Origin: Psychrobacillus soli
GTDB lineage: Bacteria > Bacillota > Bacilli > Bacillales_A > Planococcaceae
Reading direction: 5' to 3'
DNA: 64,000 bases
NCBI RefSeq assembly: GCF_006861775.1
Contig: NZ_VDGG01000001.1
Span: forward strand, 1-64,000
Numbering within the stretch: the stretch's first letter is position 1; every line of letters begins with the position of its first letter. The position numbers were made by a program, and so were the translations under genes. The notes under the pieces were generated by a model, which saw only the letters and a list, made by a program, of their open reading frames with translations, did no database searches and was not told the DNA's origin. Below, in pieces: positions 1 through 64,000 of the stretch.

Positions 1-227
1 TAAGTGAGCATAATGAGACTTCACAACGTCCGCCTAAGCGGCGGTGAAGGCTCATCGCTTACCCGGCGGAAAGCGTTCGACTGCAGCGGAAATCATAGCG
101 GTTACCTAATAGGTCTTTTACCACGCAGTATCCCTATACTGCGCTCGATTTTAAGAATTGGATAAACTTACTTATTTTTCATGCAAATAGTTATCCACAT
201 ATATTGAATTTTATTATTTTCTAAGCA
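1..227 (+). repeat. dispersed intergenic repeat, copy A (partial at window edge)
   Basis: This noncoding stretch resembles 25840-26056 in the same orientation: shared blocks include GAGACTTCACAAC, GGCGGTGAAGGCTCATC, GGAAAGCGT, CTGCAGCGGAAATCA, a TATCCC..TATACTGC block and a TTATCCACA block ending in a C(T)AA(G)CAACAAAAAA tail. Part of it also matches 47885-48612, where the first blocks are inverted. It abuts the T-tract of the cobalamin-riboswitch terminator. It runs off the window, so its full length is not visible. Confidence 0.7.
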
Positions 228-270
228 ACAAAAAAGCGATGTCCCAGCCATCTTCGGCTGAGCCATCGCT
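228..270 (-). terminator. Rho-independent terminator of the cobalamin riboswitch
   Basis: A hairpin with outer arms AGCGATG/CATCGCT and inner arms AGCC/GGCT is followed on the minus strand by six T residues. It lies about 100 bases downstream of the cobalamin aptamer and is the obvious off-switch of its expression platform. Confidence 0.8.
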
Positions 271-375
271 CAAAGTTAAAAGTGGGAAACAACAAGACTA
301 ATCCACCGATACGATGAAAACCGTCTTTCGCCCCCACCTCTCAACCCCCGAAGAAAGTGTTGCTTCATACGATAA

Positions 376-525
376 AAAGGCAGGTATACTGGCTCGTGTT
401 TCACCCTTCTGTTGGCCTTCCCACGATTGCTCGCAGTGGCTGTTTCAACAGTCGTCCACACTTACAGTTGCGGGGACAGCCTCGGTATTTCACCGAATTC
501 CCTTTTAAACCATAATGGTACCAAT
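376..525 (-). promoter_or_regulatory. cobalamin (B12) riboswitch aptamer
   Basis: Read leftward, the sequence has the conserved cobalamin-riboswitch blocks in order: GGTACC then AAAAGGGAA; GGTGAAATACC; the B12-box-type CTGTCCCCGCAACTGTAA; CCACTG; GGGAAGG; and AGCCAGTATACCTGCC. It lies just downstream of the S-box leader and upstream of its own terminator at 228-270. AdoCbl-type aptamers of this class repress transport, biosynthesis or B12-independent isoenzyme genes when cobalamin is present. No regulated gene is inside the window; the next 227 bases are a dispersed repeat. Confidence 0.93.
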
Positions 526-562
526 GTATCGTTTACATGCTATATATTGTGATTCTAAAGAC

Positions 563-606
563 AAAAAAGAGTCTGCTCCTGATAATTATTAAAGGAGCAG
601 ACTCTT
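563..606 (-). terminator. Rho-independent terminator of the SAM riboswitch
   Basis: A perfect 14-bp stem (AAGAGTCTGCTCCT against AGGAGCAGACTCTT) with a 12-base loop is followed on the minus strand by six T residues. It sits about 20 bases downstream of the S-box aptamer, the normal position of an S-box transcription terminator. Confidence 0.88.
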
Positions 607-625
607 CGTATGAATAAGTCTTTTC

Positions 626-732
626 CTCATCTACCAAGTCATTTCATCGACTTGCTGGAATTAGCACCATGCCATAACAGGCGGTTGCTGAGGTGTCATC
701 GGGCCAGTCCCTAAACCTCTCTAGATAAGAAA
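626..732 (-). promoter_or_regulatory. SAM riboswitch (S-box leader)
   Basis: On the minus strand the S-box consensus is evident: a P1 strand CTTATCTAGAGAGG, then GGGACTGGCCCGATGA, CAGCAACC, GGTGCTAATTCC and a closing P1 strand TAGATGAG that pairs with CTTATCTA. S-box RNAs bind S-adenosylmethionine and terminate transcription of methionine and cysteine genes. Here the leader runs into a terminator and then into a cobalamin riboswitch, giving a tandem two-ligand leader. Confidence 0.93.
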
Positions 733-826
733 AACTATTAAATTTTTATTGTTGCTTACAACTCTACTTCATTATCTAAAAATTTGCAATACTTTTTTTT
801 CGAAAAAGAACTTTTCATTTTCAGAT

Positions 827-1543
827 TTAAGGATTTGTTGACCATAATCCAGCCGATTTAAGCAAGATTCTTGGATGCATTTTAAGCTGAGCAACCATGA
901 ATTCTGCGATGTCTTCTGGCTGCATTACTGTTTCTGGATTGCCATCTGTTAAATTTAGTTCGATTGCCATATCTGTTGCTACCGTGCTTGGCGTTAACGT
1001 AACGACACGAACATTATGCTTTCTTACTTCTAGCATAAGCGATTCGCTTAAAGCGATAACAGCAGCTTTGGATGCACTATAAGCACTTGTTACAGGTGCC
1101 CCTTTTTGTCCGGCAGTAGATGAAATATTAATGATATCCCCTGCTTTTCTTTCAATCATCTCTGGCAATACCGCTCTTGTTACATAGTATGTACCCATGA
1201 CATTTACTTGAATAATTTTCGCCCACTCTTCTGGATCTAGTTCAAGGAAATTACCGAATTTACCGATACCCGCATTATTCACTAAAATATCAATGGAACC
1301 AAGTTCTTCTCTAATTTTAGCTACCGCTTGATCGACGGATTCCATATTTGCAACGTCTGCAGTTGCTATGGAAACTTTTACTCCGAATTCTTTTAACTCG
1401 GCTGCAACCTGTTCCAAATTTTCAATCGTTCGCGCTAAAAGTCCAACATGAATACCTTCTTTTGCAAATGCGATAGCTGTTGCTTTTCCTATCCCGCGAC
1501 CTGCCCCTGTAATAAGGGCCGTTTTCCCTGTAATTGTTTGCAT
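827..1543 (-). CDS. short-chain dehydrogenase/reductase, 3-ketoacyl-ACP-reductase-like
   Basis: This is a 238-residue classical SDR oxidoreductase. It shows the Rossmann cofactor motif TGAGRGIG (residues 12-19), NNAG (89-92), the catalytic Ser in INISS (141) and YSASK (Tyr155, Lys159), so the catalytic set is complete. A close AGGAG ribosome site supports the ATG start. Members of this FabG-like group are NADP(H)-dependent reductases of diverse carbonyl substrates, and the substrate cannot be read from the sequence. It stands alone. No clear terminator is seen between its stop and the S-box leader on the same strand, so read-through into that leader is possible. Confidence 0.9.
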
Positions 1544-1759
1544 CTTTTTCTCTCCTTTTTTTAATAAAATTTATGTACATTCTCTATATAGATTACCGTC
1601 ACCTATCTGAAATGTATACTAATCTGCTTTTTCATTTTATCCAGTAACTGGCTATATATAACCAAACCAGTTCCTACTTCCCATTTCACTCTTCTATTTT
1701 GGCAAATCACGGTATTTAGACTCGTTTTTGAAGAAGATTTCTAATATGCACAAGTACCA

Positions 1760-1840
1760 ATGCCAGTTTCAGAACGTGACAATTCATTAGTGTTTGTCAT
1801 AATCGATAGTGAAGGCGAACAGGAAATCTTTCTTCGTTAA
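1760..1840 (+). pseudogene. possible 3' remnant of a lost gene
   Basis: An open frame of 26 codons (MPVSERD...EIFLR) ends 6 bases before a strong plus-strand terminator. There is an in-frame stop shortly upstream and no ribosome site. The combination of protein-like composition with a correctly placed terminator suggests the tail of a decayed gene. The rest of 1544-1955 shows nothing recognisable. The family is not recognised. Confidence 0.3.
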
Positions 1841-1846
1841 AACGAC

Positions 1847-1895
1847 AAAGCATCGAAGCACATTTCTGCTTCGATGCTTTTGTTTACTCTTTTTT
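1847..1895 (+). terminator. Rho-independent terminator
   Basis: A perfect 14-bp stem (AAAGCATCGAAGCA against TGCTTCGATGCTTT) with a 6-base loop is followed by T-rich sequence on the plus strand. Only the short remnant at 1760-1840 precedes it on this strand. Confidence 0.7.
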
Positions 1896-1955
1896 TACAA
1901 ATTGAACATTTATAGTTTAAAGTCTTTATAGAAAAAGGATAAATTCACCAAGTAA

Positions 1956-2600
1956 TTATTTATCACTATATCGTTTTTCTTTATACATTCCACCATCTGC
2001 AATTTGAATTAACTTTTGTAAGTTATCCCCATCCCTAGGGTAAACTGCATATCCTATAGAAGCTCCAATGGAAGAAAACTCACTGGAATTATGTTCTTTT
2101 AATTTTTTTAATAAGGTCTGTGTGTAATCGGTACCGAAGTCTTCTTTTATATTGGATACTAGAATAACAAATTCATCGCCGCCCCACCGTGCAACCAAAT
2201 CATTTTTCTTTACAAATTTAGTTAATTTAGACGCGATTTGGACGAGTAATTCATCGCCTTTTTGATGACCATATTGATCATTTACTTCCTTAAAGTTATT
2301 AAGATCCAACATAATAACGCCCAAAGAATGTTTTTCTCTATCACATTTTTTCATAATTTTCCGGGAGTTCTGCTCTAATGTTCTCCGATTATATGTATTA
2401 GTTAATGGATCCCTTTCAGAATAATATTTTGCCGAATCGAATTGTTTTCCACACCACCAAGCTATCGTCAAAAAAATAAAAGTTAAAATAAAGAAGTTCC
2501 ATTTAAAAGGTAATGCTAAATACTGATGATAGTAATAATAACGAAGTATATTAAAAAGTATAACTACAGCAACTGAAAATATTCTTCCATGATATTGCAT
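1956..2600 (-). CDS. membrane-anchored GGDEF protein (probable diguanylate cyclase)
   Basis: A 214-residue protein with two N-terminal membrane helices (about residues 5-21 and 33-49) and one GGDEF domain. The domain starts at RDPLTNTYNRR and has the metal-binding Asp in MLDLNNFKEVND and an intact active loop RWGGDEF (GGDEF at 140-144). It should make cyclic di-GMP at the membrane. There is no sensory domain beyond the short membrane part. The start is placed at the ATG at 2600 because AAGGTGAG lies just upstream. A longer frame starting 13 codons earlier has no ribosome site. Confidence 0.85.
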   Translation of the reverse strand: MQYHGRIFSVAVVILFNILRYYYYHQYLALPFKWNFFILTFIFLTIAWWCGKQFDSAKYYSERDPLTNTYNRRTLEQNSRKIMKKCDREKHSLGVIMLDLNNFKEVNDQYGHQKGDELLVQIASKLTKFVKKNDLVARWGGDEFVILVSNIKEDFGTDYTQTLLKKLKEHNSSEFSSIGASIGYAVYPRDGDNLQKLIQIADGGMYKEKRYSDK

Positions 2601-2812
2601 ATAACTCACCTTCGATATGTTTTTTTTCACAAAAACCATCTTACACTATGAACTAAGGTGCATCAACTCACTTTCTCTTTCCATATCATAAGCTTAATAG
2701 GATTATTAAAAAGAATATTTATTATAACGCTAGTAAACATTCCGTCCAAAGTATTATGAAACAGCGCTGAAGCAATTTGATTAATACTTCATTGAAAACA
2801 CTGGATGATGTA

Positions 2813-3142
2813 CTATTCCTCCAAATAATCTACCAATGCCAAAATCAAACCGACAATCAAATAAAATATTCCCCCCCCTACTAATCCACTACTTGAGGTT
2901 AGTATCGGCTTGAGTATCATTCCAATCCCAAATATACTCATAACAATTGCTATCCCCATCGGTCTGGCATATATTTTTCCTTTTTTGTTTTTCCTATATT
3001 TTATAAGTATTAGTCCTAATACGATAAAAACTACTCCATAAGCATGGAAAATAATTGCTTCTATCATGCTATGAGAATTAATAGTTATACTTGTCAATAT
3101 TGCTCCAAATAAAGCAGAAAGAATGCCAACAGTTATTCTCAC
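2813..3142 (-). CDS. small four-helix membrane protein, unknown function
   Basis: A 109-residue, very hydrophobic protein. Four membrane segments can be seen, with a basic loop KYRKNKKGK between the second and third. The start is GTG with AGGTGGTG upstream. No family is recognised. It lies just downstream of the SLH-protein gene but beyond that gene's terminator, so on the minus strand it is probably a separate unit. Confidence 0.6.
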   Translation of the reverse strand: MRITVGILSALFGAILTSITINSHSMIEAIIFHAYGVVFIVLGLILIKYRKNKKGKIYARPMGIAIVMSIFGIGMILKPILTSSSGLVGGGIFYLIVGLILALVDYLEE

Positions 3143-3164
3143 ACGATCACCACCTAATCATAGT

Positions 3165-3202
3165 AAAAACTTCCACCACATGAATAAATACATGGTGGAA
3201 GT
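3165..3202 (-). terminator. Rho-independent terminator of the SLH-protein gene
   Basis: Hairpin arms ACTTCCACCACATG and CATGGTGGAAGT are followed on the minus strand by five T residues, 23 bases after the stop codon at 3225. Confidence 0.8.
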
Positions 3203-3224
3203 CTTTTAAACTTAATTTTTAAAG

Positions 3225-5456
3225 TTAATAATACAAGCCATTTCTTTTTTCGGACAATTCATGCGCTAAGCGAATCGTTGAAACTGCTAGCTCTGCATAC
3301 GTCACTTCTTGAGCAGGGTTAAACTTGTTTTGATCCGTCTCTACTAATCCCATGGAACTTGCTAGAGCAACATAGCCTGTATATTCTTTTTTCACTTTAT
3401 TTGCATCGGCAAAGTTTAGTTTATAAATATCGCTATGTTTAGCTGCTTGTTCCAGACCTAGAACACGTATATACCAAGCCGCTACTTCTTCTCGTGTAAC
3501 TAGAGAGTCAACATCAAAACTCTTACTCGTTGGTTTAATAACGCCCATTTCAAGCGCACGTTCTATCGGTTGATATAATGGGTGTTTAGGATCTATATTA
3601 TCAAATGTTTGGTGCGAATTGTCTCTACCGCCATAATAACTACCCGAGTAAAAATAAGTGAGGGAATTCATCACAATTTTTAAAGCTTCCCCTTTTGAAA
3701 TAGAAGCATCTGCATTGAAGTCTTTCTTATTTTTAATGTCTAAGATTTTAGCATTAATTAGATAATTAAGTTCTTCTCCCGCTGAAGGATGGGAAATGAC
3801 AGACGTACTGTTTCCACCATAACTGTTCTTCCATTCCCCTGTATTCGCGTCTAAGAAACCAAATGGATCTTCGTTAAAGATAGGAGAATATACTAAATCA
3901 TAGTGATGATTGTCTTCATCTCTTCCTTGCTTCATATAATTCAACTTTAAGCTTAATGCCTCTTTCAATTTAGCTTCTGCGTCTTCTGCAGAAATAACTT
4001 TATCAATAGATGGCCAGTTTTCTACTTCTTGATAATTGACATAAAGGCTGTTTAACGAACCATCCGTGCCAACACTTACTCCGATTTGGTCACCCATTAC
4101 AACAATTCCATTTACGATTCTTGGGAAATTGAAATGATAAGTACCTAGCCTTTCTTCAATATATGGCTCATCTACAGGCATAGCATAATTGTGTAGATGG
4201 GATGGAGCCCATTCTTTTAAATATTTTACCGCTTGAGCAAGCGCTGCTTCTTTAGAGAGTGGATTCTCTGTTTTAGGATTCTCTCCAATTTGTTCTAAAA
4301 GATGGCTAGTTATATCATGGTATTGAGTAATTTCACCAGTATTTTTATTTATTTCTAAGCTTGATCCAGTTCCGCTGTTCCCATAGTTATACATATATTG
4401 GATACTAATAACAGCCTGTCCGTTATAATTCTCTATCTCATCGATTGATGAAATCGTAAATTTAACTTTATCCGATTTAATATTTAAGAATTGTTCCGCT
4501 ATTTTCTTTGCGGATTCCACCGTAATATTTTTTTGTTTTGGAGGTAACGGACTCGCTGCTAGCTTTTCGATTTTCGATTTCTCTGGGATCTCTTCTACGT
4601 ATCCATTTGCAGTTAGCCACTTACCTGTAGATGCGTGCACACCTTGCCATTTTGCTACAGGTTGGTAGACTAGCTGAATACTGCGTTCACCTGTTTGATA
4701 ATCGGTATTCACTTGGTATTGCAAATCAGCAAATAGACTTTCTTTTATTTGTTCTAGAATCTCTTTTTTATCTTTAATTTGTTTCACATCGTCGAATGTA
4801 GACGCTCCTGCTTTCGTAGGGTTTCTGTAAAAATTAACGATTTCCCCGTTTCCAAGAACCGTTACTTCTATTCTTTTGTCAGCAATAGGTACTTGATTTT
4901 CCGTACGAGCGAAAGAAAAGGAGTAGCGAATCGGTTCTGTTAAAATTTGTTGAGGGTAATAGTTGTAAACATTTGGTTCTAACTCATATTTTTCTCCGTT
5001 CAAAAACTGCCCTACAAAATCAACTGCTATTTTCTCGGCATCTTCTTTTGATACTTTTGCGGGAAATAATGATTCTTTTTCAACAGTTGGCTGATAGTAA
5101 AATTGCTCTATTTCTAATTTTTCTCCAACAAATCCAACACTTCCGTACAATCGTTTCCCATCAATCGTTTTAGTGAAAGATAAATCATAACGTACTGTAT
5201 CATCATCAGGGTAAATATGAGAACCACCCATATGAAAGTCACTACTTGTTAAAAAATCGAACTTCTTAGGAAATAACTCATGAAACTTCTTAATTAAATC
5301 ATTTTTCGTAAAAACGTTGTCTGTTGAAGCGACTAGAATTTGCACTTGTTCTTGTTGCCCCACTCCATTGGTTGAAGCACTTGCAACAGAAGAAAACATG
5401 CCAAAAGATAAGGCAGATGAAGCTAATACAATTCCAATTTTCTTTAATTTAACCAA
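3225..5456 (-). CDS. secreted YcdB/YcdC-repeat protein with three C-terminal SLH domains
   Basis: A 743-residue exported protein. It has a signal peptide (basic start, hydrophobic core, cleavage near SVASA-S about residue 27). A long middle region of PepSY-like YcdB/YcdC repeats follows, visible as repeated SKEDAEKIAVDF, VESAKKIAEQFL, SKEAALAQAVKYL and SAEDAEAKLKEAL segments. Three S-layer homology modules cover about residues 563-743. SLH domains anchor proteins to pyruvylated secondary cell-wall polymer, so the protein should sit on the cell surface. The YcdB/YcdC part is often linked to peptidase regulation, but its role here is unknown. It starts at TTG with a perfect AGGAGG six bases upstream and is monocistronic. 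Confidence 0.85.
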   Translation of the reverse strand: MVKLKKIGIVLASSALSFGMFSSVASASTNGVGQQEQVQILVASTDNVFTKNDLIKKFHELFPKKFDFLTSSDFHMGGSHIYPDDDTVRYDLSFTKTIDGKRLYGSVGFVGEKLEIEQFYYQPTVEKESLFPAKVSKEDAEKIAVDFVGQFLNGEKYELEPNVYNYYPQQILTEPIRYSFSFARTENQVPIADKRIEVTVLGNGEIVNFYRNPTKAGASTFDDVKQIKDKKEILEQIKESLFADLQYQVNTDYQTGERSIQLVYQPVAKWQGVHASTGKWLTANGYVEEIPEKSKIEKLAASPLPPKQKNITVESAKKIAEQFLNIKSDKVKFTISSIDEIENYNGQAVISIQYMYNYGNSGTGSSLEINKNTGEITQYHDITSHLLEQIGENPKTENPLSKEAALAQAVKYLKEWAPSHLHNYAMPVDEPYIEERLGTYHFNFPRIVNGIVVMGDQIGVSVGTDGSLNSLYVNYQEVENWPSIDKVISAEDAEAKLKEALSLKLNYMKQGRDEDNHHYDLVYSPIFNEDPFGFLDANTGEWKNSYGGNSTSVISHPSAGEELNYLINAKILDIKNKKDFNADASISKGEALKIVMNSLTYFYSGSYYGGRDNSHQTFDNIDPKHPLYQPIERALEMGVIKPTSKSFDVDSLVTREEVAAWYIRVLGLEQAAKHSDIYKLNFADANKVKKEYTGYVALASSMGLVETDQNKFNPAQEVTYAELAVSTIRLAHELSEKRNGLYY

Positions 5457-5605
5457 AATAATCCTCCTAAACTCGTAGTCTCTAAATTGTACAATATATT
5501 CTGTAAATTGGGAACAAAAGATTATCTTTTTCTGTTATTCTCTTCCTTTCTTGGTGCTCATGCACAATTCTATAGATTCTATGTTTGTTGCAAAGAGAAC
5601 ATGCA

Positions 5606-5637
5606 TCAAAAAAAGAAGAGCTTTATTTAAGCCCTTC
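5606..5637 (-). terminator. Rho-independent terminator of the DUF1292 gene
   Basis: Hairpin GAAGGGCTT/AAGCTCTTC on the minus strand, with one G-U pair, is followed by seven T residues, directly after the DUF1292 stop codon. Confidence 0.75.
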
Positions 5638-5653
5638 CTTCTTTTTCATTCAT

Positions 5654-5932
5654 CTATTCTGCTTCTGTTTCCGCTTTTGAAAATGCTAAAGATACTTTTT
5701 CAAATTCCTCGTCCGTGTCGATAAAAGATAATTCCTCATCATCTAATCTGAAAAAGAATACATCAATATCCTCTTCCGATTCTCCTTCAATATCTTCCAC
5801 AAAACCAACAGCAGCATATTTAACTTCCTCCACTGTTAATAACCCTAGCACTTCCATTTCTTGCTCTTGGTCATCTTCATCTAGCACCGTAAAAATTTGA
5901 CCTACTTCAATTTCACTCATATTTTCTTCCAT
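5654..5932 (-). CDS. DUF1292 family protein (YrzB-like)
   Basis: A 92-residue, strongly acidic protein. It matches the small DUF1292 family of Firmicutes: a FTVLDEDDQEQEMEVLG strand pair, the hydrophobic KYAAVGF strand, then an acidic DVFFFRLDDEE segment. Family members are widespread but have no established biochemical role. AGGAGG eight bases upstream supports the ATG at 5932. It forms a single-gene unit ending in the terminator at 5606-5637. Confidence 0.75.
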   Translation of the reverse strand: MEENMSEIEVGQIFTVLDEDDQEQEMEVLGLLTVEEVKYAAVGFVEDIEGESEEDIDVFFFRLDDEELSFIDTDEEFEKVSLAFSKAETEAE

Positions 5933-6240
5933 TCTAATTTCCTCCTCATAAAATTTTTCAAAGTTCCCTTTTTAACTTACATACGAATTATCTACTATTG
6001 ATCGGTTTTTAGCAAAACATAAACAAAAGAAAAATAAAAAAAGTGCAAATTTCTTTTAGATTCCTCTTGATGTTCGGTCCATTATTTTCCACATGCTTAA
6101 ACCTTTTCATTTCCAGATTGCTTTTTATAATTTCTTATAATGCCTTATTAAACTAAATTAGTTTATACCATCAAACGACATACTTCACCATACATTTAGT
6201 TAGAATTTTTTTAATAAAACATTTTTAAAAATAAAGTCAA
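5933..6240. other. intergenic region without recognised features
   Basis: AT-rich spacer between the ends of two leftward genes. It probably holds the promoter of the DUF1292 gene. No RNA gene, repeat or coding frame was recognised. Confidence 0.5.
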
Positions 6241-6954
6241 TTAGATAGTGTTCAATAACCGTAACCGGTACGAATTCATTGCTGTTTCTCCAAGCTGGTC
6301 AAGCAGTTTATAGTTGGCGAACGCCCCAACAACTGCTCCAATGCCAGGTAGTAACTGAAACATTTTAACTAAATCAATATGATCCCTATATTCCTGTTGA
6401 AACTCTCGCCAGTCCATATCGGCAATCACATGTTTCTGTTGTTCCCAATTTTCAATAATAACTAATACATCTTTTCTTTTTTCCTCACTTGAAAAAGCTA
6501 ATAAGAAAATATGCAAAAGGAAAAGTCTCTCTTCATAATCCTCCGTATCAAACCCATAAACAGCAGCAGCTTCAAAAAGAAATTTCATTTTTATCGATAA
6601 TAGTAATGGAAAATCAGCGAGTCCAAGAAGTATTCCCCCTGCCCCTGTTCCGGCACCTTCAATAACAGCCGTTTTTCTAAAGATAGAAAGTTTTTCTTTC
6701 AGAAGCTCGTCACGCTCATAAAGACTTATTTCTAATGGTAACCGTTTTTTCGTTGTCATGTTCGAGCCTACTAGCGTTGCTTTCACCATATTTTTGATAC
6801 TTTCTGTCATTACTTGATGAAACTTTTCTGGAATAAGCCCGTTAATCTTGTTCTGTACATTTTTAGAAGTTCGGCCTATGATGCCAGATTTTTTTGTCAT
6901 TCTATGCTTCCAAAAGTAAAGTTGTTGCTCTACTTCTTTTGTATAATCCACCAT
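6241..6954 (-). CDS. EcsC family protein
   Basis: A 237-residue protein of the EcsC family. The hallmark glycine-rich hydrophobic segment AVIEGAGTGAGGILLGLADFPLLL is followed by a KMKFLFEAAAVYGFDTED segment, and a second glycine-rich patch LLPGIGAVVGAFANY lies near the C-terminus. Free-standing EcsC-like proteins occur across Bacillales. Their function is poorly known, and no ecsA/ecsB ABC-transporter genes are adjacent. AGGAGG with good spacing supports the ATG start. It is transcribed alone. Confidence 0.8.
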   Translation of the reverse strand: MVDYTKEVEQQLYFWKHRMTKKSGIIGRTSKNVQNKINGLIPEKFHQVMTESIKNMVKATLVGSNMTTKKRLPLEISLYERDELLKEKLSIFRKTAVIEGAGTGAGGILLGLADFPLLLSIKMKFLFEAAAVYGFDTEDYEERLFLLHIFLLAFSSEEKRKDVLVIIENWEQQKHVIADMDWREFQQEYRDHIDLVKMFQLLPGIGAVVGAFANYKLLDQLGETAMNSYRLRLLNTI

Positions 6955-7142
6955 ATGCCCCTCCTTTCACCACACTCTCTTTTTACTTTTTAGTATAGAC
7001 CATCAGAAATTTAATTAAATGGACTTTAGAAGCGTTTACAAATACATCTAAAGCCGTAGTGGAGTTTATTATAGACCAATGGTCGTTTATAGTATTGTAC
7101 TCTTTATATCAAACATATATAATAGCGGAAGAGACATATGAC

Positions 7143-7214
7143 GATCTGATAGTTCAGCGGGAGAATACGTCCTTGACAGGGACGGGGTCGGGGGTTCGAA
7201 TCCCTCTCAGATCA
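7143..7214 (+). tRNA. tRNA-Val (anticodon GAC)
   Basis: A 72-base cloverleaf can be drawn by hand. It has a perfect 7-bp acceptor stem (GATCTGA/TCAGATC), T8-A9, a D arm with GG, a 5-bp anticodon stem with loop TTGACAG (anticodon GAC), a 5-base variable loop and a T arm with loop TTCGAAT. The discriminator is A, and no CCA is encoded. The D loop is one base short of usual. A terminator follows immediately. The gene stands alone rather than in a cluster. Confidence 0.85.
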
Positions 7215-7219
7215 TACGC

Positions 7220-7256
7220 AAAGGCACATTCCATCATTTGGAGTGTGCCTTTATTT
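7220..7256 (+). terminator. terminator downstream of tRNA-Val
   Basis: A perfect stem AAAGGCACATTCC/GGAGTGTGCCTTT (one G-U pair) starts 6 bases after the tRNA and ends in a short T run. Confidence 0.75.
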
Positions 7257-7271
7257 AGGAGGGAAATACAA

Positions 7272-7727
7272 ATGCAAATTCGAAAATTGAATAGTAATGA
7301 AGAACCTCCAATTGATTTATTGTTAATGGCTGATCCTTCCCTAACATTAATAGAGGAATATTTGAATACAGGAGAATGCTATGTTGCTGAAAACAATAAA
7401 GAAATAATAGGAGTTTATGTATTGCTTCCTAAAAGTACAGAAACAATTGAATTGGTAAATATCGCTGTTTCCGATAATGAACAAGGAAAAGGTATTGGAA
7501 AGCAATTGATTTTGGATGCGATTCAGAAATCAAAAGTAAAGGGCTATCAAACTATCGAGGTAGGAACGGGTAATTCCAGTATAGGTCAACTTGCTTTGTA
7601 TCAAAAATGTGGTTTTCGAATTACCGGTGTTGATCGTGATTTTTTCACGAGACATTATAAAGAGGATATTTTTGAAAATGGTATTTGGTGTAGAGATATG
7701 ATCCGTCTATCTCAGCAATTGAATTAA
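7272..7727 (+). CDS. yvbK: GNAT family N-acetyltransferase (YvbK-like)
   Basis: A 151-residue GNAT protein with the acetyl-CoA loop QGKGIGK (residues 71-77) and a C-terminal signature GTGNSSIGQLALYQKCGFR, characteristic of the B. subtilis YvbK group. The substrate is unknown. The ATG at 7272 is preceded by AGGAGGG. The reading frame stays open upstream through the tRNA, but that extension is not coding. The gene lies between the tRNA terminator and its own terminator. Confidence 0.88.
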   Translation: MQIRKLNSNEEPPIDLLLMADPSLTLIEEYLNTGECYVAENNKEIIGVYVLLPKSTETIELVNIAVSDNEQGKGIGKQLILDAIQKSKVKGYQTIEVGTGNSSIGQLALYQKCGFRITGVDRDFFTRHYKEDIFENGIWCRDMIRLSQQLN

Positions 7728-7730
7728 ATG

Positions 7731-7775
7731 AAAAAGGACTTTCACCAATTTATTTTATTGATGAAAGTCCTTTTT
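7731..7775. terminator. bidirectional terminator
   Basis: A perfect stem AAAAAGGACTTTCA/TGAAAGTCCTTTTT lies between the converging GNAT and MFS genes and has T-runs in both directions. Confidence 0.85.
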
Positions 7776-7777
7776 GT

Positions 7778-9031
7778 TTACGCCAATCGACCAGAGTATT
7801 GTTTTTTTATAAAAATAACAAAAAAGCTTGCTAATAAACAGAAAACTCCTGCCATAAGAAAGGCCCCAGTATAAGAGTTAAAAAATTGATAAATAAGCCC
7901 TCCTCCATAAGCTGCAGCTGCTGCACCTACCTGATGAGCTGCAAAAATCCATCCATAAATGACACCACTTTGCTTGACGCCAAAAATTTGTCTAGAGATA
8001 CTAATCGTTGGTGGCACAGTAGCAATCCAATCTAATCCATAAAATACGGAAAAAACAAATAGTAAAGTCATGTTCCCTTCCTTTAATGCATAAGGAAGTA
8101 GTACAAGGGAGGTCCCCCTTAAAGCATAGTAGGTAAATAATAGCCAACGATTATCAAAACGATCCGATAGCCAACCAGATAAAGTAGTCCCGATCAAATT
8201 GAATAATCCCATAAACGAAAGAAGCGAAGCCGCTGTAACCAACGGAACACCAAAACTAATACAATATGAAACAAAATGCGTACCAAATAAACCATTCGTG
8301 GAAAAACCACAAATAAAGAAACTACCTGCTAATAACCAAAATTCCTTCATTTTTATCGCTTTCAGCAAACCTTTGAATGCAATTACAATAGGATTTTCTT
8401 TTGGCCCTTCCTCATTCTCTTCTATTTCTTCTTCCAGCCCATATCGAAGAAGTCCAACATCCTTTGGGCTGTTTTTCATAAAGAAAAAGATGATGATTAA
8501 CATAATAATACTCAAACTCAAAATTAATCCCATTGCTGGGCGCCATGAATAATTTTGGATAATAGACGCCAAGACGGGAAGTAAAATTAGCTGCCCTGTC
8601 GCTGTACTTGCGGTTAAAATTCCTACTGCAAGACCTCTTCTTTTTTCAAACCAATGATTCGCCACATACGGACTTAATACAGTTAAAAAGAGACTAGATC
8701 CTAGCCCAATAATGACTCCCCAAATAATGATTAACTGCCACGCTTGCTGCATAATGAAAGTGAGTAGCATACCGGCCAGCAAAGTGGCCATAGAAATCAT
8801 CATCATTTTCCGTAAACCCATCACATTAAGTAATGCCGCCATAAATGGTCCAGAGATGCCATATAAAAACAAACTAATCGCAAAGGCTATCGCAATAACC
8901 GATCGATCCCAGCCAAACTCACTTTCGAAAGGAGTGATGAAAACCCCTGATGATGACATCGTAATTCCCGCTACAATAATGGAGAAAAATGTTACAGCAA
9001 GAATAAACCAACCATAGTGTACACGTTTCAA
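7778..9031 (-). CDS. MFS transporter, monocarboxylate/oxalate-formate antiporter type
   Basis: A 417-residue major facilitator with 12 predicted membrane helices. It has the N-terminal signature HYGWFILAVTFFSIIVAGITMSSSGVF typical of the monocarboxylate/oxalate-formate branch, the loop GLRKMMMIS, and an acidic central loop (EEEIEENEEGPKE) between helices 6 and 7. The substrate is probably a small organic anion, which is an inference. Translation starts at TTG behind GAGGGG. It is divergent from the LysR gene across 137 bases, so that regulator likely controls it. Confidence 0.85.
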   Translation of the reverse strand: MKRVHYGWFILAVTFFSIIVAGITMSSSGVFITPFESEFGWDRSVIAIAFAISLFLYGISGPFMAALLNVMGLRKMMMISMATLLAGMLLTFIMQQAWQLIIIWGVIIGLGSSLFLTVLSPYVANHWFEKRRGLAVGILTASTATGQLILLPVLASIIQNYSWRPAMGLILSLSIIMLIIIFFFMKNSPKDVGLLRYGLEEEIEENEEGPKENPIVIAFKGLLKAIKMKEFWLLAGSFFICGFSTNGLFGTHFVSYCISFGVPLVTAASLLSFMGLFNLIGTTLSGWLSDRFDNRWLLFTYYALRGTSLVLLPYALKEGNMTLLFVFSVFYGLDWIATVPPTISISRQIFGVKQSGVIYGWIFAAHQVGAAAAAYGGGLIYQFFNSYTGAFLMAGVFCLLASFFVIFIKKQYSGRLA

Positions 9032-9168
9032 AACATTCCCCTCACTCTTTGGATACTTTTCTTAACAATAACCCATATTCAATTATCAGTAAAATTGAAA
9101 TTCATGAAGTTATCTATTGATATCTCTGATACTATTTAGTTAAGAATAAAATAAAAGTAGGTGAATTA

Positions 9169-10170
9169 ATGGAAATACGTCATTTTGTTACATTTAAAAA
9201 GGTCATTGAAACAGGAAGCTTCACTCAAGCTGCAGAGCATTTAGGTTACACTCAATCCACCGTGACTTCTCATATGCAGACGCTGGAAGAACATTTAGGT
9301 GCACCACTATTTGATCGGATGGGTCGGAAACTAAAATTGACCGATGTTGGCAAGAAGTTATTGCCTTATACACAAGATATTTTAGATACTTATGGTAAGA
9401 TCGAAAGTATTACTAGTGATGAAGAAGATATAAGAGGAGAGTTAAAGATTTCGGCTCCTGAATCCTTAACGGTATACCGGCTAGAACCAATACTAAGAGA
9501 ATATAGAAAGAAGTTTCCTCATGTAAGCATCAGTCTAAGTAACGCCACTTGCGGAGATAACAAAAGAGCAATACTTAGTGGCAGCGCAGATATTGCATTT
9601 CTTATGTTGCCCCAGTTGCAGGATGCAGATTTAATCATCCATACATTATTAGCCGAACCCATTGTCCTTGTCGGAAGCCCTGACTGTTCGCTGAATATTT
9701 TAGATGAAAGCTATGAAAATCAAAAGCTAAGCGAGTGTTTGATAGTGAACGAGGAAGAATGTAGTTATCGAAAGATGTTTGAAGAATATCTTGGAGACCG
9801 GGGAATCATACCTTCCCACACGATGAAACTTTGGAGTGTCGAAGCGATGAAACGTTGCGTAATGAGTGGTCTAGGTATTGCTTGTCTACCTTTAACAACA
9901 GTAAATGAAGAAGTCAAGGAAGGGAAGTTGAAAGTTATTCCTTGTGATGGGGACTTTTATCCAATTTGCTCTCAAGTTGCTTATCACAAAAACAAGTGGA
10001 TTTCCCCTGCTCTAGCAATGTTTATCGATATTACGTTGAAACATGCAAGAGATTGGTCAAGTTTGAATCCAATAAATGGCTTAGGGCAACAGATCCCTCA
10101 TAGAAAGCAACCAATTCTTAAAATAGCAAGTTTCCAAAACATCGAAAAATCACCACTTCCCGGGATATGA
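9169..10170 (+). CDS. LysR family transcriptional regulator
   Basis: A 333-residue LysR-type regulator. The winged HTH lies in residues 1-60 (MEIRHFVTFKKVIETGSFTQAAEHLGYTQSTVTSHMQTLE), followed by a periplasmic-binding-protein-like effector domain. It is about 35 residues longer than usual because of a basic C-terminal extension. The last codons and the stop lie inside the hairpin that terminates the converging alcohol dehydrogenase transcript. Start ATG follows TAGGTGA. Divergence from the MFS gene suggests local control of transport; the effector is unknown. Confidence 0.9.
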   Translation: MEIRHFVTFKKVIETGSFTQAAEHLGYTQSTVTSHMQTLEEHLGAPLFDRMGRKLKLTDVGKKLLPYTQDILDTYGKIESITSDEEDIRGELKISAPESLTVYRLEPILREYRKKFPHVSISLSNATCGDNKRAILSGSADIAFLMLPQLQDADLIIHTLLAEPIVLVGSPDCSLNILDESYENQKLSECLIVNEEECSYRKMFEEYLGDRGIIPSHTMKLWSVEAMKRCVMSGLGIACLPLTTVNEEVKEGKLKVIPCDGDFYPICSQVAYHKNKWISPALAMFIDITLKHARDWSSLNPINGLGQQIPHRKQPILKIASFQNIEKSPLPGI

Positions 10171-10183
10171 GAAGTGGTGATTT
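10147..10183 (-). terminator. terminator of the Fe-ADH gene, overlapping the lysR stop
   Basis: A perfect 13-bp stem (AAATCACCACTTC/GAAGTGGTGATTT) has the lysR TGA in its loop. On the minus strand it is followed by five T residues and comes 10 bases after the alcohol dehydrogenase stop codon. Confidence 0.85.
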
Positions 10184-10192
10184 CTGTAGAAA

Positions 10193-11353
10193 TTAATTAG
10201 AGTAAGCCTGTTCGAGAATTTGTAAATAATCAGCAGATGTAATGGAACGAACATTACTCGGTGTTGAGCTGTTCTGTACCGCCAATTCCACGATCCGTGG
10301 GAAATCTTCCTCCCGTACACCCGGCAAGTCTTTTAACTTAGGAATCTCAAGTTCCTCTGTGAAGGATGTTATCCCTTCTATGAGTTTTTCGACAGCCATT
10401 TCTTCTGTGTCCGAATCCTTTGCAAATTTCATATATCGTGCCAGTGTTGCATGCATTTGTTTGTTTTCCACTGCGTTGAATCGTAACACATGTGGCAAGA
10501 AGACCGCATTAGCTACACCATGAGGAGTGTCGTAAAGCCCACCTAGCGCTTCCGCTAAACAATGAACTGCTGCCACATCCGCAGAACCAAAACACAATCC
10601 AGCAAGTAAGCTACCTTCTAACATGTCGTGACGAGCCTCTTCATTTTGTCCATCTCGGAAAGCAATAGGTAACGCGGAAACAATCGTTTGCATAGCTTTA
10701 GCACCAAGGGCTTGTGAAATAGGATTTGTTACTTTACATGTGTATCCTTCAATTGCGTGAACTAATGCATCTACGCCAGTTGCAGCGGTAACAGTAGATG
10801 GAACACTGAATGTTAATGCAGGATCAAGCACAGCCAAGATTGGTCTCAAGGAAGCATGTTTGAGCGTCATCTTTCGATGGGTTGATATCTCTGTAATAAC
10901 AGCGGAGCGAGTCACTTCTGACCCCGTACCTGCTGTCGTTGGGATACAAATAATTGGTGCAATATTAGTGTATGGGCGTAAACCGTCCGCATAGTCAGTG
11001 GGTGTCCCACCATTTGGTCCACACAGTGCAATGGTTTTTCCTGTATCCATAGCACTTCCACCGCCAATAGCAATTACAGCATCCGCAACAAAATCACGAA
11101 ATATCTCTGCACCTGCTAAGCAATCTGTATCTCGAGGATTTTGTTGAATGGAATCAAATAAATATGTACGATAACCAGATGACTCAAGGGCACTCTTAAT
11201 CGGCTCAACTAGTCCAGCGCGAACGACACCAGGATCACTCACAATCAGAATTGACGAGCCAATTTCGTGGGATTGCAACATTTCCGGCAGTTGCCTTGCC
11301 TTCCCCATCCCCATTTGAATATGGGTAGAGCAATAATAGTTATAAGACTTCAT
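10193..11353 (-). CDS. iron-containing alcohol dehydrogenase
   Basis: A 386-residue group III (Fe) alcohol dehydrogenase. It has the NAD motif GGGSAMDTGK (about residue 98), PTTAGTGSEVT, and the metal-site segments DALVHAIEG, AVHCLAEALG and TPHGVANA. Such enzymes interconvert primary alcohols and aldehydes with NAD(H); the substrate is not predictable. ATG follows AGGAGGGG. The gene is a single unit ending in the terminator inside the lysR tail. A short relic of a related gene lies at 20488-20575. Confidence 0.9.
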   Translation of the reverse strand: MKSYNYYCSTHIQMGMGKARQLPEMLQSHEIGSSILIVSDPGVVRAGLVEPIKSALESSGYRTYLFDSIQQNPRDTDCLAGAEIFRDFVADAVIAIGGGSAMDTGKTIALCGPNGGTPTDYADGLRPYTNIAPIICIPTTAGTGSEVTRSAVITEISTHRKMTLKHASLRPILAVLDPALTFSVPSTVTAATGVDALVHAIEGYTCKVTNPISQALGAKAMQTIVSALPIAFRDGQNEEARHDMLEGSLLAGLCFGSADVAAVHCLAEALGGLYDTPHGVANAVFLPHVLRFNAVENKQMHATLARYMKFAKDSDTEEMAVEKLIEGITSFTEELEIPKLKDLPGVREEDFPRIVELAVQNSSTPSNVRSITSADYLQILEQAYSN

Positions 11354-11545
11354 TTATACCCCTCCTATTTTATAGAACTAACTTTATGATACATGTAGTA
11401 GAGCAATCATTATAGATAATTTTTCAGATTATTTAAATTTGTATAATATTATATAGAGATTAACTGGCACTCTTCGCAAATAAAATGACCATGATATGAT
11501 AGAAGCTTTATCAACCTAGCGTTCAATACAATATGGAATAGATAT

Positions 11546-11590
11546 AAAAAAAACGACCTTTCAACATTAAAATGTGTTGGAGGTCGTTTT
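11546..11590 (-). terminator. terminator of the potABCD-like/ldh unit
   Basis: A strong stem-loop (AAACGACCT..AGGTCGTTT outer arms, AACATT/AATGTGTT inner arms) is followed by eight T residues on the minus strand, about 60 bases after the lactate dehydrogenase stop. Confidence 0.85.
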
Positions 11591-11653
11591 CCAATAAATG
11601 TTGCATAGCAGAATGTGTATATTTGTTTTTAACTTCGAACAATATCAATCAAC

Positions 11654-12613
11654 CTATTTGGTGTTGCCGATAAATACTTGTTCCATTACAGCCTTCAAAA
11701 TATTAATGGATGCTGCTAATTTTTCTTTTTCATCTGTATTTAAGTCAATTTCCATAATTTCTCGCAAGCCCTGCCTGTTTATAATCGATGGCACACCTAC
11801 ATAAATATCATGATGTCCATATTCGCCATCCAAGTATGCTGACACTGGTAGAATGATATTTTCATTTTTAAGAATAGCTTTTGTTAGTTTGGCTAATCCA
11901 ATACCAATTCCATAATATGTCGACCCCTTGCGCTCTGCAATATGAATTGCTGCATCACGTACATTTACAACAATATTTTCGATATCCTTCCTATTATAAT
12001 TGCTATCAGAATTTACAATATCCAATAATAATTTGCCGCCAATAGTTGTAGTGCTCAATGCAGCTAACTGTGAGTCGCCGTGTTCGCCAATTACATACCC
12101 ATTAATATTTCTTACGTCCACATTAAAATACTCACCTAGCATAAATAGATATCTAGCTGTATCTAATAACGTTCCAGAACCAATAATTCTTTCTTTCGGA
12201 AGTCCTGAAAACTTCCATGTTGCATAAGTGATGATATCTACTGGATTTGTTGCAATAATAAAAATTCCATCAAAACCAGATTCCATCACCTTTTCAACAA
12301 TAGTCTTGACTATCTTCGTGTTTTTTTCAACAACCGTTAATCGAGTTTCCTCTTCACTTTGACTTACTCCAGCAGTGATGCATACTATATCTGCATCTTT
12401 ACAATCACGATATTCTCCCTGCCAAACTTTCGTAGAGGAGGGAGAAAAAAGTTTGCCATGGTTTAAATCCATAGCCTCTCCTTCTGCCTTCTCCCTATTC
12501 ATATCAATTAGTACCAGTTCTTCCGTTATAGCTTGATTAACTAAAGCATATGCGTAACTTGAACCAACAAATCCTGTTCCTATTACTGCAACTCTATTAA
12601 CTTTATTAGCCAT
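11654..12613 (-). CDS. ldh: L-lactate dehydrogenase family protein
   Basis: A 319-residue NAD-dependent L-2-hydroxyacid dehydrogenase. It shows the Rossmann motif IGTGFVG (11-17), the substrate-loop residues Gln85 and Arg91 in [10 protein letters not shown], and the catalytic His178 in GEHGDSQ. Gln at the specificity position favours lactate over malate. The loop differs from the usual NQKPGETR, so another small 2-oxo acid is possible. ATG follows GGGGGA. It is the last gene of a leftward unit with the ABC transporter genes, 50 bases behind the permease gene. That is an unusual place for a fermentative ldh and suggests a catabolic role in metabolising the imported compound. Confidence 0.88.
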
Positions 12614-12663
12614 ATATTTCCCCCATTAATTGTTCTAACAACCTTTTGCTTCTTATATTCCAA

Positions 12664-13446
12664 TTATTGGAATTTCCTTTTAAGACGTGCTTTACGTGCA
12701 GAAACCAGTTCTTGTGATACAAATAATGAAATAGTTAATACAATGAGAATCGTTGAAACTGCCGCCATCGTCGGGTCCACTTGAATGCGTAGGTTTTCCC
12801 ACATAGCAATCGGTAATGTTTTTGTCTTTGAACCAGCCAAAAACATAGTTACAACTACTTCATCTAAGGAAATGATAAAAGCAAATAAAGCTCCTGATAA
12901 AACTCCAGGTCGTATCAAAGGGAGAGTTACTTTAAAAAAAGCTCCTATAGGGGTGGACCCTAGTCCCAAAGCTGCCCATTCTAGATTACGGTCCATTCCT
13001 TTTAAACTAGCTGTTACAGTTACAAAAACAACGGGAATAGCTAAAACTGAATGTGCCAAAATCAAGCCGATAAAACTATTTGTCAAATTTAGCGGAGCAA
13101 ATGAATGATAGAGAGCAACCCCGGTAATAATTACTGGAATAATCATCGGTGCCACCATTAAAGTCATAAACAGCTTTTTTCCCCAAAAGTTTAATCTAGT
13201 AACAGTAAGTGAAGCCATAATTCCTAAAATAGTCGCTAAAATGGAAGTAAACAAAGCAACGAAAAGGCTACGCAACAAACCAATTACCCATTCTTGATTA
13301 TTAAAGAAACTAGCGTACCATTTTAACGAGTAACCAGGCGGTGGAAATTCAAAAAAACTAGAGGAAGAAAAGGACATAGGTATAACCACCAAGATAGGTG
13401 AAATTAAGACAATAATAATAAGTCCTACTGTTATTCTAAGCCACAT
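12664..13446 (-). CDS. ABC transporter permease, spermidine/putrescine type (PotC-like)
   Basis: A 260-residue inner-membrane permease with six predicted helices. The EAA loop is seen as EWAALGLGSTPIGAFFKVTLPLIRPG. It belongs to the PotC/opine-polyamine family and should pair with the PotB-like protein. Its start lies 1 base after the upstream stop, and its AGGAG lies inside the end of the previous gene, so translation is coupled. Confidence 0.88.
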   Translation of the reverse strand: MWLRITVGLIIIVLISPILVVIPMSFSSSSFFEFPPPGYSLKWYASFFNNQEWVIGLLRSLFVALFTSILATILGIMASLTVTRLNFWGKKLFMTLMVAPMIIPVIITGVALYHSFAPLNLTNSFIGLILAHSVLAIPVVFVTVTASLKGMDRNLEWAALGLGSTPIGAFFKVTLPLIRPGVLSGALFAFIISLDEVVVTMFLAGSKTKTLPIAMWENLRIQVDPTMAAVSTILIVLTISLFVSQELVSARKARLKRKFQ

Positions 13447-13447
13447 C

Positions 13448-14350
13448 TTATTCCAACTCCTTTAATACCGGGTTTTTTCCTGTTAACAAGAGCGCTATAA
13501 ATAACAAAATCAAAGTTGCCATAAATAGTACGAGGGCTAATGCCGAAGCCAAATGCCAATTCAACGTTGTATTAATATTACTTTCTATCAACATAGAGAT
13601 CATAGTTGTTTTGGATCCGCCCAATAATGCCGGTGTTATGAAGTATCCTATTCCCATTACAAACACGAGCAGAGAACCGGAAAGAACGCCTGGAATAGAC
13701 AATGGTAAAAAAACCTGTGTAAAAGCTTTCCATGGACGTGCTCCCATGCTTTGTGCAGCTAGAAGTAATTTTTGATCAATTCCTTCCATAACAGAATAAA
13801 GGCTTAACACCATGTATGGAAGAAGTATATGAGTCATAGCAATGACTACTCCAGTCGTATTGTAGATAAGTTCAAGTGGTTGATCAATAATCCCCATTTC
13901 CATTAGAATCATATTAATAACCCCGTTCTTACGCAGTAAAATCGACCAAGCAAATGTTCGAACTAGCAAACTTATCCAAAAAGGAATCAAAACAGAGGCT
14001 AATATAATCTTCTTCCATAACTTAGATGTTGTTCTGACTAACATATAAGCAAGAGGATATGCGACAATTAACGAAAAAAATGTAACAAGAAGGGCTATTT
14101 TTAGCGTTACCCATAGCACTTTCAGATAAATATCCGTTGAAAAAATATGACGAAAATACTCTAATGTAAATCCATCTTCATTAAATAAACTCAGTTTGAA
14201 AAAATCCGCCATGGAAAAAACCATTAAAATCATAATGTATCCCAATGGAATAATTAAAAGAAGCCATTGTAACCCCGAGATTCTTGCTAACCGATGGGAA
14301 AAAGATACCTGCTGAGCAAGTATCCTTGGTTCTTTTTTCACTTCAATCAT
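13448..14350 (-). CDS. ABC transporter permease, spermidine/putrescine type (PotB-like)
   Basis: A 300-residue permease with six to seven predicted helices and an EAA loop LLAAQSMGARPWKAFTQVFLPLSIPG. Length and organisation match PotB-like permeases. The start ATG is preceded by GGGGGTG. It lies 16 bases after the binding-protein gene, in one unit with it. Confidence 0.88.
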   Translation of the reverse strand: MIEVKKEPRILAQQVSFSHRLARISGLQWLLLIIPLGYIMILMVFSMADFFKLSLFNEDGFTLEYFRHIFSTDIYLKVLWVTLKIALLVTFFSLIVAYPLAYMLVRTTSKLWKKIILASVLIPFWISLLVRTFAWSILLRKNGVINMILMEMGIIDQPLELIYNTTGVVIAMTHILLPYMVLSLYSVMEGIDQKLLLAAQSMGARPWKAFTQVFLPLSIPGVLSGSLLVFVMGIGYFITPALLGGSKTTMISMLIESNINTTLNWHLASALALVLFMATLILLFIALLLTGKNPVLKELE

Positions 14351-14366
14351 ATCTACACCCCCATTA

Positions 14367-15422
14367 CTACTCTAGCAGCCACTGTTGAAAACGTTCGTTC
14401 ACTTTGTCATAGTTTTCAACCCACCATCCGCTATTCACAAAAATTTGTTGTTCCTGTTGCTCAGAAGATAGACCCAAACGATTTATCGATTCCTCAGATA
14501 ACAAAGGGATTGCATCCGTATTTGCCGGTCCATTATCGTATTGAGAAGAAAGACCCGCCTGTTGCTCTGGTGCAAGAGTGAATGCTATAAATTTCATTGC
14601 CAACTCTTTGTTTGGAGCGCCTTTTGGTACCGCCCAAGAGTTAGACATCATAAATCCTTGATTAAAATCTACTTTTACCGGTGCTCCTTGATCGGCTGCT
14701 ACCGTGATACGACCACTCCAAGCACTTGTTAGTGGAACTTCGTTCGTTGCAAGAAGTTCTGGTGGTTGAGCTCCAGCAGTCCACCAAACTTTTATATCAT
14801 CTTTTAGTTCATCTAGTTTTGCAAAGGCACGATCAACATCTAAAGGGTATAAATTTGCTGGGTCTACACCGTCAGCAAGAAGCGCAGCCTCTAGTGTCCA
14901 CATAGGATCTTTGTATAACCCACGTGGACCAGGAAACTTTTCAGTGTCCCAAAAGTCAGCCCAATTTTTAGGTTGTTGATCTGCCGGAAAAGCTTCCGTA
15001 TTATAAGCGATTACCGTTGAAAACATATTTTCTGGTACTCCATAATCGTGTACAAGCTCTTCCGGTAGACCTTCCGTACTAATCACGTTAAAGTCTAACT
15101 TTTCAAGAAGCCCTTCCTCCCCACCACGAATTGCAAAGTCGTTACCAACGCTGACAACATCCCATTCAACATTTCCACTTTGTACCATAGCCTTTAATTT
15201 ACCAATATCAGGTGGTGTTACGACAGTAACTTTGACGCCATGTTCTTTTTCAAATGGTTCAAACGAAACTTTCTTATGGACTTCCGTATATGGACCTCCC
15301 CAATCTACAACAACTAGCTCTTTATTTTTTTTATCCGAATCACCACTTGCTTCTCCACCACAACCTGCAACGATAAGTGCTACTAGAAATGCAACCAACA
15401 ATAATCCTAATTTTTTTGGCAT
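14367..15422 (-). CDS. extracellular solute-binding lipoprotein, PotD type
   Basis: A 351-residue lipoprotein with a lipobox at LIVAGCGG (Cys about residue 21). It has the fold and motifs of spermidine/putrescine-type binding proteins: LVVVDWGGPYTEVHKKVSFEPFEKEHGVKV, VEWDVVSVG and NWADFWDTEKFPGPRG. It captures the substrate outside the cell for the two permeases. The family also binds opines, amino alcohols and other small cationic or zwitterionic compounds, so spermidine should not be assumed. Confidence 0.9.
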   Translation of the reverse strand: MPKKLGLLLVAFLVALIVAGCGGEASGDSDKKNKELVVVDWGGPYTEVHKKVSFEPFEKEHGVKVTVVTPPDIGKLKAMVQSGNVEWDVVSVGNDFAIRGGEEGLLEKLDFNVISTEGLPEELVHDYGVPENMFSTVIAYNTEAFPADQQPKNWADFWDTEKFPGPRGLYKDPMWTLEAALLADGVDPANLYPLDVDRAFAKLDELKDDIKVWWTAGAQPPELLATNEVPLTSAWSGRITVAADQGAPVKVDFNQGFMMSNSWAVPKGAPNKELAMKFIAFTLAPEQQAGLSSQYDNGPANTDAIPLLSEESINRLGLSSEQQEQQIFVNSGWWVENYDKVNERFQQWLLE

Positions 15423-15462
15423 GTAACTATCCCACTCTTTCTCTAGTTTCTATTTTTAATAG

Positions 15463-16563
15463 TTATATAGTTGTTTCATCAGGAATTAAACATGCATCCT
15501 TACTATTCCAACCTAAGAGAATCTCTTCACCTTTTACAATCATTTCAGACATGTGTGCAGGAATTTTCGCCATGATTTCTTCTCCTGTATCCATCTTTGT
15601 CTTTATATTTATTGCTTCTCCTACATAAATGGTTTCTAATACTCTCACTCGAATCGTATTGTGGAACTGGGTTTGATCTCTGGCAATCTGAATATTTTCT
15701 GGACGAAGACCAATAAGCATTGACTTATTCTTCATTTCTTTTGAAGCGTCTTTGTTCATTTCTATATGAACGCTCATGTCCTCATTCACCTTAACCATCG
15801 CATTTCCATCTATTACGCTTACAACCTGCCCTTTTATCAAGTTGATTTCACCGATAAATTCTGCAACAAAGCGATTTTTAGGTTGTTTATATAACATTTC
15901 AGGGCTATCAACCTGTTCAATTCTTCCTTTATTCATCACGCAAATTTTATCAGACATCGTTAATGCTTCTTCTTGGTCATGCGTTACACTGACTGTAGTA
16001 ATACCAACATGTTCTTGAATTTGCTTTATCTCTAACTGCATCTGTTTGCGTAATTGCTTATCTAATGCGCCAAGGGGTTCGTCCAAAAGAAGCAGTGGTG
16101 GATTGAAGACAATTGCTCTGGCCAAAGCTACTCGTTGTTGCTGCCCTCCACTAAGCTGCTCTGGATATCTCTGTGCATATTCTTCGAGATGAATAAGTTT
16201 AAGAATACTTTCCACTTTCTGTTTAACTTCTTCCTTGGCCATTTTACGAAGAGAAAGCGGATAAGCAATATTATCGAAAACAGTCATATGCGGAAAAAGA
16301 GCGTAATTTTGAAATAACATACCTATTTGTCGTTCATAAGGCTTTTTGTTCGAAATATCTTGATGGTTCAACATAATAGATCCGTTGCTTAATTGTTCAA
16401 ATCCAGCTATTAACTTTAGTAAAGAGGTTTTTCCTGAACCACTGGGCCCTAGTATTGTGAGAAATTCTCCTTGATTCACAGTCAAATTTACATCGTCCAC
16501 TGCTTTAAATTTCTTATAATATTTTGTTGCATTCACAACCGATAAACTGTTGCCTAATGTCAT
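15463..16563 (-). CDS. ABC transporter ATP-binding protein, PotA type
   Basis: A 366-residue ATPase with Walker A GPSGSGKT (39-46), signature LSGGQQQR (137-144), Walker B LLLLDEP (157-163) and the H-loop in VSVTHDQEEAL. A C-terminal TOBE-type domain with GLRPENIQIA follows. AGGAGG supports the ATG. It is the first gene of the leftward transporter unit, behind a consensus promoter at 16737-16765. Confidence 0.92.
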   Translation of the reverse strand: MTLGNSLSVVNATKYYKKFKAVDDVNLTVNQGEFLTILGPSGSGKTSLLKLIAGFEQLSNGSIMLNHQDISNKKPYERQIGMLFQNYALFPHMTVFDNIAYPLSLRKMAKEEVKQKVESILKLIHLEEYAQRYPEQLSGGQQQRVALARAIVFNPPLLLLDEPLGALDKQLRKQMQLEIKQIQEHVGITTVSVTHDQEEALTMSDKICVMNKGRIEQVDSPEMLYKQPKNRFVAEFIGEINLIKGQVVSVIDGNAMVKVNEDMSVHIEMNKDASKEMKNKSMLIGLRPENIQIARDQTQFHNTIRVRVLETIYVGEAINIKTKMDTGEEIMAKIPAHMSEMIVKGEEILLGWNSKDACLIPDETTI

Positions 16564-16692
16564 ACATGTACCTCCTGTCTGTGTAATACAAATTTAATTT
16601 AACTAATTGGATTTTTATTAACTCAAATTCTATTAATATGTCACCCTAACTTCTTAAACAAACTCCACCCCTACGATTTTCCCTATCACCCT

Positions 16693-16728
16693 TTCCACCT
16701 AGTGAAATTTAATTCTTGCTAGTGGGAA
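16693..16728 (-). promoter_or_regulatory. imperfect inverted repeat, candidate operator
   Basis: Two 10-base arms, TTCCACCTAG and CTAGTGGGAA (8 of 10 positions complementary, 16-base spacer), lie directly downstream of the predicted transcription start of the transporter unit. A repressor bound here would block transcription. The divergent IclR regulator is the natural candidate, which is an inference. Confidence 0.4.
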
Positions 16729-16736
16729 CTGTTTCT

Positions 16737-16765
16737 AATATAATTAAAATTAAATTTATTGTCAA
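16737..16765 (-). promoter_or_regulatory. sigma-A promoter of the potABCD-like/ldh unit
   Basis: On the minus strand a perfect -35 TTGACA and a -10 TATATT are separated by exactly 17 bases. They lie about 175 bases upstream of the potA-like start, in the intergenic region shared with the IclR gene. Confidence 0.75.
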
Positions 16766-16956
16766 TTCATTTTATTTTGAATATTTTAACTTTTATAAGT
16801 GTTGTTAATGTTTATTTTGTAAAAAACTAATTAAGGATACCCTTTACTACAAATAATTACTTGCATTGTGTAACAGAAAATAATAAGTACAATTTATAAC
16901 TATTTATCTATCTGCTGTTATTAGTTTTTTATCCATGAAAAAAAGGAGGTTTTTGT

Positions 16957-17694
16957 ATGCAATCTATAGATCGAGCTCTAAAAATAATAAAAGTATTGAT
17001 CAAACACGATCCGAACAGATTTTTCTCGATTACGGAAATAGCGAAAGAATGTGACCTTCCTACCAGTTCCATACATCGTATCCTTAAAGCGATGATTAAA
17101 CATGAAATGATACAACAAGATCCACAACACAAGCAGTATGGACTCGGTACCTTATGGCTTGAATATGGTCTAATCGTTTATGACACGCTAGATTATGTAA
17201 GCTTATTACGACCAGAATTGGAAAACTTAATGCGGAATGTGGATGCAACTGTGTATTTAAGCAAACCAATTGGAAAAGAATCTATTATCATTGAACGAAT
17301 CGACTGTGTAAATCAAACGATTCGTGCCCATGACAAACTCGGCAATAGGACACCTTTACATATAGGAGCAGCTAATTTAACTATGTTGGCGCACATGCCA
17401 TCAAATGATGTAGAGAAATTACTAAAGGAAGTAATAGAAGATTCAGAGAGAGCAGCATTCAATGAGCTTTTAGACAAAATAAGAATGAATGGTTACGAAT
17501 TAAATCAGGATGATCGAAATGACGGTATTTATACTATAGCAGCACCTGTACTTAATAATTCCGGAGGAGTTGTTGGTGCTGTCAGTATTAAAATAAATAT
17601 TTCCAACTTACCAGAGGAGAAATTGAAAACAATAATTGAGGAGGTAGTAAGTACAGGGAATAAAATTTCGTGGAAAATGAGTTATCAAAACTAA
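16957..17694 (+). CDS. IclR family transcriptional regulator
   Basis: A 245-residue IclR-type regulator. The N-terminal winged HTH (RALKIIKVLIKH...ITEIAKECDLPTSSIHRILKAMIKHEMI) is followed by the effector domain with DATVYLSKPIGKES and a C-terminal AAPVLNNSGGVVGAVSI segment. AGGAGG precedes the ATG. It is divergent from the transporter unit and 26 bases upstream of the aminotransferase gene. It probably regulates both, with a metabolite of the pathway as effector. Confidence 0.92.
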   Translation: MQSIDRALKIIKVLIKHDPNRFFSITEIAKECDLPTSSIHRILKAMIKHEMIQQDPQHKQYGLGTLWLEYGLIVYDTLDYVSLLRPELENLMRNVDATVYLSKPIGKESIIIERIDCVNQTIRAHDKLGNRTPLHIGAANLTMLAHMPSNDVEKLLKEVIEDSERAAFNELLDKIRMNGYELNQDDRNDGIYTIAAPVLNNSGGVVGAVSIKINISNLPEEKLKTIIEEVVSTGNKISWKMSYQN

Positions 17695-17720
17695 TTTAAC
17701 TTCAGAAGGGATAAGATAAA

Positions 17721-18896
17721 ATGATTAATCTACTAAATAAAAATGTGAAAGATATAGAATTATCGGGAATACGTAAAATTTCTAATAAGATAGACCGCTC
17801 ACCGGATATTGTAAACCTGACATTTGGGCAACCTAATTTTCCAACACCTGACTATATTAAAACAGTAGGAATAAAAGCGATTGAAGAAAATAAAACTGCC
17901 TATACAGAGACAGCAGGATTATTTGAATTGCGCCAAGCGGCATGTGATTATGTTCAAAATCTTTACGGTTTATCGTATAATCCGGAAGATGAAGTAATCA
18001 TCACAACTGGAGCGAGTGAAGCTTTAGACATCGCTTTCCGCACAATCCTTGAAGAAGGATCGGAAGTAATCTTACCTGCTCCTGTCTATCCGGGATATGA
18101 CCCACTCATAAAATTATGTAATGGTGTTTCTGTGTTTGTTGACACGACAGAAAATGATTTTAAAATGACTGCCTCTTTAATAGAAAAGCATATAACTGAC
18201 AAAACTCGCTGTATTGTATTGCCATACCCGAATAATCCATTAGGCTCTATTTTGACTCGAGAAGAAGTACTTGAGATTGGTCAATTACTTGAGGATAAAA
18301 AAATATTCATTTTGGCTGATGAGATCTACAGTGAATTAGTTTTCGATGAAGAACATTTTTCTATAGGATCCATTCCAAGTTTGAAAGATAAAACAATTAT
18401 CATCAACGGTCTTTCAAAATCACATTCCATGACTGGATGGCGCATCGGTTTTGCATTCGCTCCCTCCTATTTAATCGACCAGTTCTATAAGGTACATTCT
18501 TTTAACTCTGTTTGTGCAAGCACTATCAGTCAATATGCTGCAGTGGAGGCATTGAAACAAGGTACATTTACAGAAGAAATAATCGCAATGAAAAAAGAAT
18601 ACAAAGGTAGAAAAGATTATGCATATAATCGTCTTAAAAAAATGGAGTTAGAGGTCGTTGAACCAAAAGGTGCATTTTATATTTTTCCTTCTATCAAAAA
18701 TACAGGTTTAACTTCAGAAGATTTTGCAATGAAACTACTTGAGCAGGAAAAAGTTGCCGTCATACCTGGTAATGCATTTTCTCACTTTGGAGAAGGATAT
18801 ATTCGAATATCGTTTGCTCAATCAATGGAAGAATTGGAAAAAGGACTAGATGGAATCGAACGTTTTTTATCTTCCATTAAATCACTGACTTTATAG
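17721..18896 (+). CDS. patA: class I/II aminotransferase (PatA-like)
   Basis: A 391-residue PLP enzyme of fold type I with the Schiff-base Lys233 in NGLSKSHSMTGWRIG, PYPNNPLG and LADEIYSEL. Its whole sequence closely resembles B. subtilis aminotransferase A (PatA), including FRTIL and APVYPGY. It moves an amino group between an amino acid and a 2-oxo acid; the donor is not known here. It lies directly downstream of the IclR gene and would link an amino substrate with the oxo and hydroxy acids handled by the neighbouring Ldh and GlcD-type enzymes. Confidence 0.88.
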   Translation: MINLLNKNVKDIELSGIRKISNKIDRSPDIVNLTFGQPNFPTPDYIKTVGIKAIEENKTAYTETAGLFELRQAACDYVQNLYGLSYNPEDEVIITTGASEALDIAFRTILEEGSEVILPAPVYPGYDPLIKLCNGVSVFVDTTENDFKMTASLIEKHITDKTRCIVLPYPNNPLGSILTREEVLEIGQLLEDKKIFILADEIYSELVFDEEHFSIGSIPSLKDKTIIINGLSKSHSMTGWRIGFAFAPSYLIDQFYKVHSFNSVCASTISQYAAVEALKQGTFTEEIIAMKKEYKGRKDYAYNRLKKMELEVVEPKGAFYIFPSIKNTGLTSEDFAMKLLEQEKVAVIPGNAFSHFGEGYIRISFAQSMEELEKGLDGIERFLSSIKSLTL

Positions 18897-18990
18897 ATTT
18901 TTGTACTTCTAATATTGGAAAGAATAATGGATTTAGAGTGGTTTTATAAGCTGTTTATTAGAAATTATAATAATTAGAGGGTGTTTTAGG

Positions 18991-20352
18991 ATGTTTATTC
19001 ACAAACTCAAAGAGCGTCTCGGAAACGATAAAGTTAGCCAAAATGAAAACGAATTGTTCCGTCATAGCCACGATGAATCTTTTCATCAACCAGTAGAACC
19101 GGATGTTGTCTGCTTTCCCACTGGACGACAAGACGTTGAAGCGATTATGGAAGTAGCACGGGAGAATAATGTATCCGTAACACCATTTGGCGCTGGATCG
19201 GGTTTAGAGGGACAAGCGATTCCAGTAAATAAAGGTATTTCTATTAACTTCGAAAATATGAATAACGTAGTAAACTTTTCACCAGAAGATTTAAAGATTA
19301 CTGTTCAGCCGGGAATCACACGATTACAATTAAATAAATTTGTAAATCGACACGGCTTGATGTTTCCAATCGATCCGGGTGCAGATGCTTCGATTGGTGG
19401 AATGGTGGCCACGAATGCTAGTGGCACAACAGCCGTACGCTATGGGTCTATGAGGGATCAACTACTCGATTTAGAAGTTGTGTTAGCTAATGGGACAGTA
19501 ATTCATACAGGTTCACATGCTAAAAAGTCATCTTCTGGCTACCATTTAAACGGCCTATTTGCTGGATCCGAAGGCACATTAGGTATCATTACTGAAATTA
19601 CTTTACGGCTTCATGGTATTCCAGAACATACTATTGCTGCACGGTGCACATTTCATACACCGAAAGCATGTGCAGAAGCAGCTAAAATAATATTACAAAG
19701 TGGTATTCCCGTGATGCGCATGGAGCTAGTTGATGCAGATAGTATTTCACAAGTGAATACCTATGGAGACTATAACCTTCCAGTTGCCCACTCCCTATTT
19801 TTTGAATTTGCAGGCATGAAGACTTCGGTTGAAGAAGAGGCAAGGCTTGTAGAACAATTAATGCGGGAACTTGATTGCGAAAACTGGGATGTCGCAAGCG
19901 ATTCTAAGGAGCGGATCGAGCTTTGGAAAGCACGTCATGAAATGGCTTACGCATACCAACATGTAAAAGGAATGGCCAATACAGGAGCAGATGTGTGTGT
20001 CCCCATATCAAGACTCCCAGAACTTATTGAATATGCGCGTGAATTAATTGATGAAAGCGGATTGAGCGGTGGTGTGTTAGGCCATGTCGGCGATGGGAAC
20101 TTCCATACAATTGTCCTTTATGACCCAAATGTGGAGGGTGAATTAGAAAAGGCGGAGTATACGAATGAAGCACTTGCAATAAGAGCCATCGAAGTTGGTG
20201 GAACATGTACAGGTGAACATGGTGTCGGGCTTGGTAAGAGGAAATTCCAAGAAAGAGAACATGGTGCAGCGGTAGTTATTATGAAACAAATGAAGCAAAT
20301 GCTCGATCCTGAAGGATTATTAAATCCTGGGAAAATTTTTTTCGAAGATTAA
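18991..20352 (+). CDS. FAD-linked 2-hydroxyacid oxidase/dehydrogenase (GlcD type)
   Basis: A 453-residue enzyme of the FAD-binding PCMH/FAD-oxidase-C family. The flavin segment PFGAGSGLEGQAIP and GADASIGGMVATNASGTTAVRYG are present. The metal-site motif GHVGDGNFH and TCTGEHGVGLGKR are near the C-terminus. Relatives oxidise D-lactate, glycolate or D-2-hydroxyglutarate. GlcE/GlcF partners are absent, which favours a single-subunit D-lactate-dehydrogenase-type enzyme. ATG follows GAGGG. It is the last gene before a strong terminator. Confidence 0.88.
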   Translation: MFIHKLKERLGNDKVSQNENELFRHSHDESFHQPVEPDVVCFPTGRQDVEAIMEVARENNVSVTPFGAGSGLEGQAIPVNKGISINFENMNNVVNFSPEDLKITVQPGITRLQLNKFVNRHGLMFPIDPGADASIGGMVATNASGTTAVRYGSMRDQLLDLEVVLANGTVIHTGSHAKKSSSGYHLNGLFAGSEGTLGIITEITLRLHGIPEHTIAARCTFHTPKACAEAAKIILQSGIPVMRMELVDADSISQVNTYGDYNLPVAHSLFFEFAGMKTSVEEEARLVEQLMRELDCENWDVASDSKERIELWKARHEMAYAYQHVKGMANTGADVCVPISRLPELIEYARELIDESGLSGGVLGHVGDGNFHTIVLYDPNVEGELEKAEYTNEALAIRAIEVGGTCTGEHGVGLGKRKFQEREHGAAVVIMKQMKQMLDPEGLLNPGKIFFED

Positions 20353-20402
20353 AGTTTGACAACTTTTCTCTATTCATTTCGGTAATTCACAAACTAGATA
20401 TA

Positions 20403-20453
20403 ATATGCAGTTTCCACAATGTAGAAAAGTTGTGGGACTGCATATTTTTTTTG
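20403..20453 (+). terminator. terminator of the iclR-patA-glcD unit
   Basis: A stem of ATATGCAGT..CCACAA against TTGTGG..ACTGCATAT is followed by eight T residues on the plus strand, 50 bases after the oxidase stop. Confidence 0.85.
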
Positions 20454-20487
20454 TAGATTATTAGAAATTTACAGGAAAGACAATATA

Positions 20488-20575
20488 GCTGTTTTTTTTC
20501 TTAGGGATTTCGAGAGCATCTGTGAAGGATGTAATCCCTCCTAATGGATCAGACTATTCTAAATTCGTGAAAAAC
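20488..20575 (-). pseudogene. relic of an iron alcohol dehydrogenase gene
   Basis: Read on the minus strand, this stretch encodes GITSFTDALEIPK, matching GITSFTEELEIPK in the alcohol dehydrogenase at 10193-11353. The DNA between 20500 and 20545 is also visibly similar to 10338-10383. A stop codon lies just upstream in frame and the similarity fades on both sides, so only a fragment remains. It suggests that a second ADH gene once stood between glcD and the sigma-54 regulator. Confidence 0.6.
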
Positions 20576-20627
20576 AGGTATACTAATAGATGTTTAGTCT
20601 ATCGATATAGTGAAACGGGGTGAGCAT

Positions 20628-22400
20628 TTGCTGCAAAGAAAGTTACAGGAGTTAGTTGTAGATAAGTGGATGTTACAACTTGCAAATACTCCTAGATTAA
20701 GTGATTCAGTTATGGATACAGCAATAGCACTTACAAAAATGAATGTAGATTGTCTTCCTATTTTAGGAGATTCCAAGAATCCTATTGGAATTATAACGAA
20801 CAGAATGTTATTGGATGCATTTATTCATGGTGGTCACGACGAACCCATTTTCAAGTACATGTCTAGAGAAGATTTTTCTATTATTTGTTCGGATGATTCC
20901 CTTTTGGATATTTATAAATTACCTTATCAATACTTTCTTGTTGTGAATAAGGAACATATATTGGTTGGAATGTTAACAAAGAATGAAATTATGAAAGGTC
21001 TTTCTATTTATATAGAAGGAATTAATCAAGACTTACATACTACTGACATATTGGATATCATTCTAAACAGTGCCTATGAGGGTGTAGCAGTTGTTGATAA
21101 GGATGGAATTATTGTTGAATTTAATGAAGCTTACAGTCGATTTATAGGTGTAGATAAAAAAGACGCTATTGGTCGTCCTGTTTCGGAAGTTATCGACAAT
21201 ACTAATCTGCATCATACAGTGAAATCTGGAATTTCAGAACGAGGTGTCATTCAATATATTCAAGGCCAACCAATGGTAGTTCACCGTATCCCATTGTGGA
21301 AGGACGGAGAGTTGGTTGGAGCTGTTGGCATGTTGATTTTTGAAGGTGTGACAGAGCTTTACCGAATTTATGAACGTTTTCTTGAAAAAACTGTACAGAA
21401 CCGGAAGATTAACAGTCAAAAGCTTTTTCAAAATACAAAAGTAAGCAATTCAACTATAGAACAAATCATTGGTACAAGTGAATCTGTTGCAAATCTTAAA
21501 CGTATGACGAGAAAAGTGGCTAAAACGGAAGCGACAGTTTTAATTACGGGAGAAAGCGGTACAGGGAAGGAAATGTTTGCACATAGCATTCATGATCTTA
21601 GTCATTACAATCAAGGTCCTTTTATAAGTGTAAACTGTGGTGCAATTCCTGAACATTTGTTTGAATCAGAGTTATTTGGCTATGAAGAAGGTGCTTTTAC
21701 TGGTGCAAAAAAAGGTGGAAAACCTGGCAAATTTGAATTGGCTGAATCTGGCACAATATTTCTAGATGAAATTGGTGAAATGCCGCAAATGATGCAAACA
21801 AAATTGCTTCGAGTCTTACAGGAAAAGATGTTTGAACGAGTTGGAGGTGTTAAACAAATCCAATTAAAAGCAAGAGTAGTGACAGCAACGAATCGGAATT
21901 TGAAGGAAATGGTTTTGTCGGGCACTTTTCGGGAGGATTTATATTATCGAATAAATGTAATTGAACTTACTATCCCACCGCTGAGAAAGAGACAGGAGGA
22001 TGTTCCAATTCTAATTGCTCATTTCTTGACAGACATATGTAAAAAATATGAGATGGCGGAAAAAGAAATTACAGGTGAGGCAATTTCATCTTTAATGGGC
22101 TATGAATGGTATGGAAACATACGGGAACTTGCAAATATCATTGAAAAGGTAGTGATCTTAACAGAGGGAAATATAATTGATTCACACCATCTTCCAAATT
22201 ATATTAAGCGTCAGCATTTTTCTCCTATTCCTACTCTATCTCCCATTAATCAATTGAAAAAAGAAGAGGACAATAAAGAAAAAGAAATGATTGTACAATC
22301 ATTGGAAGAGTCAGCAGGAAATAAATCAAAAGCAGCCGATAAACTGGGAATTCACCGTACGACGTTATACAAAAAGTTAAAAAAACACGGCTTGCAGTAA
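20628..22400 (+). CDS. sigma-54-dependent transcriptional activator with CBS and PAS domains
   Basis: About 590 residues. An N-terminal pair of CBS-like segments (VDCLPILGDSKNPIGIITNRMLL, YFLVVNKEHILVGMLTKNEI) is followed by a PAS domain (ILNSAYEGVAVVDKDGIIVEFNEAYSRFIG). The AAA+ domain has Walker A GESGTGKE (308-315), the sigma-54 contact loop GAFTGA (355-360) and Walker B TIFLDEIGE. A Fis-type HTH follows (NKSKAADKLGIHRTTLYKKLKKHG). The TTG at 20628 follows GGGGTGAG; a GTG six codons earlier has no ribosome site. It should activate the -24/-12 promoter at 22497 driving the next two genes. The CBS pair suggests an adenylate-type ligand. Confidence 0.92.
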   Translation: MLQRKLQELVVDKWMLQLANTPRLSDSVMDTAIALTKMNVDCLPILGDSKNPIGIITNRMLLDAFIHGGHDEPIFKYMSREDFSIICSDDSLLDIYKLPYQYFLVVNKEHILVGMLTKNEIMKGLSIYIEGINQDLHTTDILDIILNSAYEGVAVVDKDGIIVEFNEAYSRFIGVDKKDAIGRPVSEVIDNTNLHHTVKSGISERGVIQYIQGQPMVVHRIPLWKDGELVGAVGMLIFEGVTELYRIYERFLEKTVQNRKINSQKLFQNTKVSNSTIEQIIGTSESVANLKRMTRKVAKTEATVLITGESGTGKEMFAHSIHDLSHYNQGPFISVNCGAIPEHLFESELFGYEEGAFTGAKKGGKPGKFELAESGTIFLDEIGEMPQMMQTKLLRVLQEKMFERVGGVKQIQLKARVVTATNRNLKEMVLSGTFREDLYYRINVIELTIPPLRKRQEDVPILIAHFLTDICKKYEMAEKEITGEAISSLMGYEWYGNIRELANIIEKVVILTEGNIIDSHHLPNYIKRQHFSPIPTLSPINQLKKEEDNKEKEMIVQSLEESAGNKSKAADKLGIHRTTLYKKLKKHGLQ

Positions 22401-22434
22401 TCCTTCAGTGTAGATTAAAAGCAACATCTTCTAC

Positions 22435-22463
22435 AAAAGTGTAGCTCATTAGCTACACTTTTT
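22435..22463 (+). terminator. terminator of the activator gene, possible activator site
   Basis: A stem AAAAGTGTAGCT/AGCTACACTTTT runs into six T residues on the plus strand, 35 bases after the activator stop. The symmetric GTGTAGCT..AGCTACAC lies about 50 bases upstream of the -24 element and could also act as a binding site for the Fis-type HTH, which is an inference. Confidence 0.8.
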
Positions 22464-22496
22464 TATATGAGCCCCTACAATATAGCGTTCTATAAC

Positions 22497-22514
22497 TTGG
22501 CATCATTCTTGCAT
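22497..22514 (+). promoter_or_regulatory. sigma-54 (-24/-12) promoter
   Basis: TTGGCATCATTCTTGCAT has the invariant GG and GC at the correct 10-base spacing and agrees with TGGCAC-N5-TTGCA except at one base. It lies 34 bases upstream of the alcohol dehydrogenase start and just after the gene for a sigma-54 activator. Confidence 0.85.
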
Positions 22515-22547
22515 ATTAATCTATGAAAAGAATGGGAGGTAATTTAA

Positions 22548-23747
22548 TTGGACAAACATGTTGTTTTTCGTACGCCACAAACAATTCATTATGGTCGAAA
22601 AGCGTTTGAAAAAGTGGGTGAGGAAACGTTAGCCAGAGGGAAAAAAGCATTAATCATCAGTGATAAAGTGATGGAAAGACTAGGTTATATAGAAGAATGT
22701 AGAAATTTGCTTTTGAATATGAAAGTTGAAAGTGCTTCCTATACTGGAGTTGACTCTGAACCAACAGATGTTTATGTAGCGGAATCACTTGAAATTTTTA
22801 AAAAGGAAAACTGCGATGTAGTCATTTCCCTTGGCGGAGGAAGCTGTATTGACACAGCAAAGGCAATTTCAGTGTTAGCAACCAATGGTGGTTACATAGG
22901 GGATTACATGGGTGGCAAAAAGCTTGCTGATAAGCAACCCATCCCCCATATTTCTATTCCGACAACTGCCGGAACTGGTTCAGAGGCAACAGATGTCACC
23001 ATTATTACGAATACAACCAATGACGTAAAAATGATGATTAAGCAACCCACATTTATGCCGGAAGTTGCTATTGTCGATCCATTATTGACCCTCTCTTCTC
23101 CAAAGGGTGTTACAGCAGCTACAGGTGTTGATGCACTAAGTCATGCAATAGAGGCATATTTATCGAAAAAGGCACAGCCAATGACCGATATGCTTGCACT
23201 CTCCGCTATAGAAAAAATAGTAAAAAACTTAAAAACTACCTTTGAAGATGGGAAAAACATCGATGCAAGAGAAGCAATGTCTCTAGGATCTCTCCAAGCT
23301 GGAATGGCTTTTAGCAATGCATCTGTTTGTCTTGTCCATGGGATGTCCAGACCAATCGGTGCATTATTTCATGTCCCACATGGTATATCCAATGCCATGC
23401 TACTGCCTGCTGTTCTTGAATTCAGTATAGATGCCTGTATTGAACGCTTAGCTGATTTGGCTAGAATATTTAAACCTGATTGCGGTAACCTTTCCAATAA
23501 AGAGGCTGCTGAGCTTGCTGTATACGAAGTCAAAAAACTTTGTCAGGAACTAGAGATTCCTAATTTAAAAGGTTGGGGTATTCAACCGGAGGCATTTAAA
23601 AATGCAATTAGCAAAATGGCAGAAGATGCATTGGCAAGTGGCAGTCCAAATAACAATCCAAAAGTACCTACCAAACAAGAAATCGAAGAACTTTATGAAG
23701 TCTGCTTCGACTATCAATTCAGCTCAGAAAGTATGGTAGCAAAATAA
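22548..23747 (+). CDS. iron-containing alcohol dehydrogenase
   Basis: A 399-residue group III alcohol dehydrogenase with GGGSCIDTAK, PTTAGTGSEAT, and the metal-ligand segments DALSHAIEAY and LVHGMSRPIGALFHVPHGISNA. The last block is typical of the branch with 1,3-propanediol and 4-hydroxybutyrate dehydrogenases. It starts at TTG behind GGGAGG. It is followed 29 bases later by the aldehyde dehydrogenase gene, and both lie behind the sigma-54 promoter. It probably oxidises an alcohol or hydroxy acid to the aldehyde used by that enzyme. Confidence 0.9.
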   Translation: MDKHVVFRTPQTIHYGRKAFEKVGEETLARGKKALIISDKVMERLGYIEECRNLLLNMKVESASYTGVDSEPTDVYVAESLEIFKKENCDVVISLGGGSCIDTAKAISVLATNGGYIGDYMGGKKLADKQPIPHISIPTTAGTGSEATDVTIITNTTNDVKMMIKQPTFMPEVAIVDPLLTLSSPKGVTAATGVDALSHAIEAYLSKKAQPMTDMLALSAIEKIVKNLKTTFEDGKNIDAREAMSLGSLQAGMAFSNASVCLVHGMSRPIGALFHVPHGISNAMLLPAVLEFSIDACIERLADLARIFKPDCGNLSNKEAAELAVYEVKKLCQELEIPNLKGWGIQPEAFKNAISKMAEDALASGSPNNNPKVPTKQEIEELYEVCFDYQFSSESMVAK

Positions 23748-23776
23748 AACAGAAAATTTATTAGGAGGTTTTTTCA

Positions 23777-25237
23777 TTGACACAAACAACATTAAAAGTA
23801 CTAAAAAACTATGTAGGTGGTAAATGGATAGAGGCAAATACTGATCAATCACTTGAAGTCTATAATCCAGCAACAGGTGAAGTCATTGCCCATGTCCCAA
23901 TTTCAACGACAAAAGATACAGACTATGCTATTGAGGTTGCCGCAGAAGCATTCAAAACTTGGAAAGATGTCCCCGTTCCAAAACGTGCCCGTATTCTATT
24001 TAAATATCAGCAATTATTAGTAGACAATCATGACGACCTTGCTAGATTAATCACGATAGAGAACGGTAAAAATTTTGCGGAAGCATACGGTGAAGTGCAG
24101 CGCGGAATTGAAAATGTGGAATTCGCTGCAGGTGCCCCAACATTAATGATGGGTGAATCACTTCCATCGATTGCCACCGAGTTGGAATCTGGAATATATC
24201 GCTATCCGATCGGGGTTATTGCTGGGATCACACCATTTAACTTTCCAATGATGGTGCCTTGCTGGATGTTCCCAATGGCTATTGCTACTGGAAATACCTT
24301 TGTTATGAAACCATCAGAACGAACGCCATTACTTGCAAATCGCTTGGCAGAGCTACTGGAAGAAGCAGGATTACCAGAAGGCGTATTTAATATTGTCCAT
24401 GGAGCACATGATGTAGTAAATAGTTTATTGGATCATAAACAAACAGCAGCCATTTCTTTTGTTGGTTCTCAACCTGTTGCTGAGTATGTTTACAAACGAG
24501 GAACTAATAACTTGAAACGTGTTCAGGCACTAGCAGGAGCAAAAAATCACTCCATCGTTTTGAGTGATGCGAATTTAGAAAATGCGACAACTCAAATTAT
24601 GAATGCTGCATTTGGCTCTGCTGGAGAACGTTGTATGGCAGCTTCTGTCGTAGCGGTAGAAGATTCCATAGCGGATGAGTTTATTAAATTACTTACAGAA
24701 AAAGCGAACCAAATTCAGATTGGAAACGGATTGGATGAAGGGATATTCCTTGGACCAGTCATTCGTGACAATCATAAAGCTCGTACACTTGGCTTTATCG
24801 AAAGTGGCGAAAAAGAAGGAGCTAAACTTGTCCGTGATGGTCGTCTAGATGAAGCTGCAAAACAAGAGGGATATTTTGTAGGACCTACTATCTTTGATCA
24901 TGTAACTTCAGAAATGAAAATATGGCAGGAAGAAATTTTTGCGCCAGTATTGTCGATTTCTAGAGTAAAAAACTTGGAAGAGGCAATTGATTTAAGCAAT
25001 CTATCACGTTTTGCGAATGGTGCTTGTATCTTCACCAATGATGGTGGAAGTGTTCGCAAGTTCCGGGAAACAATCGATGCAGGTATGTTAGGAGTAAATA
25101 TTGGCGTTCCCGCTCCAATGGCTTTCTTCCCATTCTCTGGATGGAAAGATTCTTTCTATGGAGATCTGCATGCCAATGGTAAAGATGGAGTGCAATTTTA
25201 CACGCGGAAAAAAGTGATCACTACAAAGTGGGTTTAA
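23777..25237 (+). CDS. mmsA: CoA-acylating methylmalonate-semialdehyde dehydrogenase type (MmsA/IolA)
   Basis: A 486-residue aldehyde dehydrogenase with the MmsA/IolA hallmarks: [14 protein letters not shown] (Asn155), the catalytic Cys286 in GSAGERCMA, and ALAGAKNH in place of the usual ELGG, so the general-base Glu is absent as in CoA-acylating members. The C-terminus has [33 protein letters not shown]. Family members convert malonate or methylmalonate semialdehyde to acetyl- or propionyl-CoA plus CO2. TTG start behind AGGAGG. Pairing with an ADH under sigma-54 control suggests oxidation of a 3-hydroxy acid. Confidence 0.9.
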
Positions 25238-25247
25238 TATTTTGACG

Positions 25248-25284
25248 AAAAGAAACCATGATATTCAGTCGTGGTTTCTTTTCT
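25248..25284 (+). terminator. terminator of the adh-mmsA unit
   Basis: A stem AAAAGAAACCATG/CGTGGTTTCTTTT (one G-U pair) is followed by T-rich sequence 10 bases after the mmsA stop. Confidence 0.8.
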
Positions 25285-25381
25285 CTCTTTACATAGAGAT
25301 AACAGTCAGGCTCCGGAGTTGGATGTTTAATATTAATGGGATGTCGCAAGTTCAATAAGGGACCGCTCCACCGGTCGAGTG

Positions 25382-25558
25382 ATGAGCCGCTACGTCGCTA
25401 ACGCTATTGCAGGGTCTCACACCTTCGAGCAAAATTCCAAAGAATGGCTAAGGGCAATCAAAAAGCTATTGAAAGCAACTAATTTCAGTATGAAAGCCAC
25501 TAAAATCAGCATGAGAGCAACTAAATTGCCGATGAAAGCAACTAATTTCTTACAATAG
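25382..25558 (+). CDS. questionable 58-codon frame with heptad MKATNFS repeats
   Basis: An ATG-started frame inside repeat copy B ends in four tandem heptads of the type MKATNFS, MKATKIS and MRATKLP. The heptads come from a 21-base DNA repeat, which keeps the frame automatically. In copy C the heptad part is still open but the upstream part is broken by an insertion and stops. No ribosome site is evident. It may be a coincidence of the repeat rather than a gene. Confidence 0.2.
   Translation: MSRYVANAIAGSHTFEQNSKEWLRAIKKLLKATNFSMKATKISMRATKLPMKATNFLQ
25469..25552 (+). repeat. four 21-base tandem repeats
   Basis: Four consecutive units of ATGAAAGCAACTAATTTCAG(T) with a few substitutions each. 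The same four units occur inverted at 48299-48382. Confidence 0.85.
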
Positions 25559-26056
25559 CAAGTTTACTTGTATTGAGACGACCATGGTTTCGTCATATTA
25601 TAGAAATAATATGACGAAAAGCCCGCCGATTTTGCCTGGCTGGCATCTGCTCGACTAATTTGTCGTGTTCCAAGGCAAGATTGTCTCGTTCAACCACTTA
25701 TTGTTAATATCGGACACTGATAAATTAGTGTTTTTCCATTGATTTTCGCTGGAGTGCGGCGACTCCGAAGGAGGCCCAATAGGAGGTTGGTCACAAAGGC
25801 GTTGCCACACGATGTGGCGTTCTTAGCCTTTGTTCCTCTGTGTGAGTAAGATGAGACTTCACAACTACACGGCGGTGAAGGCTCATCACTCACCCCACGG
25901 AAAGCGTCCGTCCTGCAGCGGAAATCACAGTGGATCCTAATAGAGCAATATACAGCGCAGTATCCCCCTATACTGCCTTCGATTAAAAAGTGACTAAACT
26001 TAATTACATTACAAGTGAAAATTTATCCACAGATATAGCATTTTAAATTTCCAAAA

Positions 26057-26094
26057 CAAAAAAATAACCACCTCTCTAATTTTGAGAAGTGGTT
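26057..26094 (-). terminator. terminator of the M20 amidohydrolase gene
   Basis: Arms AACCACTTCTC and GAGAGGTGGTT on the minus strand are followed by seven T residues, about 55 bases after the stop at 26148. Repeat copy B begins directly behind the T-tract. Confidence 0.8.
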
Positions 26095-26147
26095 CTATCT
26101 TTACTTATTTATTGAGGTGAGAATTATTTACTCACTCACTTATTTCC

Positions 26148-27392
26148 CTAAATTTTCGAATCCATCTTAGAATAATGAATTACAATTTTCTCCAATACAT
26201 CGATACCTATTAATATATCATCATGATCTGTATACTCATCTGGATGGTGACTAAGACCATTTACAGATGGAACAAAGATAAGTCCAGTAGGGCATAGCTT
26301 TACCATGTTCATCGCATCATGGCCCGCTCCACTTGGCATTGTTTTAAATGGTATATCCTGTTCCTTACAAATCATTTCCATTGTATTAGTAATTTCAGTA
26401 GACAGTAATACTGGTTCCTCGGAGATTATTTCTTGACTAAGGATTTCTAACTGCCTGTTTCTTTTCACTAATTCAATCGTTTGATTTAGATGATCTAACA
26501 CGCGCTGTCGTGATTCTAATGAGGTCCCTCTAATGTCAACTTTGATTTCTACTTCTCCTGGCACTACATTCATCGCACCAGCTTGAATATCTAAAACACC
26601 AACAGTAGCAACTGTTCCGTATTTTTGTTCATTTATTGCTATTTTTTCAAGCTCCAAGGCTATTTGGGATGCACCAAGAAGCGCATCATTTCGCATATTC
26701 ATTGGTGTTGTACCAGAATGTGAAGGGGTTCCTATTATTCTTATAGAAAATCTAACCGGAGCCGCTATTCCAGTAACAATACCAATCTTTTTATTTTCGT
26801 TCTCTAATACTGGACCTTGCTCTATATGTAATTCAAAAAAAGCCTTGATATCCTCGTCTGTCCTACTTGCATGCTCAATACTGTCAATTTCAAGTGCACA
26901 TAAAGAAAGTGCCTCTTCCAATGTAACTCCATTATGGTCTTTTAAGTGCCTAACTTTATCCTTATCAAATGTCCCGGCCATCGCCTTGCTTCCTAAAGTG
27001 GATACACCGAACCTAGAAGACTCCTCACAGGCAAATGAAATAATTTCAATTGGATGATCTGTTTCGATTCCTTTTTCATTCAGTCGCTTAATAACTTCCA
27101 ATGCAGCAGTAACTCCGACTACCCCGTCATACTTTCCGCCTTGATAAACAGTATCCAAATGAGATCCCATTAATACAGGTGGAAGCCCCTTTATTCTGCC
27201 TTCTCTTCTCCCGATTGCGTTTCCACATGGATCTATTCGGATATCTAATCCTTCATCTTTACACATTCGCATAAACGCTTGTGTACATGCCTGTTCTTCA
27301 TTTGTATAGGCAACTCTTGTCATTCCTTTAACGCCTGAATTATATTGATTGATTTTATTAAAAAGTATTTGATATCTTTCTTTACTATTCAT
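26148..27392 (-). CDS. M20 family Zn-dependent amidohydrolase (allantoate/N-carbamoyl amino acid hydrolase type)
   Basis: A 414-residue hydrolase of the hydantoinase/carbamoylase family. It shows metal-binding GSHLDTV, GKYDGVVG, CEESSRFG, HIEQGPVL, the lid-domain residues SGTTPMNMRNDA, SGAGHDA, and a terminal HHPDEYT. The group removes ureido or carbamoyl groups from allantoate, ureidoglycolate or N-carbamoyl amino acids. It differs clearly from the AllC-like gene at 35951, so it may act on ureidoglycolate or another N-carbamoyl compound. It is the last gene of the leftward ureide cluster, separated from carbamate kinase by about 420 bases. Confidence 0.85.
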   Translation of the reverse strand: MNSKERYQILFNKINQYNSGVKGMTRVAYTNEEQACTQAFMRMCKDEGLDIRIDPCGNAIGRREGRIKGLPPVLMGSHLDTVYQGGKYDGVVGVTAALEVIKRLNEKGIETDHPIEIISFACEESSRFGVSTLGSKAMAGTFDKDKVRHLKDHNGVTLEEALSLCALEIDSIEHASRTDEDIKAFFELHIEQGPVLENENKKIGIVTGIAAPVRFSIRIIGTPSHSGTTPMNMRNDALLGASQIALELEKIAINEQKYGTVATVGVLDIQAGAMNVVPGEVEIKVDIRGTSLESRQRVLDHLNQTIELVKRNRQLEILSQEIISEEPVLLSTEITNTMEMICKEQDIPFKTMPSGAGHDAMNMVKLCPTGLIFVPSVNGLSHHPDEYTDHDDILIGIDVLEKIVIHYSKMDSKI

Positions 27393-27599
27393 AGAGATAT
27401 CTCCTGTCTCATCGTCGTAGTTACTACTTATTATAAATCTTCAGGGTATTTCAGTCACTAATAATGTAAGTATTAAAAAAACTAATCATACTGCTTATTG
27501 CAATTATGTACTAGATGAAAAGATAATACGAGGACTTTATGTGCAAAAATAAAAATACTGCCTACCGCTACATTCTGTATAGAAAGTAGTGATAGACAG

Positions 27600-27795
27600 A
27601 CTAAATATATCTTCATTCAGCAGAAGACTCCCACCACTATAGGTGGCGAGATGAATGCGGTTTTGTTTTCCTGTTCAGGGGGTGTTCAAACTCCGGCTGA
27701 ACGAAGATAAAGCCTCCGGCGGATGTCACAGATTTTTTAGAGGAGCTTTTCCAGCGAGCTCGAAAAAATCTGGACGCAATTACGCCGAGGCGTAA
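27600..27795. repeat. structured noncoding element with three palindromes
   Basis: Within the 417-base gap 27393-27809 lie several consecutive inverted repeats: a CCCACCACTATAGGTGG hairpin, GTTCAG..CTGAAC, an arm pair CAGATTTTTT/AAAAAATCTG enclosing GAGCT/AGCTC, and a perfect CAATTACGCC/GGCGTAATTG palindrome. No coding frame is present. It resembles a dispersed intergenic repeat or a mobile-element end, possibly of the IS200/IS605 kind. No second copy was found in the window, so the identity is open. Confidence 0.45.
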
Positions 27796-27809
27796 TTGAT
27801 ATATTGAAC

Positions 27810-28745
27810 TTACATTACAACACGTGTACCAGTTTTTCCTGCAATTGCATCTTCCAGTTTATCAATCGAAGTAATGATTACGTTCTTTCCGCCTTTTTGA
27901 AGGAATAGAATCGCTGCTTCAATTTTTGGTCCCATGCTTCCTTTAGGGAATTGACCTTCATCCAAATAACGAAGTGCATCTTCAATCGTCATTTCTAATA
28001 GATTTTCTTGGTTTGGTTTACCGAAATTAATCGCTACTTGTTCAACACCAGTTAAGATGAATAAATAATCAGCGCTAATATCAGCTGCAAGTAATGCACT
28101 TGCGAAGTCTTTATCGATTACAGCTTCGATGCCTTCGATTTTCCCGTTATTTTCAATTACAGGAATTCCACCACCACCAGTGGAAATAACAGAAATACCG
28201 TTGTTAAGCAATGTTTCAATTGCTTCTTTTTCGACGATTCTAACTGGTTTTGGAGATGCAACAACACGTCTATATCCACGACCTGCATCTTCAACAAATG
28301 TTAAGTTTGACTCTGCAACAATTTTCTCCATATCTTCTTTAGAGTAGAATGGTCCAATTGGTTTTGTTGGACTTTGGAAAGCAGGATCATCACTTGAAAC
28401 AACTGATTGAGTTACAACTGTAGCAATTGTTTTATTGATATTACGTTCTGCCATTTTATTTTTAAAAGTTTGTTGGATTAAATATCCTAAGTTACCTTGC
28501 GTTTCAGCACCATATACATCTAAAGGATACTCGGGAATTACAGATTTAGCCATTTCTCCTCTTATTAGCGTATTACCAACTTGTGGACCATTTCCGTGAG
28601 TGATCACAACTGTATGGCCTTGCTCCATTAATGCAAGAACTGGCTCCGAGCTTTCCATAATATTTTGTCGTTGTTCTTCAATCGTACCTACTTGACCTTC
28701 TTTAATGATTGCGTTTCCGCCAATCGCTAGAACGACTTTACTCAT
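27810..28745 (-). CDS. allK: carbamate kinase
   Basis: A 311-residue carbamate kinase of the amino-acid-kinase fold: VVLAIGGNAI, THGNGPQVG, STGGGGIPV, VIDKDFASALLA, and the C-terminal GSMGPKIEAA. It transfers phosphate from carbamoyl phosphate to ADP, giving ATP, ammonia and CO2. The ATG at 28745 is chosen because GGAGAG lies 7 bases upstream and overlaps a possible earlier TTG. Placement after the FdrA/AllG/AllH genes matches the last, energy-yielding step of anaerobic allantoin use. Confidence 0.95.
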   Translation of the reverse strand: MSKVVLAIGGNAIIKEGQVGTIEEQRQNIMESSEPVLALMEQGHTVVITHGNGPQVGNTLIRGEMAKSVIPEYPLDVYGAETQGNLGYLIQQTFKNKMAERNINKTIATVVTQSVVSSDDPAFQSPTKPIGPFYSKEDMEKIVAESNLTFVEDAGRGYRRVVASPKPVRIVEKEAIETLLNNGISVISTGGGGIPVIENNGKIEGIEAVIDKDFASALLAADISADYLFILTGVEQVAINFGKPNQENLLEMTIEDALRYLDEGQFPKGSMGPKIEAAILFLQKGGKNVIITSIDKLEDAIAGKTGTRVVM

Positions 28746-28781
28746 ATAAACACTCTCCAACTTCTTAATTTATTTCAATTG

Positions 28782-29675
28782 CTATTTTAGTTTCTTAAAA
28801 GTAAGCATTCCAAGCAGAATACCTAATATCGTATCCAAACCTGAACTATGTCCAACTCCAATTAAGTCGTGAAAGACTTTCTCAAAATTAGTAGCATCCC
28901 CGTCTGCAAGTGCATTGACCATATTGGAAACAGTGGAGCTAAATTCCTGTTTAAGTGCATACCGTAAATATTCTCTTGCCACATCGGTAGTAATCGATTC
29001 GCCTTCAATCAGTTCGGAAACTTTTTCATAAAAGCTAGCGGAAAGAAAATGGGAAACGGCATCAAAAGCAAGTAGCCCGACAATCATATCATCTCCCGAA
29101 GGAGTTAAGCCTTGTCCTCTACCGAGAAAGTATCTAAGAACTTTCTCTATTAAACCTTCATCGCGCGACTCAGCTGCTTCCATCAACATGATCAAATAGC
29201 TTTCTGCACCAAGCCAGTTTTGTTCGTCAGATGCATAATACTTCTTTAAAAATTCTTTCAAAGAAATATCCAATCCAGTTCTGTCTTCTATTTCAATTAA
29301 CTGCAAACAAAATCGTTCCAAACTATCTTTAAAAATAGTGTCACTTTTTAATGTAGTTAATTGATTTTTAAAACTTTTGCCTTTTTCAATACTGATGGTT
29401 ACACCTGGTAACTCAATGGAGTTTGTACTTCCATTCCAAGTAACTGAATCTCCATTATTTACAGAGGAAACGGCAGTAAAAGTATTTTCTTCTCGTAAAT
29501 GAATTCCAAATGGCAGAAGACCGTTCTTCTTATTCCCAATAAATATAAGAGAATCGCCCATTTTAATGTTAAATCCATTAGCAAAGCGGCTATGAACGTG
29601 TCCATTTTCCTTTTGATAAAGAAGGAGAGGAACTAGATAACTATAGTCCTCTCCAAAAAGAGTGCAATTATACAT
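28782..29675 (-). CDS. allH: DUF2877 protein, oxamate carbamoyltransferase subunit AllH
   Basis: A 297-residue DUF2877 protein. The conserved block is FLGRGQGLTPSGDDMIVGLLAF near residue 190, and GVGHSSGLDTILGILLG lies at the C-terminus. E. coli YlbF (AllH) of the same family is needed with FdrA (AllF) and YlbE (AllG) for oxamate carbamoyltransferase activity. The start codon directly follows the allG stop (TAAATG), so translation is coupled. Assignment rests on family plus order. Confidence 0.85.
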   Translation of the reverse strand: MYNCTLFGEDYSYLVPLLLYQKENGHVHSRFANGFNIKMGDSLIFIGNKKNGLLPFGIHLREENTFTAVSSVNNGDSVTWNGSTNSIELPGVTISIEKGKSFKNQLTTLKSDTIFKDSLERFCLQLIEIEDRTGLDISLKEFLKKYYASDEQNWLGAESYLIMLMEAAESRDEGLIEKVLRYFLGRGQGLTPSGDDMIVGLLAFDAVSHFLSASFYEKVSELIEGESITTDVAREYLRYALKQEFSSTVSNMVNALADGDATNFEKVFHDLIGVGHSSGLDTILGILLGMLTFKKLK

Positions 29676-30950
29676 TTATTGTGGGTCGATTAGACCAAGT
29701 TTTACAGCGTATGCATCAATCGCTTTTTCAAAGCAAGCTATTGGAGCGCGAACTGTACCTGCACCAATTTGGCCCACTCCTGCTTCTCTATGTGCAATAC
29801 CAGTGTTGATAATTGGTTCGATTCCAGTTTCAACAACTTTTCTTGCGTCAATTCCTAGGGCAGAACCTTTGAAGTCCCAAGTTGGAATAGAGAAGTTAGG
29901 GTTATGATCGATACAAATTTCCATCATATCATTACTTGTAGTAACTGCATCTTCCATACCACCAGCACCTACGAAGCGTGTAACACCAGGAGCTGCGATC
30001 ATAGCGAATCCACCTACACCGTATGTTTCAGTAATAGCACTGTCACCCATATCAGGACAAGCCATGTCTTGATCGTATCCTGTGAAGAATAACCCTTGAG
30101 GTGTATTAACTGGTGCTGTAAACCATTGGTCGCCCATACCAGCAATACGGATTCCAAATTCATGACCGTTACGGCACATTGCTGTTACAACAGTACCATG
30201 TTGGATTTCACGTGCTGTATCCATTACTGCTTTAGTAGTTGCCATCGCAATATTTAAGAAGAATTGGTCTGTATCAGCTAAGAATTGGATAACGTCTTGC
30301 TTATCTTTATCATCTACATCTGTTTGTAAAATGTATGGAACGATGTCTTTTAAGAAAATAAGTGAACCAGCAATATTACGTTGGTGGAACTCATCACCCA
30401 TTGTAATTGCTTTTGCCATCGCAACGTTTACGTTTAATCCATCGCCTTTTACTTTAAGCGCTTTAGAAATAACAGGTCCAAGTACATCTCTGAACCATCC
30501 AAGACGGTTAATTACATCTTCAGAGTAGGCACCAAAACGTAGAACTGCACCAATACCTTCATTCATTGTGCAATATGCTTGGTTTCCGCCATCACGATTT
30601 TCTACAACAAGAACTGGCATGCTTCCAGATGTAATTCCACCCATTGGACCAACCGCGTTCACATGGTGACAAGGAATGAATTTGATTTCTCCATTTTCAA
30701 GCATCTTGAATGCTTCATCAGCGTTAGATGCCCATCCTTCAAATAATGTAGCTCCTACACAAGATCCTTGCATCGGGCTTGTCATGTTCTCCCATTTAAT
30801 AGGTGGTCCTGCATGAAGTAATACTTTTTCATTTAATTCTTTAATAACAGATTTCGCTGGAACAACATCCACTAAAAATGGTGCACCTGATACAACTTTA
30901 TCGATAACGGCTCTGTTTGCTTCATCAATTGTTTTAAATTGTCCGTACAT
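29676..30950 (-). CDS. allG: DUF1116 protein, oxamate carbamoyltransferase subunit AllG
   Basis: A 424-residue DUF1116 (YlbE-like) protein, including GPPIKWENMTSPMQGSCVGA, HVNAVGPMGGITSGSMPV, MNEGIGAVLRFGAY and NGHEFGIRIAG. Together with FdrA and AllH it should carry out phosphorolysis of oxalurate to oxamate and carbamoyl phosphate. AGGAGG precedes the ATG. It lies 68 bases after fdrA and is coupled to allH. Confidence 0.88.
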   Translation of the reverse strand: MYGQFKTIDEANRAVIDKVVSGAPFLVDVVPAKSVIKELNEKVLLHAGPPIKWENMTSPMQGSCVGATLFEGWASNADEAFKMLENGEIKFIPCHHVNAVGPMGGITSGSMPVLVVENRDGGNQAYCTMNEGIGAVLRFGAYSEDVINRLGWFRDVLGPVISKALKVKGDGLNVNVAMAKAITMGDEFHQRNIAGSLIFLKDIVPYILQTDVDDKDKQDVIQFLADTDQFFLNIAMATTKAVMDTAREIQHGTVVTAMCRNGHEFGIRIAGMGDQWFTAPVNTPQGLFFTGYDQDMACPDMGDSAITETYGVGGFAMIAAPGVTRFVGAGGMEDAVTTSNDMMEICIDHNPNFSIPTWDFKGSALGIDARKVVETGIEPIINTGIAHREAGVGQIGAGTVRAPIACFEKAIDAYAVKLGLIDPQ

Positions 30951-31018
30951 TATGCTTCCTCCTAAAAATTCATAAGTCGTGTATTTCTACGACCTGAAGT
31001 TTAAATAAATTCTTTTGA

Positions 31019-32764
31019 TTAACGAAGTACACTTAAAACTTGACGCAATCTTGGGTTGCCGCCAGCAACTGGACGCCAGTCATACTGAACAACTCTTCCG
31101 CCGTTAGCAGTAATTGCTTCTGTGAATTTCTTTAATCCAACGTTAACTACGTTTGGTTTTTCAGTTAATAATTTTTGGATAGCTTCTGAAACAGAAATTT
31201 CAACTGTTGCAGTTTCTTTTGCAGGTACTACTTCTTTTTGTACTTCTTCGATTTGAATATCAAGCATAGCTAATGCAGTAAGAACTGCTTGGTTATTGCT
31301 ATCGCGTAAAATAACTCCAGCTTCTGCTAATTTTGCTTTTTGCTCATCAAGGCCTTGTGGGTCTTGGTCAGTACCACATACAGATGCTACGAAGTAAATG
31401 TCTTTACCTTTTGCTTGTGATTCTTTTTGGATTTTTTCGATGCCAGGGATAAGTGCGCCCGCCATATCTTCATGAGAACCATATCCAAGAACAAGGTCAA
31501 ATAGGATAATTGCAGTTGACTCATCTTGTGCTGCTTTTTGGAAGTATTGAATTCTTGTATCTGGGTCGATCATTGGGTGTGGTTTACCTTGTGTATAAAT
31601 ATCATCACCAAGGTCGATCACTTCAAATCCATTTGCATTTAGAAGGTATCCTTCCGCGTGGGCACCAGAATTATCATAGTTAAGACCACTACTAATTAAA
31701 GTAGCTGCTTCGTAACCTAATGTACCGCCTGAGTATAGACCTTTAATTGTTTTTTGCTCCGGCTTCAAGTTTACAGCAGGTACTTCACCTTGTAAGCTGT
31801 TGTAATTTGACTTAATAGGGTTACCTTTCACAAGATCAACAGCAATCGCAGCTGTTTCTTCAAGTGTATTAGCATAATAAACATTGCCTTCATGGTTATG
31901 TGGCTCTTCCCCAAGGAAAATTGCAACAACTGGTTTCGAAATGCTTTGAAGTAATTGAACAACCTCGTCGCGAACTTCTTTAGCAGGTGGCTTAGAGATC
32001 AATGTGATAACTTCTGTTTGGCTATGTTGTGCCAATGCTTTAATACCATCTAACATTGTAATCGCACCGATTTTATCATTTAGGTCACGACCACCAGTAC
32101 CGATTGCATGACTAACACCAGCGCCTAAACGGTCGATTTCAGTTGTAACTTCTTGAATTCCAGTACCAGAAGCTCCGATTACACCAATTTTTCCAGTTTT
32201 CATAACGTTAGCAAATGCTAGAGGCACGCCAGAAACTACTGCTGTACCACAGTCAGGACCCATTACAAGAAGACCTTTTTCATGTGCTTTTTCTTTAATA
32301 CGACGCTCATCTTCAACCGTTACATTGTCACTGAAAATAAGAACGTGCATATCTCTATCAAGTGCTTTTTCAGCTTCTTCCGCTGCATATTGACCTGGTG
32401 TAGAAATAATTGCTAGATTCGCACCCGGTAATGCATTTGTCGCTTTATCCCAAGAACGAACAGTTTCGAAAGCTTCTTTACCGCTTGCGATTGCTTGGTT
32501 GTTTAAATAGTTGTCTGTTTCATCAAGAACTTCTTGGATTTTCTCTTCTGAGTCAGTATCAACAACGATACACATATCATTAGAAGCAGCACCTTCAAGT
32601 TCATCTGTGTATAATCCAGCAGCCTTTAAAATATCTTTATTAGACGGAGTTCCCATCATAATTTGAACTTTGTTAATGCCTTCCATTGTGGAGATTTTAT
32701 TCGTAAGAAGCATTAAATTAACTGAATCCTGATAGGAATTCTGTTTTACAATTGTATAAAGCAT
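31019..32764 (-). CDS. fdrA: FdrA family protein, oxamate carbamoyltransferase subunit AllF
   Basis: A protein of about 581 residues of the FdrA family, related to the succinyl-CoA synthetase alpha chain. The nucleotide-type loop IGVIGASGTGIQEVTTEIDRLG, SHAIGTGGRDLND, YSGGTLGYEAATLI and GYGSHEDMAGALIPGI are visible. The ATG at 32764 is preferred over a GTG four codons upstream because GAGGTG overlaps that GTG. It opens the fdrA-allG-allH-carbamate kinase set, probably one transcript. Confidence 0.92.
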   Translation of the reverse strand: MLYTIVKQNSYQDSVNLMLLTNKISTMEGINKVQIMMGTPSNKDILKAAGLYTDELEGAASNDMCIVVDTDSEEKIQEVLDETDNYLNNQAIASGKEAFETVRSWDKATNALPGANLAIISTPGQYAAEEAEKALDRDMHVLIFSDNVTVEDERRIKEKAHEKGLLVMGPDCGTAVVSGVPLAFANVMKTGKIGVIGASGTGIQEVTTEIDRLGAGVSHAIGTGGRDLNDKIGAITMLDGIKALAQHSQTEVITLISKPPAKEVRDEVVQLLQSISKPVVAIFLGEEPHNHEGNVYYANTLEETAAIAVDLVKGNPIKSNYNSLQGEVPAVNLKPEQKTIKGLYSGGTLGYEAATLISSGLNYDNSGAHAEGYLLNANGFEVIDLGDDIYTQGKPHPMIDPDTRIQYFQKAAQDESTAIILFDLVLGYGSHEDMAGALIPGIEKIQKESQAKGKDIYFVASVCGTDQDPQGLDEQKAKLAEAGVILRDSNNQAVLTALAMLDIQIEEVQKEVVPAKETATVEISVSEAIQKLLTEKPNVVNVGLKKFTEAITANGGRVVQYDWRPVAGGNPRLRQVLSVLR

Positions 32765-32907
32765 GTTTGAATGCACCTCTTCTTCTTTTTTATACTTACC
32801 TAAGAATGACTTCTACAATTACTACATTCGTAAGTAATTGAAATATTGCAATGCATACAAATAAAAATCCCAAAAATTATATTGGTATATTTATTGTATT
32901 CCATTCA

Positions 32908-32939
32908 AGAAGGGCGACTATCTTTTAAGCCGCCCTTCT
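32908..32939 (-). terminator. hairpin terminator between allD and fdrA
   Basis: A GC-rich stem AGAAGGGCG/CGCCCTTCT lies between the allD stop and the fdrA start. The T-tract on the minus strand is short, so termination may be partial. Confidence 0.55.
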
Positions 32940-32955
32940 GTACAGCGTTTTACTA

Positions 32956-34005
32956 TTATTTTGCAAATGGGCTTTTATGATCATAAGCATTATTATGAAC
33001 AACATCTGAAATCAAATACTCATAAATATCATCGACAATTTCAATGCCGTCTCTTTCATATGCTTCTTCTCTTTCAGCACTTCTTTGTCCTGGATAGTAA
33101 ACTTGGTTATATCCTGGAGCTGGTTTGATTTCGTTCAAATCTTGCATTGTTTGAGATATAGCTTCTTTAAAAGAACCTAGTCCAGCAAAGAATTCTGGAT
33201 TAATAACGATGTGAAGTTGCCCTAGATTACGACCTTCAGTTAAATCATGGTACATAGAGGATACTTTGTTTCCAAATGGTAGACCTAACAGAATACCGGA
33301 AAGCACGTCAACCATCATCATTAGTCCATATCCCTTTGGTCCAGCAATTGGCATTAAAGCATTTACTTTAAATGGATCTGTCGTTGATTCCCCGTTGCTA
33401 TCAACAGCCCATGTATCAGGAATTGGTTCGTTCTTCGATCTTGCATGAAGGACTTTCCCCCATGCCTGTACAGTAGTCGCCATATCAAAAGTAATATGTT
33501 TACCGTCTTTTCCTGGTGCAGCAAACGCAAGTGGATTCGTTCCATAATAAGGTTCTGCTCCACCAAATGGAACAACCATTGGGTCGGACTGACATACGGA
33601 AATACCAACTAAATCGGCATCAGCTGCTTGCTGAACAAAATAAGAAAGCGCACCGCTATGACCAATTCTTCTTACACCTACTACGGCAATTCCATTTTCC
33701 TTGGCCATTTTAATCGCTTCATCCATAGCTAATTTTGCCCCAACGTGTCCAACGCCATTATCACCGTCAAATATTGCTGAACAAGGACCTGTTTTTTCAA
33801 ATTTAAAATCCGGGTTGTTATTAAGTCCACCTTTAGCAATACGTTCAGCATAATACTCAACACGCATTGCTCCATGAGAATGAACGCCTCTTGCATCAGC
33901 ATGAACAAGTACATCCGCAACTCCAGAAGCATGATCTTCTGTTAAACCAGCCTTATGAAGCTTTTTAGAAATTAACTCATGCAATTGCTCTTTTGATAAT
34001 CTCAT
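32956..34005 (-). CDS. allD: ureidoglycolate dehydrogenase, copy 1
   Basis: A 349-residue NAD(P)-dependent enzyme of the malate/lactate dehydrogenase type 2 family. It resembles E. coli AllD throughout: ADARGVHSHGAMRVEYYAERIAKGG, the catalytic His116 in IGHSGALSYF, CQSDPMVVPFGGAEPYYGTNP and GPKGYGLMMMVDVLSG. It oxidises (S)-ureidoglycolate to oxalurate. ATG follows AAGGGG. It lies 47 bases after a near-identical paralogue. Confidence 0.93.
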   Translation of the reverse strand: MRLSKEQLHELISKKLHKAGLTEDHASGVADVLVHADARGVHSHGAMRVEYYAERIAKGGLNNNPDFKFEKTGPCSAIFDGDNGVGHVGAKLAMDEAIKMAKENGIAVVGVRRIGHSGALSYFVQQAADADLVGISVCQSDPMVVPFGGAEPYYGTNPLAFAAPGKDGKHITFDMATTVQAWGKVLHARSKNEPIPDTWAVDSNGESTTDPFKVNALMPIAGPKGYGLMMMVDVLSGILLGLPFGNKVSSMYHDLTEGRNLGQLHIVINPEFFAGLGSFKEAISQTMQDLNEIKPAPGYNQVYYPGQRSAEREEAYERDGIEIVDDIYEYLISDVVHNNAYDHKSPFAK

Positions 34006-34052
34006 CCCATATCGCCCCTTAAATTTGTCTTTGCCTATTTGCGCTAAAAAAA

Positions 34053-35105
34053 TTACTTAGCGAATGGATCTTTATGATCATATTGATTGTTATGGACCAC
34101 ATCAGAACGTAAGTACTCTAAAATATCATCTACAATTTCAATACCATTTTCCTTATATTCTTCAATTACAACGTCATTATTTTGACCAGGATATAAAACC
34201 TTTTGGAAGCCTGGCGCAGGTTTAATGTTGTTTAAGTCATCCATTGATTGCGAAATATCGTTCTTGAATTGGTTAATGGCACCGAAGAATTCCGGGTTAA
34301 TAACAATATGAAGTTGACCTAATTTACGGTATGCAGTTAAATCTTCGTACATGGAAGATACTTTGTTTCCGAATGGAAGTCCCAGTAAAACACCAGATAA
34401 GACGTCAATCATCATCATAAGTCCATAACCTTTTGGTCCTGAAATTGGCAATAGTGCGTTCACACTAAAAGGATCTGTTGTTGGTTCACCGTTTTTATCT
34501 ACTGCCCATGTATCAGGAATAGATTCGTTCTTTGATCTTGCATGCAAAATTTTTCCCCAAGCTTGAACTGTTGTTGCCATATCTAAAGTCATGTGTTTCC
34601 CATCTTCAGTACTTGGTGCAGCAAAAGCAATTGGGTTCGTGCCGTAATAAGGCTCTGCGCCTCCAAATGGAACAACCATCGGATCGGATTGGCAAACTGT
34701 AAGCCCAACCAAACCTTCTTGTGCCGCTTGATGAGTAAAGTAAGAAATTGCACCACTATGTGACATATCTCTTACTCCAACAATAGCAATACCATTTTCT
34801 TTTGCCATTTTAATGGACTCATCCATTGCTAATTTAGCAGCTGTATGTCCGTTTCCGCCATCAGCATGGAAAATCCCTGAACAAGGTCCTGTTTTTTCAA
34901 ATCTAAAGTCAGGATTTGTATTAATCCCTCCCTTAGCAATTCTTTCAGCATAATATTCTACACGCATGGCACCATGGGAATGAATTCCACGTTCATCCGC
35001 AAATACTAGGACATCTGCTGCTTGTTCTGCATGCTCTTCTTTAAGTCCAGCCTTATTTAGCTTTGTTTTGATTAGACTTTTTAAGTCATCTCTTGTAATT
35101 CTCAT
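34053..35105 (-). CDS. allD: ureidoglycolate dehydrogenase, copy 2
   Basis: A 350-residue AllD with the same landmarks as the neighbour: SHGAMRVEYYAERIAKGG, catalytic His in MSHSGAISYF, SDPMVVPFGGAEPYYGTNP and GPKGYGLMMMIDVLSGVLLG. It has RDMSHSG where the neighbour has RRIGHSG, so both keep the key His but vary next to it. The ATG at 35105 has GAGGTG six bases upstream; a GTG three codons earlier overlaps that site. It is first of the tandem pair, 24 bases after allE. Confidence 0.93.
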   Translation of the reverse strand: MRITRDDLKSLIKTKLNKAGLKEEHAEQAADVLVFADERGIHSHGAMRVEYYAERIAKGGINTNPDFRFEKTGPCSGIFHADGGNGHTAAKLAMDESIKMAKENGIAIVGVRDMSHSGAISYFTHQAAQEGLVGLTVCQSDPMVVPFGGAEPYYGTNPIAFAAPSTEDGKHMTLDMATTVQAWGKILHARSKNESIPDTWAVDKNGEPTTDPFSVNALLPISGPKGYGLMMMIDVLSGVLLGLPFGNKVSSMYEDLTAYRKLGQLHIVINPEFFGAINQFKNDISQSMDDLNNIKPAPGFQKVLYPGQNNDVVIEEYKENGIEIVDDILEYLRSDVVHNNQYDHKDPFAK

Positions 35106-35129
35106 ATTTGACACCTCATAAATTCCAAA

Positions 35130-35894
35130 TTATAGTTCTGGGTCTCGATTACAGTCTTTAGAATAAACATAAGTCAATGGTTCTCTTCCAACGGCATAAG
35201 CTGCTTGATGAACATATGGCGCCATAAAAATGTAATCGTCTTTTTTAACTGGAATCCATTCATTGTCTAGGTTATACATACCTTCTCCAGATAACAGATA
35301 TGCACCATGCCCTTGATAATGGGTTTCAACAAATGGGTGGCTAGCTGCCGGGTCAAACGAAAGAATGTGGAAGTTCATATCAAAAGCATGATCTAATGGT
35401 AAAAGATCTTTAAGATGAACGTTGTGCATATCATCATAATCCATATACTCGATAGCATTCGCATGTCCTGAAACGACCCAAGGCTTCTGTCCTTCTAATG
35501 GGTTGTGTTTTTGTTTGTAAAGGAATAAACGAGAATCACCTGATTCCATATTCTCTAAATACATTGTTACGCCTGGTGGGCAATATAAATAGCCGCTTTC
35601 TTCTAGGATGTATTCCTTGTCATCCGCTTTAGCTTTCACTTTTCCACTAATAACGTAAACAAAGCATTGTACATCTTCTTCACCACAGTAACCTTGGCTG
35701 TTCTTTCCACCTTCATGCATTGTGATAATATAGTCGACAAAGCTTGCACCAAGTTTCGGTGAACCTAAGATGGAAATTCTACAATTTTCAAATCCAGGGA
35801 TAACATTATTTACTAACCCCTCTGGTGCAATTAGAGCATATTGACCTGGTTTAATAATTGATCTGCTTGAAAGTAAGTCTTTAGGATAACCCAT
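35130..35894 (-). CDS. allE: (S)-ureidoglycine aminohydrolase
   Basis: A 254-residue bicupin protein matching AllE/YlbA: YALIAPEGLVNNVIPGFENC, an N-terminal cupin with GYLYCPPG, and a C-terminal cupin with HPFVETHYQGHGAYLLSGEGMY whose His, Glu and Gln are the usual manganese ligands. It deaminates (S)-ureidoglycine made by AllC to (S)-ureidoglycolate, the substrate of AllD. ATG follows AGGAGA. Its position between allC and allD follows the pathway order. Confidence 0.93.
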   Translation of the reverse strand: MGYPKDLLSSRSIIKPGQYALIAPEGLVNNVIPGFENCRISILGSPKLGASFVDYIITMHEGGKNSQGYCGEEDVQCFVYVISGKVKAKADDKEYILEESGYLYCPPGVTMYLENMESGDSRLFLYKQKHNPLEGQKPWVVSGHANAIEYMDYDDMHNVHLKDLLPLDHAFDMNFHILSFDPAASHPFVETHYQGHGAYLLSGEGMYNLDNEWIPVKKDDYIFMAPYVHQAAYAVGREPLTYVYSKDCNRDPEL

Positions 35895-35950
35895 TGTTAC
35901 ATTCTCCTTTGTTTGCCTGTATTTTTTATTTGTACATCGAATTCACAGCG

Positions 35951-37210
35951 TTATTCTTTATAGCCCAATTCATAAAGAGCACCAATAAGTGCTTTCACAC
36001 CTTCTGCCAAATCTGCTGGCTCTGTAAATTCAGCCGGATTATGACTGATCCCTTTCAGACTTGGAACAAACAGCATAGCTGTCGGCACAACAGGAGCGAA
36101 AATTTGCGAATCATGCCCTGCACCACTGTGCATTAGCTTATAATTAAGGCCATTTTGTTTACACTGTTTTTCGATAAGTTCAACGACTTTTTGATCCATT
36201 GGAACTGGATCTTCATCCATCCACATATCGATATCCATTTCCACTTCATGTTCTTTAGAAATGTCTTGCATTCTCGCTGTCATTTGTTCTGTAAAAGAAA
36301 TAATGGCTTCTTTATCAGTATGACGAACATCAATTGTGAAAATGACTTTTCCTGGCACAACATTCACGATGTTCGGATAAGCTTCGAATTTTCCAACCGT
36401 CGTCACAAGTGGATCTCCGGTTTTTCTCGCCATCGAAATAATTTCATGAATCATTTGGCTCGCCGCAAAAACAGCATCTTTCCGATAACCCATTGGCGTT
36501 GTACCTGCATGATTAGCTTCACCTGTTATTTCTACCGTATACCGTCTTTGCCCGACAATGTTGTTTACTACACCAATTGCTATTTTTTCTGTTTCTAAAA
36601 CGCTTCCTTGCTCTACATGAACTTCTACGAAAGCTTTTAAATCTTTGCGAGGACCTTTTGATTCATCTGCGAACCCAAAGCCCGCATTTTTCATCGCTTC
36701 CACAAATGGAACACCTTCGAAGTCTTTGATGCTTTCCATCTCTTCACGTTTGGCTAAGCCGACAATGTTTTTGGAACCCCAAAACGAGTATGGAAAACGA
36801 CTTCCTTCTTCTTCAGCCATCGATACGATTTCGATGTTTCTTACTGGTTGACCAAAATGTTTTTTCAAATATTTCAATGCTATAATTCCAGCGACAATTC
36901 CATATGCGCCGTCAAAACGGCCGCCATTTGTTACAGTATCCACATGGGAACCAGTCAAAACAGTTTCGTTTGTGTTTTTCCCTGTTAACGTCCCAAATAA
37001 ATTTCCTATATCATCAAATCGAGCTTTCAGGCCTTCGTTTTCCATCCATTCTTTTAAAGCGTGTTGACCTTCAACCCACTCTTTTGTATAGAGTAAACGA
37101 GAAACTCCACCTTCCGGATCTTTTCCAAATCCAGCTAACCATTCAAGCTTGCCAGCTGTTTCTTCAGCTAAATTATCAAGCTGTTGTACAATATCTTTTA
37201 CTTCGTTCAC
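35951..37210 (-). CDS. allC: allantoate amidohydrolase
   Basis: A 419-residue M20-family hydrolase very close to E. coli AllC: TGSHVDTVTNGGRFDGAYG, MAEEEGSRFPYSFWGSKNI, HVEQGSVLE, GEANHAGTTPMGYRKDAVFA, MDEDPVPM and MHSGAGHDSQIFAP. It converts allantoate to (S)-ureidoglycine, CO2 and ammonia with Mn2+. It starts at GTG preceded by AGGATGG. It is upstream of allE in the same leftward unit. Confidence 0.94.
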   Translation of the reverse strand: MNEVKDIVQQLDNLAEETAGKLEWLAGFGKDPEGGVSRLLYTKEWVEGQHALKEWMENEGLKARFDDIGNLFGTLTGKNTNETVLTGSHVDTVTNGGRFDGAYGIVAGIIALKYLKKHFGQPVRNIEIVSMAEEEGSRFPYSFWGSKNIVGLAKREEMESIKDFEGVPFVEAMKNAGFGFADESKGPRKDLKAFVEVHVEQGSVLETEKIAIGVVNNIVGQRRYTVEITGEANHAGTTPMGYRKDAVFAASQMIHEIISMARKTGDPLVTTVGKFEAYPNIVNVVPGKVIFTIDVRHTDKEAIISFTEQMTARMQDISKEHEVEMDIDMWMDEDPVPMDQKVVELIEKQCKQNGLNYKLMHSGAGHDSQIFAPVVPTAMLFVPSLKGISHNPAEFTEPADLAEGVKALIGALYELGYKE

Positions 37211-37444
37211 CTATTTCACCATCCTTTTCTGCGCTATGTAATTTCTAAAATTAGTTTGGTAACGCTTCTATTGTTTGTAATACATGCGGATAGTATGCAC
37301 TGAATTGTCTTTCATTAACTTATAGCTCCACTCTTCATTTTAAACCTTGCTATTAAAATAGTCTTTAGCACTTTTAGATAAATATAGATATTTTATTTAT
37401 CCACTTTTGCTATTCTAGATTTACGTGCTAAATCATCATATTCG

Positions 37445-38821
37445 TCATTTTATTTGTAACTCAGTTTTATCAGTAACCGGGCTCGCTGTATCCTTTTGCT
37501 TCCCTTTTTCTTCATTCCCGTATTTATCCCATTTGAATAGGTTCTCTAATAGTAAAGCTAGAATGATCCCTACTAATAACCCACTACTCAATACTGGACG
37601 AATTACACTTGGAATCGTAATGAAATAAGTAGCAGGAAGGGTCATAATGACTACACCTACAAACAACGGTACAGCCGAACGATATACATTGACTGTATTG
37701 AACTCAACCTGTTTAAAGAAATTCAAGGAAGAATTTAAAAGAAGTAAATAAGAGACAAATAATGCTGCACTACCAATACTTAATGGAAGCTGTGAGAAAA
37801 AGTGACCAATCGGCGGTATCAGACCCATCACTAGGAACATAAATCCTCCAAGAACAAAAGGAATTCTTTTTATAATTCCTGTTTGGCTTAAGAAACCTAT
37901 GGAAGATACGTAAGGTGAATTTGGAACAAGCCCAAAAATGCCTGCGATAAAAGTGAAAATACCTGTAATTGTAAAGGAAGCTCTGTATTCCGATTTAGTC
38001 GTTTCCACCTGATACATACTTTCTGTTCCTTTTAAAGCGCCAAATGTATTTGCAGAGTTTAACAATCCTGCGATAACTGTCGTCATGATAATTCCTATGT
38101 CCCATGCAGGCTTCCCTAATGGAAATAGCTCAAGGCCAAACGAGGTTGCTTCACTAATAGAATTTTCCGGTTTGAAAATAAGCGCATAAATAATCCAACC
38201 ACCGATAATACCTATAAGTAAACCATAGCGTCGAACACTTGAAGGTGCCTTCACACTAATCACAATGACAATAATCGCTATTACGATTGATAACAAAGAT
38301 ATGGACACATCAATATGTGCATCCTTAGCCTGGTTACCAAATGGAATGCCTAACATCCCTTTTAAAAAGATACCAATTAATTGACATCCGAATAAAAACA
38401 TAAATACGCCCATTACGGCAGGTTTAAATAACTTGGCAATACGAGGTCCCAAACCTGTTATACCAATTAAAAAAGTCAAAATCGACGTAATGATAATTCC
38501 AACCGTTAAACTACCACCCAAAATAGGTAAAGGCATCCCTTGTGCCACAGCAGTAGAACAGAGCGTTAAAATTACACCCCACCATAGTCCGGATTGCCCT
38601 TCCATAATTGCGCGCTTATGCCCTAAAAACGCTTGAACGATACATGCCAATCCTGTCACGATAAAGGAAAGCTGAAGCATATTGACAATTGTGCCTGGCG
38701 AAAGCTCAAAAGCCGTTCCGACAGTTATCGGAATGACAACTATGTTTGTAAAAATAAAAAAGAGCCACTGTAACCCTGAAATCCAGTTGCTTGATTTTAA
38801 TAACTCGTTAATAACAATCAC
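37445..38821 (-). CDS. NCS2 family purine/xanthine permease (YbbY-like)
   Basis: A 458-residue membrane protein with about 12-14 helices and the nucleobase-cation symporter 2 fold: QGMPLPILGGSLTVGIIITSILTFLIG, NSANTFGALKGTE, FGLVPNSPYVSSIGFLSQTG. It resembles YbbY, found in the E. coli allantoin cluster. The substrate is probably a purine or ureide. The start is uncertain, because the only ribosome-like AAGGTGAT overlaps the GTG at 38821. A possible AUU three codons later would be better spaced. It precedes allC by 234 bases. Confidence 0.85.
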   Translation of the reverse strand: MIVINELLKSSNWISGLQWLFFIFTNIVVIPITVGTAFELSPGTIVNMLQLSFIVTGLACIVQAFLGHKRAIMEGQSGLWWGVILTLCSTAVAQGMPLPILGGSLTVGIIITSILTFLIGITGLGPRIAKLFKPAVMGVFMFLFGCQLIGIFLKGMLGIPFGNQAKDAHIDVSISLLSIVIAIIVIVISVKAPSSVRRYGLLIGIIGGWIIYALIFKPENSISEATSFGLELFPLGKPAWDIGIIMTTVIAGLLNSANTFGALKGTESMYQVETTKSEYRASFTITGIFTFIAGIFGLVPNSPYVSSIGFLSQTGIIKRIPFVLGGFMFLVMGLIPPIGHFFSQLPLSIGSAALFVSYLLLLNSSLNFFKQVEFNTVNVYRSAVPLFVGVVIMTLPATYFITIPSVIRPVLSSGLLVGIILALLLENLFKWDKYGNEEKGKQKDTASPVTDKTELQIK

Positions 38822-38914
38822 CTTTTCTTTTATGAATAAACAGCAACCTTAATATTTATTAGAACACCTACGAACGTATGTGAATCAGATGAATAATTAA
38901 ATCTCTTCATCTCC

Positions 38915-39224
38915 TCAAGGACTTCTTGCAAATTGCTGTTTGTCCACTACATACCGCATACCCGCAGAAGAGATGTATGAAACTTGTTTTGCGTCGCTTA
39001 AAGAAGAAATTTCTGCGCGATATCGTTCGTCCTTTTCGGTCATGTTCTGCCAAATAGATTTTAGCTGTTGTAAAAATGTTTAGTTCGTTCCACACTAACG
39101 CTAAAAAGACAGCACAAATCCTCTGTCGGCACAATACTCAAAGACTTCTTTGGTTCTAAGCCTTCATGATTGCGGACAAAGTTTTTCAATCCTTCCAATT
39201 TATCTAGAGCTAATACATCATCCT
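38915..39224 (-). pseudogene. frameshifted gene remnant
   Basis: Two protein-like segments in different minus-strand frames abut near 39065: LEGLKNFVRNHEGLEPKKSL...FYNS and then FLQQLKSIWQNMTEKDERYRAE...ARSP. One base change would join them into about 100 codons. There is no start signal, and upstream sequence has stops. The family is not recognised. It fills half of the 613-base gap between the NCS2 permease and pucR; the rest of that gap shows nothing recognisable. Confidence 0.45.
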
Positions 39225-39434
39225 AAGATGAACATGAGTCTAAAAATACTGGTTGGGACTATCCTTTTACTTTTAACCTTTAACTATTCTAGTCTACAGC
39301 TATCGATTAAAATTGTCATTGTTTAATATGGCTAATTTATACTTTGATTTTTGTTTACTTTTAACGTAAAATAAACGGCATAGAAGCAAGAGAAATTTTT
39401 CTTATGGAAATCTTTAAATAGAGAGGGTATTCGC

Positions 39435-41108
39435 ATGAAGACCATAAATGATTTATTTATATTGGAAGGCATGAAGGAAGCTGTTGTACTTGCAGGCCAT
39501 CGTGGTCTAACCAGAAATGTACAATCCGTAAATATATCCGATACGCCTGACGTGATCAATTTTTTAGCTGCAAACCATCTTCTTCTTTCAACCGGATATG
39601 CGTTTAAGGATGATACGGAGAAATTCTGCGAGTTAATCAAACAAATGCATGCCATGAATTGTTCTGGCCTTGTTATCAAAATTAATCGCTTCTTTCATCA
39701 GTTGCCATCCGAAGTAAAATTACTAGCCGATGACCTTGCATTTCCAATTATTGATTTACCGACTAATCATACATTGGGGGAAGTTTCCCGTCATATCTTG
39801 AATTATTTGAATGATCATGAGGCCGAGCAATTGTATTATGCCTTGCATGTACAAAGAGAGTTTTCCAATATGCTTATCAAAGGATACAGTTTAAGTGCTC
39901 TAATAGAACAATTAGGCTATCTTTTGGCACGTCCATCCCTTTTATTGAATCATAGGGGAGAAAAGATTGCTCAAAGTCATGATTTTGCAAAAGGATCCAT
40001 GCAGGAAATTAAACAAGAGATACTCCAGAAAGTGAAAGAAGATTTACCTGTTGCAAGAGAAGGGACGACTTTTTCAATTCCGTCAAGGGAACATCAAACC
40101 ATTTCGACTTTTCCAGTCCAAACGAAGCGTCAATATCCAAGTATGCTCGTCATTTTCGATTCACTCACCTTACCTTACCCTTCTTCCCAAATGGCAATTG
40201 AGCAAGCAGGCAATGTCATTTCGTTTACAATCATAAAAGAGCAAGCAATCGAAGAAAACTCTAGATTGTTAAAAAATAACTTCTTTGCTGATTTAATCGA
40301 AATGAAAATCCATTCCGACGAAGAAATATTTAGCCGTTCGAATTATTATGGGCTTCAAAAGGGAATGGAGAACGTCTGTGTAGTATGCACAATCGATGCG
40401 CAAGGGGAAATATATGAAACATTGCAGCTTTACGAAAAAAAAGTTGGAGAGTTGCATAATAGTGTGTACGATCAGCTGGAAGATGAGATTATTAATGAAA
40501 ATTTAGAAGCTACTTTATTCACAAAAGGAAAGTACTTCGCCATGATTTTACAATTCCCGAAATATACGGATGAAGAAATTAATACGATTACAAAATTCAT
40601 AGAAAATGTTCAAGCAAACTTTCATGGAGATTTCACTCTATCTTTCGGAGTAAGCCATTCAGTGCCATCGCTCAAAGAAATACCTACCGCTTATTATGAA
40701 GCTGTAGAAGCGATATTAACAGGATATGAACAAAACTTAAAAGGATTCATCAAATATTACAAAACAAGAGATTTGGAAGAATTGCTAAAATCCCTTCCTC
40801 GTAAAGACTTAAAAGCCCTTTATGAAACTACACTAAAATCATTAGCCTATCCTAAAACAAAGGAAGATCTGGAACTAATCAAAACGATTCAAGTTTACTT
40901 AGATGCCCAATGTGAGTTTTCAGAAACAGCTAGAAAGTTATTTGTTCATCGGAATACAGTGAAATATCGAATAGCAAAAACGGAGGAAGTACTTAACTGT
41001 TCCCTCCGCGACCCGGTTGACTCTTTGCGAATACGCGTAGCCCTTATCATCGGCTCCATTCTAAAAGAAGAGGATGAAACATTTAGTCAACGACAAGTGC
41101 AAGATTAG
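39435..41108 (+). CDS. pucR: PucR family transcriptional regulator, copy 1
   Basis: A 557-residue PucR protein. The N-terminal PucR domain (INDLFILEGMKEAVVLAGHRGLTRNVQSVNISDTPDVINFL) is followed by a GAF-like middle region and the C-terminal HTH (FSETARKLFVHRNTVKYRIAKTEEVLNCSL). B. subtilis PucR senses allantoin-type intermediates and controls purine catabolism. ATG follows GAGAGGG. It is the only plus-strand gene inside the 26-55 kb cluster, divergent from the NCS2 permease and convergent with allB1. Confidence 0.92.
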   Translation: MKTINDLFILEGMKEAVVLAGHRGLTRNVQSVNISDTPDVINFLAANHLLLSTGYAFKDDTEKFCELIKQMHAMNCSGLVIKINRFFHQLPSEVKLLADDLAFPIIDLPTNHTLGEVSRHILNYLNDHEAEQLYYALHVQREFSNMLIKGYSLSALIEQLGYLLARPSLLLNHRGEKIAQSHDFAKGSMQEIKQEILQKVKEDLPVAREGTTFSIPSREHQTISTFPVQTKRQYPSMLVIFDSLTLPYPSSQMAIEQAGNVISFTIIKEQAIEENSRLLKNNFFADLIEMKIHSDEEIFSRSNYYGLQKGMENVCVVCTIDAQGEIYETLQLYEKKVGELHNSVYDQLEDEIINENLEATLFTKGKYFAMILQFPKYTDEEINTITKFIENVQANFHGDFTLSFGVSHSVPSLKEIPTAYYEAVEAILTGYEQNLKGFIKYYKTRDLEELLKSLPRKDLKALYETTLKSLAYPKTKEDLELIKTIQVYLDAQCEFSETARKLFVHRNTVKYRIAKTEEVLNCSLRDPVDSLRIRVALIIGSILKEEDETFSQRQVQD

Positions 41109-41120
41109 TTCCTAACCAAC

Positions 41121-41158
41121 AAGAAATCCCAAACCTTAAACGGTTTGGGATTTCTTTT
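41121..41158. terminator. bidirectional terminator between pucR and allB1
   Basis: A perfect 15-bp stem AAGAAATCCCAAACC/GGTTTGGGATTTCTT has T residues on both sides, between convergent genes. Confidence 0.88.
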
Positions 41159-41159
41159 A

Positions 41160-42500
41160 TTATGCGTTCACTTTTTTAGAAGCCGTGATTTCTCCATTTT
41201 CAAATACAACTTCACCATTGGCAATTGTTGATTTGACTTTCCCTTTAAATGTCATACCTACATAAGGAGAATGTTGGTGACGATAGAATAAATCTTCATT
41301 CTTAAGTTCAAAGCTTTCATCTAAATTTACAATTGTTATATCAGCATCATACCCTTTAGCAATTGTCCCTTTGCTATCAAGCCCAAATAATTTCGCAGGA
41401 TTTGTCGCTGTTAAAGCTACAATTTTTTCTAAAGGAAGGTTCCGTTTGAAATACCCTTCTGTTAACATAACATTTAATGTCGATTGAGCGCCGGAGATTC
41501 CGCCCCAACCTTCGAAATAGTTATCTGTTATTGTTTTCATAGATGCAGGAGCTGGAGAATGGTCAGAGGCAATTACATTAATTTCCCCATTTGCAACCGC
41601 AACCCATAAATCTTCAACCTCATCTTCATCGCGTAACGGAGGGCAACATTTCGCCAATCCACCTTTTTCTTCAAGGTCTTTTACTGTTAAAGCTAAATAA
41701 TGCGCGCAAGTTTCAACTGTAATATCAACGCCTCTATCTTTCGCTGCTTGAATAACTTCAACGACTTTTCTACTACTTGCATGGACAACATGTACTTTAC
41801 AGCCAGTTGCTTCTGCATAAGAGATAATTCTTCTTACAGCTTCAATTTCAGAAATGATTGGCCTTGATTCAACAAAATCTCTTGCAGTCGTTTTACCTTG
41901 CTTTTGCTTTTCTTCCGCAAGTTGATCACAAATAACCGTGCTTTCAGCGTGAACAGCAAGACGAGAACCAAGAGAAGCGATTTCTTTCATCCCTTTGAAT
42001 ATCGTTTCATCGTCCACATGATTGAAATCAGCGATACCGCTCGGTGACATAAACGCTTTAAATCCGATGACACCATTCTCATGTAGTTCTTTTAGATCCG
42101 CAATATTTTCAGGCACCAGCCCACCCCAGTAACGAGGATTTACAATCGATTTTTCATCTGCACAAGCCTTTTTAAGATCTAAATTTTCTTTGTTGATCGT
42201 TGGCGGTGTGCTGTTTAATGGCATATCGAAGAAAGTTGTAACTCCACCAGCAGCTAAGCTTCGGCTTCCTGTTTCAAGCCCTTCCCATTCCGTTCTTCCA
42301 GGCTCATTAAAGTGGACATGCGTATCAATTAATCCAGGTAAAACATGAAGTCCTTCTGCATCGATTACTCGATCAGCTGAATCTTGAAGTGATTGACCAA
42401 TTTCTATGATTTTACCGTCTTTAATCGCAATATCCCCTTGAACAGTGGATTCTGCTGTAACAATTTTTCCGTTTTTAATGATTAAATCGTATGTAGACAT
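41160..42500 (-). CDS. allB: allantoinase, PucH-like form (copy 1)
   Basis: A 446-residue cyclic amidohydrolase with the full binuclear metal set: His61 and His63 in DTHVHFNEPGR, the carboxylated Lys148 in GFKAFMS, His184 in VHAES, His240 in VHASS and Asp313 in ASDHSPAP. EPGRTEWEG is characteristic of allantoinase. It opens the allantoin ring to allantoate. It is the last gene of the unit led by the permease genes, 75 bases after a second, different allantoinase. A near-copy lies at 50838. Confidence 0.93.
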   Translation of the reverse strand: MSTYDLIIKNGKIVTAESTVQGDIAIKDGKIIEIGQSLQDSADRVIDAEGLHVLPGLIDTHVHFNEPGRTEWEGLETGSRSLAAGGVTTFFDMPLNSTPPTINKENLDLKKACADEKSIVNPRYWGGLVPENIADLKELHENGVIGFKAFMSPSGIADFNHVDDETIFKGMKEIASLGSRLAVHAESTVICDQLAEEKQKQGKTTARDFVESRPIISEIEAVRRIISYAEATGCKVHVVHASSRKVVEVIQAAKDRGVDITVETCAHYLALTVKDLEEKGGLAKCCPPLRDEDEVEDLWVAVANGEINVIASDHSPAPASMKTITDNYFEGWGGISGAQSTLNVMLTEGYFKRNLPLEKIVALTATNPAKLFGLDSKGTIAKGYDADITIVNLDESFELKNEDLFYRHQHSPYVGMTFKGKVKSTIANGEVVFENGEITASKKVNA

Positions 42501-42575
42501 CTTTTATTCCTCCAAGCATGTATTTACCTTTGCCATTGACAAGTACGACAATGACAAAGGGACTGAACTAATCAA

Positions 42576-43931
42576 TTAGTTAGCAGAAATTAACTTTCCA
42601 ACTGGTTCTCCGACAATACCATTCTCTAAATCAAATACGACGTTTCCACGAACGATTGTTTTTGTTACGCGACAGTCGATTTTTCTACCTTCATATGCAC
42701 TATGTTTGTTTTTGTAGTAAAGGTCTTCTCTTTTAACCGTATACGACTGGTTAGGGTCTACTAAAATGATATCCGCATCTTTTGAAACAGCAATTTCACC
42801 TTTATGGGGAATGTTGAAACGTTCAGCTGGATTCGTTGCAATTAAGTCAACAAATTTATGAACAGCTAATCCACGTTGTTTAACAGCCAAGTCAAACATA
42901 AGATCGACGTTGTTTTGGGCACCGCTAATTCCACCCCAAGCTTCCCAGAGATTTCCTTGCTTTAAGTCCTCTGTACAAGGCGAATGGTCAGACGTTAACC
43001 AGTCAATATTCCCTTTTAGAAGCTCGTCCCATAATTTTGCTTGATCTTCTGCTTTTCTGATTGGAGGTTGACATTTTGCTCTAGGACCAATTTCATCAAC
43101 TTGCTCTGCAGTAAAGGCAAAATAATGTGGGCATGATTCAACTGTTACATCTACACCTTCTGCACGTGCTTTCAAGATAGTCTGTATTGCCTCTGAAGTA
43201 CTAATATGAACAAGATGCAATTTACAACCAGTTTCTTTAGCAAAAAGAATTGCACGCGACACAGCTTCTACTTCCGTAAAAATAGGACGTGATTCTGCAT
43301 ATTCTACTCCTGAATTTTTTCCTTCTCTTGCAAACTCTTTAGAAAGTCCAGATGTAACAGACGCATTTTCCGCATGGATACATAGAATTTGATCCAATTC
43401 AGCTAACTTTTGCATTCCTTTGTATAGTGTGTAATCATCCACATTTACGAAATCTTCCGGAATATCACTTGTAATATCGGATAAGAAGCATTTGAAAGCA
43501 AGAACACCAGCGTCTGCCAATTCTTTTAGGTTTTCTAGATTCTCCGGTACGAGTCCACCGTAAAATGCGTAGTCAACGTAGTTTTGGTTAACAGCTGCTT
43601 CCAACTTAAGATCTAACGCCGCTTTATTGATAGTTGCTGGTAGTGCATTTAGTGGCATTTCCACATAGCTAGTCGTTCCTCCAGCAGCTAGAGATTTTGA
43701 ACCTGTTTCAAAACCTTCCCACTCTGCACGTCCAGGTTCGCTAATGTGGACATGTGTATCGATCATTCCCGGCATAACATATTGTCCAGTTGCGTCAATA
43801 ACCTCTTTCGCCTCATCGGTAATCTGTTCAGCAATGCAAGAGATTTTTTCGTCTTTAATCCCGATATCCACTTTATAAACACCATCACGCAATACAACAT
43901 TTCCACCTTTAATAACTATATCAAATACCAT
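42576..43931 (-). CDS. allB: allantoinase, AllB-like form (copy 1)
   Basis: A 451-residue allantoinase with His60/His62 in DTHVHISEPGR, Lys147 in AFKCFLSD, HAENAS, VHISTSEA and TSDHSPCTEDLKQGN. HISEPGR, CPHYFAF and TKTIVRGNVVFD make it more like E. coli AllB than its neighbour is, so the two adjacent genes are distinct forms. It may differ in enantiomer preference or oxygen regime, which is an inference. AGAGGAG supports the ATG. A near-copy lies at 52215. Confidence 0.92.
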   Translation of the reverse strand: MVFDIVIKGGNVVLRDGVYKVDIGIKDEKISCIAEQITDEAKEVIDATGQYVMPGMIDTHVHISEPGRAEWEGFETGSKSLAAGGTTSYVEMPLNALPATINKAALDLKLEAAVNQNYVDYAFYGGLVPENLENLKELADAGVLAFKCFLSDITSDIPEDFVNVDDYTLYKGMQKLAELDQILCIHAENASVTSGLSKEFAREGKNSGVEYAESRPIFTEVEAVSRAILFAKETGCKLHLVHISTSEAIQTILKARAEGVDVTVESCPHYFAFTAEQVDEIGPRAKCQPPIRKAEDQAKLWDELLKGNIDWLTSDHSPCTEDLKQGNLWEAWGGISGAQNNVDLMFDLAVKQRGLAVHKFVDLIATNPAERFNIPHKGEIAVSKDADIILVDPNQSYTVKREDLYYKNKHSAYEGRKIDCRVTKTIVRGNVVFDLENGIVGEPVGKLISAN

Positions 43932-44012
43932 TTGAATTTCTCCTCTCAGCTATCAAAAAATATAATATAATTCACCATTTTTAACCAAACAATAATTTAA
44001 CCATTTCTTTCG

Positions 44013-45482
44013 TTAACTACTCTCTTCACTTAATTCTGGAGTTTTTTCTAAAATAGTTCCTTTTGAACGCGCAAATTCAAGCGCTGTGTAAAGGATAAAA
44101 GCTGTAATGATCCCTACAAACCAAGACATATCATAAAGTGGTTTTAAAAAGGGTACAAAATTGCCGATTAAACAAACAACACCTGCAATGATTGTGGTGA
44201 GAATCGCATTTATATTGAAACCATTTGTATAATGGTACTTACCCTTTTTGGCATCATATAATGCATTCAAGTCAATATTCTTTTTGGATAAGATGAAATA
44301 TTGAGCTAACATAATGCCCGTAACCGGTGCTAATATCCCACCAACAATATTTAAGAAAGTAAATACACTCGTTGCACTTTCCATCAGTTTCCATGGCATA
44401 GTCAGAATCCCAATGATCGCTGCAATGATTCCACCTGATTTGAAAGTGAGTTTTTTAGGAAATAGAGACGCCAATTGATATCCGGCAGGTACAATGTTTC
44501 CCGTAACATTAACCGATAATGTTGTTAAACATAAAGTAAGAACGGAAATAGCAATTGCAAACGTCCCATCAAATCGAGCTACAACATCAAGTACATTCCA
44601 TATTGGTGTCCCAAAAGCAATTTCTGATCCAACAATAATCGCGATACTCGCAACCGCAAATAAAATATATGCCACAATTACTCCGACAGTCTGTCCAATT
44701 GCTTGCACCTTCGTAGATTTCGCTAACTTCGTGAAATCTGAAACGTTTACAATCGGTGCTGCCCATGCTGCAGTCACTGCTGTTATAGCAGCAAAAAAGA
44801 TAATGAATTTATTTCCCGCGACTCCCGTGTTGGTATACGCTAAAATAGGGCCAAACCCACCAGCTAAGTTAATGGCCCAAATTGCCATTCCTCCAAAAAC
44901 AATATAAACAAGCGGTGAAAGGATATTCGTAAATTTCCCTAAGAACCCCATTCCCCCATATATTAAAGCAACATTAAATAACCAAAAAATTAAAAACGAA
45001 AGTAACCCTGGCAATGATAAACCCAATAAGTTCCAATCTCCACCTAAGGTTAAATACGTTGGCCAAAGCTTTCCTATTAAAATGGATAATGCTTGGCTTC
45101 CTGCGTACGTTTGAAAACCGAACCACATAATCGCCGAAATAACTCCCCTTAAAACCCCAGGAATCATCGCTCCTTTTGGCCCATACGATAAACGTAGCAA
45201 CATCGCAAACGGTAATCCGTATTTCGACCCTGCATGACCATTCAGAACTAGCATCAATGCTATGATTACAGAAGCAACCATTATAGCCCCGAAGACTTGC
45301 CCTACCGACATCCCTAAAGCAAAAAGACCACCAATAGCAACATAGTTTGGAATGTTATGAACAGAGCCCATCCAAACAGTGAAAAAATTCCCTATGCCCC
45401 AATTGCGATCCACTTCGGTCGTTGGCAAAACATCATTACTATAACCGTCAGCCGTTGCTTTCTCTCTATTAAAATGTTTCAA
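44013..45482 (-). CDS. NCS1 family allantoin permease (PucI-like), copy 1
   Basis: A 489-residue nucleobase-cation symporter 1 with about 12 helices: RNWGIGNFFTVWMGSVHNIPNYVAIGG, IMWFGFQTYAGSQALSILIG, WAAPIVNVSDFTKLA and NVTGNIVPAGYQLASLFP. It resembles B. subtilis PucI, an allantoin permease. It starts at TTG behind AGGAGG. It heads the permease-allB-allB order that is repeated at 53602. Confidence 0.88.
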   Translation of the reverse strand: MKHFNREKATADGYSNDVLPTTEVDRNWGIGNFFTVWMGSVHNIPNYVAIGGLFALGMSVGQVFGAIMVASVIIALMLVLNGHAGSKYGLPFAMLLRLSYGPKGAMIPGVLRGVISAIMWFGFQTYAGSQALSILIGKLWPTYLTLGGDWNLLGLSLPGLLSFLIFWLFNVALIYGGMGFLGKFTNILSPLVYIVFGGMAIWAINLAGGFGPILAYTNTGVAGNKFIIFFAAITAVTAAWAAPIVNVSDFTKLAKSTKVQAIGQTVGVIVAYILFAVASIAIIVGSEIAFGTPIWNVLDVVARFDGTFAIAISVLTLCLTTLSVNVTGNIVPAGYQLASLFPKKLTFKSGGIIAAIIGILTMPWKLMESATSVFTFLNIVGGILAPVTGIMLAQYFILSKKNIDLNALYDAKKGKYHYTNGFNINAILTTIIAGVVCLIGNFVPFLKPLYDMSWFVGIITAFILYTALEFARSKGTILEKTPELSEESS

Positions 45483-45732
45483 AATATACCCTCCTATAAT
45501 GATGCCAATAACTATCGAGAATTTCGGTTTCCTTCATTGAAGTAACTCTTGTCCTCGATTTAACAATAGGATTCATCGGCAATATGTGAATATCGCTGTT
45601 TTCACCCTTAGTAGTGTTATTACCATAATTGTTGACATCTTATTATACAAAATAAAGAGCTATTCTTCTTTAGTATAGTTAACTAAAAGAATCACCTTTT
45701 ATTATGTACATTGAATAAGGGAGGGTACCATT

Positions 45733-45888
45733 ATGTCCACTTCAAACAATCAATTGTTCAAAACAAACAATAAGAATACCTCATGGAGACATATTCTCGA
45801 TGAGGTATTCTTGAAATATTTTTATTTCTCGAAAATTGTTCCTTTTTTGAAACTTGAACCCTTAAAGGCATATTTCGATAGAAGGTAG
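45733..45888 (+). pseudogene. orphan plus-strand gene start
   Basis: AGGGAGGG with good spacing precedes an ATG and a frame beginning MSTSNNQLFKTNNKNTSWRH. The frame then runs through the terminator of the opposite permease gene and antisense into that gene. The strong ribosome site suggests the 5' stub of a lost gene. The rest of the 339-base gap 45483-45821 shows only the terminator. Confidence 0.25.
45772..45812 (-). terminator. terminator of the second NCS1 permease gene
   Basis: A perfect 13-bp stem AAGAATACCTCAT/ATGAGGTATTCTT lies 10 bases beyond the permease stop. The T-tract on the minus strand is interrupted, so read-through to the next gene is possible. Confidence 0.65.
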
Positions 45889-47219
45889 TAAGCTACTCCT
45901 GCCACTACTAAACCGATGATCCATGCAAGCTCTACCTCTACAAAGGCAGCTGCCGCACCGATAAACATCGCAAGCAATCCTGCTGGATTATATCCGGCAT
46001 AAGAACCTTCTTCATTGTACAATTCTGCAGTCTCCACTCTCTGTTTTCTTAAAATATAATATTCAACTAAGAGTATTGAAATAACTGGCCCTAAAAATGC
46101 TGAATAGATCAGAACGAACATATTAAGACCTGCAGCTGATGACTCCTGTACAAGCAACCAAGGGAATGCACCTAGAGCAAGTAATCCTGTAATTGTAACA
46201 GAAACTTTATATTTTAATTTTGTCAATAATGTAATAACATACGCTGGTGGAACCACGTTCGCAACCATGTTTGTCGCAATTACTGTAATGACGATAAATA
46301 AAGATACACCCGCAGAAATATAAGGATTATCGATTACCACTGGAAGTGCTATTGCAGGATTCGTTATACCTGTTGCAGCAGCTAACATTGCACCAATGAC
46401 AATAACAAAACCATAAGAGATAGTAATCGGAACAAAGTATAATGCTCCGCGCTTCTTATCACTTATACCTGTTTTCAGCTCTCTAGAATAGTCTGCAGCA
46501 CTTACAAAGATCCCTGCATAATTCCCTAAAAAGACCATAATAAGTCCGAAGAACGGTAGTCCCCATGAACCTTTTGCTTGTACCCATGTTTGGGTAATTT
46601 CCGTGCTATATGAAGATACAAGTATTCCAAAAACATAAATAAGTCCTATCATAAACACAATAGATGCAACCGTTTCTACCCATTTAATCGCATGGAAGCC
46701 AAATAGTGATATAACAATCTGAACTAGTTGAAGGGCTACAAAGCAAACAAAAACATTGTCAAAAGATCCACTCGTAACAATCTTTATAAACTCATTTAAT
46801 GCAGTACCACCAATCCAGCTTTGAATACCATACCAGACAATAGCAGGTATACCGCGTAGTAGTGATGAAATAACTGTTCCTTTTGTTCCGAAAGACATTC
46901 TAAGTTGTACAACGTATGGTATACCTGACTTATAACCTAGTCGATCATTTAATGCAAAAATAGTTGAAATGATTGCAATTGAGATTAGAGCTGCCAACAT
47001 TGTTTGCCAGATATTTAGCGTTGCCACTCCCGCTATAATTACACTGGCTCCTAATGTCATATTCCCAATGTTAACCCCATCGCCAATCCACATGAAAACA
47101 TAGTCTCTTGGTTTGACTGTTCTATCCTGATCGGATTTTGGATGTAGTGATGCATCCAATGCCGTAGTATGCTCAATCTGTGAAGCTTTTATATCGTAAC
47201 TTTCATTTGTTGTAGACAT
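45822..47219 (-). CDS. NCS1 family permease, distinct type
   Basis: A 465-residue nucleobase-cation symporter 1: KPRDYVFMWIGDGVNIGNMTLGASVI, RGIPAIVWYGIQSWIGGTALNE, GIFVSAADYSREL and MVANVVPPAYVI. It is clearly different from the two PucI-like copies in this window and may carry another ureide or nucleobase. AGGAG precedes the ATG. It is the first gene of the left cluster, followed by a hairpin and the PucI-like gene. Confidence 0.85.
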   Translation of the reverse strand: MSTTNESYDIKASQIEHTTALDASLHPKSDQDRTVKPRDYVFMWIGDGVNIGNMTLGASVIIAGVATLNIWQTMLAALISIAIISTIFALNDRLGYKSGIPYVVQLRMSFGTKGTVISSLLRGIPAIVWYGIQSWIGGTALNEFIKIVTSGSFDNVFVCFVALQLVQIVISLFGFHAIKWVETVASIVFMIGLIYVFGILVSSYSTEITQTWVQAKGSWGLPFFGLIMVFLGNYAGIFVSAADYSRELKTGISDKKRGALYFVPITISYGFVIVIGAMLAAATGITNPAIALPVVIDNPYISAGVSLFIVITVIATNMVANVVPPAYVITLLTKLKYKVSVTITGLLALGAFPWLLVQESSAAGLNMFVLIYSAFLGPVISILLVEYYILRKQRVETAELYNEEGSYAGYNPAGLLAMFIGAAAAFVEVELAWIIGLVVAGVAYYLLSKYAFKGSSFKKGTIFEK

Positions 47220-47884
47220 ATGTCATACTCCTTTTTTTATCGTGTAATGTACTTAAAGCTACGCTTATTTTGGACGAAAAATAAAATTTTAATCTGTTGC
47301 TATTTAATTATTCCACTATATTTTCACTTTAATTAGTAAAATAATTTCGAGTAACAATAGATTAAAGTAATTATCTTTCGAAAACGTTTCCTTTAAGAAC
47401 AATACTCATTATACATAGTTACATTAGGAAGGTCTTTATGTCTATTAAACAAAATGTACAAGTCCTCGCTATATACAGTGCATAACATTTGTAACAACTA
47501 CAGCTTCTTTGAACAATCTTTTGTCTACATTGAACAATAGTTTTTCATGAAAATATAGGGAACCAAATATAAATATTCCAATATAGTTAACAAAACCTAC
47601 AAAGAATCTTGTGAAAGTTTAACGACAATTTTCCAACTTATCGGATATTCCAAAATATAATGAATGAGTCCCCCGACCTCAAAGAAGAATTCTTTAATAA
47701 TATTCGGTATACAATACAGTTATTTTTCAATACCCATTATTTAAAATTATCAAACCAACATTTTTGGTATCTAATTAAATAAAGAACAAAAGCGCTTGAG
47801 CATCTTTCCCTTTCCCAATATAGTAAATCCAAATTTGAACGGAATGCATAATGAGGATAATGCGAAGTAATGAGTTGAATGAGG
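47220..47884. other. long AT-rich intergenic region
   Basis: No coding frame or RNA was recognised. It must contain the promoter of the leftward permease gene. A weak catabolite-site-like GAAAACGTTTCC occurs near 47380. Confidence 0.4.
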
Positions 47885-48612
47885 TGTCAGCTGGGATTTT
47901 CACTGCAGGTCGGACGCTTTCCATGGGGTGAGCGATGAGCCTTCACCGCCGCGCTAGCGCGTACGGTGTGAAGTCTCATCTTGCTCACACAGAGGAACAA
48001 AGGCTAAGAACGCCACATCGTGTGGCAACGCCTTTGTGACCAACATTCTGTTGGCCTCCACTGGAGTCGCCGCCTTGCAGCGAAAATCAATGGAAAATAC
48101 TAACTTATCAGTCTCCGAAATTAACAATAAGCGGCTGAACGATACATTATCCACTGCCAACGCGACAATCACGCCTTTGAACACGACAAACTAGTCTATT
48201 AGATGCCGGCCAGGCGTTTTCGGTGGGCTTTTAGGCATATTATTCCTATAATATATCGAAATCATGGTTGTCTCAATCCAAGTGAACTTGCTATTGTAAG
48301 AAATTAGTTGCTTTCATCGGCAATTTAGTTGCTCTCATGGTGATTTTAGTTGCTTTCGTACTGAAATTAGTTGCTTTCAATAGCTTTTTGATTGCCCTTA
48401 GCCATTCTTTGGAATTTATTAATTAATTACTATATAACTTTGGAATATTGCACGACAGCGTGAGACTCTGCAAGAGCGTTAGCGACGTAGCGGCCTCTTT
48501 ATAGAGCTCTCTACGACGCATTATCCCTAAACTACGCTCAAAACTATAAATCTCAATCTTATGATTTTTAAAAGTTATCCACACTTCAAACTTTTTTAAT
48601 TTCCTAAGCCAC
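47885..48612 (-). repeat. dispersed intergenic repeat, copy C (mostly inverted)
   Basis: 47885 to about 48530 is the inverted counterpart of copy B, with the same order of blocks and the four 21-base units at 48299-48382. About 35 extra bases lie near 48415-48450. The final part, 48520-48612 (TATCCCTAAACTACGCTC, TTATCCACA, TTTCCTAAGCCACAAAAA), instead has the same direct orientation as in copies A and B. The copy is therefore a mosaic. It abuts the T-tract of the ridA terminator. Confidence 0.75.
48299..48382 (-). repeat. four 21-base tandem repeats (copy C)
   Basis: The inverted equivalent of 25469-25552, with only a few substitutions per unit. Confidence 0.85.
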
Positions 48613-48643
48613 AAAAAAAGCACTGGAATATTTACCAGTGCTT
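48612..48643 (-). terminator. terminator of the ridA gene
   Basis: Stem AAGCACTGG/CCAGTGCTT is followed by seven T residues on the minus strand, 20 bases after the ridA stop. Confidence 0.85.
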
Positions 48644-48662
48644 GCAGATAAAGTAGGACTAC

Positions 48663-49043
48663 TTATGCTTTTCGCTTAGCGATCATTTCAATCTCTACTT
48701 CCGCACCTAGCGGCAATGCTAATACTGCCACACATGTTCTAGCTGGGAATGGTTCATGAAAGTAAGTTTTATATACCTCATTCATAGCAGTAAAATTATT
48801 CATGTCCGTTAGATATACATTTACTTTTGCCACATCATCAAATGTTAGATCTGCTACTTCTAATACTTCAGATAAATTAGTAAAGCATTTTTTTGTCTGT
48901 TCTGCGATATTTCCTTGTAAGTTTTCTACTGTCTCCCCATTCATTGCCGTCTGACCAGATAAAAATAGAAAATTATCTACTTCTACTGCATGTGAATATG
49001 GCCCTGATGCTGTTACATTTTTTGCACGATATGTCTTTCTCAT
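48663..49043 (-). CDS. RidA family protein (enamine/imine deaminase)
   Basis: A 126-residue YjgF/YER057c/UK114 protein with SGPYSHAVEV, FLSGQT, VNVYLTDMNNF and the catalytic Arg in FPARTCVAV. RidA proteins hydrolyse reactive enamines and imines to ketones. In a ureide cluster it may deal with imine products of ureidoglycine chemistry or the PucG reaction, which is an inference. It lies 37 bases downstream of pucR copy 2 on the same strand. Confidence 0.88.
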   Translation of the reverse strand: MRKTYRAKNVTASGPYSHAVEVDNFLFLSGQTAMNGETVENLQGNIAEQTKKCFTNLSEVLEVADLTFDDVAKVNVYLTDMNNFTAMNEVYKTYFHEPFPARTCVAVLALPLGAEVEIEMIAKRKA

Positions 49044-49080
49044 AATTCTATGACACTCCTAATCTTTTCTTTGATATAAC

Positions 49081-50745
49081 TTAGTACTTATTGTTTTTTT
49101 CCCGTTCAAGAAGTTCCGTAATTTTTAATCCAATTTGCACTAATAACATTTCTTCTGCATCATCAAAATCCATCCCTGTAATTTCCTTGATTCGTTCGAT
49201 ACGATAGACAACTGTTTTATGATGGATAAAAAGAAGTTGAGATGTTTTTGTTGCATTTTGATTGGATTGTAAAAAAACTTTTAATGTCGTTAACAAATCT
49301 GCTTTATTTGCTTGTTGATAATTTAGCAGCATTTGTAAAGAAGGCGGAATAAAAGTCTTTAACTCTTCGGAATTAGTGAATTGACCGAGCATCCTAAAGA
49401 CCCCTAATTCAGAATAAGATGTAATAGACTCTTTACCATTTAAAACTTCACCAAATTCCAACGCATCTTGAGCCTTTATATAGCTATCGGAAATATTATT
49501 TATATGTTCTGATAGCGTCCCTATTCCGACTTGAATAATTATTTGGCTATCTTGTTTTTTCACCAAATCTAAGACTCTAGATACTTTTTCTTTTATTTTG
49601 ATCAGCCATTCTTGATCTTCTATATTAGCTTTCCAAAGTACTACTTTTAAACCGCCTTTGCTACCAATGAGCGCATTTGGTAAATACTGATATATAGCTT
49701 CGTGAAGCAATGTCTCTTCATTACCATTGGAAATTCCTCGTTTTACTTGATTCGAAGAGATCAGTTCATTATTTTTGCTTATTTTGAATAAAACAACTGC
49801 AAATGCTCCTTCTATATCCCAACCAATTAAATTGGCATCTTGGTAAAGAATATTCGAAGATAATTTTCCCTCAATTAATTGTTCCAGTAAATCATTTTTA
49901 AATCGTTTGTCTACTTCTGCCACAGCAAATCTTTTAACAAATTCAAGCGAAAGCGAAGTTGCAGCATTTTCAACAGCAATAAAATCAAGCTCTTCCAAAG
50001 GTTTATTCATTTCACCGATTAATAAGTAAGTTTTTATATGATTAATCGTTTCAATTGGAACAACTATTTGGTGTCCAATTTTCTCTTTTGGTTCCAGATA
50101 CTTAACAATTTGACGGTAATGCCGAAATTTCATCTCTTCTGTTTGTTCAAAGTGATAATTTTTTTCAACGATTTCGAAATTAGTGAGATAAGGGAGTGTG
50201 GAAGCTAAGCAAAAGAAATTTCGATCAAATAAGGCAACGGGATTTCCAATTAACTTTTCCAATGTCTCAATTATTTTTTCTGGACTTTCATCAGCCAATG
50301 ATAAAGCTGTAAACTGGTCATGGATTTCTTTATAATACTGAAGTTTTTTTACTTGAGTATTTAAAATTTCTTCCATCACAGGATACAAAATATCAACATA
50401 AGGGACTTCTTTAGGTATCTGGATAATCGGCAACTTACATTTTTCCCCTTCATCAATGATAGATTGAGGAATTTCATTTACAAAACGATGATTTTTTATC
50501 ATTAATGCACTAACATCTTTTTCAGCTAACTTTGCAATAAACTGTTTTTGTTCATTCTCGTTAAAAAAACGAATAGGGTATAAACTTGTTAAAATTAGCT
50601 CTCCACCTATTAACCAGTCCGTAATGTCTGGAGCTTCCATAATAGTTGAACCTTTGACAACTTTATGCAAATACTGAGCCCCGCTTAATACAATTGCCTT
50701 TTTGAGCGAAGCTAATTTCAATACATCTTCCACACGAAATTCCAC
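49081..50745 (-). CDS. pucR: PucR family transcriptional regulator, copy 2
   Basis: A 554-residue PucR protein. The N-terminal domain MEFRVEDVLKLASLKKAIVLSGAQYLHKVVKGSTIMEAPDI and the C-terminal HTH NATKTSQLLFIHHKTVVYRIERIKEITG are clear. GTG start behind AGGAGG; an ATG one base earlier is out of frame. It is clearly diverged from copy 1, so it probably responds to a different signal or controls the second allantoinase set directly upstream of it. Confidence 0.9.
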   Translation of the reverse strand: MEFRVEDVLKLASLKKAIVLSGAQYLHKVVKGSTIMEAPDITDWLIGGELILTSLYPIRFFNENEQKQFIAKLAEKDVSALMIKNHRFVNEIPQSIIDEGEKCKLPIIQIPKEVPYVDILYPVMEEILNTQVKKLQYYKEIHDQFTALSLADESPEKIIETLEKLIGNPVALFDRNFFCLASTLPYLTNFEIVEKNYHFEQTEEMKFRHYRQIVKYLEPKEKIGHQIVVPIETINHIKTYLLIGEMNKPLEELDFIAVENAATSLSLEFVKRFAVAEVDKRFKNDLLEQLIEGKLSSNILYQDANLIGWDIEGAFAVVLFKISKNNELISSNQVKRGISNGNEETLLHEAIYQYLPNALIGSKGGLKVVLWKANIEDQEWLIKIKEKVSRVLDLVKKQDSQIIIQVGIGTLSEHINNISDSYIKAQDALEFGEVLNGKESITSYSELGVFRMLGQFTNSEELKTFIPPSLQMLLNYQQANKADLLTTLKVFLQSNQNATKTSQLLFIHHKTVVYRIERIKEITGMDFDDAEEMLLVQIGLKITELLEREKNNKY

Positions 50746-50837
50746 ATAGCTTTCCTCCTCTCTACTAGGAAAAGAGCCGAGAAATGCCTCAGCCCTATGT
50801 AGTCCATTATTTCTTATTGCCCACAGTATATCAACTG

Positions 50838-52172
50838 TTATATATTTTTAGTAAAATAACCATTTTCATAAACGATTTCACCATTTACAATAGTTGTCTT
50901 TACTTTTCCTTTAAATGTCATACCTACATATGGTGAATGTTGATGGCGATAGAACAAATCTTCTTTTTCTAGTCTAAAGCTTTCATTTAAATTAACGATG
51001 GCGAAATCTGCGTCATATCCAACCGCAATATCTCCTTTATTGGATAAACCAAAGATTTTCGCAGGATTTGTTGCCATTAAAACAACAATTTTTTCCAAAG
51101 GTAGATTGCGTTTTGCATAACCTTCTGTCAGCATAATATTAAATGTAGACTGAGCCCCAGATATACCTCCCCAGCCTTCAAAATAATTATCTGTAATCGT
51201 CTTCATGGAAGCTGGTGCTGGAGAATGGTCGGAGGAAATAACATCAATTTCACCATTAGCAACTGCCACCCATAAATCTTCTAACTCGTCTTCATCTCGT
51301 AAAGGAGGGGCACATTTTGCCAAACCCCCTTTTTCTTCTAAGTCTTTTACAGTTAATGATAAATAATGTCCACATGTTTCGACTGTCACATCTACGCCTC
51401 TGCGTTTTGCTTCCTCCACTACTTGAACTACTTTTCTGCTGCTTGCATGAACGATATGCAATTTACAACCTGTTGCTTCAGCATAAGAAATAATTCTTCG
51501 TACAGCTTCTATCTCTGAGATAATTGGTCTTGATTCCACAAAATCACGGGCAGATGTTTTCCCTTCTTGCAACTTCTTCATTGCGAGCTGTTCACAAATT
51601 ACTGTACTCTCCGCATGGACAGCAAGTAGTGAACCAATAGAGGCTATTTCTTTCATTCCTTTATAAAGCGTCTCATCGTCAGCATGATGAAAATCTTCTA
51701 TACCACTTGGCGACATAAATGCTTTAAAGCCAATGACACCATTGTCATAAAGTTCCTTTAAATTATCAATATTCTCCGGCACTAGCCCGCCCCAATAGTT
51801 TGGGTTTACAACAGATTTCTCTTCAGAAAGTTTTCTTTTTAACTCTAAATTTTCTTTATTTATCGTTGGAGGTGTACTATTTAAAGGCATATCAAAATAA
51901 TTCGTTACTCCACCCGCAGCCAGACTTTTACTGCCTGTTTCGACGCCTTCCCATTCCGTTCTTCCAGGTTCGTTAAAATGCACATGAGAATCTATTAATC
52001 CCGGGAAAACATGCAGACCTTCTGCGTTTATTTCATTAGCACCTTTTGCACCAATTCCTTCATTAATGGATACTTCGGCAATCTTGCCATCCTTAATCGC
52101 AATATCTCCTTTGGCAACTGACTCCGAGGTTACAATGTGACCATTTCGTATTATTAAATCGTAATTTGTCAT
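50838..52172 (-). CDS. allB: allantoinase, PucH-like form (copy 2)
   Basis: A 444-residue allantoinase with DSHVHFNEPGRTEWEG, GFKAFMSPSGIEDF, VHAES, VHASS and SSDHSPAPASMKTITDNYF. It is much closer to the gene at 41160 than to its own neighbour at 52215, showing duplication of the pair. The active-site set is intact. AGGAGC precedes the ATG. Confidence 0.92.
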   Translation of the reverse strand: MTNYDLIIRNGHIVTSESVAKGDIAIKDGKIAEVSINEGIGAKGANEINAEGLHVFPGLIDSHVHFNEPGRTEWEGVETGSKSLAAGGVTNYFDMPLNSTPPTINKENLELKRKLSEEKSVVNPNYWGGLVPENIDNLKELYDNGVIGFKAFMSPSGIEDFHHADDETLYKGMKEIASIGSLLAVHAESTVICEQLAMKKLQEGKTSARDFVESRPIISEIEAVRRIISYAEATGCKLHIVHASSRKVVQVVEEAKRRGVDVTVETCGHYLSLTVKDLEEKGGLAKCAPPLRDEDELEDLWVAVANGEIDVISSDHSPAPASMKTITDNYFEGWGGISGAQSTFNIMLTEGYAKRNLPLEKIVVLMATNPAKIFGLSNKGDIAVGYDADFAIVNLNESFRLEKEDLFYRHQHSPYVGMTFKGKVKTTIVNGEIVYENGYFTKNI

Positions 52173-52214
52173 GATAATCGTGCTCCTTTTTTAAGAAAAG
52201 TTCGAATAACTATT

Positions 52215-53570
52215 TTACTTTACAGCAGACAATAGTTTTCCGATTGGTTTCCCTACAATCCCTTTTTGTAAATCGAAAACTATATTTCCGCGAACAATCG
52301 TTTTCGTTACACGACAGTCAATTTTTCTGCCCTCATAGGCACTATGTTTGTTTTTGTAATATAGATCTTCTCTTCTCACAACATAGGATTGATTGGGATC
52401 TAATAATATAATGTCTGCATCTTTAGAAACAGCAATTTCCCCTTTATAAGGTAAGTTAAACCGCCCAGCAGGGTTAAATGCGATTAAATCAACAAACTTT
52501 TCAACAGCCAAGCCACGTTGTTTTACAGCTAAATCAAACATTAAATCAACGTTATTTTGAACCCCGCTAATTCCGCCCCAAGCTTCAAATATATTTCCTT
52601 GCTTCAAGTCTTCCGTACATGGTGAATGGTCAGAAGTTAACCAGTCAATATTGCCATTCAATAACTCGTCCCATAATTTCGCTTGGTCTTTTGCTTTTCG
52701 AATTGGCGGTTGACATTTTGCTTTTGGACCAATTTCCGCTACTTGCTCAGCAGTCATCGCAAAATAGTGCGGGCAAGATTCAACCGTGACATCTAATCCT
52801 TCCAAACGCGCTTTTAAAATTACTTGAACGGCTTCTGACGAGCTAATGTGTACTAAGTGTAATTTGCAACCTGTTTCCTTTGCAAACAAAATGGCACGCT
52901 GAACAGCATCTACTTCAGTGAAAATTGGACGTGAATCCACATACTCCGCTGCAGATGTACGACCTTCTTTGATCATTTCTTCCGTAAGCTTAGACGTAAC
53001 TGATGGGTTTTCAGCATGAATACATAAAATGCCATCCAATTCTGCTATTTTTTGCATTCCCTTATACATCGTATAATCATCCACATTAGTAAAATCTCCA
53101 GGAATGTCACTTGTAATATCGGACAGAAAACATTTAAACGCTAGAACACCTGCATCAGCTAATTCTTCTAGTTTATCTAGATTTTCGGGTACAAGTCCAC
53201 CATAGAAACCATAGTCAACATAGTTTTGATTAACCGCAGCATCCAGTTTAAGATCAAGCGCTTCTTTATTAATCGTTGCAGGTAATGCATTTAGTGGCAT
53301 TTCAACATAACTTGTCGTACCTCCAGCTGCCATTGCTTTTGAACCTGTTTCAAACCCTTCCCACTCAGTTCGACCAGGTTCACTAATATGAACGTGTGTA
53401 TCAACCATTCCAGGCATCACATATTGTCCACTCGCATCAATAACTTCTTTTGCTTCATTTGTTATTTCTTCCGCTATGCAAGTAATCTTTTCATTTTTCA
53501 CTCCGATATCGACTTTGCGGACACCATCACGAAATACCACATTTCCATTTTTAATTATTAAATCATACAT
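52215..53570 (-). CDS. allB: allantoinase, AllB-like form (copy 2)
   Basis: A 451-residue allantoinase close to the gene at 42576: DTHVHISEPGRTEWEG, AFKCFLSDITSDIPGDF, HAENPS, VHISSSEA and TSDHSPCTEDLKQGN. The metal ligands are intact. The ATG at 53570 follows GGGGAGG; a longer frame reaching 53615 would overlap the permease gene and has no ribosome site. Confidence 0.92.
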   Translation of the reverse strand: MYDLIIKNGNVVFRDGVRKVDIGVKNEKITCIAEEITNEAKEVIDASGQYVMPGMVDTHVHISEPGRTEWEGFETGSKAMAAGGTTSYVEMPLNALPATINKEALDLKLDAAVNQNYVDYGFYGGLVPENLDKLEELADAGVLAFKCFLSDITSDIPGDFTNVDDYTMYKGMQKIAELDGILCIHAENPSVTSKLTEEMIKEGRTSAAEYVDSRPIFTEVDAVQRAILFAKETGCKLHLVHISSSEAVQVILKARLEGLDVTVESCPHYFAMTAEQVAEIGPKAKCQPPIRKAKDQAKLWDELLNGNIDWLTSDHSPCTEDLKQGNIFEAWGGISGVQNNVDLMFDLAVKQRGLAVEKFVDLIAFNPAGRFNLPYKGEIAVSKDADIILLDPNQSYVVRREDLYYKNKHSAYEGRKIDCRVTKTIVRGNIVFDLQKGIVGKPIGKLLSAVK

Positions 53571-53601
53571 CCTTATTTTTCCTCCCCGACTGAATAGAAT
53601 G

Positions 53602-54993
53602 TTAGGATCTTTCATCCTCTACTGGATTAGATACCCCTTTTTTAGCAATTAGTGAATATAAAATGAAAGCTATTATTGTCCCCGTGAAGAACGACATATC
53701 ATAAAGCGGCTTAAAGACAGGAACAAATTGACCAATTAAACTAATAACCCCAGCAATGATAAGCGTTATAATCGCTTGCATGTTAAATCCGTTTTGATAA
53801 CTATAAGTGTTATTTGAACGATACAACCCATTCATATCAATACGCTTTTTTGCAACAACAAAATAGTGAGAAAGCATAATACCAAGTACCGGGCTTAATA
53901 ACCCACCAATGACTCCTAAGAAAACGAAAATACTTGTGGAGTCTTCCATGAGCTTCCAAGGCATTATGATTATTCCTGCTACCGCTGCAATAAATGCACC
54001 TTTTTTAAATGTTAATTTTTTCGGGAACAGTGATGCTAATTGATAACCTGCCGGAACGATATTCCCCGTAATATTCACTGATAAAGTTGTTAAACAAATT
54101 GTTAATACGGAGACAGCAATGGCAAATTTGCTATCAAATTTTTCTACTACATCAAGCACGTTCCAAATAGGGGTACCAAATGCAATTTCTGAACCAATGA
54201 TTACTGCAATACTTGCAAAAGCAAATAATAAGTATGAAAGAAGAGTTCCTGTAATTTGTCCAACTGTTTGAACCTTTTGGGAAACTGCTTCCCTTGTAAA
54301 ATCGGAAATACTAACAGCAGGAGCCGCCCATGTTGCTAAGAGAGCACTGACACATCCTAAGAAAACGAGTAACTCCTTTCCTTCAATTCCTTTAGGTTCA
54401 TATTGTAATATCGGAGTGATGCCTCCTGCTAAATTAATAGCCCAAATGGCCATTCCCCCAAACACGATATAAATAATTGGAGAAAGTATTTTTGTGAATT
54501 TCCCCAAGATTCCCATTCCACCATAAACAAACGCAACGTTTACGACCCAGAATAATAGGAATGAAATTAACCCGGGTAAACTTAAACCAAAGATATTCCA
54601 ATCTCCGCCTAATGATAAATATACAGGCCACAGTTTCCCGATTAAAATCGTTACTGCAAGACTACCTGCATACGTTTGGAAACCAAACCACATAATCGCT
54701 GCAATGACTCCTCTAATTACACCAGGGACGATTGATCCCCTTGTACCAAATGATGTTTTAAGTAACATAGAAGAGGGAATACCATACTTTGTTCCTGCAT
54801 GTCCGCCTATAGATAAAATTGCCCCTAAAATGACGGCTGCAATTATAATGGACCAAAATACTTGACCAACGGATAACCCAAGTGCAAAAAAACCTCCAAT
54901 TGTTATATAGGCGGGTACGTTATGTACAGACCCCATCCAAAGGGTAAAATAGTTCCCCATACCCCACTTTCGGTCCTCTGACTTAATTGGCAT
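53602..54993 (-). CDS. NCS1 family allantoin permease (PucI-like), copy 2
   Basis: A 463-residue PucI-like permease closely similar to the gene at 44013: DRKWGMGNYFTLWMGSVHNVPAYITIGG, IMWFGFQTYAGSLAVTILIG and NITGNIVPAGYQLASLFP. The ATG at 54993 has no ribosome site. The frame is open for 18 more codons, up to an ATA at 55047 preceded at good spacing by AGGGGG, and the extension contains ISNDLMP, matching YSNDVLP in the paralogue. The true start may therefore be the AUA codon. It leads the second permease-allB-allB set. Confidence 0.87.
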   Translation of the reverse strand: MPIKSEDRKWGMGNYFTLWMGSVHNVPAYITIGGFFALGLSVGQVFWSIIIAAVILGAILSIGGHAGTKYGIPSSMLLKTSFGTRGSIVPGVIRGVIAAIMWFGFQTYAGSLAVTILIGKLWPVYLSLGGDWNIFGLSLPGLISFLLFWVVNVAFVYGGMGILGKFTKILSPIIYIVFGGMAIWAINLAGGITPILQYEPKGIEGKELLVFLGCVSALLATWAAPAVSISDFTREAVSQKVQTVGQITGTLLSYLLFAFASIAVIIGSEIAFGTPIWNVLDVVEKFDSKFAIAVSVLTICLTTLSVNITGNIVPAGYQLASLFPKKLTFKKGAFIAAVAGIIIMPWKLMEDSTSIFVFLGVIGGLLSPVLGIMLSHYFVVAKKRIDMNGLYRSNNTYSYQNGFNMQAIITLIIAGVISLIGQFVPVFKPLYDMSFFTGTIIAFILYSLIAKKGVSNPVEDERS

Positions 54994-55047
54994 TAAGTCA
55001 TTACTAATAGTTTGTTCTTGATCTGGTGGAGTCTTTACCTGTTCTAT

Positions 55048-55576
55048 AGGACTCGCCCCCTAAAGATATTTTTTTCTGTTAACTTAATAAAAACTAATTT
55101 TTCTAGGGTTTTCTTCTAACTGGCCTAATATTATTATCGATATTTCATCGATTCACTTTCTCCCATACTTCCACCAATATCTATTGTTTTCCCCAAACTA
55201 TTTTGAGCTATTCGGATTTAGGATTTTTCAACATGATTTTTTCAACTAATAGTAGAATCATTTCTTAACAATTAGTCATTCCCTAAATTCACCCTTTTAT
55301 AGATGACGAAACATCTATCGAACGCTTTCAACAAATACTTATTGTTTGGTGTTTCAATTGTTATTTTTCCATAAGAAGTACAACAGTTAATTAAATGGTG
55401 AGCGGAACAGGAGTTTATGAGCGGTTCAACGTTTATAAGTAATTCTCCTAATTTACTGCTTACTTTAGGGTAATTTACTTTTATGATATAATTTAATAAA
55501 AATAAATCATAAAATTGAATGATTTCAAAGACTTGTTAGATAGTAATGGAAAAAATTACTCTTTTATAAAAGGTGT
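55048..55576. other. intergenic region between divergent genes
   Basis: AT-rich sequence that must carry promoters for the leftward permease set and the rightward hydrolase. A TATAAT hexamer near 55486 points rightward but lacks a good -35. Nothing else was recognised. Confidence 0.4.
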
Positions 55577-56458
55577 GTGTCACAACAAATGAAAACAACT
55601 GTCGTTTATAAAAAAAATGAACAATTTGAAATAAAAGCAGATTTTTATCCCGCCTCTATACAGTTTGCTCCTGTCATTATTTATATTCATGGTGGGGGTC
55701 TATTTTGGGGATCTAGAGAAGATATGAAAGTTGACCAAGTAGAATTTTATTTGCAAGCAGGATTTAATGTATTTTCGATTGATTATCGTCTTGCACCTGA
55801 AACAAAAATTCCTGAGATCGTTACTGATATTTCAGATGCACTTGCTTGGCTAAAGCAGGAAGGTACACAACAGTTTGACTTTAATCCAGAAAAAGTAGCC
55901 GTGATTGGGGGCTCTGCTGGTGGCTATCTTGCCCTTTTATCTGGAACATTCGATATAATAAAACCACAAGCCATTGTCTCGTTTTATGGGTACGGCGATA
56001 TTACAGGAGAATGGGCATTAAAACCAAGCCCTCATTATCGAAAAATGACAGCAGTACCAAAAGAACTTGCTGACATGCTCGTATCAAATGAAGTAATTAC
56101 CGTTGGACCGATTCAAAAACGTTACGCCATCTATCTGTACGCAAGACAAAATGGTAATTGGATTGAAAAAATAAGTGATATGGATATAAAAGAGCTTCAG
56201 TCTTTTTGCCCTTTATATTCTGTAAATGCGGATTATCCACCTACACTTTTATTACATGGAACAATAGACGAAGATGTCCCATACGAGCAATCGGTATTCA
56301 TGTCCGAAGCATTGACGAAAGCCGGCGTAGAAAATCACTTGATCACTATTCCAAATGGCAAACATGTATTTGATGAAGATTGGCAAAGTGCGAGTGTGCA
56401 AAATGCATTTGATGATGTCATTCAGTTTCTAAAAAAGCACCTCCAAAAAGACAATTGA
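55577..56458 (+). CDS. alpha/beta hydrolase (esterase/lipase family)
   Basis: A protein of about 290 residues with the alpha/beta-hydrolase fold: oxyanion motif HGGGLFWG, nucleophile elbow GGSAGG, acid Asp in HGTIDEDVP and catalytic His in NGKHVFDED. It is typical of carboxylesterases of the HSL/BD-FAE type. The start is either GTG at 55577 or ATG at 55589; AAAGGTG lies upstream of both and fits neither ideally. It stands opposite to the flanking ureide genes, and no link to the pathway is evident. Confidence 0.85.
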   Translation: MSQQMKTTVVYKKNEQFEIKADFYPASIQFAPVIIYIHGGGLFWGSREDMKVDQVEFYLQAGFNVFSIDYRLAPETKIPEIVTDISDALAWLKQEGTQQFDFNPEKVAVIGGSAGGYLALLSGTFDIIKPQAIVSFYGYGDITGEWALKPSPHYRKMTAVPKELADMLVSNEVITVGPIQKRYAIYLYARQNGNWIEKISDMDIKELQSFCPLYSVNADYPPTLLLHGTIDEDVPYEQSVFMSEALTKAGVENHLITIPNGKHVFDEDWQSASVQNAFDDVIQFLKKHLQKDN

Positions 56459-56466
56459 TCCAAACC

Positions 56467-56508
56467 GAAAGAGGGTGTCCACTTAACTTTAGTGGAACAC
56501 CCTCTTTC
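56467..56508. terminator. bidirectional terminator
   Basis: Long perfect arms GAAAGAGGGTGT and ACACCCTCTTTC with inner CCACT/AGTGG lie between the convergent hydrolase and pucG genes. Confidence 0.82.
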
Positions 56509-56537
56509 GTTACTCATTTATAACTATATTACATGCT

Positions 56538-57812
56538 CTAAATAGTTATTTTATCTGCTTCTACTTTTACATTGACAAAATTCTGTAGTTTATATTCATC
56601 ATATACGTTTAATGCCGCCTGTAAGCTTTCTCCTCTATCAACATTAAAGCCTTTACGAATAAGCGTCCCTTCTAATGCTGAAAGAACATGAAGAATATTT
56701 TTCTTACGGGAACTATATCCCATCGCTCCAATTCTCCAAATTTTTCCGTGAAGAGGTCCAAAAGAACTGGCAATTTCAACTTCAAAGTCTTCTAACATCA
56801 TGGAACGTACCTCATCTCCATCAATTCCTGAAGGTATCTCAATTGCAGTAACAACAGGGAGCTTGTGCTTTTGATCACCAAATAATTCCAATCCCATTGC
56901 TTTAATTCCTGCAACTAATGCTTTTTCATTTAACTTATGACGGGCAAATCGGTTTTCAAGTCCTTCTTCAAGAATAATACGAAGACCCTCTCTTAAAGCA
57001 TATTGCATACTTGTCGCTTCCGTATGATGATTAAGACGGACAGGACTCCAATAATCTTGAAGCTGCGCTAAATCAAAATAATTACTCATAATTCGATTGT
57101 TCGAAAACTCGCTCTGAGACGTTTTTAAACCCAATTCAATACTTTTCCTTTTATTTATCACTTCTTCAATCCGATTGTTATAAGTAATTGGGGCTAATCC
57201 GGATGGAACAGATAAACATTTTTGCGTACCGCCAATAACTGCATCAATCTTTAGTTCATCCACCTTGAGGTCGACTCCCCCTAATGATGCTACAGCATCG
57301 ACAACTAACAGAACATCTGCATTTCGGCAAGCTTCTCCAATTTCCTTTAACGGTTGCATGCAGCTCGTTGAAGTTTCAGCATGAACAATGGCAACAATTT
57401 TTGGAGAAACCTCGTGTATCTTTTTGATAACTACTTCCGGGTCAAAAACCTCTCCCCAAGGAACCTCCATTGTCGTAACCTCTGCTCCATAACGCTGGCA
57501 GATTTCAGTTAAAAGATAGCCAAATCGACCGTATATTGGAACTAACACCTTATCTCCAGGTTCAATAATACTGCATAGGACAGCTTCGATACCTGCTCTG
57601 GAAGTTCCATCAACCGGGAATGCCCATTGATTATCAGTTTGAAATACAGCTCGGAGCATTTCCATTGTTTCATTCATGATATTCGTAAATGCCGGATCAA
57701 ATTGTCCTAAAATCGGGGCAGCCATCGCCCTTAATACTCTTGGATCTACTTCCACCGGCCCAGGTGTCATAATTGTTCTAAGCGGGACATTTAAATCTTT
57801 GTACTTTGTCAT
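56538..57812 (-). CDS. pucG: (S)-ureidoglycine-glyoxylate aminotransferase
   Basis: A 424-residue class V aminotransferase very similar to B. subtilis PucG: MTPGPVEVDPRVLRAM, VDGTSRAGIEAVL, PIYGRFGYLL, VDAVASLGG, PLP-binding Lys198 in GGTQKCLSVPSG, and LNHHTEATSMQYALREG. It transaminates ureidoglycine with glyoxylate to give oxalurate and glycine, bypassing AllE and AllD. ATG follows TAGGAG. It is monocistronic at the edge of the ureide island. Confidence 0.94.
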   Translation of the reverse strand: MTKYKDLNVPLRTIMTPGPVEVDPRVLRAMAAPILGQFDPAFTNIMNETMEMLRAVFQTDNQWAFPVDGTSRAGIEAVLCSIIEPGDKVLVPIYGRFGYLLTEICQRYGAEVTTMEVPWGEVFDPEVVIKKIHEVSPKIVAIVHAETSTSCMQPLKEIGEACRNADVLLVVDAVASLGGVDLKVDELKIDAVIGGTQKCLSVPSGLAPITYNNRIEEVINKRKSIELGLKTSQSEFSNNRIMSNYFDLAQLQDYWSPVRLNHHTEATSMQYALREGLRIILEEGLENRFARHKLNEKALVAGIKAMGLELFGDQKHKLPVVTAIEIPSGIDGDEVRSMMLEDFEVEIASSFGPLHGKIWRIGAMGYSSRKKNILHVLSALEGTLIRKGFNVDRGESLQAALNVYDEYKLQNFVNVKVEADKITI

Positions 57813-58312
57813 ATATCTTAACTCCTACTTTGAATTTATTTTAAATCAAATGAATAATTATGAAAGTATTTTCGATTAAACAATATCTTTTTTAAAAGTA
57901 ATAATTTATTTTAACAGGATAAACCGCTATAATCAACGGATAATTCAAAAAGTTAATTAATAATAGTTTCCAATTACACTAGATATTTATACACAAATTG
58001 TTATTAATATGCTATAAAATTAGACAAACCATTTCATTTTCTAAGTCAAAATTGATTAATTAAACCAAAATATCCATACTAAGAATTTTAAGGGAAGTAA
58101 ACAATATTAAGTAAAAAAAAGTCATCAATAAATGAAAAAATCACCCTATGCTATGATAGCCGTTAGGGTGATTGACTGCTCTTCAGCAATCTAAAATAAT
58201 TAAGTTTTATCCTACTATTAATCAGTATATAAACCATATTCTTTAAGTGGAACCCAGCCCTCGTTTTGATGATGGCTGGGTTAATGATAGAAGTTAGAAT
58301 AAGAATTACTAG
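57813..58312. other. intergenic region with two hairpins
   Basis: It holds the pucG upstream region and two hairpins at 58135-58173 and 58251-58282 that lie downstream of the beta-helix gene. No coding frame was recognised. Base composition changes here from AT-rich to clearly GC-richer at about 58.3 kb. Confidence 0.5.
58135..58173 (-). terminator. Rho-independent terminator downstream of the beta-helix gene
   Basis: Stem AATCACCCT/AGGGTGATT is followed by six T residues on the minus strand. A second hairpin, AACCCAGCC/GGCTGGGTT at 58251-58282, lies between it and the gene but lacks a T-run. Confidence 0.7.
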
Positions 58313-59848
58313 TTATTCAACTTTCACGCCGTTGATTCCGTCTGCTACTCTTAGCTTGGCTCCGTCAATGCCCTCGACTACATTTTCCACCAAGTTAAGG
58401 TCCTCCCCTGCATCAATCCTGATACCGTTAGTGGACTGTCGAATAACGTTGGACTCAATCTTGATGCCAGAAGGGATTCCTTTTCCCCGTCCGTCAGTAC
58501 CGCGATCCTCAGTGAGTAGAATGGCCCAGAACCCGTCAGTCCCTCCAGTGATGTGGTTACCGTGCAACTCCGTGCCCGGCCCATTACGAACCTCAATGCC
58601 GACCTTCGAATCCTCCCCAGCGGTGATCCAGTTGTCCTCTATAAGGGTGTCCGGAGTTCCTAGGATGACGAGGACTCCCTGACGGTTTCCAATCAGGTCG
58701 TTGGAGTGCACCCAGTTTCCAAATCCTGAGGCGTCATGTTTGTTCTTGACCCCTCCGGAATTGCCTAGCGCGATGCCTGCCCGCTGTCCGCCAACGACCG
58801 TGTTATCGCGTACCTCGTTCAGGTATTCACCTTCGCCATGCAGGTCAATGGCGTCGAGGTGGCTGCCAACAATGATGTTGTCCGCCACGAGATTGTTGTG
58901 CGTGGGGAACTGAAGCAGTATAGCGTGCCGCAGATGTCTGCCATCGAAGGTATTGCCGATGACCACATTGTGCCGGGAATCATTGGCGGCATCCGGGTCG
59001 TGTTGATTCCTTGAACCCTCGATAGCGATACCGTAGCCCTGTCCGCCGGGACCGATGCCAGTTGCTTCACTAATGTAGTTTCCAGAGAGGGTCACTTCAC
59101 AGCTGGCCTTGACCGATATACCATGGCGCTCGAACCTGCGGATGCCCAGGTTCTTCACCAGAATTTGGGAGCTACCTTTCCCTTCTTTGGCTCCGAGGTG
59201 AATCCCGTACATCGGGCCGCCACCTGCATCGTCATCTTCGGGATTGTCACCGAGTTTCCCCTCATAACGGGAGGTGATGGTGAAGTCAGCGACGACGACG
59301 TCGTTGACACCAGAGCCGCGGATCACTCGGCTATCATCCTCTCCGTCGAGCGAGGTCAGCAGGACTGTGCTCTCCTGGCCCTCACCGCGCAGGTCTACCC
59401 CGCTATGCAACACGATGTTCGTTGACTCGTCGTCCGGGTCAGTGGAGCGCAGGTCATATGTGCCGGCTGGGAGCAGGACTTCGTCACCCGGTTCAGCCGC
59501 GTACAGGGCTTCTCGGATGGCTGCTGCGTCGTCGTGTGAGTCCGGATCCGGATCTGCCCCAAAATCCGTAACATTCAGAGTCTTGCCCGTGGCCGGACCC
59601 GGTGTCGGTACCTCAATCGGCTTGCCAGACCGGTCCACCAAGCCTGGGAGCTGCCAGTCACCTTGCTCGGATGGTGCAGGTTCTACGCCTTTATCACTCT
59701 CGGACGGTGGACGTTCTACAGCTTCATCGCTCTCTACCGGTCCGTCGGATTTCTCGACGGTGCATGCGGTCAAGAGGACCATTAGACCAAGGGCCACCCA
59801 CCATATATGTGCCACCCCTCGCCGGCTGTTTCGAACAGATTCCTTCAT
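58313..59848 (-). CDS. secreted right-handed beta-helix lipoprotein
   Basis: About 511 residues. A basic N-terminus and membrane segment end in the lipobox LLTAC (Cys29). An acidic low-complexity linker and a pectate-lyase-3-like start (NVTDFGADPDPDSHDDAAAIREAL) follow. A long parallel beta-helix with NNLVADNIIVG, NEVRDNTVVGG and IEDNWITAG turns comes next. Such proteins bind or cleave acidic polysaccharides; catalytic residues could not be identified. The ATG at 59848 follows GGAAGTGAG. GC content is well above the flanking genes. Confidence 0.82.
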   Translation of the reverse strand: MKESVRNSRRGVAHIWWVALGLMVLLTACTVEKSDGPVESDEAVERPPSESDKGVEPAPSEQGDWQLPGLVDRSGKPIEVPTPGPATGKTLNVTDFGADPDPDSHDDAAAIREALYAAEPGDEVLLPAGTYDLRSTDPDDESTNIVLHSGVDLRGEGQESTVLLTSLDGEDDSRVIRGSGVNDVVVADFTITSRYEGKLGDNPEDDDAGGGPMYGIHLGAKEGKGSSQILVKNLGIRRFERHGISVKASCEVTLSGNYISEATGIGPGGQGYGIAIEGSRNQHDPDAANDSRHNVVIGNTFDGRHLRHAILLQFPTHNNLVADNIIVGSHLDAIDLHGEGEYLNEVRDNTVVGGQRAGIALGNSGGVKNKHDASGFGNWVHSNDLIGNRQGVLVILGTPDTLIEDNWITAGEDSKVGIEVRNGPGTELHGNHITGGTDGFWAILLTEDRGTDGRGKGIPSGIKIESNVIRQSTNGIRIDAGEDLNLVENVVEGIDGAKLRVADGINGVKVE

Positions 59849-59909
59849 CAAACATCTCACTTCCTTTCTGCACTCTTTTCGTCCCTCTCGTTGCACATGA
59901 GGTGACGAG

Positions 59910-59940
59910 AAAAGCGGTGAGCCCACTCGCTCACCGCCTT
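59910..59940 (-). terminator. terminator between the GH3 and beta-helix genes
   Basis: A GC-rich stem GCGGTGAGC/GCTCACCGC is followed by four T residues on the minus strand. Confidence 0.75.
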
Positions 59941-60002
59941 TGGGATGCCTCGACGCCCCCTACCAGGCCGTCGACTTCATCCCACAGCTAGGGGCCAACC
60001 GA

Positions 60003-62855
60003 TTAGAGTTCCCCTTTCCATTGTTGTTGCCATTTTTGTTGCCATTTTTGTAGCCATTGGTGTAGCCATTGGTTGTGGCCATAGTTGTTGTCGCCATTGT
60101 TACCATTGTTGTTGTCTTTGTTATCGCCATTGTTACCATTGTTGTTGTCTTTGTTGTCGCCATTGTTACCATTGTTGTTGTCTTTGTTATCGCCATTGTT
60201 ACCATTGTTGTTGTCTTTGTTGTCGCCGTTGTTACCATTGTTGTTGTCTTTGTTGTCGCCGTTGTTACCTTTGTTGTTGTCTTTGTTGTCGCCGTTGTTA
60301 CCTTTGTTGTTGTCTTTGTTGTCGGAGTTGTTACCATTGTTGTTGTCTTTGTTGTCGCCGTTGTTACCTTTGTTGTTGTCTTTGTTGTCGCCATTGTTAC
60401 CATTGTTGTTGTCTTTGTTGTTGCCATTGTTATCTTTGCCGTTGTCCTTGTTAAGTTTGAAGTTCAACGGGATGTCTTTTTCCAACGGAGTGTCTGCAGA
60501 GGAACCACCCACATGTATGCGGTATTTTCCATCAACAGTAGCCCACTGGCCATCAGCCCAGTTCGCTAGGTTGTCCGGTTCTGCCGGAATGAAGTAAGAG
60601 AACGGGTGGTTGGAGTCTGCCTGTTTAATTCTTACAGTCATGAGTTGGCTCTCACCTGGTTCAAGGTCAATTTTCTCGAAGTTGACAAGTCGCTTGGTCG
60701 GTTGCCCCGCCTCGTCCGGCAGTGTCATGTAGACCTGTGCCGCTTCTTTGCCGGCAACGTCACCAGTGTTCGTGATTGTGAAGGACACGTCAATACCGGA
60801 TAACGAACCGTTATTGCCTTTGCCTTCATCGTGGACCTCTTTCACCTTAAGATCATCATACTCGAAAGTCGTATACGATAGACCGTATCCAAATGGGAAG
60901 ACTGGCTTCACATCGTTTGCTTCATACCAGCGGTAGCCCATCTCTAGACCTTCCGTGTACTTGGCGATTAGCTGGTCAGAACCGTCACCGTATGCGCCTG
61001 GTCCGCCTGCCTTGCCAGTATCTTGACGCGTTCCCGGGAACTGCTCCTCAGTCGCGAAGGCAGCTTCTCGCTCGGTCGCCCCGAATGTCATAGGTAGCTT
61101 TCCGGAAGGATTTACTTTACCGTAAAGCAAGTTGGCCACAGCATTTCCATCTTCCATACCTGGGAACCAAGCTTCAAGCACAGCAGGTACTTCATCCAGC
61201 CACGGCATTAGCACCGTACCAGAAGTCTTTAAGACCACAGCGGTGTGCTCCGCGTTTGCCTCCAAGACTGCATCAATTAGCGGCTCCTGCTCCACCCAAT
61301 CCTCTCGGTCCTGGTTTGTATCAAGGTCGATAGCCGGGAATCCTAGGGTATCACGGTCCACAGTCTCATGAGGGTTGTCGCCTAACATTAGAAGCACAAC
61401 GTCAGACTCAGCAGCAAGCTTAGCGGCAGCCTTCGGGTCACGGCCATCATTGTATGTTACTTCAGTGTCATAGCCTAGCTCCTCTATGACGTTCTCTAGT
61501 CCTTCTTGCGGAGTGACCGTGTAAGGAGCATTTACGTTCTCATTATTGTCTCGAATGGAGCGCGGGGACATCTTTGCCTCACCAGCAAACCATTCAACAC
61601 CAATCAGTGCGATAGACTCCGGTTCACCGTCAAGTGGCAGGAAGTTATTTTCGTTCTTAAGCAGTACGGCCCCTTCTTCAGCCATCTTTCTTGCACTGTC
61701 ACCATTAGCAATCGGATCCACGATTTCTGGTAGGAACTCATCGTAAGGCTCATCCATATGACCATACTCGATCATCTTAATGTAGCGCGGACGAAGAAGA
61801 TTGTCGATGTCGTCCTCTGTCACCTCACCTGAATCAAGGGCATCCTGGATTATCTCTTCCGTGTAGTACTGTGGTGCCCAGTCGAGCTCAACATTCGTGC
61901 CTGCCTTGATGGCAGCAACTGTGTCGTGAATTGCTCGACGGTCACTCATGACGTACCCGTCAAAGCCCCAGTTGTCCCGCAGGGCATCTTGTAGCAATTC
62001 AGAGCTATCACAAGCATATGTGCCGTTAACGTCCGGGAATGAACACATCACTGAGGCTGGATCAGCATCCTTGACGGTCATCTCGAAAGGCAGCATGTAC
62101 AGTTCGTTCATAGCCTTTGAGGGAACCTGGACACCCATCGTCCATCGCTCAGTCTCCTGCTCATTGCCGGCCAAGTGCTTAAGCTGGGCCTGAACTCCTT
62201 GGGCCTGGATGCCTTTGACCTGCTCGGTCGCCAGAATACCAGTCAAGTATGGGTCCTCACTGAAATATTCATAGTTACGCCCACCGTATGGGTGACGAAT
62301 AAGGTTCATACCTGGTCCGAGCAACACGTGATGCGCGAAGGCGCGTGTCTCCTCGCCGAGAATTCTACCTGCCTCGTAGTTCAGCTCGCGGTCGAAAGTC
62401 GCAGCCAACGCTGGGGTAGACGGTAGCCCCGTCGCCTCAGGGTCATTACCACAGGATCCACCCTTCACGCCTGTACCACCGTTGGTCATTCGGATTGTAG
62501 GGATGCCTAGCTCCTCGATTCCACGGATCTGACGGCCAGTGTCTTGCCATTCGCACCCAGGCAAGGTACCCTCTGGCGCAAATTCACCGTTCTGATACTT
62601 ACTAGTACCACCCTTGTTGATAACAACCGTCTCACCAGTGTCATTCTCATTGAAGCGCGAAATGGCAATTTGCTGGATTTTCTGCTCCATCGTCAGCTCC
62701 TCGATAAGCAGCTCTGTGCGCTTCTCAGCAGATAGCTGGGTGTTCATCCAAGGGTTGTTCCTTTCTGTTCCATCGTTCATCGCGTTAGCAGGATTTACTA
62801 ACGAAGACATGGAAATCGTTGCTGTTAAAAAAATTGAACTAATTCGTTTTATCAT
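60003..62855 (-). CDS. secreted glycoside hydrolase family 3 protein with C-terminal asparagine-rich repeats
   Basis: A 950-residue protein. It has a signal peptide (cleavage near NPANA, about residue 25) and a GH3 catalytic domain with GGRNYEYFSEDP, KHLAGNEQETER and the nucleophile Asp305 in VMSDRRA, where most GH3 enzymes have SDW. A GH3 C-terminal domain and a fibronectin-like domain (FGYGLSYTTFEYDDL, TITNTGDVAGKEAAQVY) follow. Nine 11-residue repeats NGDNKDNNNGN and a Trp-rich tail complete it. It should act as an exo-beta-glycosidase outside the cell. The tail may result from a frameshift. ATG follows GGGAG. Confidence 0.88.
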   Translation of the reverse strand: MIKRISSIFLTATISMSSLVNPANAMNDGTERNNPWMNTQLSAEKRTELLIEELTMEQKIQQIAISRFNENDTGETVVINKGGTSKYQNGEFAPEGTLPGCEWQDTGRQIRGIEELGIPTIRMTNGGTGVKGGSCGNDPEATGLPSTPALAATFDRELNYEAGRILGEETRAFAHHVLLGPGMNLIRHPYGGRNYEYFSEDPYLTGILATEQVKGIQAQGVQAQLKHLAGNEQETERWTMGVQVPSKAMNELYMLPFEMTVKDADPASVMCSFPDVNGTYACDSSELLQDALRDNWGFDGYVMSDRRAIHDTVAAIKAGTNVELDWAPQYYTEEIIQDALDSGEVTEDDIDNLLRPRYIKMIEYGHMDEPYDEFLPEIVDPIANGDSARKMAEEGAVLLKNENNFLPLDGEPESIALIGVEWFAGEAKMSPRSIRDNNENVNAPYTVTPQEGLENVIEELGYDTEVTYNDGRDPKAAAKLAAESDVVLLMLGDNPHETVDRDTLGFPAIDLDTNQDREDWVEQEPLIDAVLEANAEHTAVVLKTSGTVLMPWLDEVPAVLEAWFPGMEDGNAVANLLYGKVNPSGKLPMTFGATEREAAFATEEQFPGTRQDTGKAGGPGAYGDGSDQLIAKYTEGLEMGYRWYEANDVKPVFPFGYGLSYTTFEYDDLKVKEVHDEGKGNNGSLSGIDVSFTITNTGDVAGKEAAQVYMTLPDEAGQPTKRLVNFEKIDLEPGESQLMTVRIKQADSNHPFSYFIPAEPDNLANWADGQWATVDGKYRIHVGGSSADTPLEKDIPLNFKLNKDNGKDNNGNNKDNNNGNNGDNKDNNKGNNGDNKDNNNGNNSDNKDNNKGNNGDNKDNNKGNNGDNKDNNNGNNGDNKDNNNGNNGDNKDNNNGNNGDNKDNNNGNNGDNKDNNNGNNGDNNYGHNQWLHQWLQKWQQKWQQQWKGEL
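60084..60430 (-). repeat. 33-base tandem repeat inside the GH3 gene
   Basis: At least nine in-frame copies of a 33-base unit encode NGDNK-DNN(N/K)GN. Substitutions between units are few. Being a multiple of three, unit gain or loss would not change the frame. Confidence 0.9.
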
Positions 62856-63607
62856 CTTAATTCTCCCTTACTATCTATTTGTCAATTATTATTTTAATAT
62901 AATTATTTTTATCAACTTGCTCTCTCCCTTGCTAACTATTCCATGTATCAGTATAGAGGAAAAATATTACACTAGCATGAACGTTAAATTACAGAATCAT
63001 AACAAAAAACACGATATTAGTAACACTCCTAAAGTCCTTAAAATGGTATTCAAACACTGTAAAAAGCAATGATTTGCAAAATAAACGATTAAAATGATTC
63101 TAAATAATCATTATTAAAAATATAATAAAATTAGAGGGAAGAACTTCAATTTATCAAATAAGAGTAGTTACTATAAATAATTACAAATCCAATCGAAGGT
63201 GACATGTAATGAATGAAATAAGTATTAACCCTTATTTGTATGTACATTTGGTAAGAGGCTTTAAATATGGATTAAATGGAAGTAATAGAAGCTTTATAGT
63301 TAAATGGAGAATTGGCTATAACATCATCGGCATCTTTTCATACAAGTAACGCACAAAACTTTACATGTGTAGAGTGTATGATTTCATCTTTGCTAAAACA
63401 GAGCGACATCCGGTTATCCTATAGTAATTAAGACGGCATAATCAATAGTAGCAATACTGCTTGCTCTTACAAACTTAAATCTCAAATTAAGTAGACACAT
63501 GTATCTCACTTCCTGCAAGGACCGAGTAGCACTGGACATGCAACAAATTCTAAGAGAATGTGAGTATTTTCATTGAAAGGACATTTTTATCGCACTTTTC
63601 TTTTCAC
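62856..63607. other. AT-rich intergenic region
   Basis: It holds the upstream region of the GH3 gene and otherwise no recognised gene or RNA. A 46-codon frame at 63209-63349 on the plus strand has an AAGGTGA site but no recognisable product. Confidence 0.45.
63209..63349 (+). CDS. doubtful small protein, 46 codons
   Basis: Frame MNEISINPYLYVHLV...GIFSYK starts at an ATG behind AAGGTGA. It has no known motif and no neighbours on its strand. It could be chance. Confidence 0.2.
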   Translation: MNEISINPYLYVHLVRGFKYGLNGSNRSFIVKWRIGYNIIGIFSYK

Positions 63608-63650
63608 AAAAAAACTCCACCATTAACAAAAAAGTTAATGGTGGAGTTAA
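63608..63650 (-). terminator. terminator of the chemotaxis receptor gene
   Basis: A perfect 15-bp stem AACTCCACCATTAAC/GTTAATGGTGGAGTT is followed by seven T residues on the minus strand, about 90 bases after the receptor stop. Confidence 0.88.
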
Positions 63651-63741
63651 CTAAGTTATTTCATCATGCCGACTGTTAGCTGAAGTTATTTCTTTATGTT
63701 TCCAGTATCGATTATATTAAACTATCTGTACATCTAATCAT

Positions 63742-64000
63742 CTATAACTTAAAATGTCTGACTAAATCATTTAGCTCTTCAGCTAATTTTGCTAGTTGAC
63801 CAGATCCTCCAGCCACTTCTTCCATAATACTGCTTATTTGTTGAGAAGATGCAGATGTTTGTTCAACACCGGCTGCGGATTCTTCCGAAACGGAAGCAAT
63901 TTCTTCAATTGCTCCATTCATCTCCTGTGCATTTGCTGCAATTTCAGTTAAGTTTTCAGCAATAGTTGTAATACTATAAACCATTTCTGTTACAGCTTCA
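63742..64000 (-). CDS. methyl-accepting chemotaxis protein, C-terminal part
   Basis: The C-terminal end of a chemoreceptor. It has the heptad-rich methylation helix NAQEMNGAIEEIASVSEESAAGVEQTSASSQQISS and the ending LNDLVRHFKL, usual for Bacillus-type receptors. The frame is open at the window edge (EAVTEM..), so the sensor, HAMP and tip regions lie outside. The ligand cannot be inferred. Confidence 0.88.
   Translation of the reverse strand, partial: EAVTEMVYSITTIAENLTEIAANAQEMNGAIEEIASVSEESAAGVEQTSASSQQISSIMEEVAGGSGQLAKLAEELNDLVRHFKL

Follow-up and report, generated by a model that had tools for sequence, protein, structure and literature searches.

A tandem SAM and cobalamin riboswitch leader in Psychrobacillus: a probable NOR gate on metE put together from yitJ-metE and nrdE leaders

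The window analysed here is a 64,000-nt stretch of the Psychrobacillus soli genome (G000; 4.2 Mb, 101 contigs) that begins at base 1 of contig C1 and has a GC content of about 37-40%. Close to its left edge, on the minus strand, a SAM riboswitch is followed by a cobalamin riboswitch, each with a terminator of its own (Table 1). Both aptamers were recovered by cmscan against Rfam at the gathering thresholds, the SAM-I aptamer RF00162 with 93.4 bits (gathering 44.4, E 4e-21) over the full model (1-108) and the cobalamin aptamer RF00174 with 120.2 bits (gathering 31.5, E 1.4e-29), again over the full model (1-189). Compared with dinucleotide shuffles, the fold was markedly stable for the SAM part (z -5.4) and for the cobalamin part (z -3.5). 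The original prediction, made from the sequence of the window, had placed tandem SAM and cobalamin riboswitches at 228-732 and named these two covariance models as the check; its coordinates proved accurate, the strand is the minus strand, and the two terminators are present.

Table 1. Features of the tandem leader and of the adjoining contig end (window coordinates).
Feature	Position	Strand	Basis
SAM-I (S-box) aptamer	624..731	-	RF00162 full-model match
S-box antiterminator, putative function	593..627	-	forms with the P1 5' strand blocked
Intrinsic terminator 1	563..606	-	sequence and fold; arms AAGAGUCUGCUCC...GGAGCAGACUCUU, then U run
NrdR-box remnant	537..552	-	13/16 consensus positions; same place as the nrdE-leader box
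Cobalamin aptamer	362..540	-	RF00174 full-model match
Possible cobalamin antiterminator	263..375	-	375-370 (3' strand of P1) pairing with 268-263 (5' arm of terminator 2)
Invariant platform segment, between cobalamin aptamer and terminator 2	334..359	-	identical in 21/21 genus leaders
Intrinsic terminator 2	230..270	-	sequence, fold and conserved helix; AGCGAUGGCUCAGCC-GAAGAU-GGCUGGGACAUCGCU, then U run
Predicted start of repeat insertion between gate and metE; contig end	1..214	-	44 matches in the genome; absent from the sister species

The platform segment 3' of the cobalamin aptamer, 26 nt in length (CACTTTCTTCGGGGGTTGAGAGGTGG), is nearly identical in Paenisporosarcina as well. A kissing loop between L5 and L13 of the cobalamin riboswitch was considered and, on inspection by eye, rejected as unsupported, L5 being variable and the downstream segment invariant. 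Elsewhere in the same genome, two divergent S-boxes lie approximately 180 nt apart (G000:C31:5965-6070, minus strand, and 6247-6400, plus strand).

Folding of the SAM riboswitch with the 5' strand of P1 blocked yielded an antiterminator helix in which AGGA (627-624) and AGACU (621-617) pair with AGUCU (603-599) and UCCU (596-593), and the same helix forms in folds of the leader of the sister species and of a Sporosarcina leader. On the cobalamin side, the 3' strand of P1, UUAUCG (375-370), can pair with CGAUGG (268-263) in the 5' arm of terminator 2, so that P1 and this pairing compete, as expected of an OFF switch. Five to six such pairs are possible in all 21 related leaders, but the helix is absent from the minimum free energy (MFE) fold with P1 blocked, and we therefore infer the switching step of this half. 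The terminators as alternatives to aptamer-controlled antiterminators, on which the predicted logic depends, are thus clear for SAM, and short but conserved for cobalamin.

In the proposed mechanism, P1 of the S-box would form at high SAM, its 3' strand would become unavailable to the antiterminator, and transcription would stop at terminator 1; at high adenosylcobalamin, P1 of the cobalamin riboswitch would form and transcription would stop at terminator 2. Because two independent OFF switches stand in series, either ligand should end transcription, which is the behavior of a NOR gate. With metE, the gene of the B12-independent methionine synthase, as the target, expression would occur only when SAM and B12 are both scarce, and the B12-dependent MetH would take over when B12 is present. 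Binding of SAM and adenosylcobalamin, and the switching of both riboswitches, are predicted here from sequence.

Since the end of contig C1, base 1, falls within a genome repeat, the window itself lacks a target gene; positions 1-228 consist of repeat without a plausible gene start. The target is indicated by the genome of a sister species (G017), in which the whole 505-nt leader is present at 93% identity, both aptamers are confirmed by Rfam, and metE follows approximately 100 nt downstream. In the window's genome, metE is located on another contig (C28:453-2738), and the 452 nt upstream of it contain no riboswitch. Alignment to the sister locus accounts for this arrangement: C28 from base 373 aligns at L056:5121 and C1 from base 215 at L056:5117, the two sides of one junction on contig C24 of G017, and synteny of C1 and C28 with that contig extends both ways from the junction. 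This collinearity implies that a repeat of at least approximately 586 nt lies in G000 between terminator 2 and the ribosome-binding site of metE, an insert that could carry a terminator or promoter. In the sister species, leader and metE are contiguous. Beyond metE, C28 carries kynureninase and its neighbors, and then S-box-yitJ-metH; MetE and MetH of this genome both score above their NCBIfam cut-offs (MetH, TIGR02082, 1266 bits versus 1011). Given the position of the leader before metE in the sister species, the collinearity of the two contigs and a host that also encodes MetH, there is good support for a SAM/B12 NOR gate on metE. The next gene after the leader, which the original prediction proposed to read, is metE in the sister species; the window ends before the gene, and in its own genome the link is drawn across a contig gap.

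Both contig ends, on C1 and on C28, bear copies of the repeat element, in opposite orientation. A repeat of the same kind at 25776-26059 of the window contains Bacillaceae-1 RNA, and C1 stops exactly where the Bacillaceae-1 RNA of the repeat would start. Bacillaceae-1 RNA matches within the window are at 25776-26059 and 47988-48054, and dozens of partial copies of the element that bears this RNA are scattered through the genome, many of them located at the ends of contigs. A Bacillaceae-1-type repeat between the gate and metE may weaken their coupling in this genome. On the other flank, the sister species carries, directly before the tandem leader (L056, approximately 4390-4500), a piece of sequence similar to the 3' terminus of the SDR gene that lies upstream, and its SDR/GGDEF gene order differs from that in the window; these are traces of local duplication or rearrangement beside the leader.

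The two halves of the leader have different nearest relatives. The SAM half, aptamer and terminator together (query positions 1-170 to 1-180), is approximately 81-89% identical over 169-180 nt to S-box leaders of Sporosarcina-type yitJ-metE operons, which share with our locus the presence of metE in the same operon but differ in that yitJ stands between leader and metE. At ten such loci from a related genus, the order S-box, yitJ, metE was found in eight, the other two having no metE within the fetched stretch, and Rfam detected no cobalamin riboswitch in any of the ten. A copy from another S-box of the genus itself was rejected as the source: those matches mostly cover about 80 nt of the aptamer, versus 169-180 nt including the terminator for the Sporosarcina operons. 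The S-box tree, built on approximately 115 columns and with a bootstrap that had not settled, located the tandem S-boxes within the group of operon leaders without keeping G000 and G017 as one pair, and an AU test of a single clade with other tandem leaders gave p 0.014 on this short alignment.

A second trace of the operon lies in front of metE, where the 5' UTR in G017 and in G000 aligns to the end of yitJ and the yitJ-metE spacer. A yitJ-tail profile built from the ten operons scored 11.8 bits in G017 and 10.9 bits in G000, values reached by none of 1000 shuffles each; when the ribosome-binding-site region was removed, the signal persisted in G017 (0/1000) and was weaker in G000 (4/1000). 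Pairwise alignments of the tail were equivocal, the shuffle counts for L079 and L080 ranging over 0-103 of 2000. Within the genus, close metE genes are found only in G000 and G017; in another member, G004, metE is distant (54% identity) and is preceded by a cobalamin riboswitch alone (L161:1796-1979). MetE of the window's genome is approximately 84-85% identical to Sporosarcina MetE, compared with 76% for NrdE, which hints at, without proving, acquisition of the metE operon by transfer.

The cobalamin half, comprising aptamer, expression platform and terminator (query 179-505), matches a stand-alone leader present in 19 of 19 genomes of the genus at 82-90% identity. The gene behind that leader is nrdE, encoding the alpha subunit of the B12-independent ribonucleotide reductase; G000 also encodes the B12-dependent class II enzyme. 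The gene for the latter, nrdJ, occupies two separate frames, and a group I intron lies between them (RF00028, 74.8 bits; L196:1869-2197, G000 C14 ~174384-174725). A tree of 38 aptamers, built on a short alignment, puts both tandem copies inside the nrdE group with support 100/100, and grouping them in a single clade with the aptamers of 13 other tandem metE leaders was rejected by an AU test (p 7e-9). The resident nrdE leader was excluded as the direct ancestor: at 84% identity, it is no closer than those of other species (up to 89%), so that the copying was not very recent in this strain.

The similarity begins at an NrdR-box-like site, which reads ACACAATATATAGTAT in most nrdE leaders and TCACAATATATAGCAT at the metE leader. 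At nrdE of G000, this site has an upstream partner box (12/16 positions) across a 16-bp spacer, the spacing of the box pair that NrdR needs (PMC12051234). Unlike the nrdE leaders, the metE leader has a SAM riboswitch ahead and a single degraded box, with no good partner left beside it. Oligonucleotides with a single intact box were bound 530-1000-fold more weakly by E. coli NrdR (PMC12051234), and thus the remnant is probably a fossil. That it still binds NrdR, which would act as a road-block in the transcribed leader and give metE three inputs (SAM, B12 and the dATP/ATP state), seems extremely improbable.

Gates of this type are known. Tandem SAM-I/AdoCbl leaders of metE have been described as NOR gates, with eleven counted in either order (PMC9481103), and have been called common, with the metE locus of Priestia megaterium tested (PMC9600662). 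Among 80 metE loci, we confirmed by Rfam 13 further tandem SAM-cobalamin leaders in Bacillales, and these 13 form the comparison set of our alignments, separate from the Bacillus clausii and P. megaterium leaders. The Psychrobacillus leader resembles the gate of B. clausii and P. megaterium in its order, SAM then cobalamin with one terminator each, in its position upstream of metE, as read in the sister species, and in its metH-bearing host. It differs from the B. clausii type in the NrdR-box remnant between the halves, in its nearest relatives, which are nrdE and yitJ-metE leaders, and, in the window's genome, in the repeat that separates gate and gene. Across the 261 searched genomes of the family, to which Sporosarcina and Paenisporosarcina also belong, the two halves are joined only in G000 and G017.

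We therefore favor, at a probability of roughly 0.86, a transcriptional NOR gate on metE that was built independently of the Bacillus-type gates, from the S-box of a yitJ-metE operon and an nrdE leader. In the order of events that we envisage, a Sporosarcina-type S-box-yitJ-metE operon would have lost yitJ except for a short 3' remnant, most of the gene being replaced by a copied nrdE leader of the genus itself, with NrdR box, cobalamin riboswitch and terminator. The ancestry of both halves is evident from the comparisons above and, judged on the same sequences, the similarity to the tandem leader of the Bacillus type arose by convergence and not by shared descent. The NOR logic of the original prediction is supported by the two aptamers, by the terminators and their alternatives, by metE in the sister species and by metH; its likeness to the Bacillus type is one of convergence. 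Because the repeat insertion splits the gate from its gene in the window's genome, operation of the gate there is only expected, and continued control of metE across the insertion is presumed.

One challenge to an independent origin is that the tandem leader was inherited or transferred from a Bacillus-type metE leader and that its likeness to nrdE leaders arose by chance or through later gene conversion. Order and target are the same as in the 13 other Bacillales leaders, and a leader converted by the resident nrdE sequence could look like a copy, but for both halves the AU tests rejected a single clade with the other tandem leaders. Moreover, the SAM half, which an nrdE leader could not have converted, matches yitJ-metE leaders including their terminators and is not Bacillus-like, and a remnant of yitJ precedes metE; we thus regard this origin as very unlikely. 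It is still harder to credit that the two riboswitches serve different genes, or that the second has decayed, so that no two-input gate exists. The short cobalamin antiterminator missing from the MFE fold would fit such a reading, but the region between the aptamers shows no evidence of an ORF or promoter, in the sister species a single leader (93% identity) with conserved terminators contains both riboswitches ahead of metE, and the cobalamin platform is conserved throughout the nrdE leaders.

A more substantial alternative, though one that we consider unlikely, concerns the window's genome: the leader may have been orphaned by the repeat insertion or by a rearrangement between repeats, and would then end in a non-coding RNA, with metE unregulated or under another promoter. 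This scenario draws on the stretch without a riboswitch ahead of metE on C28, the contig break at a high-copy repeat, and the oppositely oriented element copies at the two contig ends. Against it, both aptamers and both terminators are intact and have kept their high scores, and the collinearity of the two contigs with one junction of the sister genome means that a simple insertion explains the gap.

Although the type of gate is known, its independent assembly here with both donors identifiable constitutes the new part. We found no description in the open-access literature of an origin from nrdE and yitJ-metE leaders, an absence that is weak evidence. With probable fossils of both donors still in place, an NrdR box and the tail of yitJ, the parts of a known gate type can be traced, and the locus offers an example, open to testing, of a two-input RNA gate put together a second time out of ready-made riboswitches. 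The assembly of this leader suggests repeated selection for SAM-B12 logic at metE in hosts that have MetE alongside MetH, and suggests that a riboswitch can be moved as a whole module together with its terminator.
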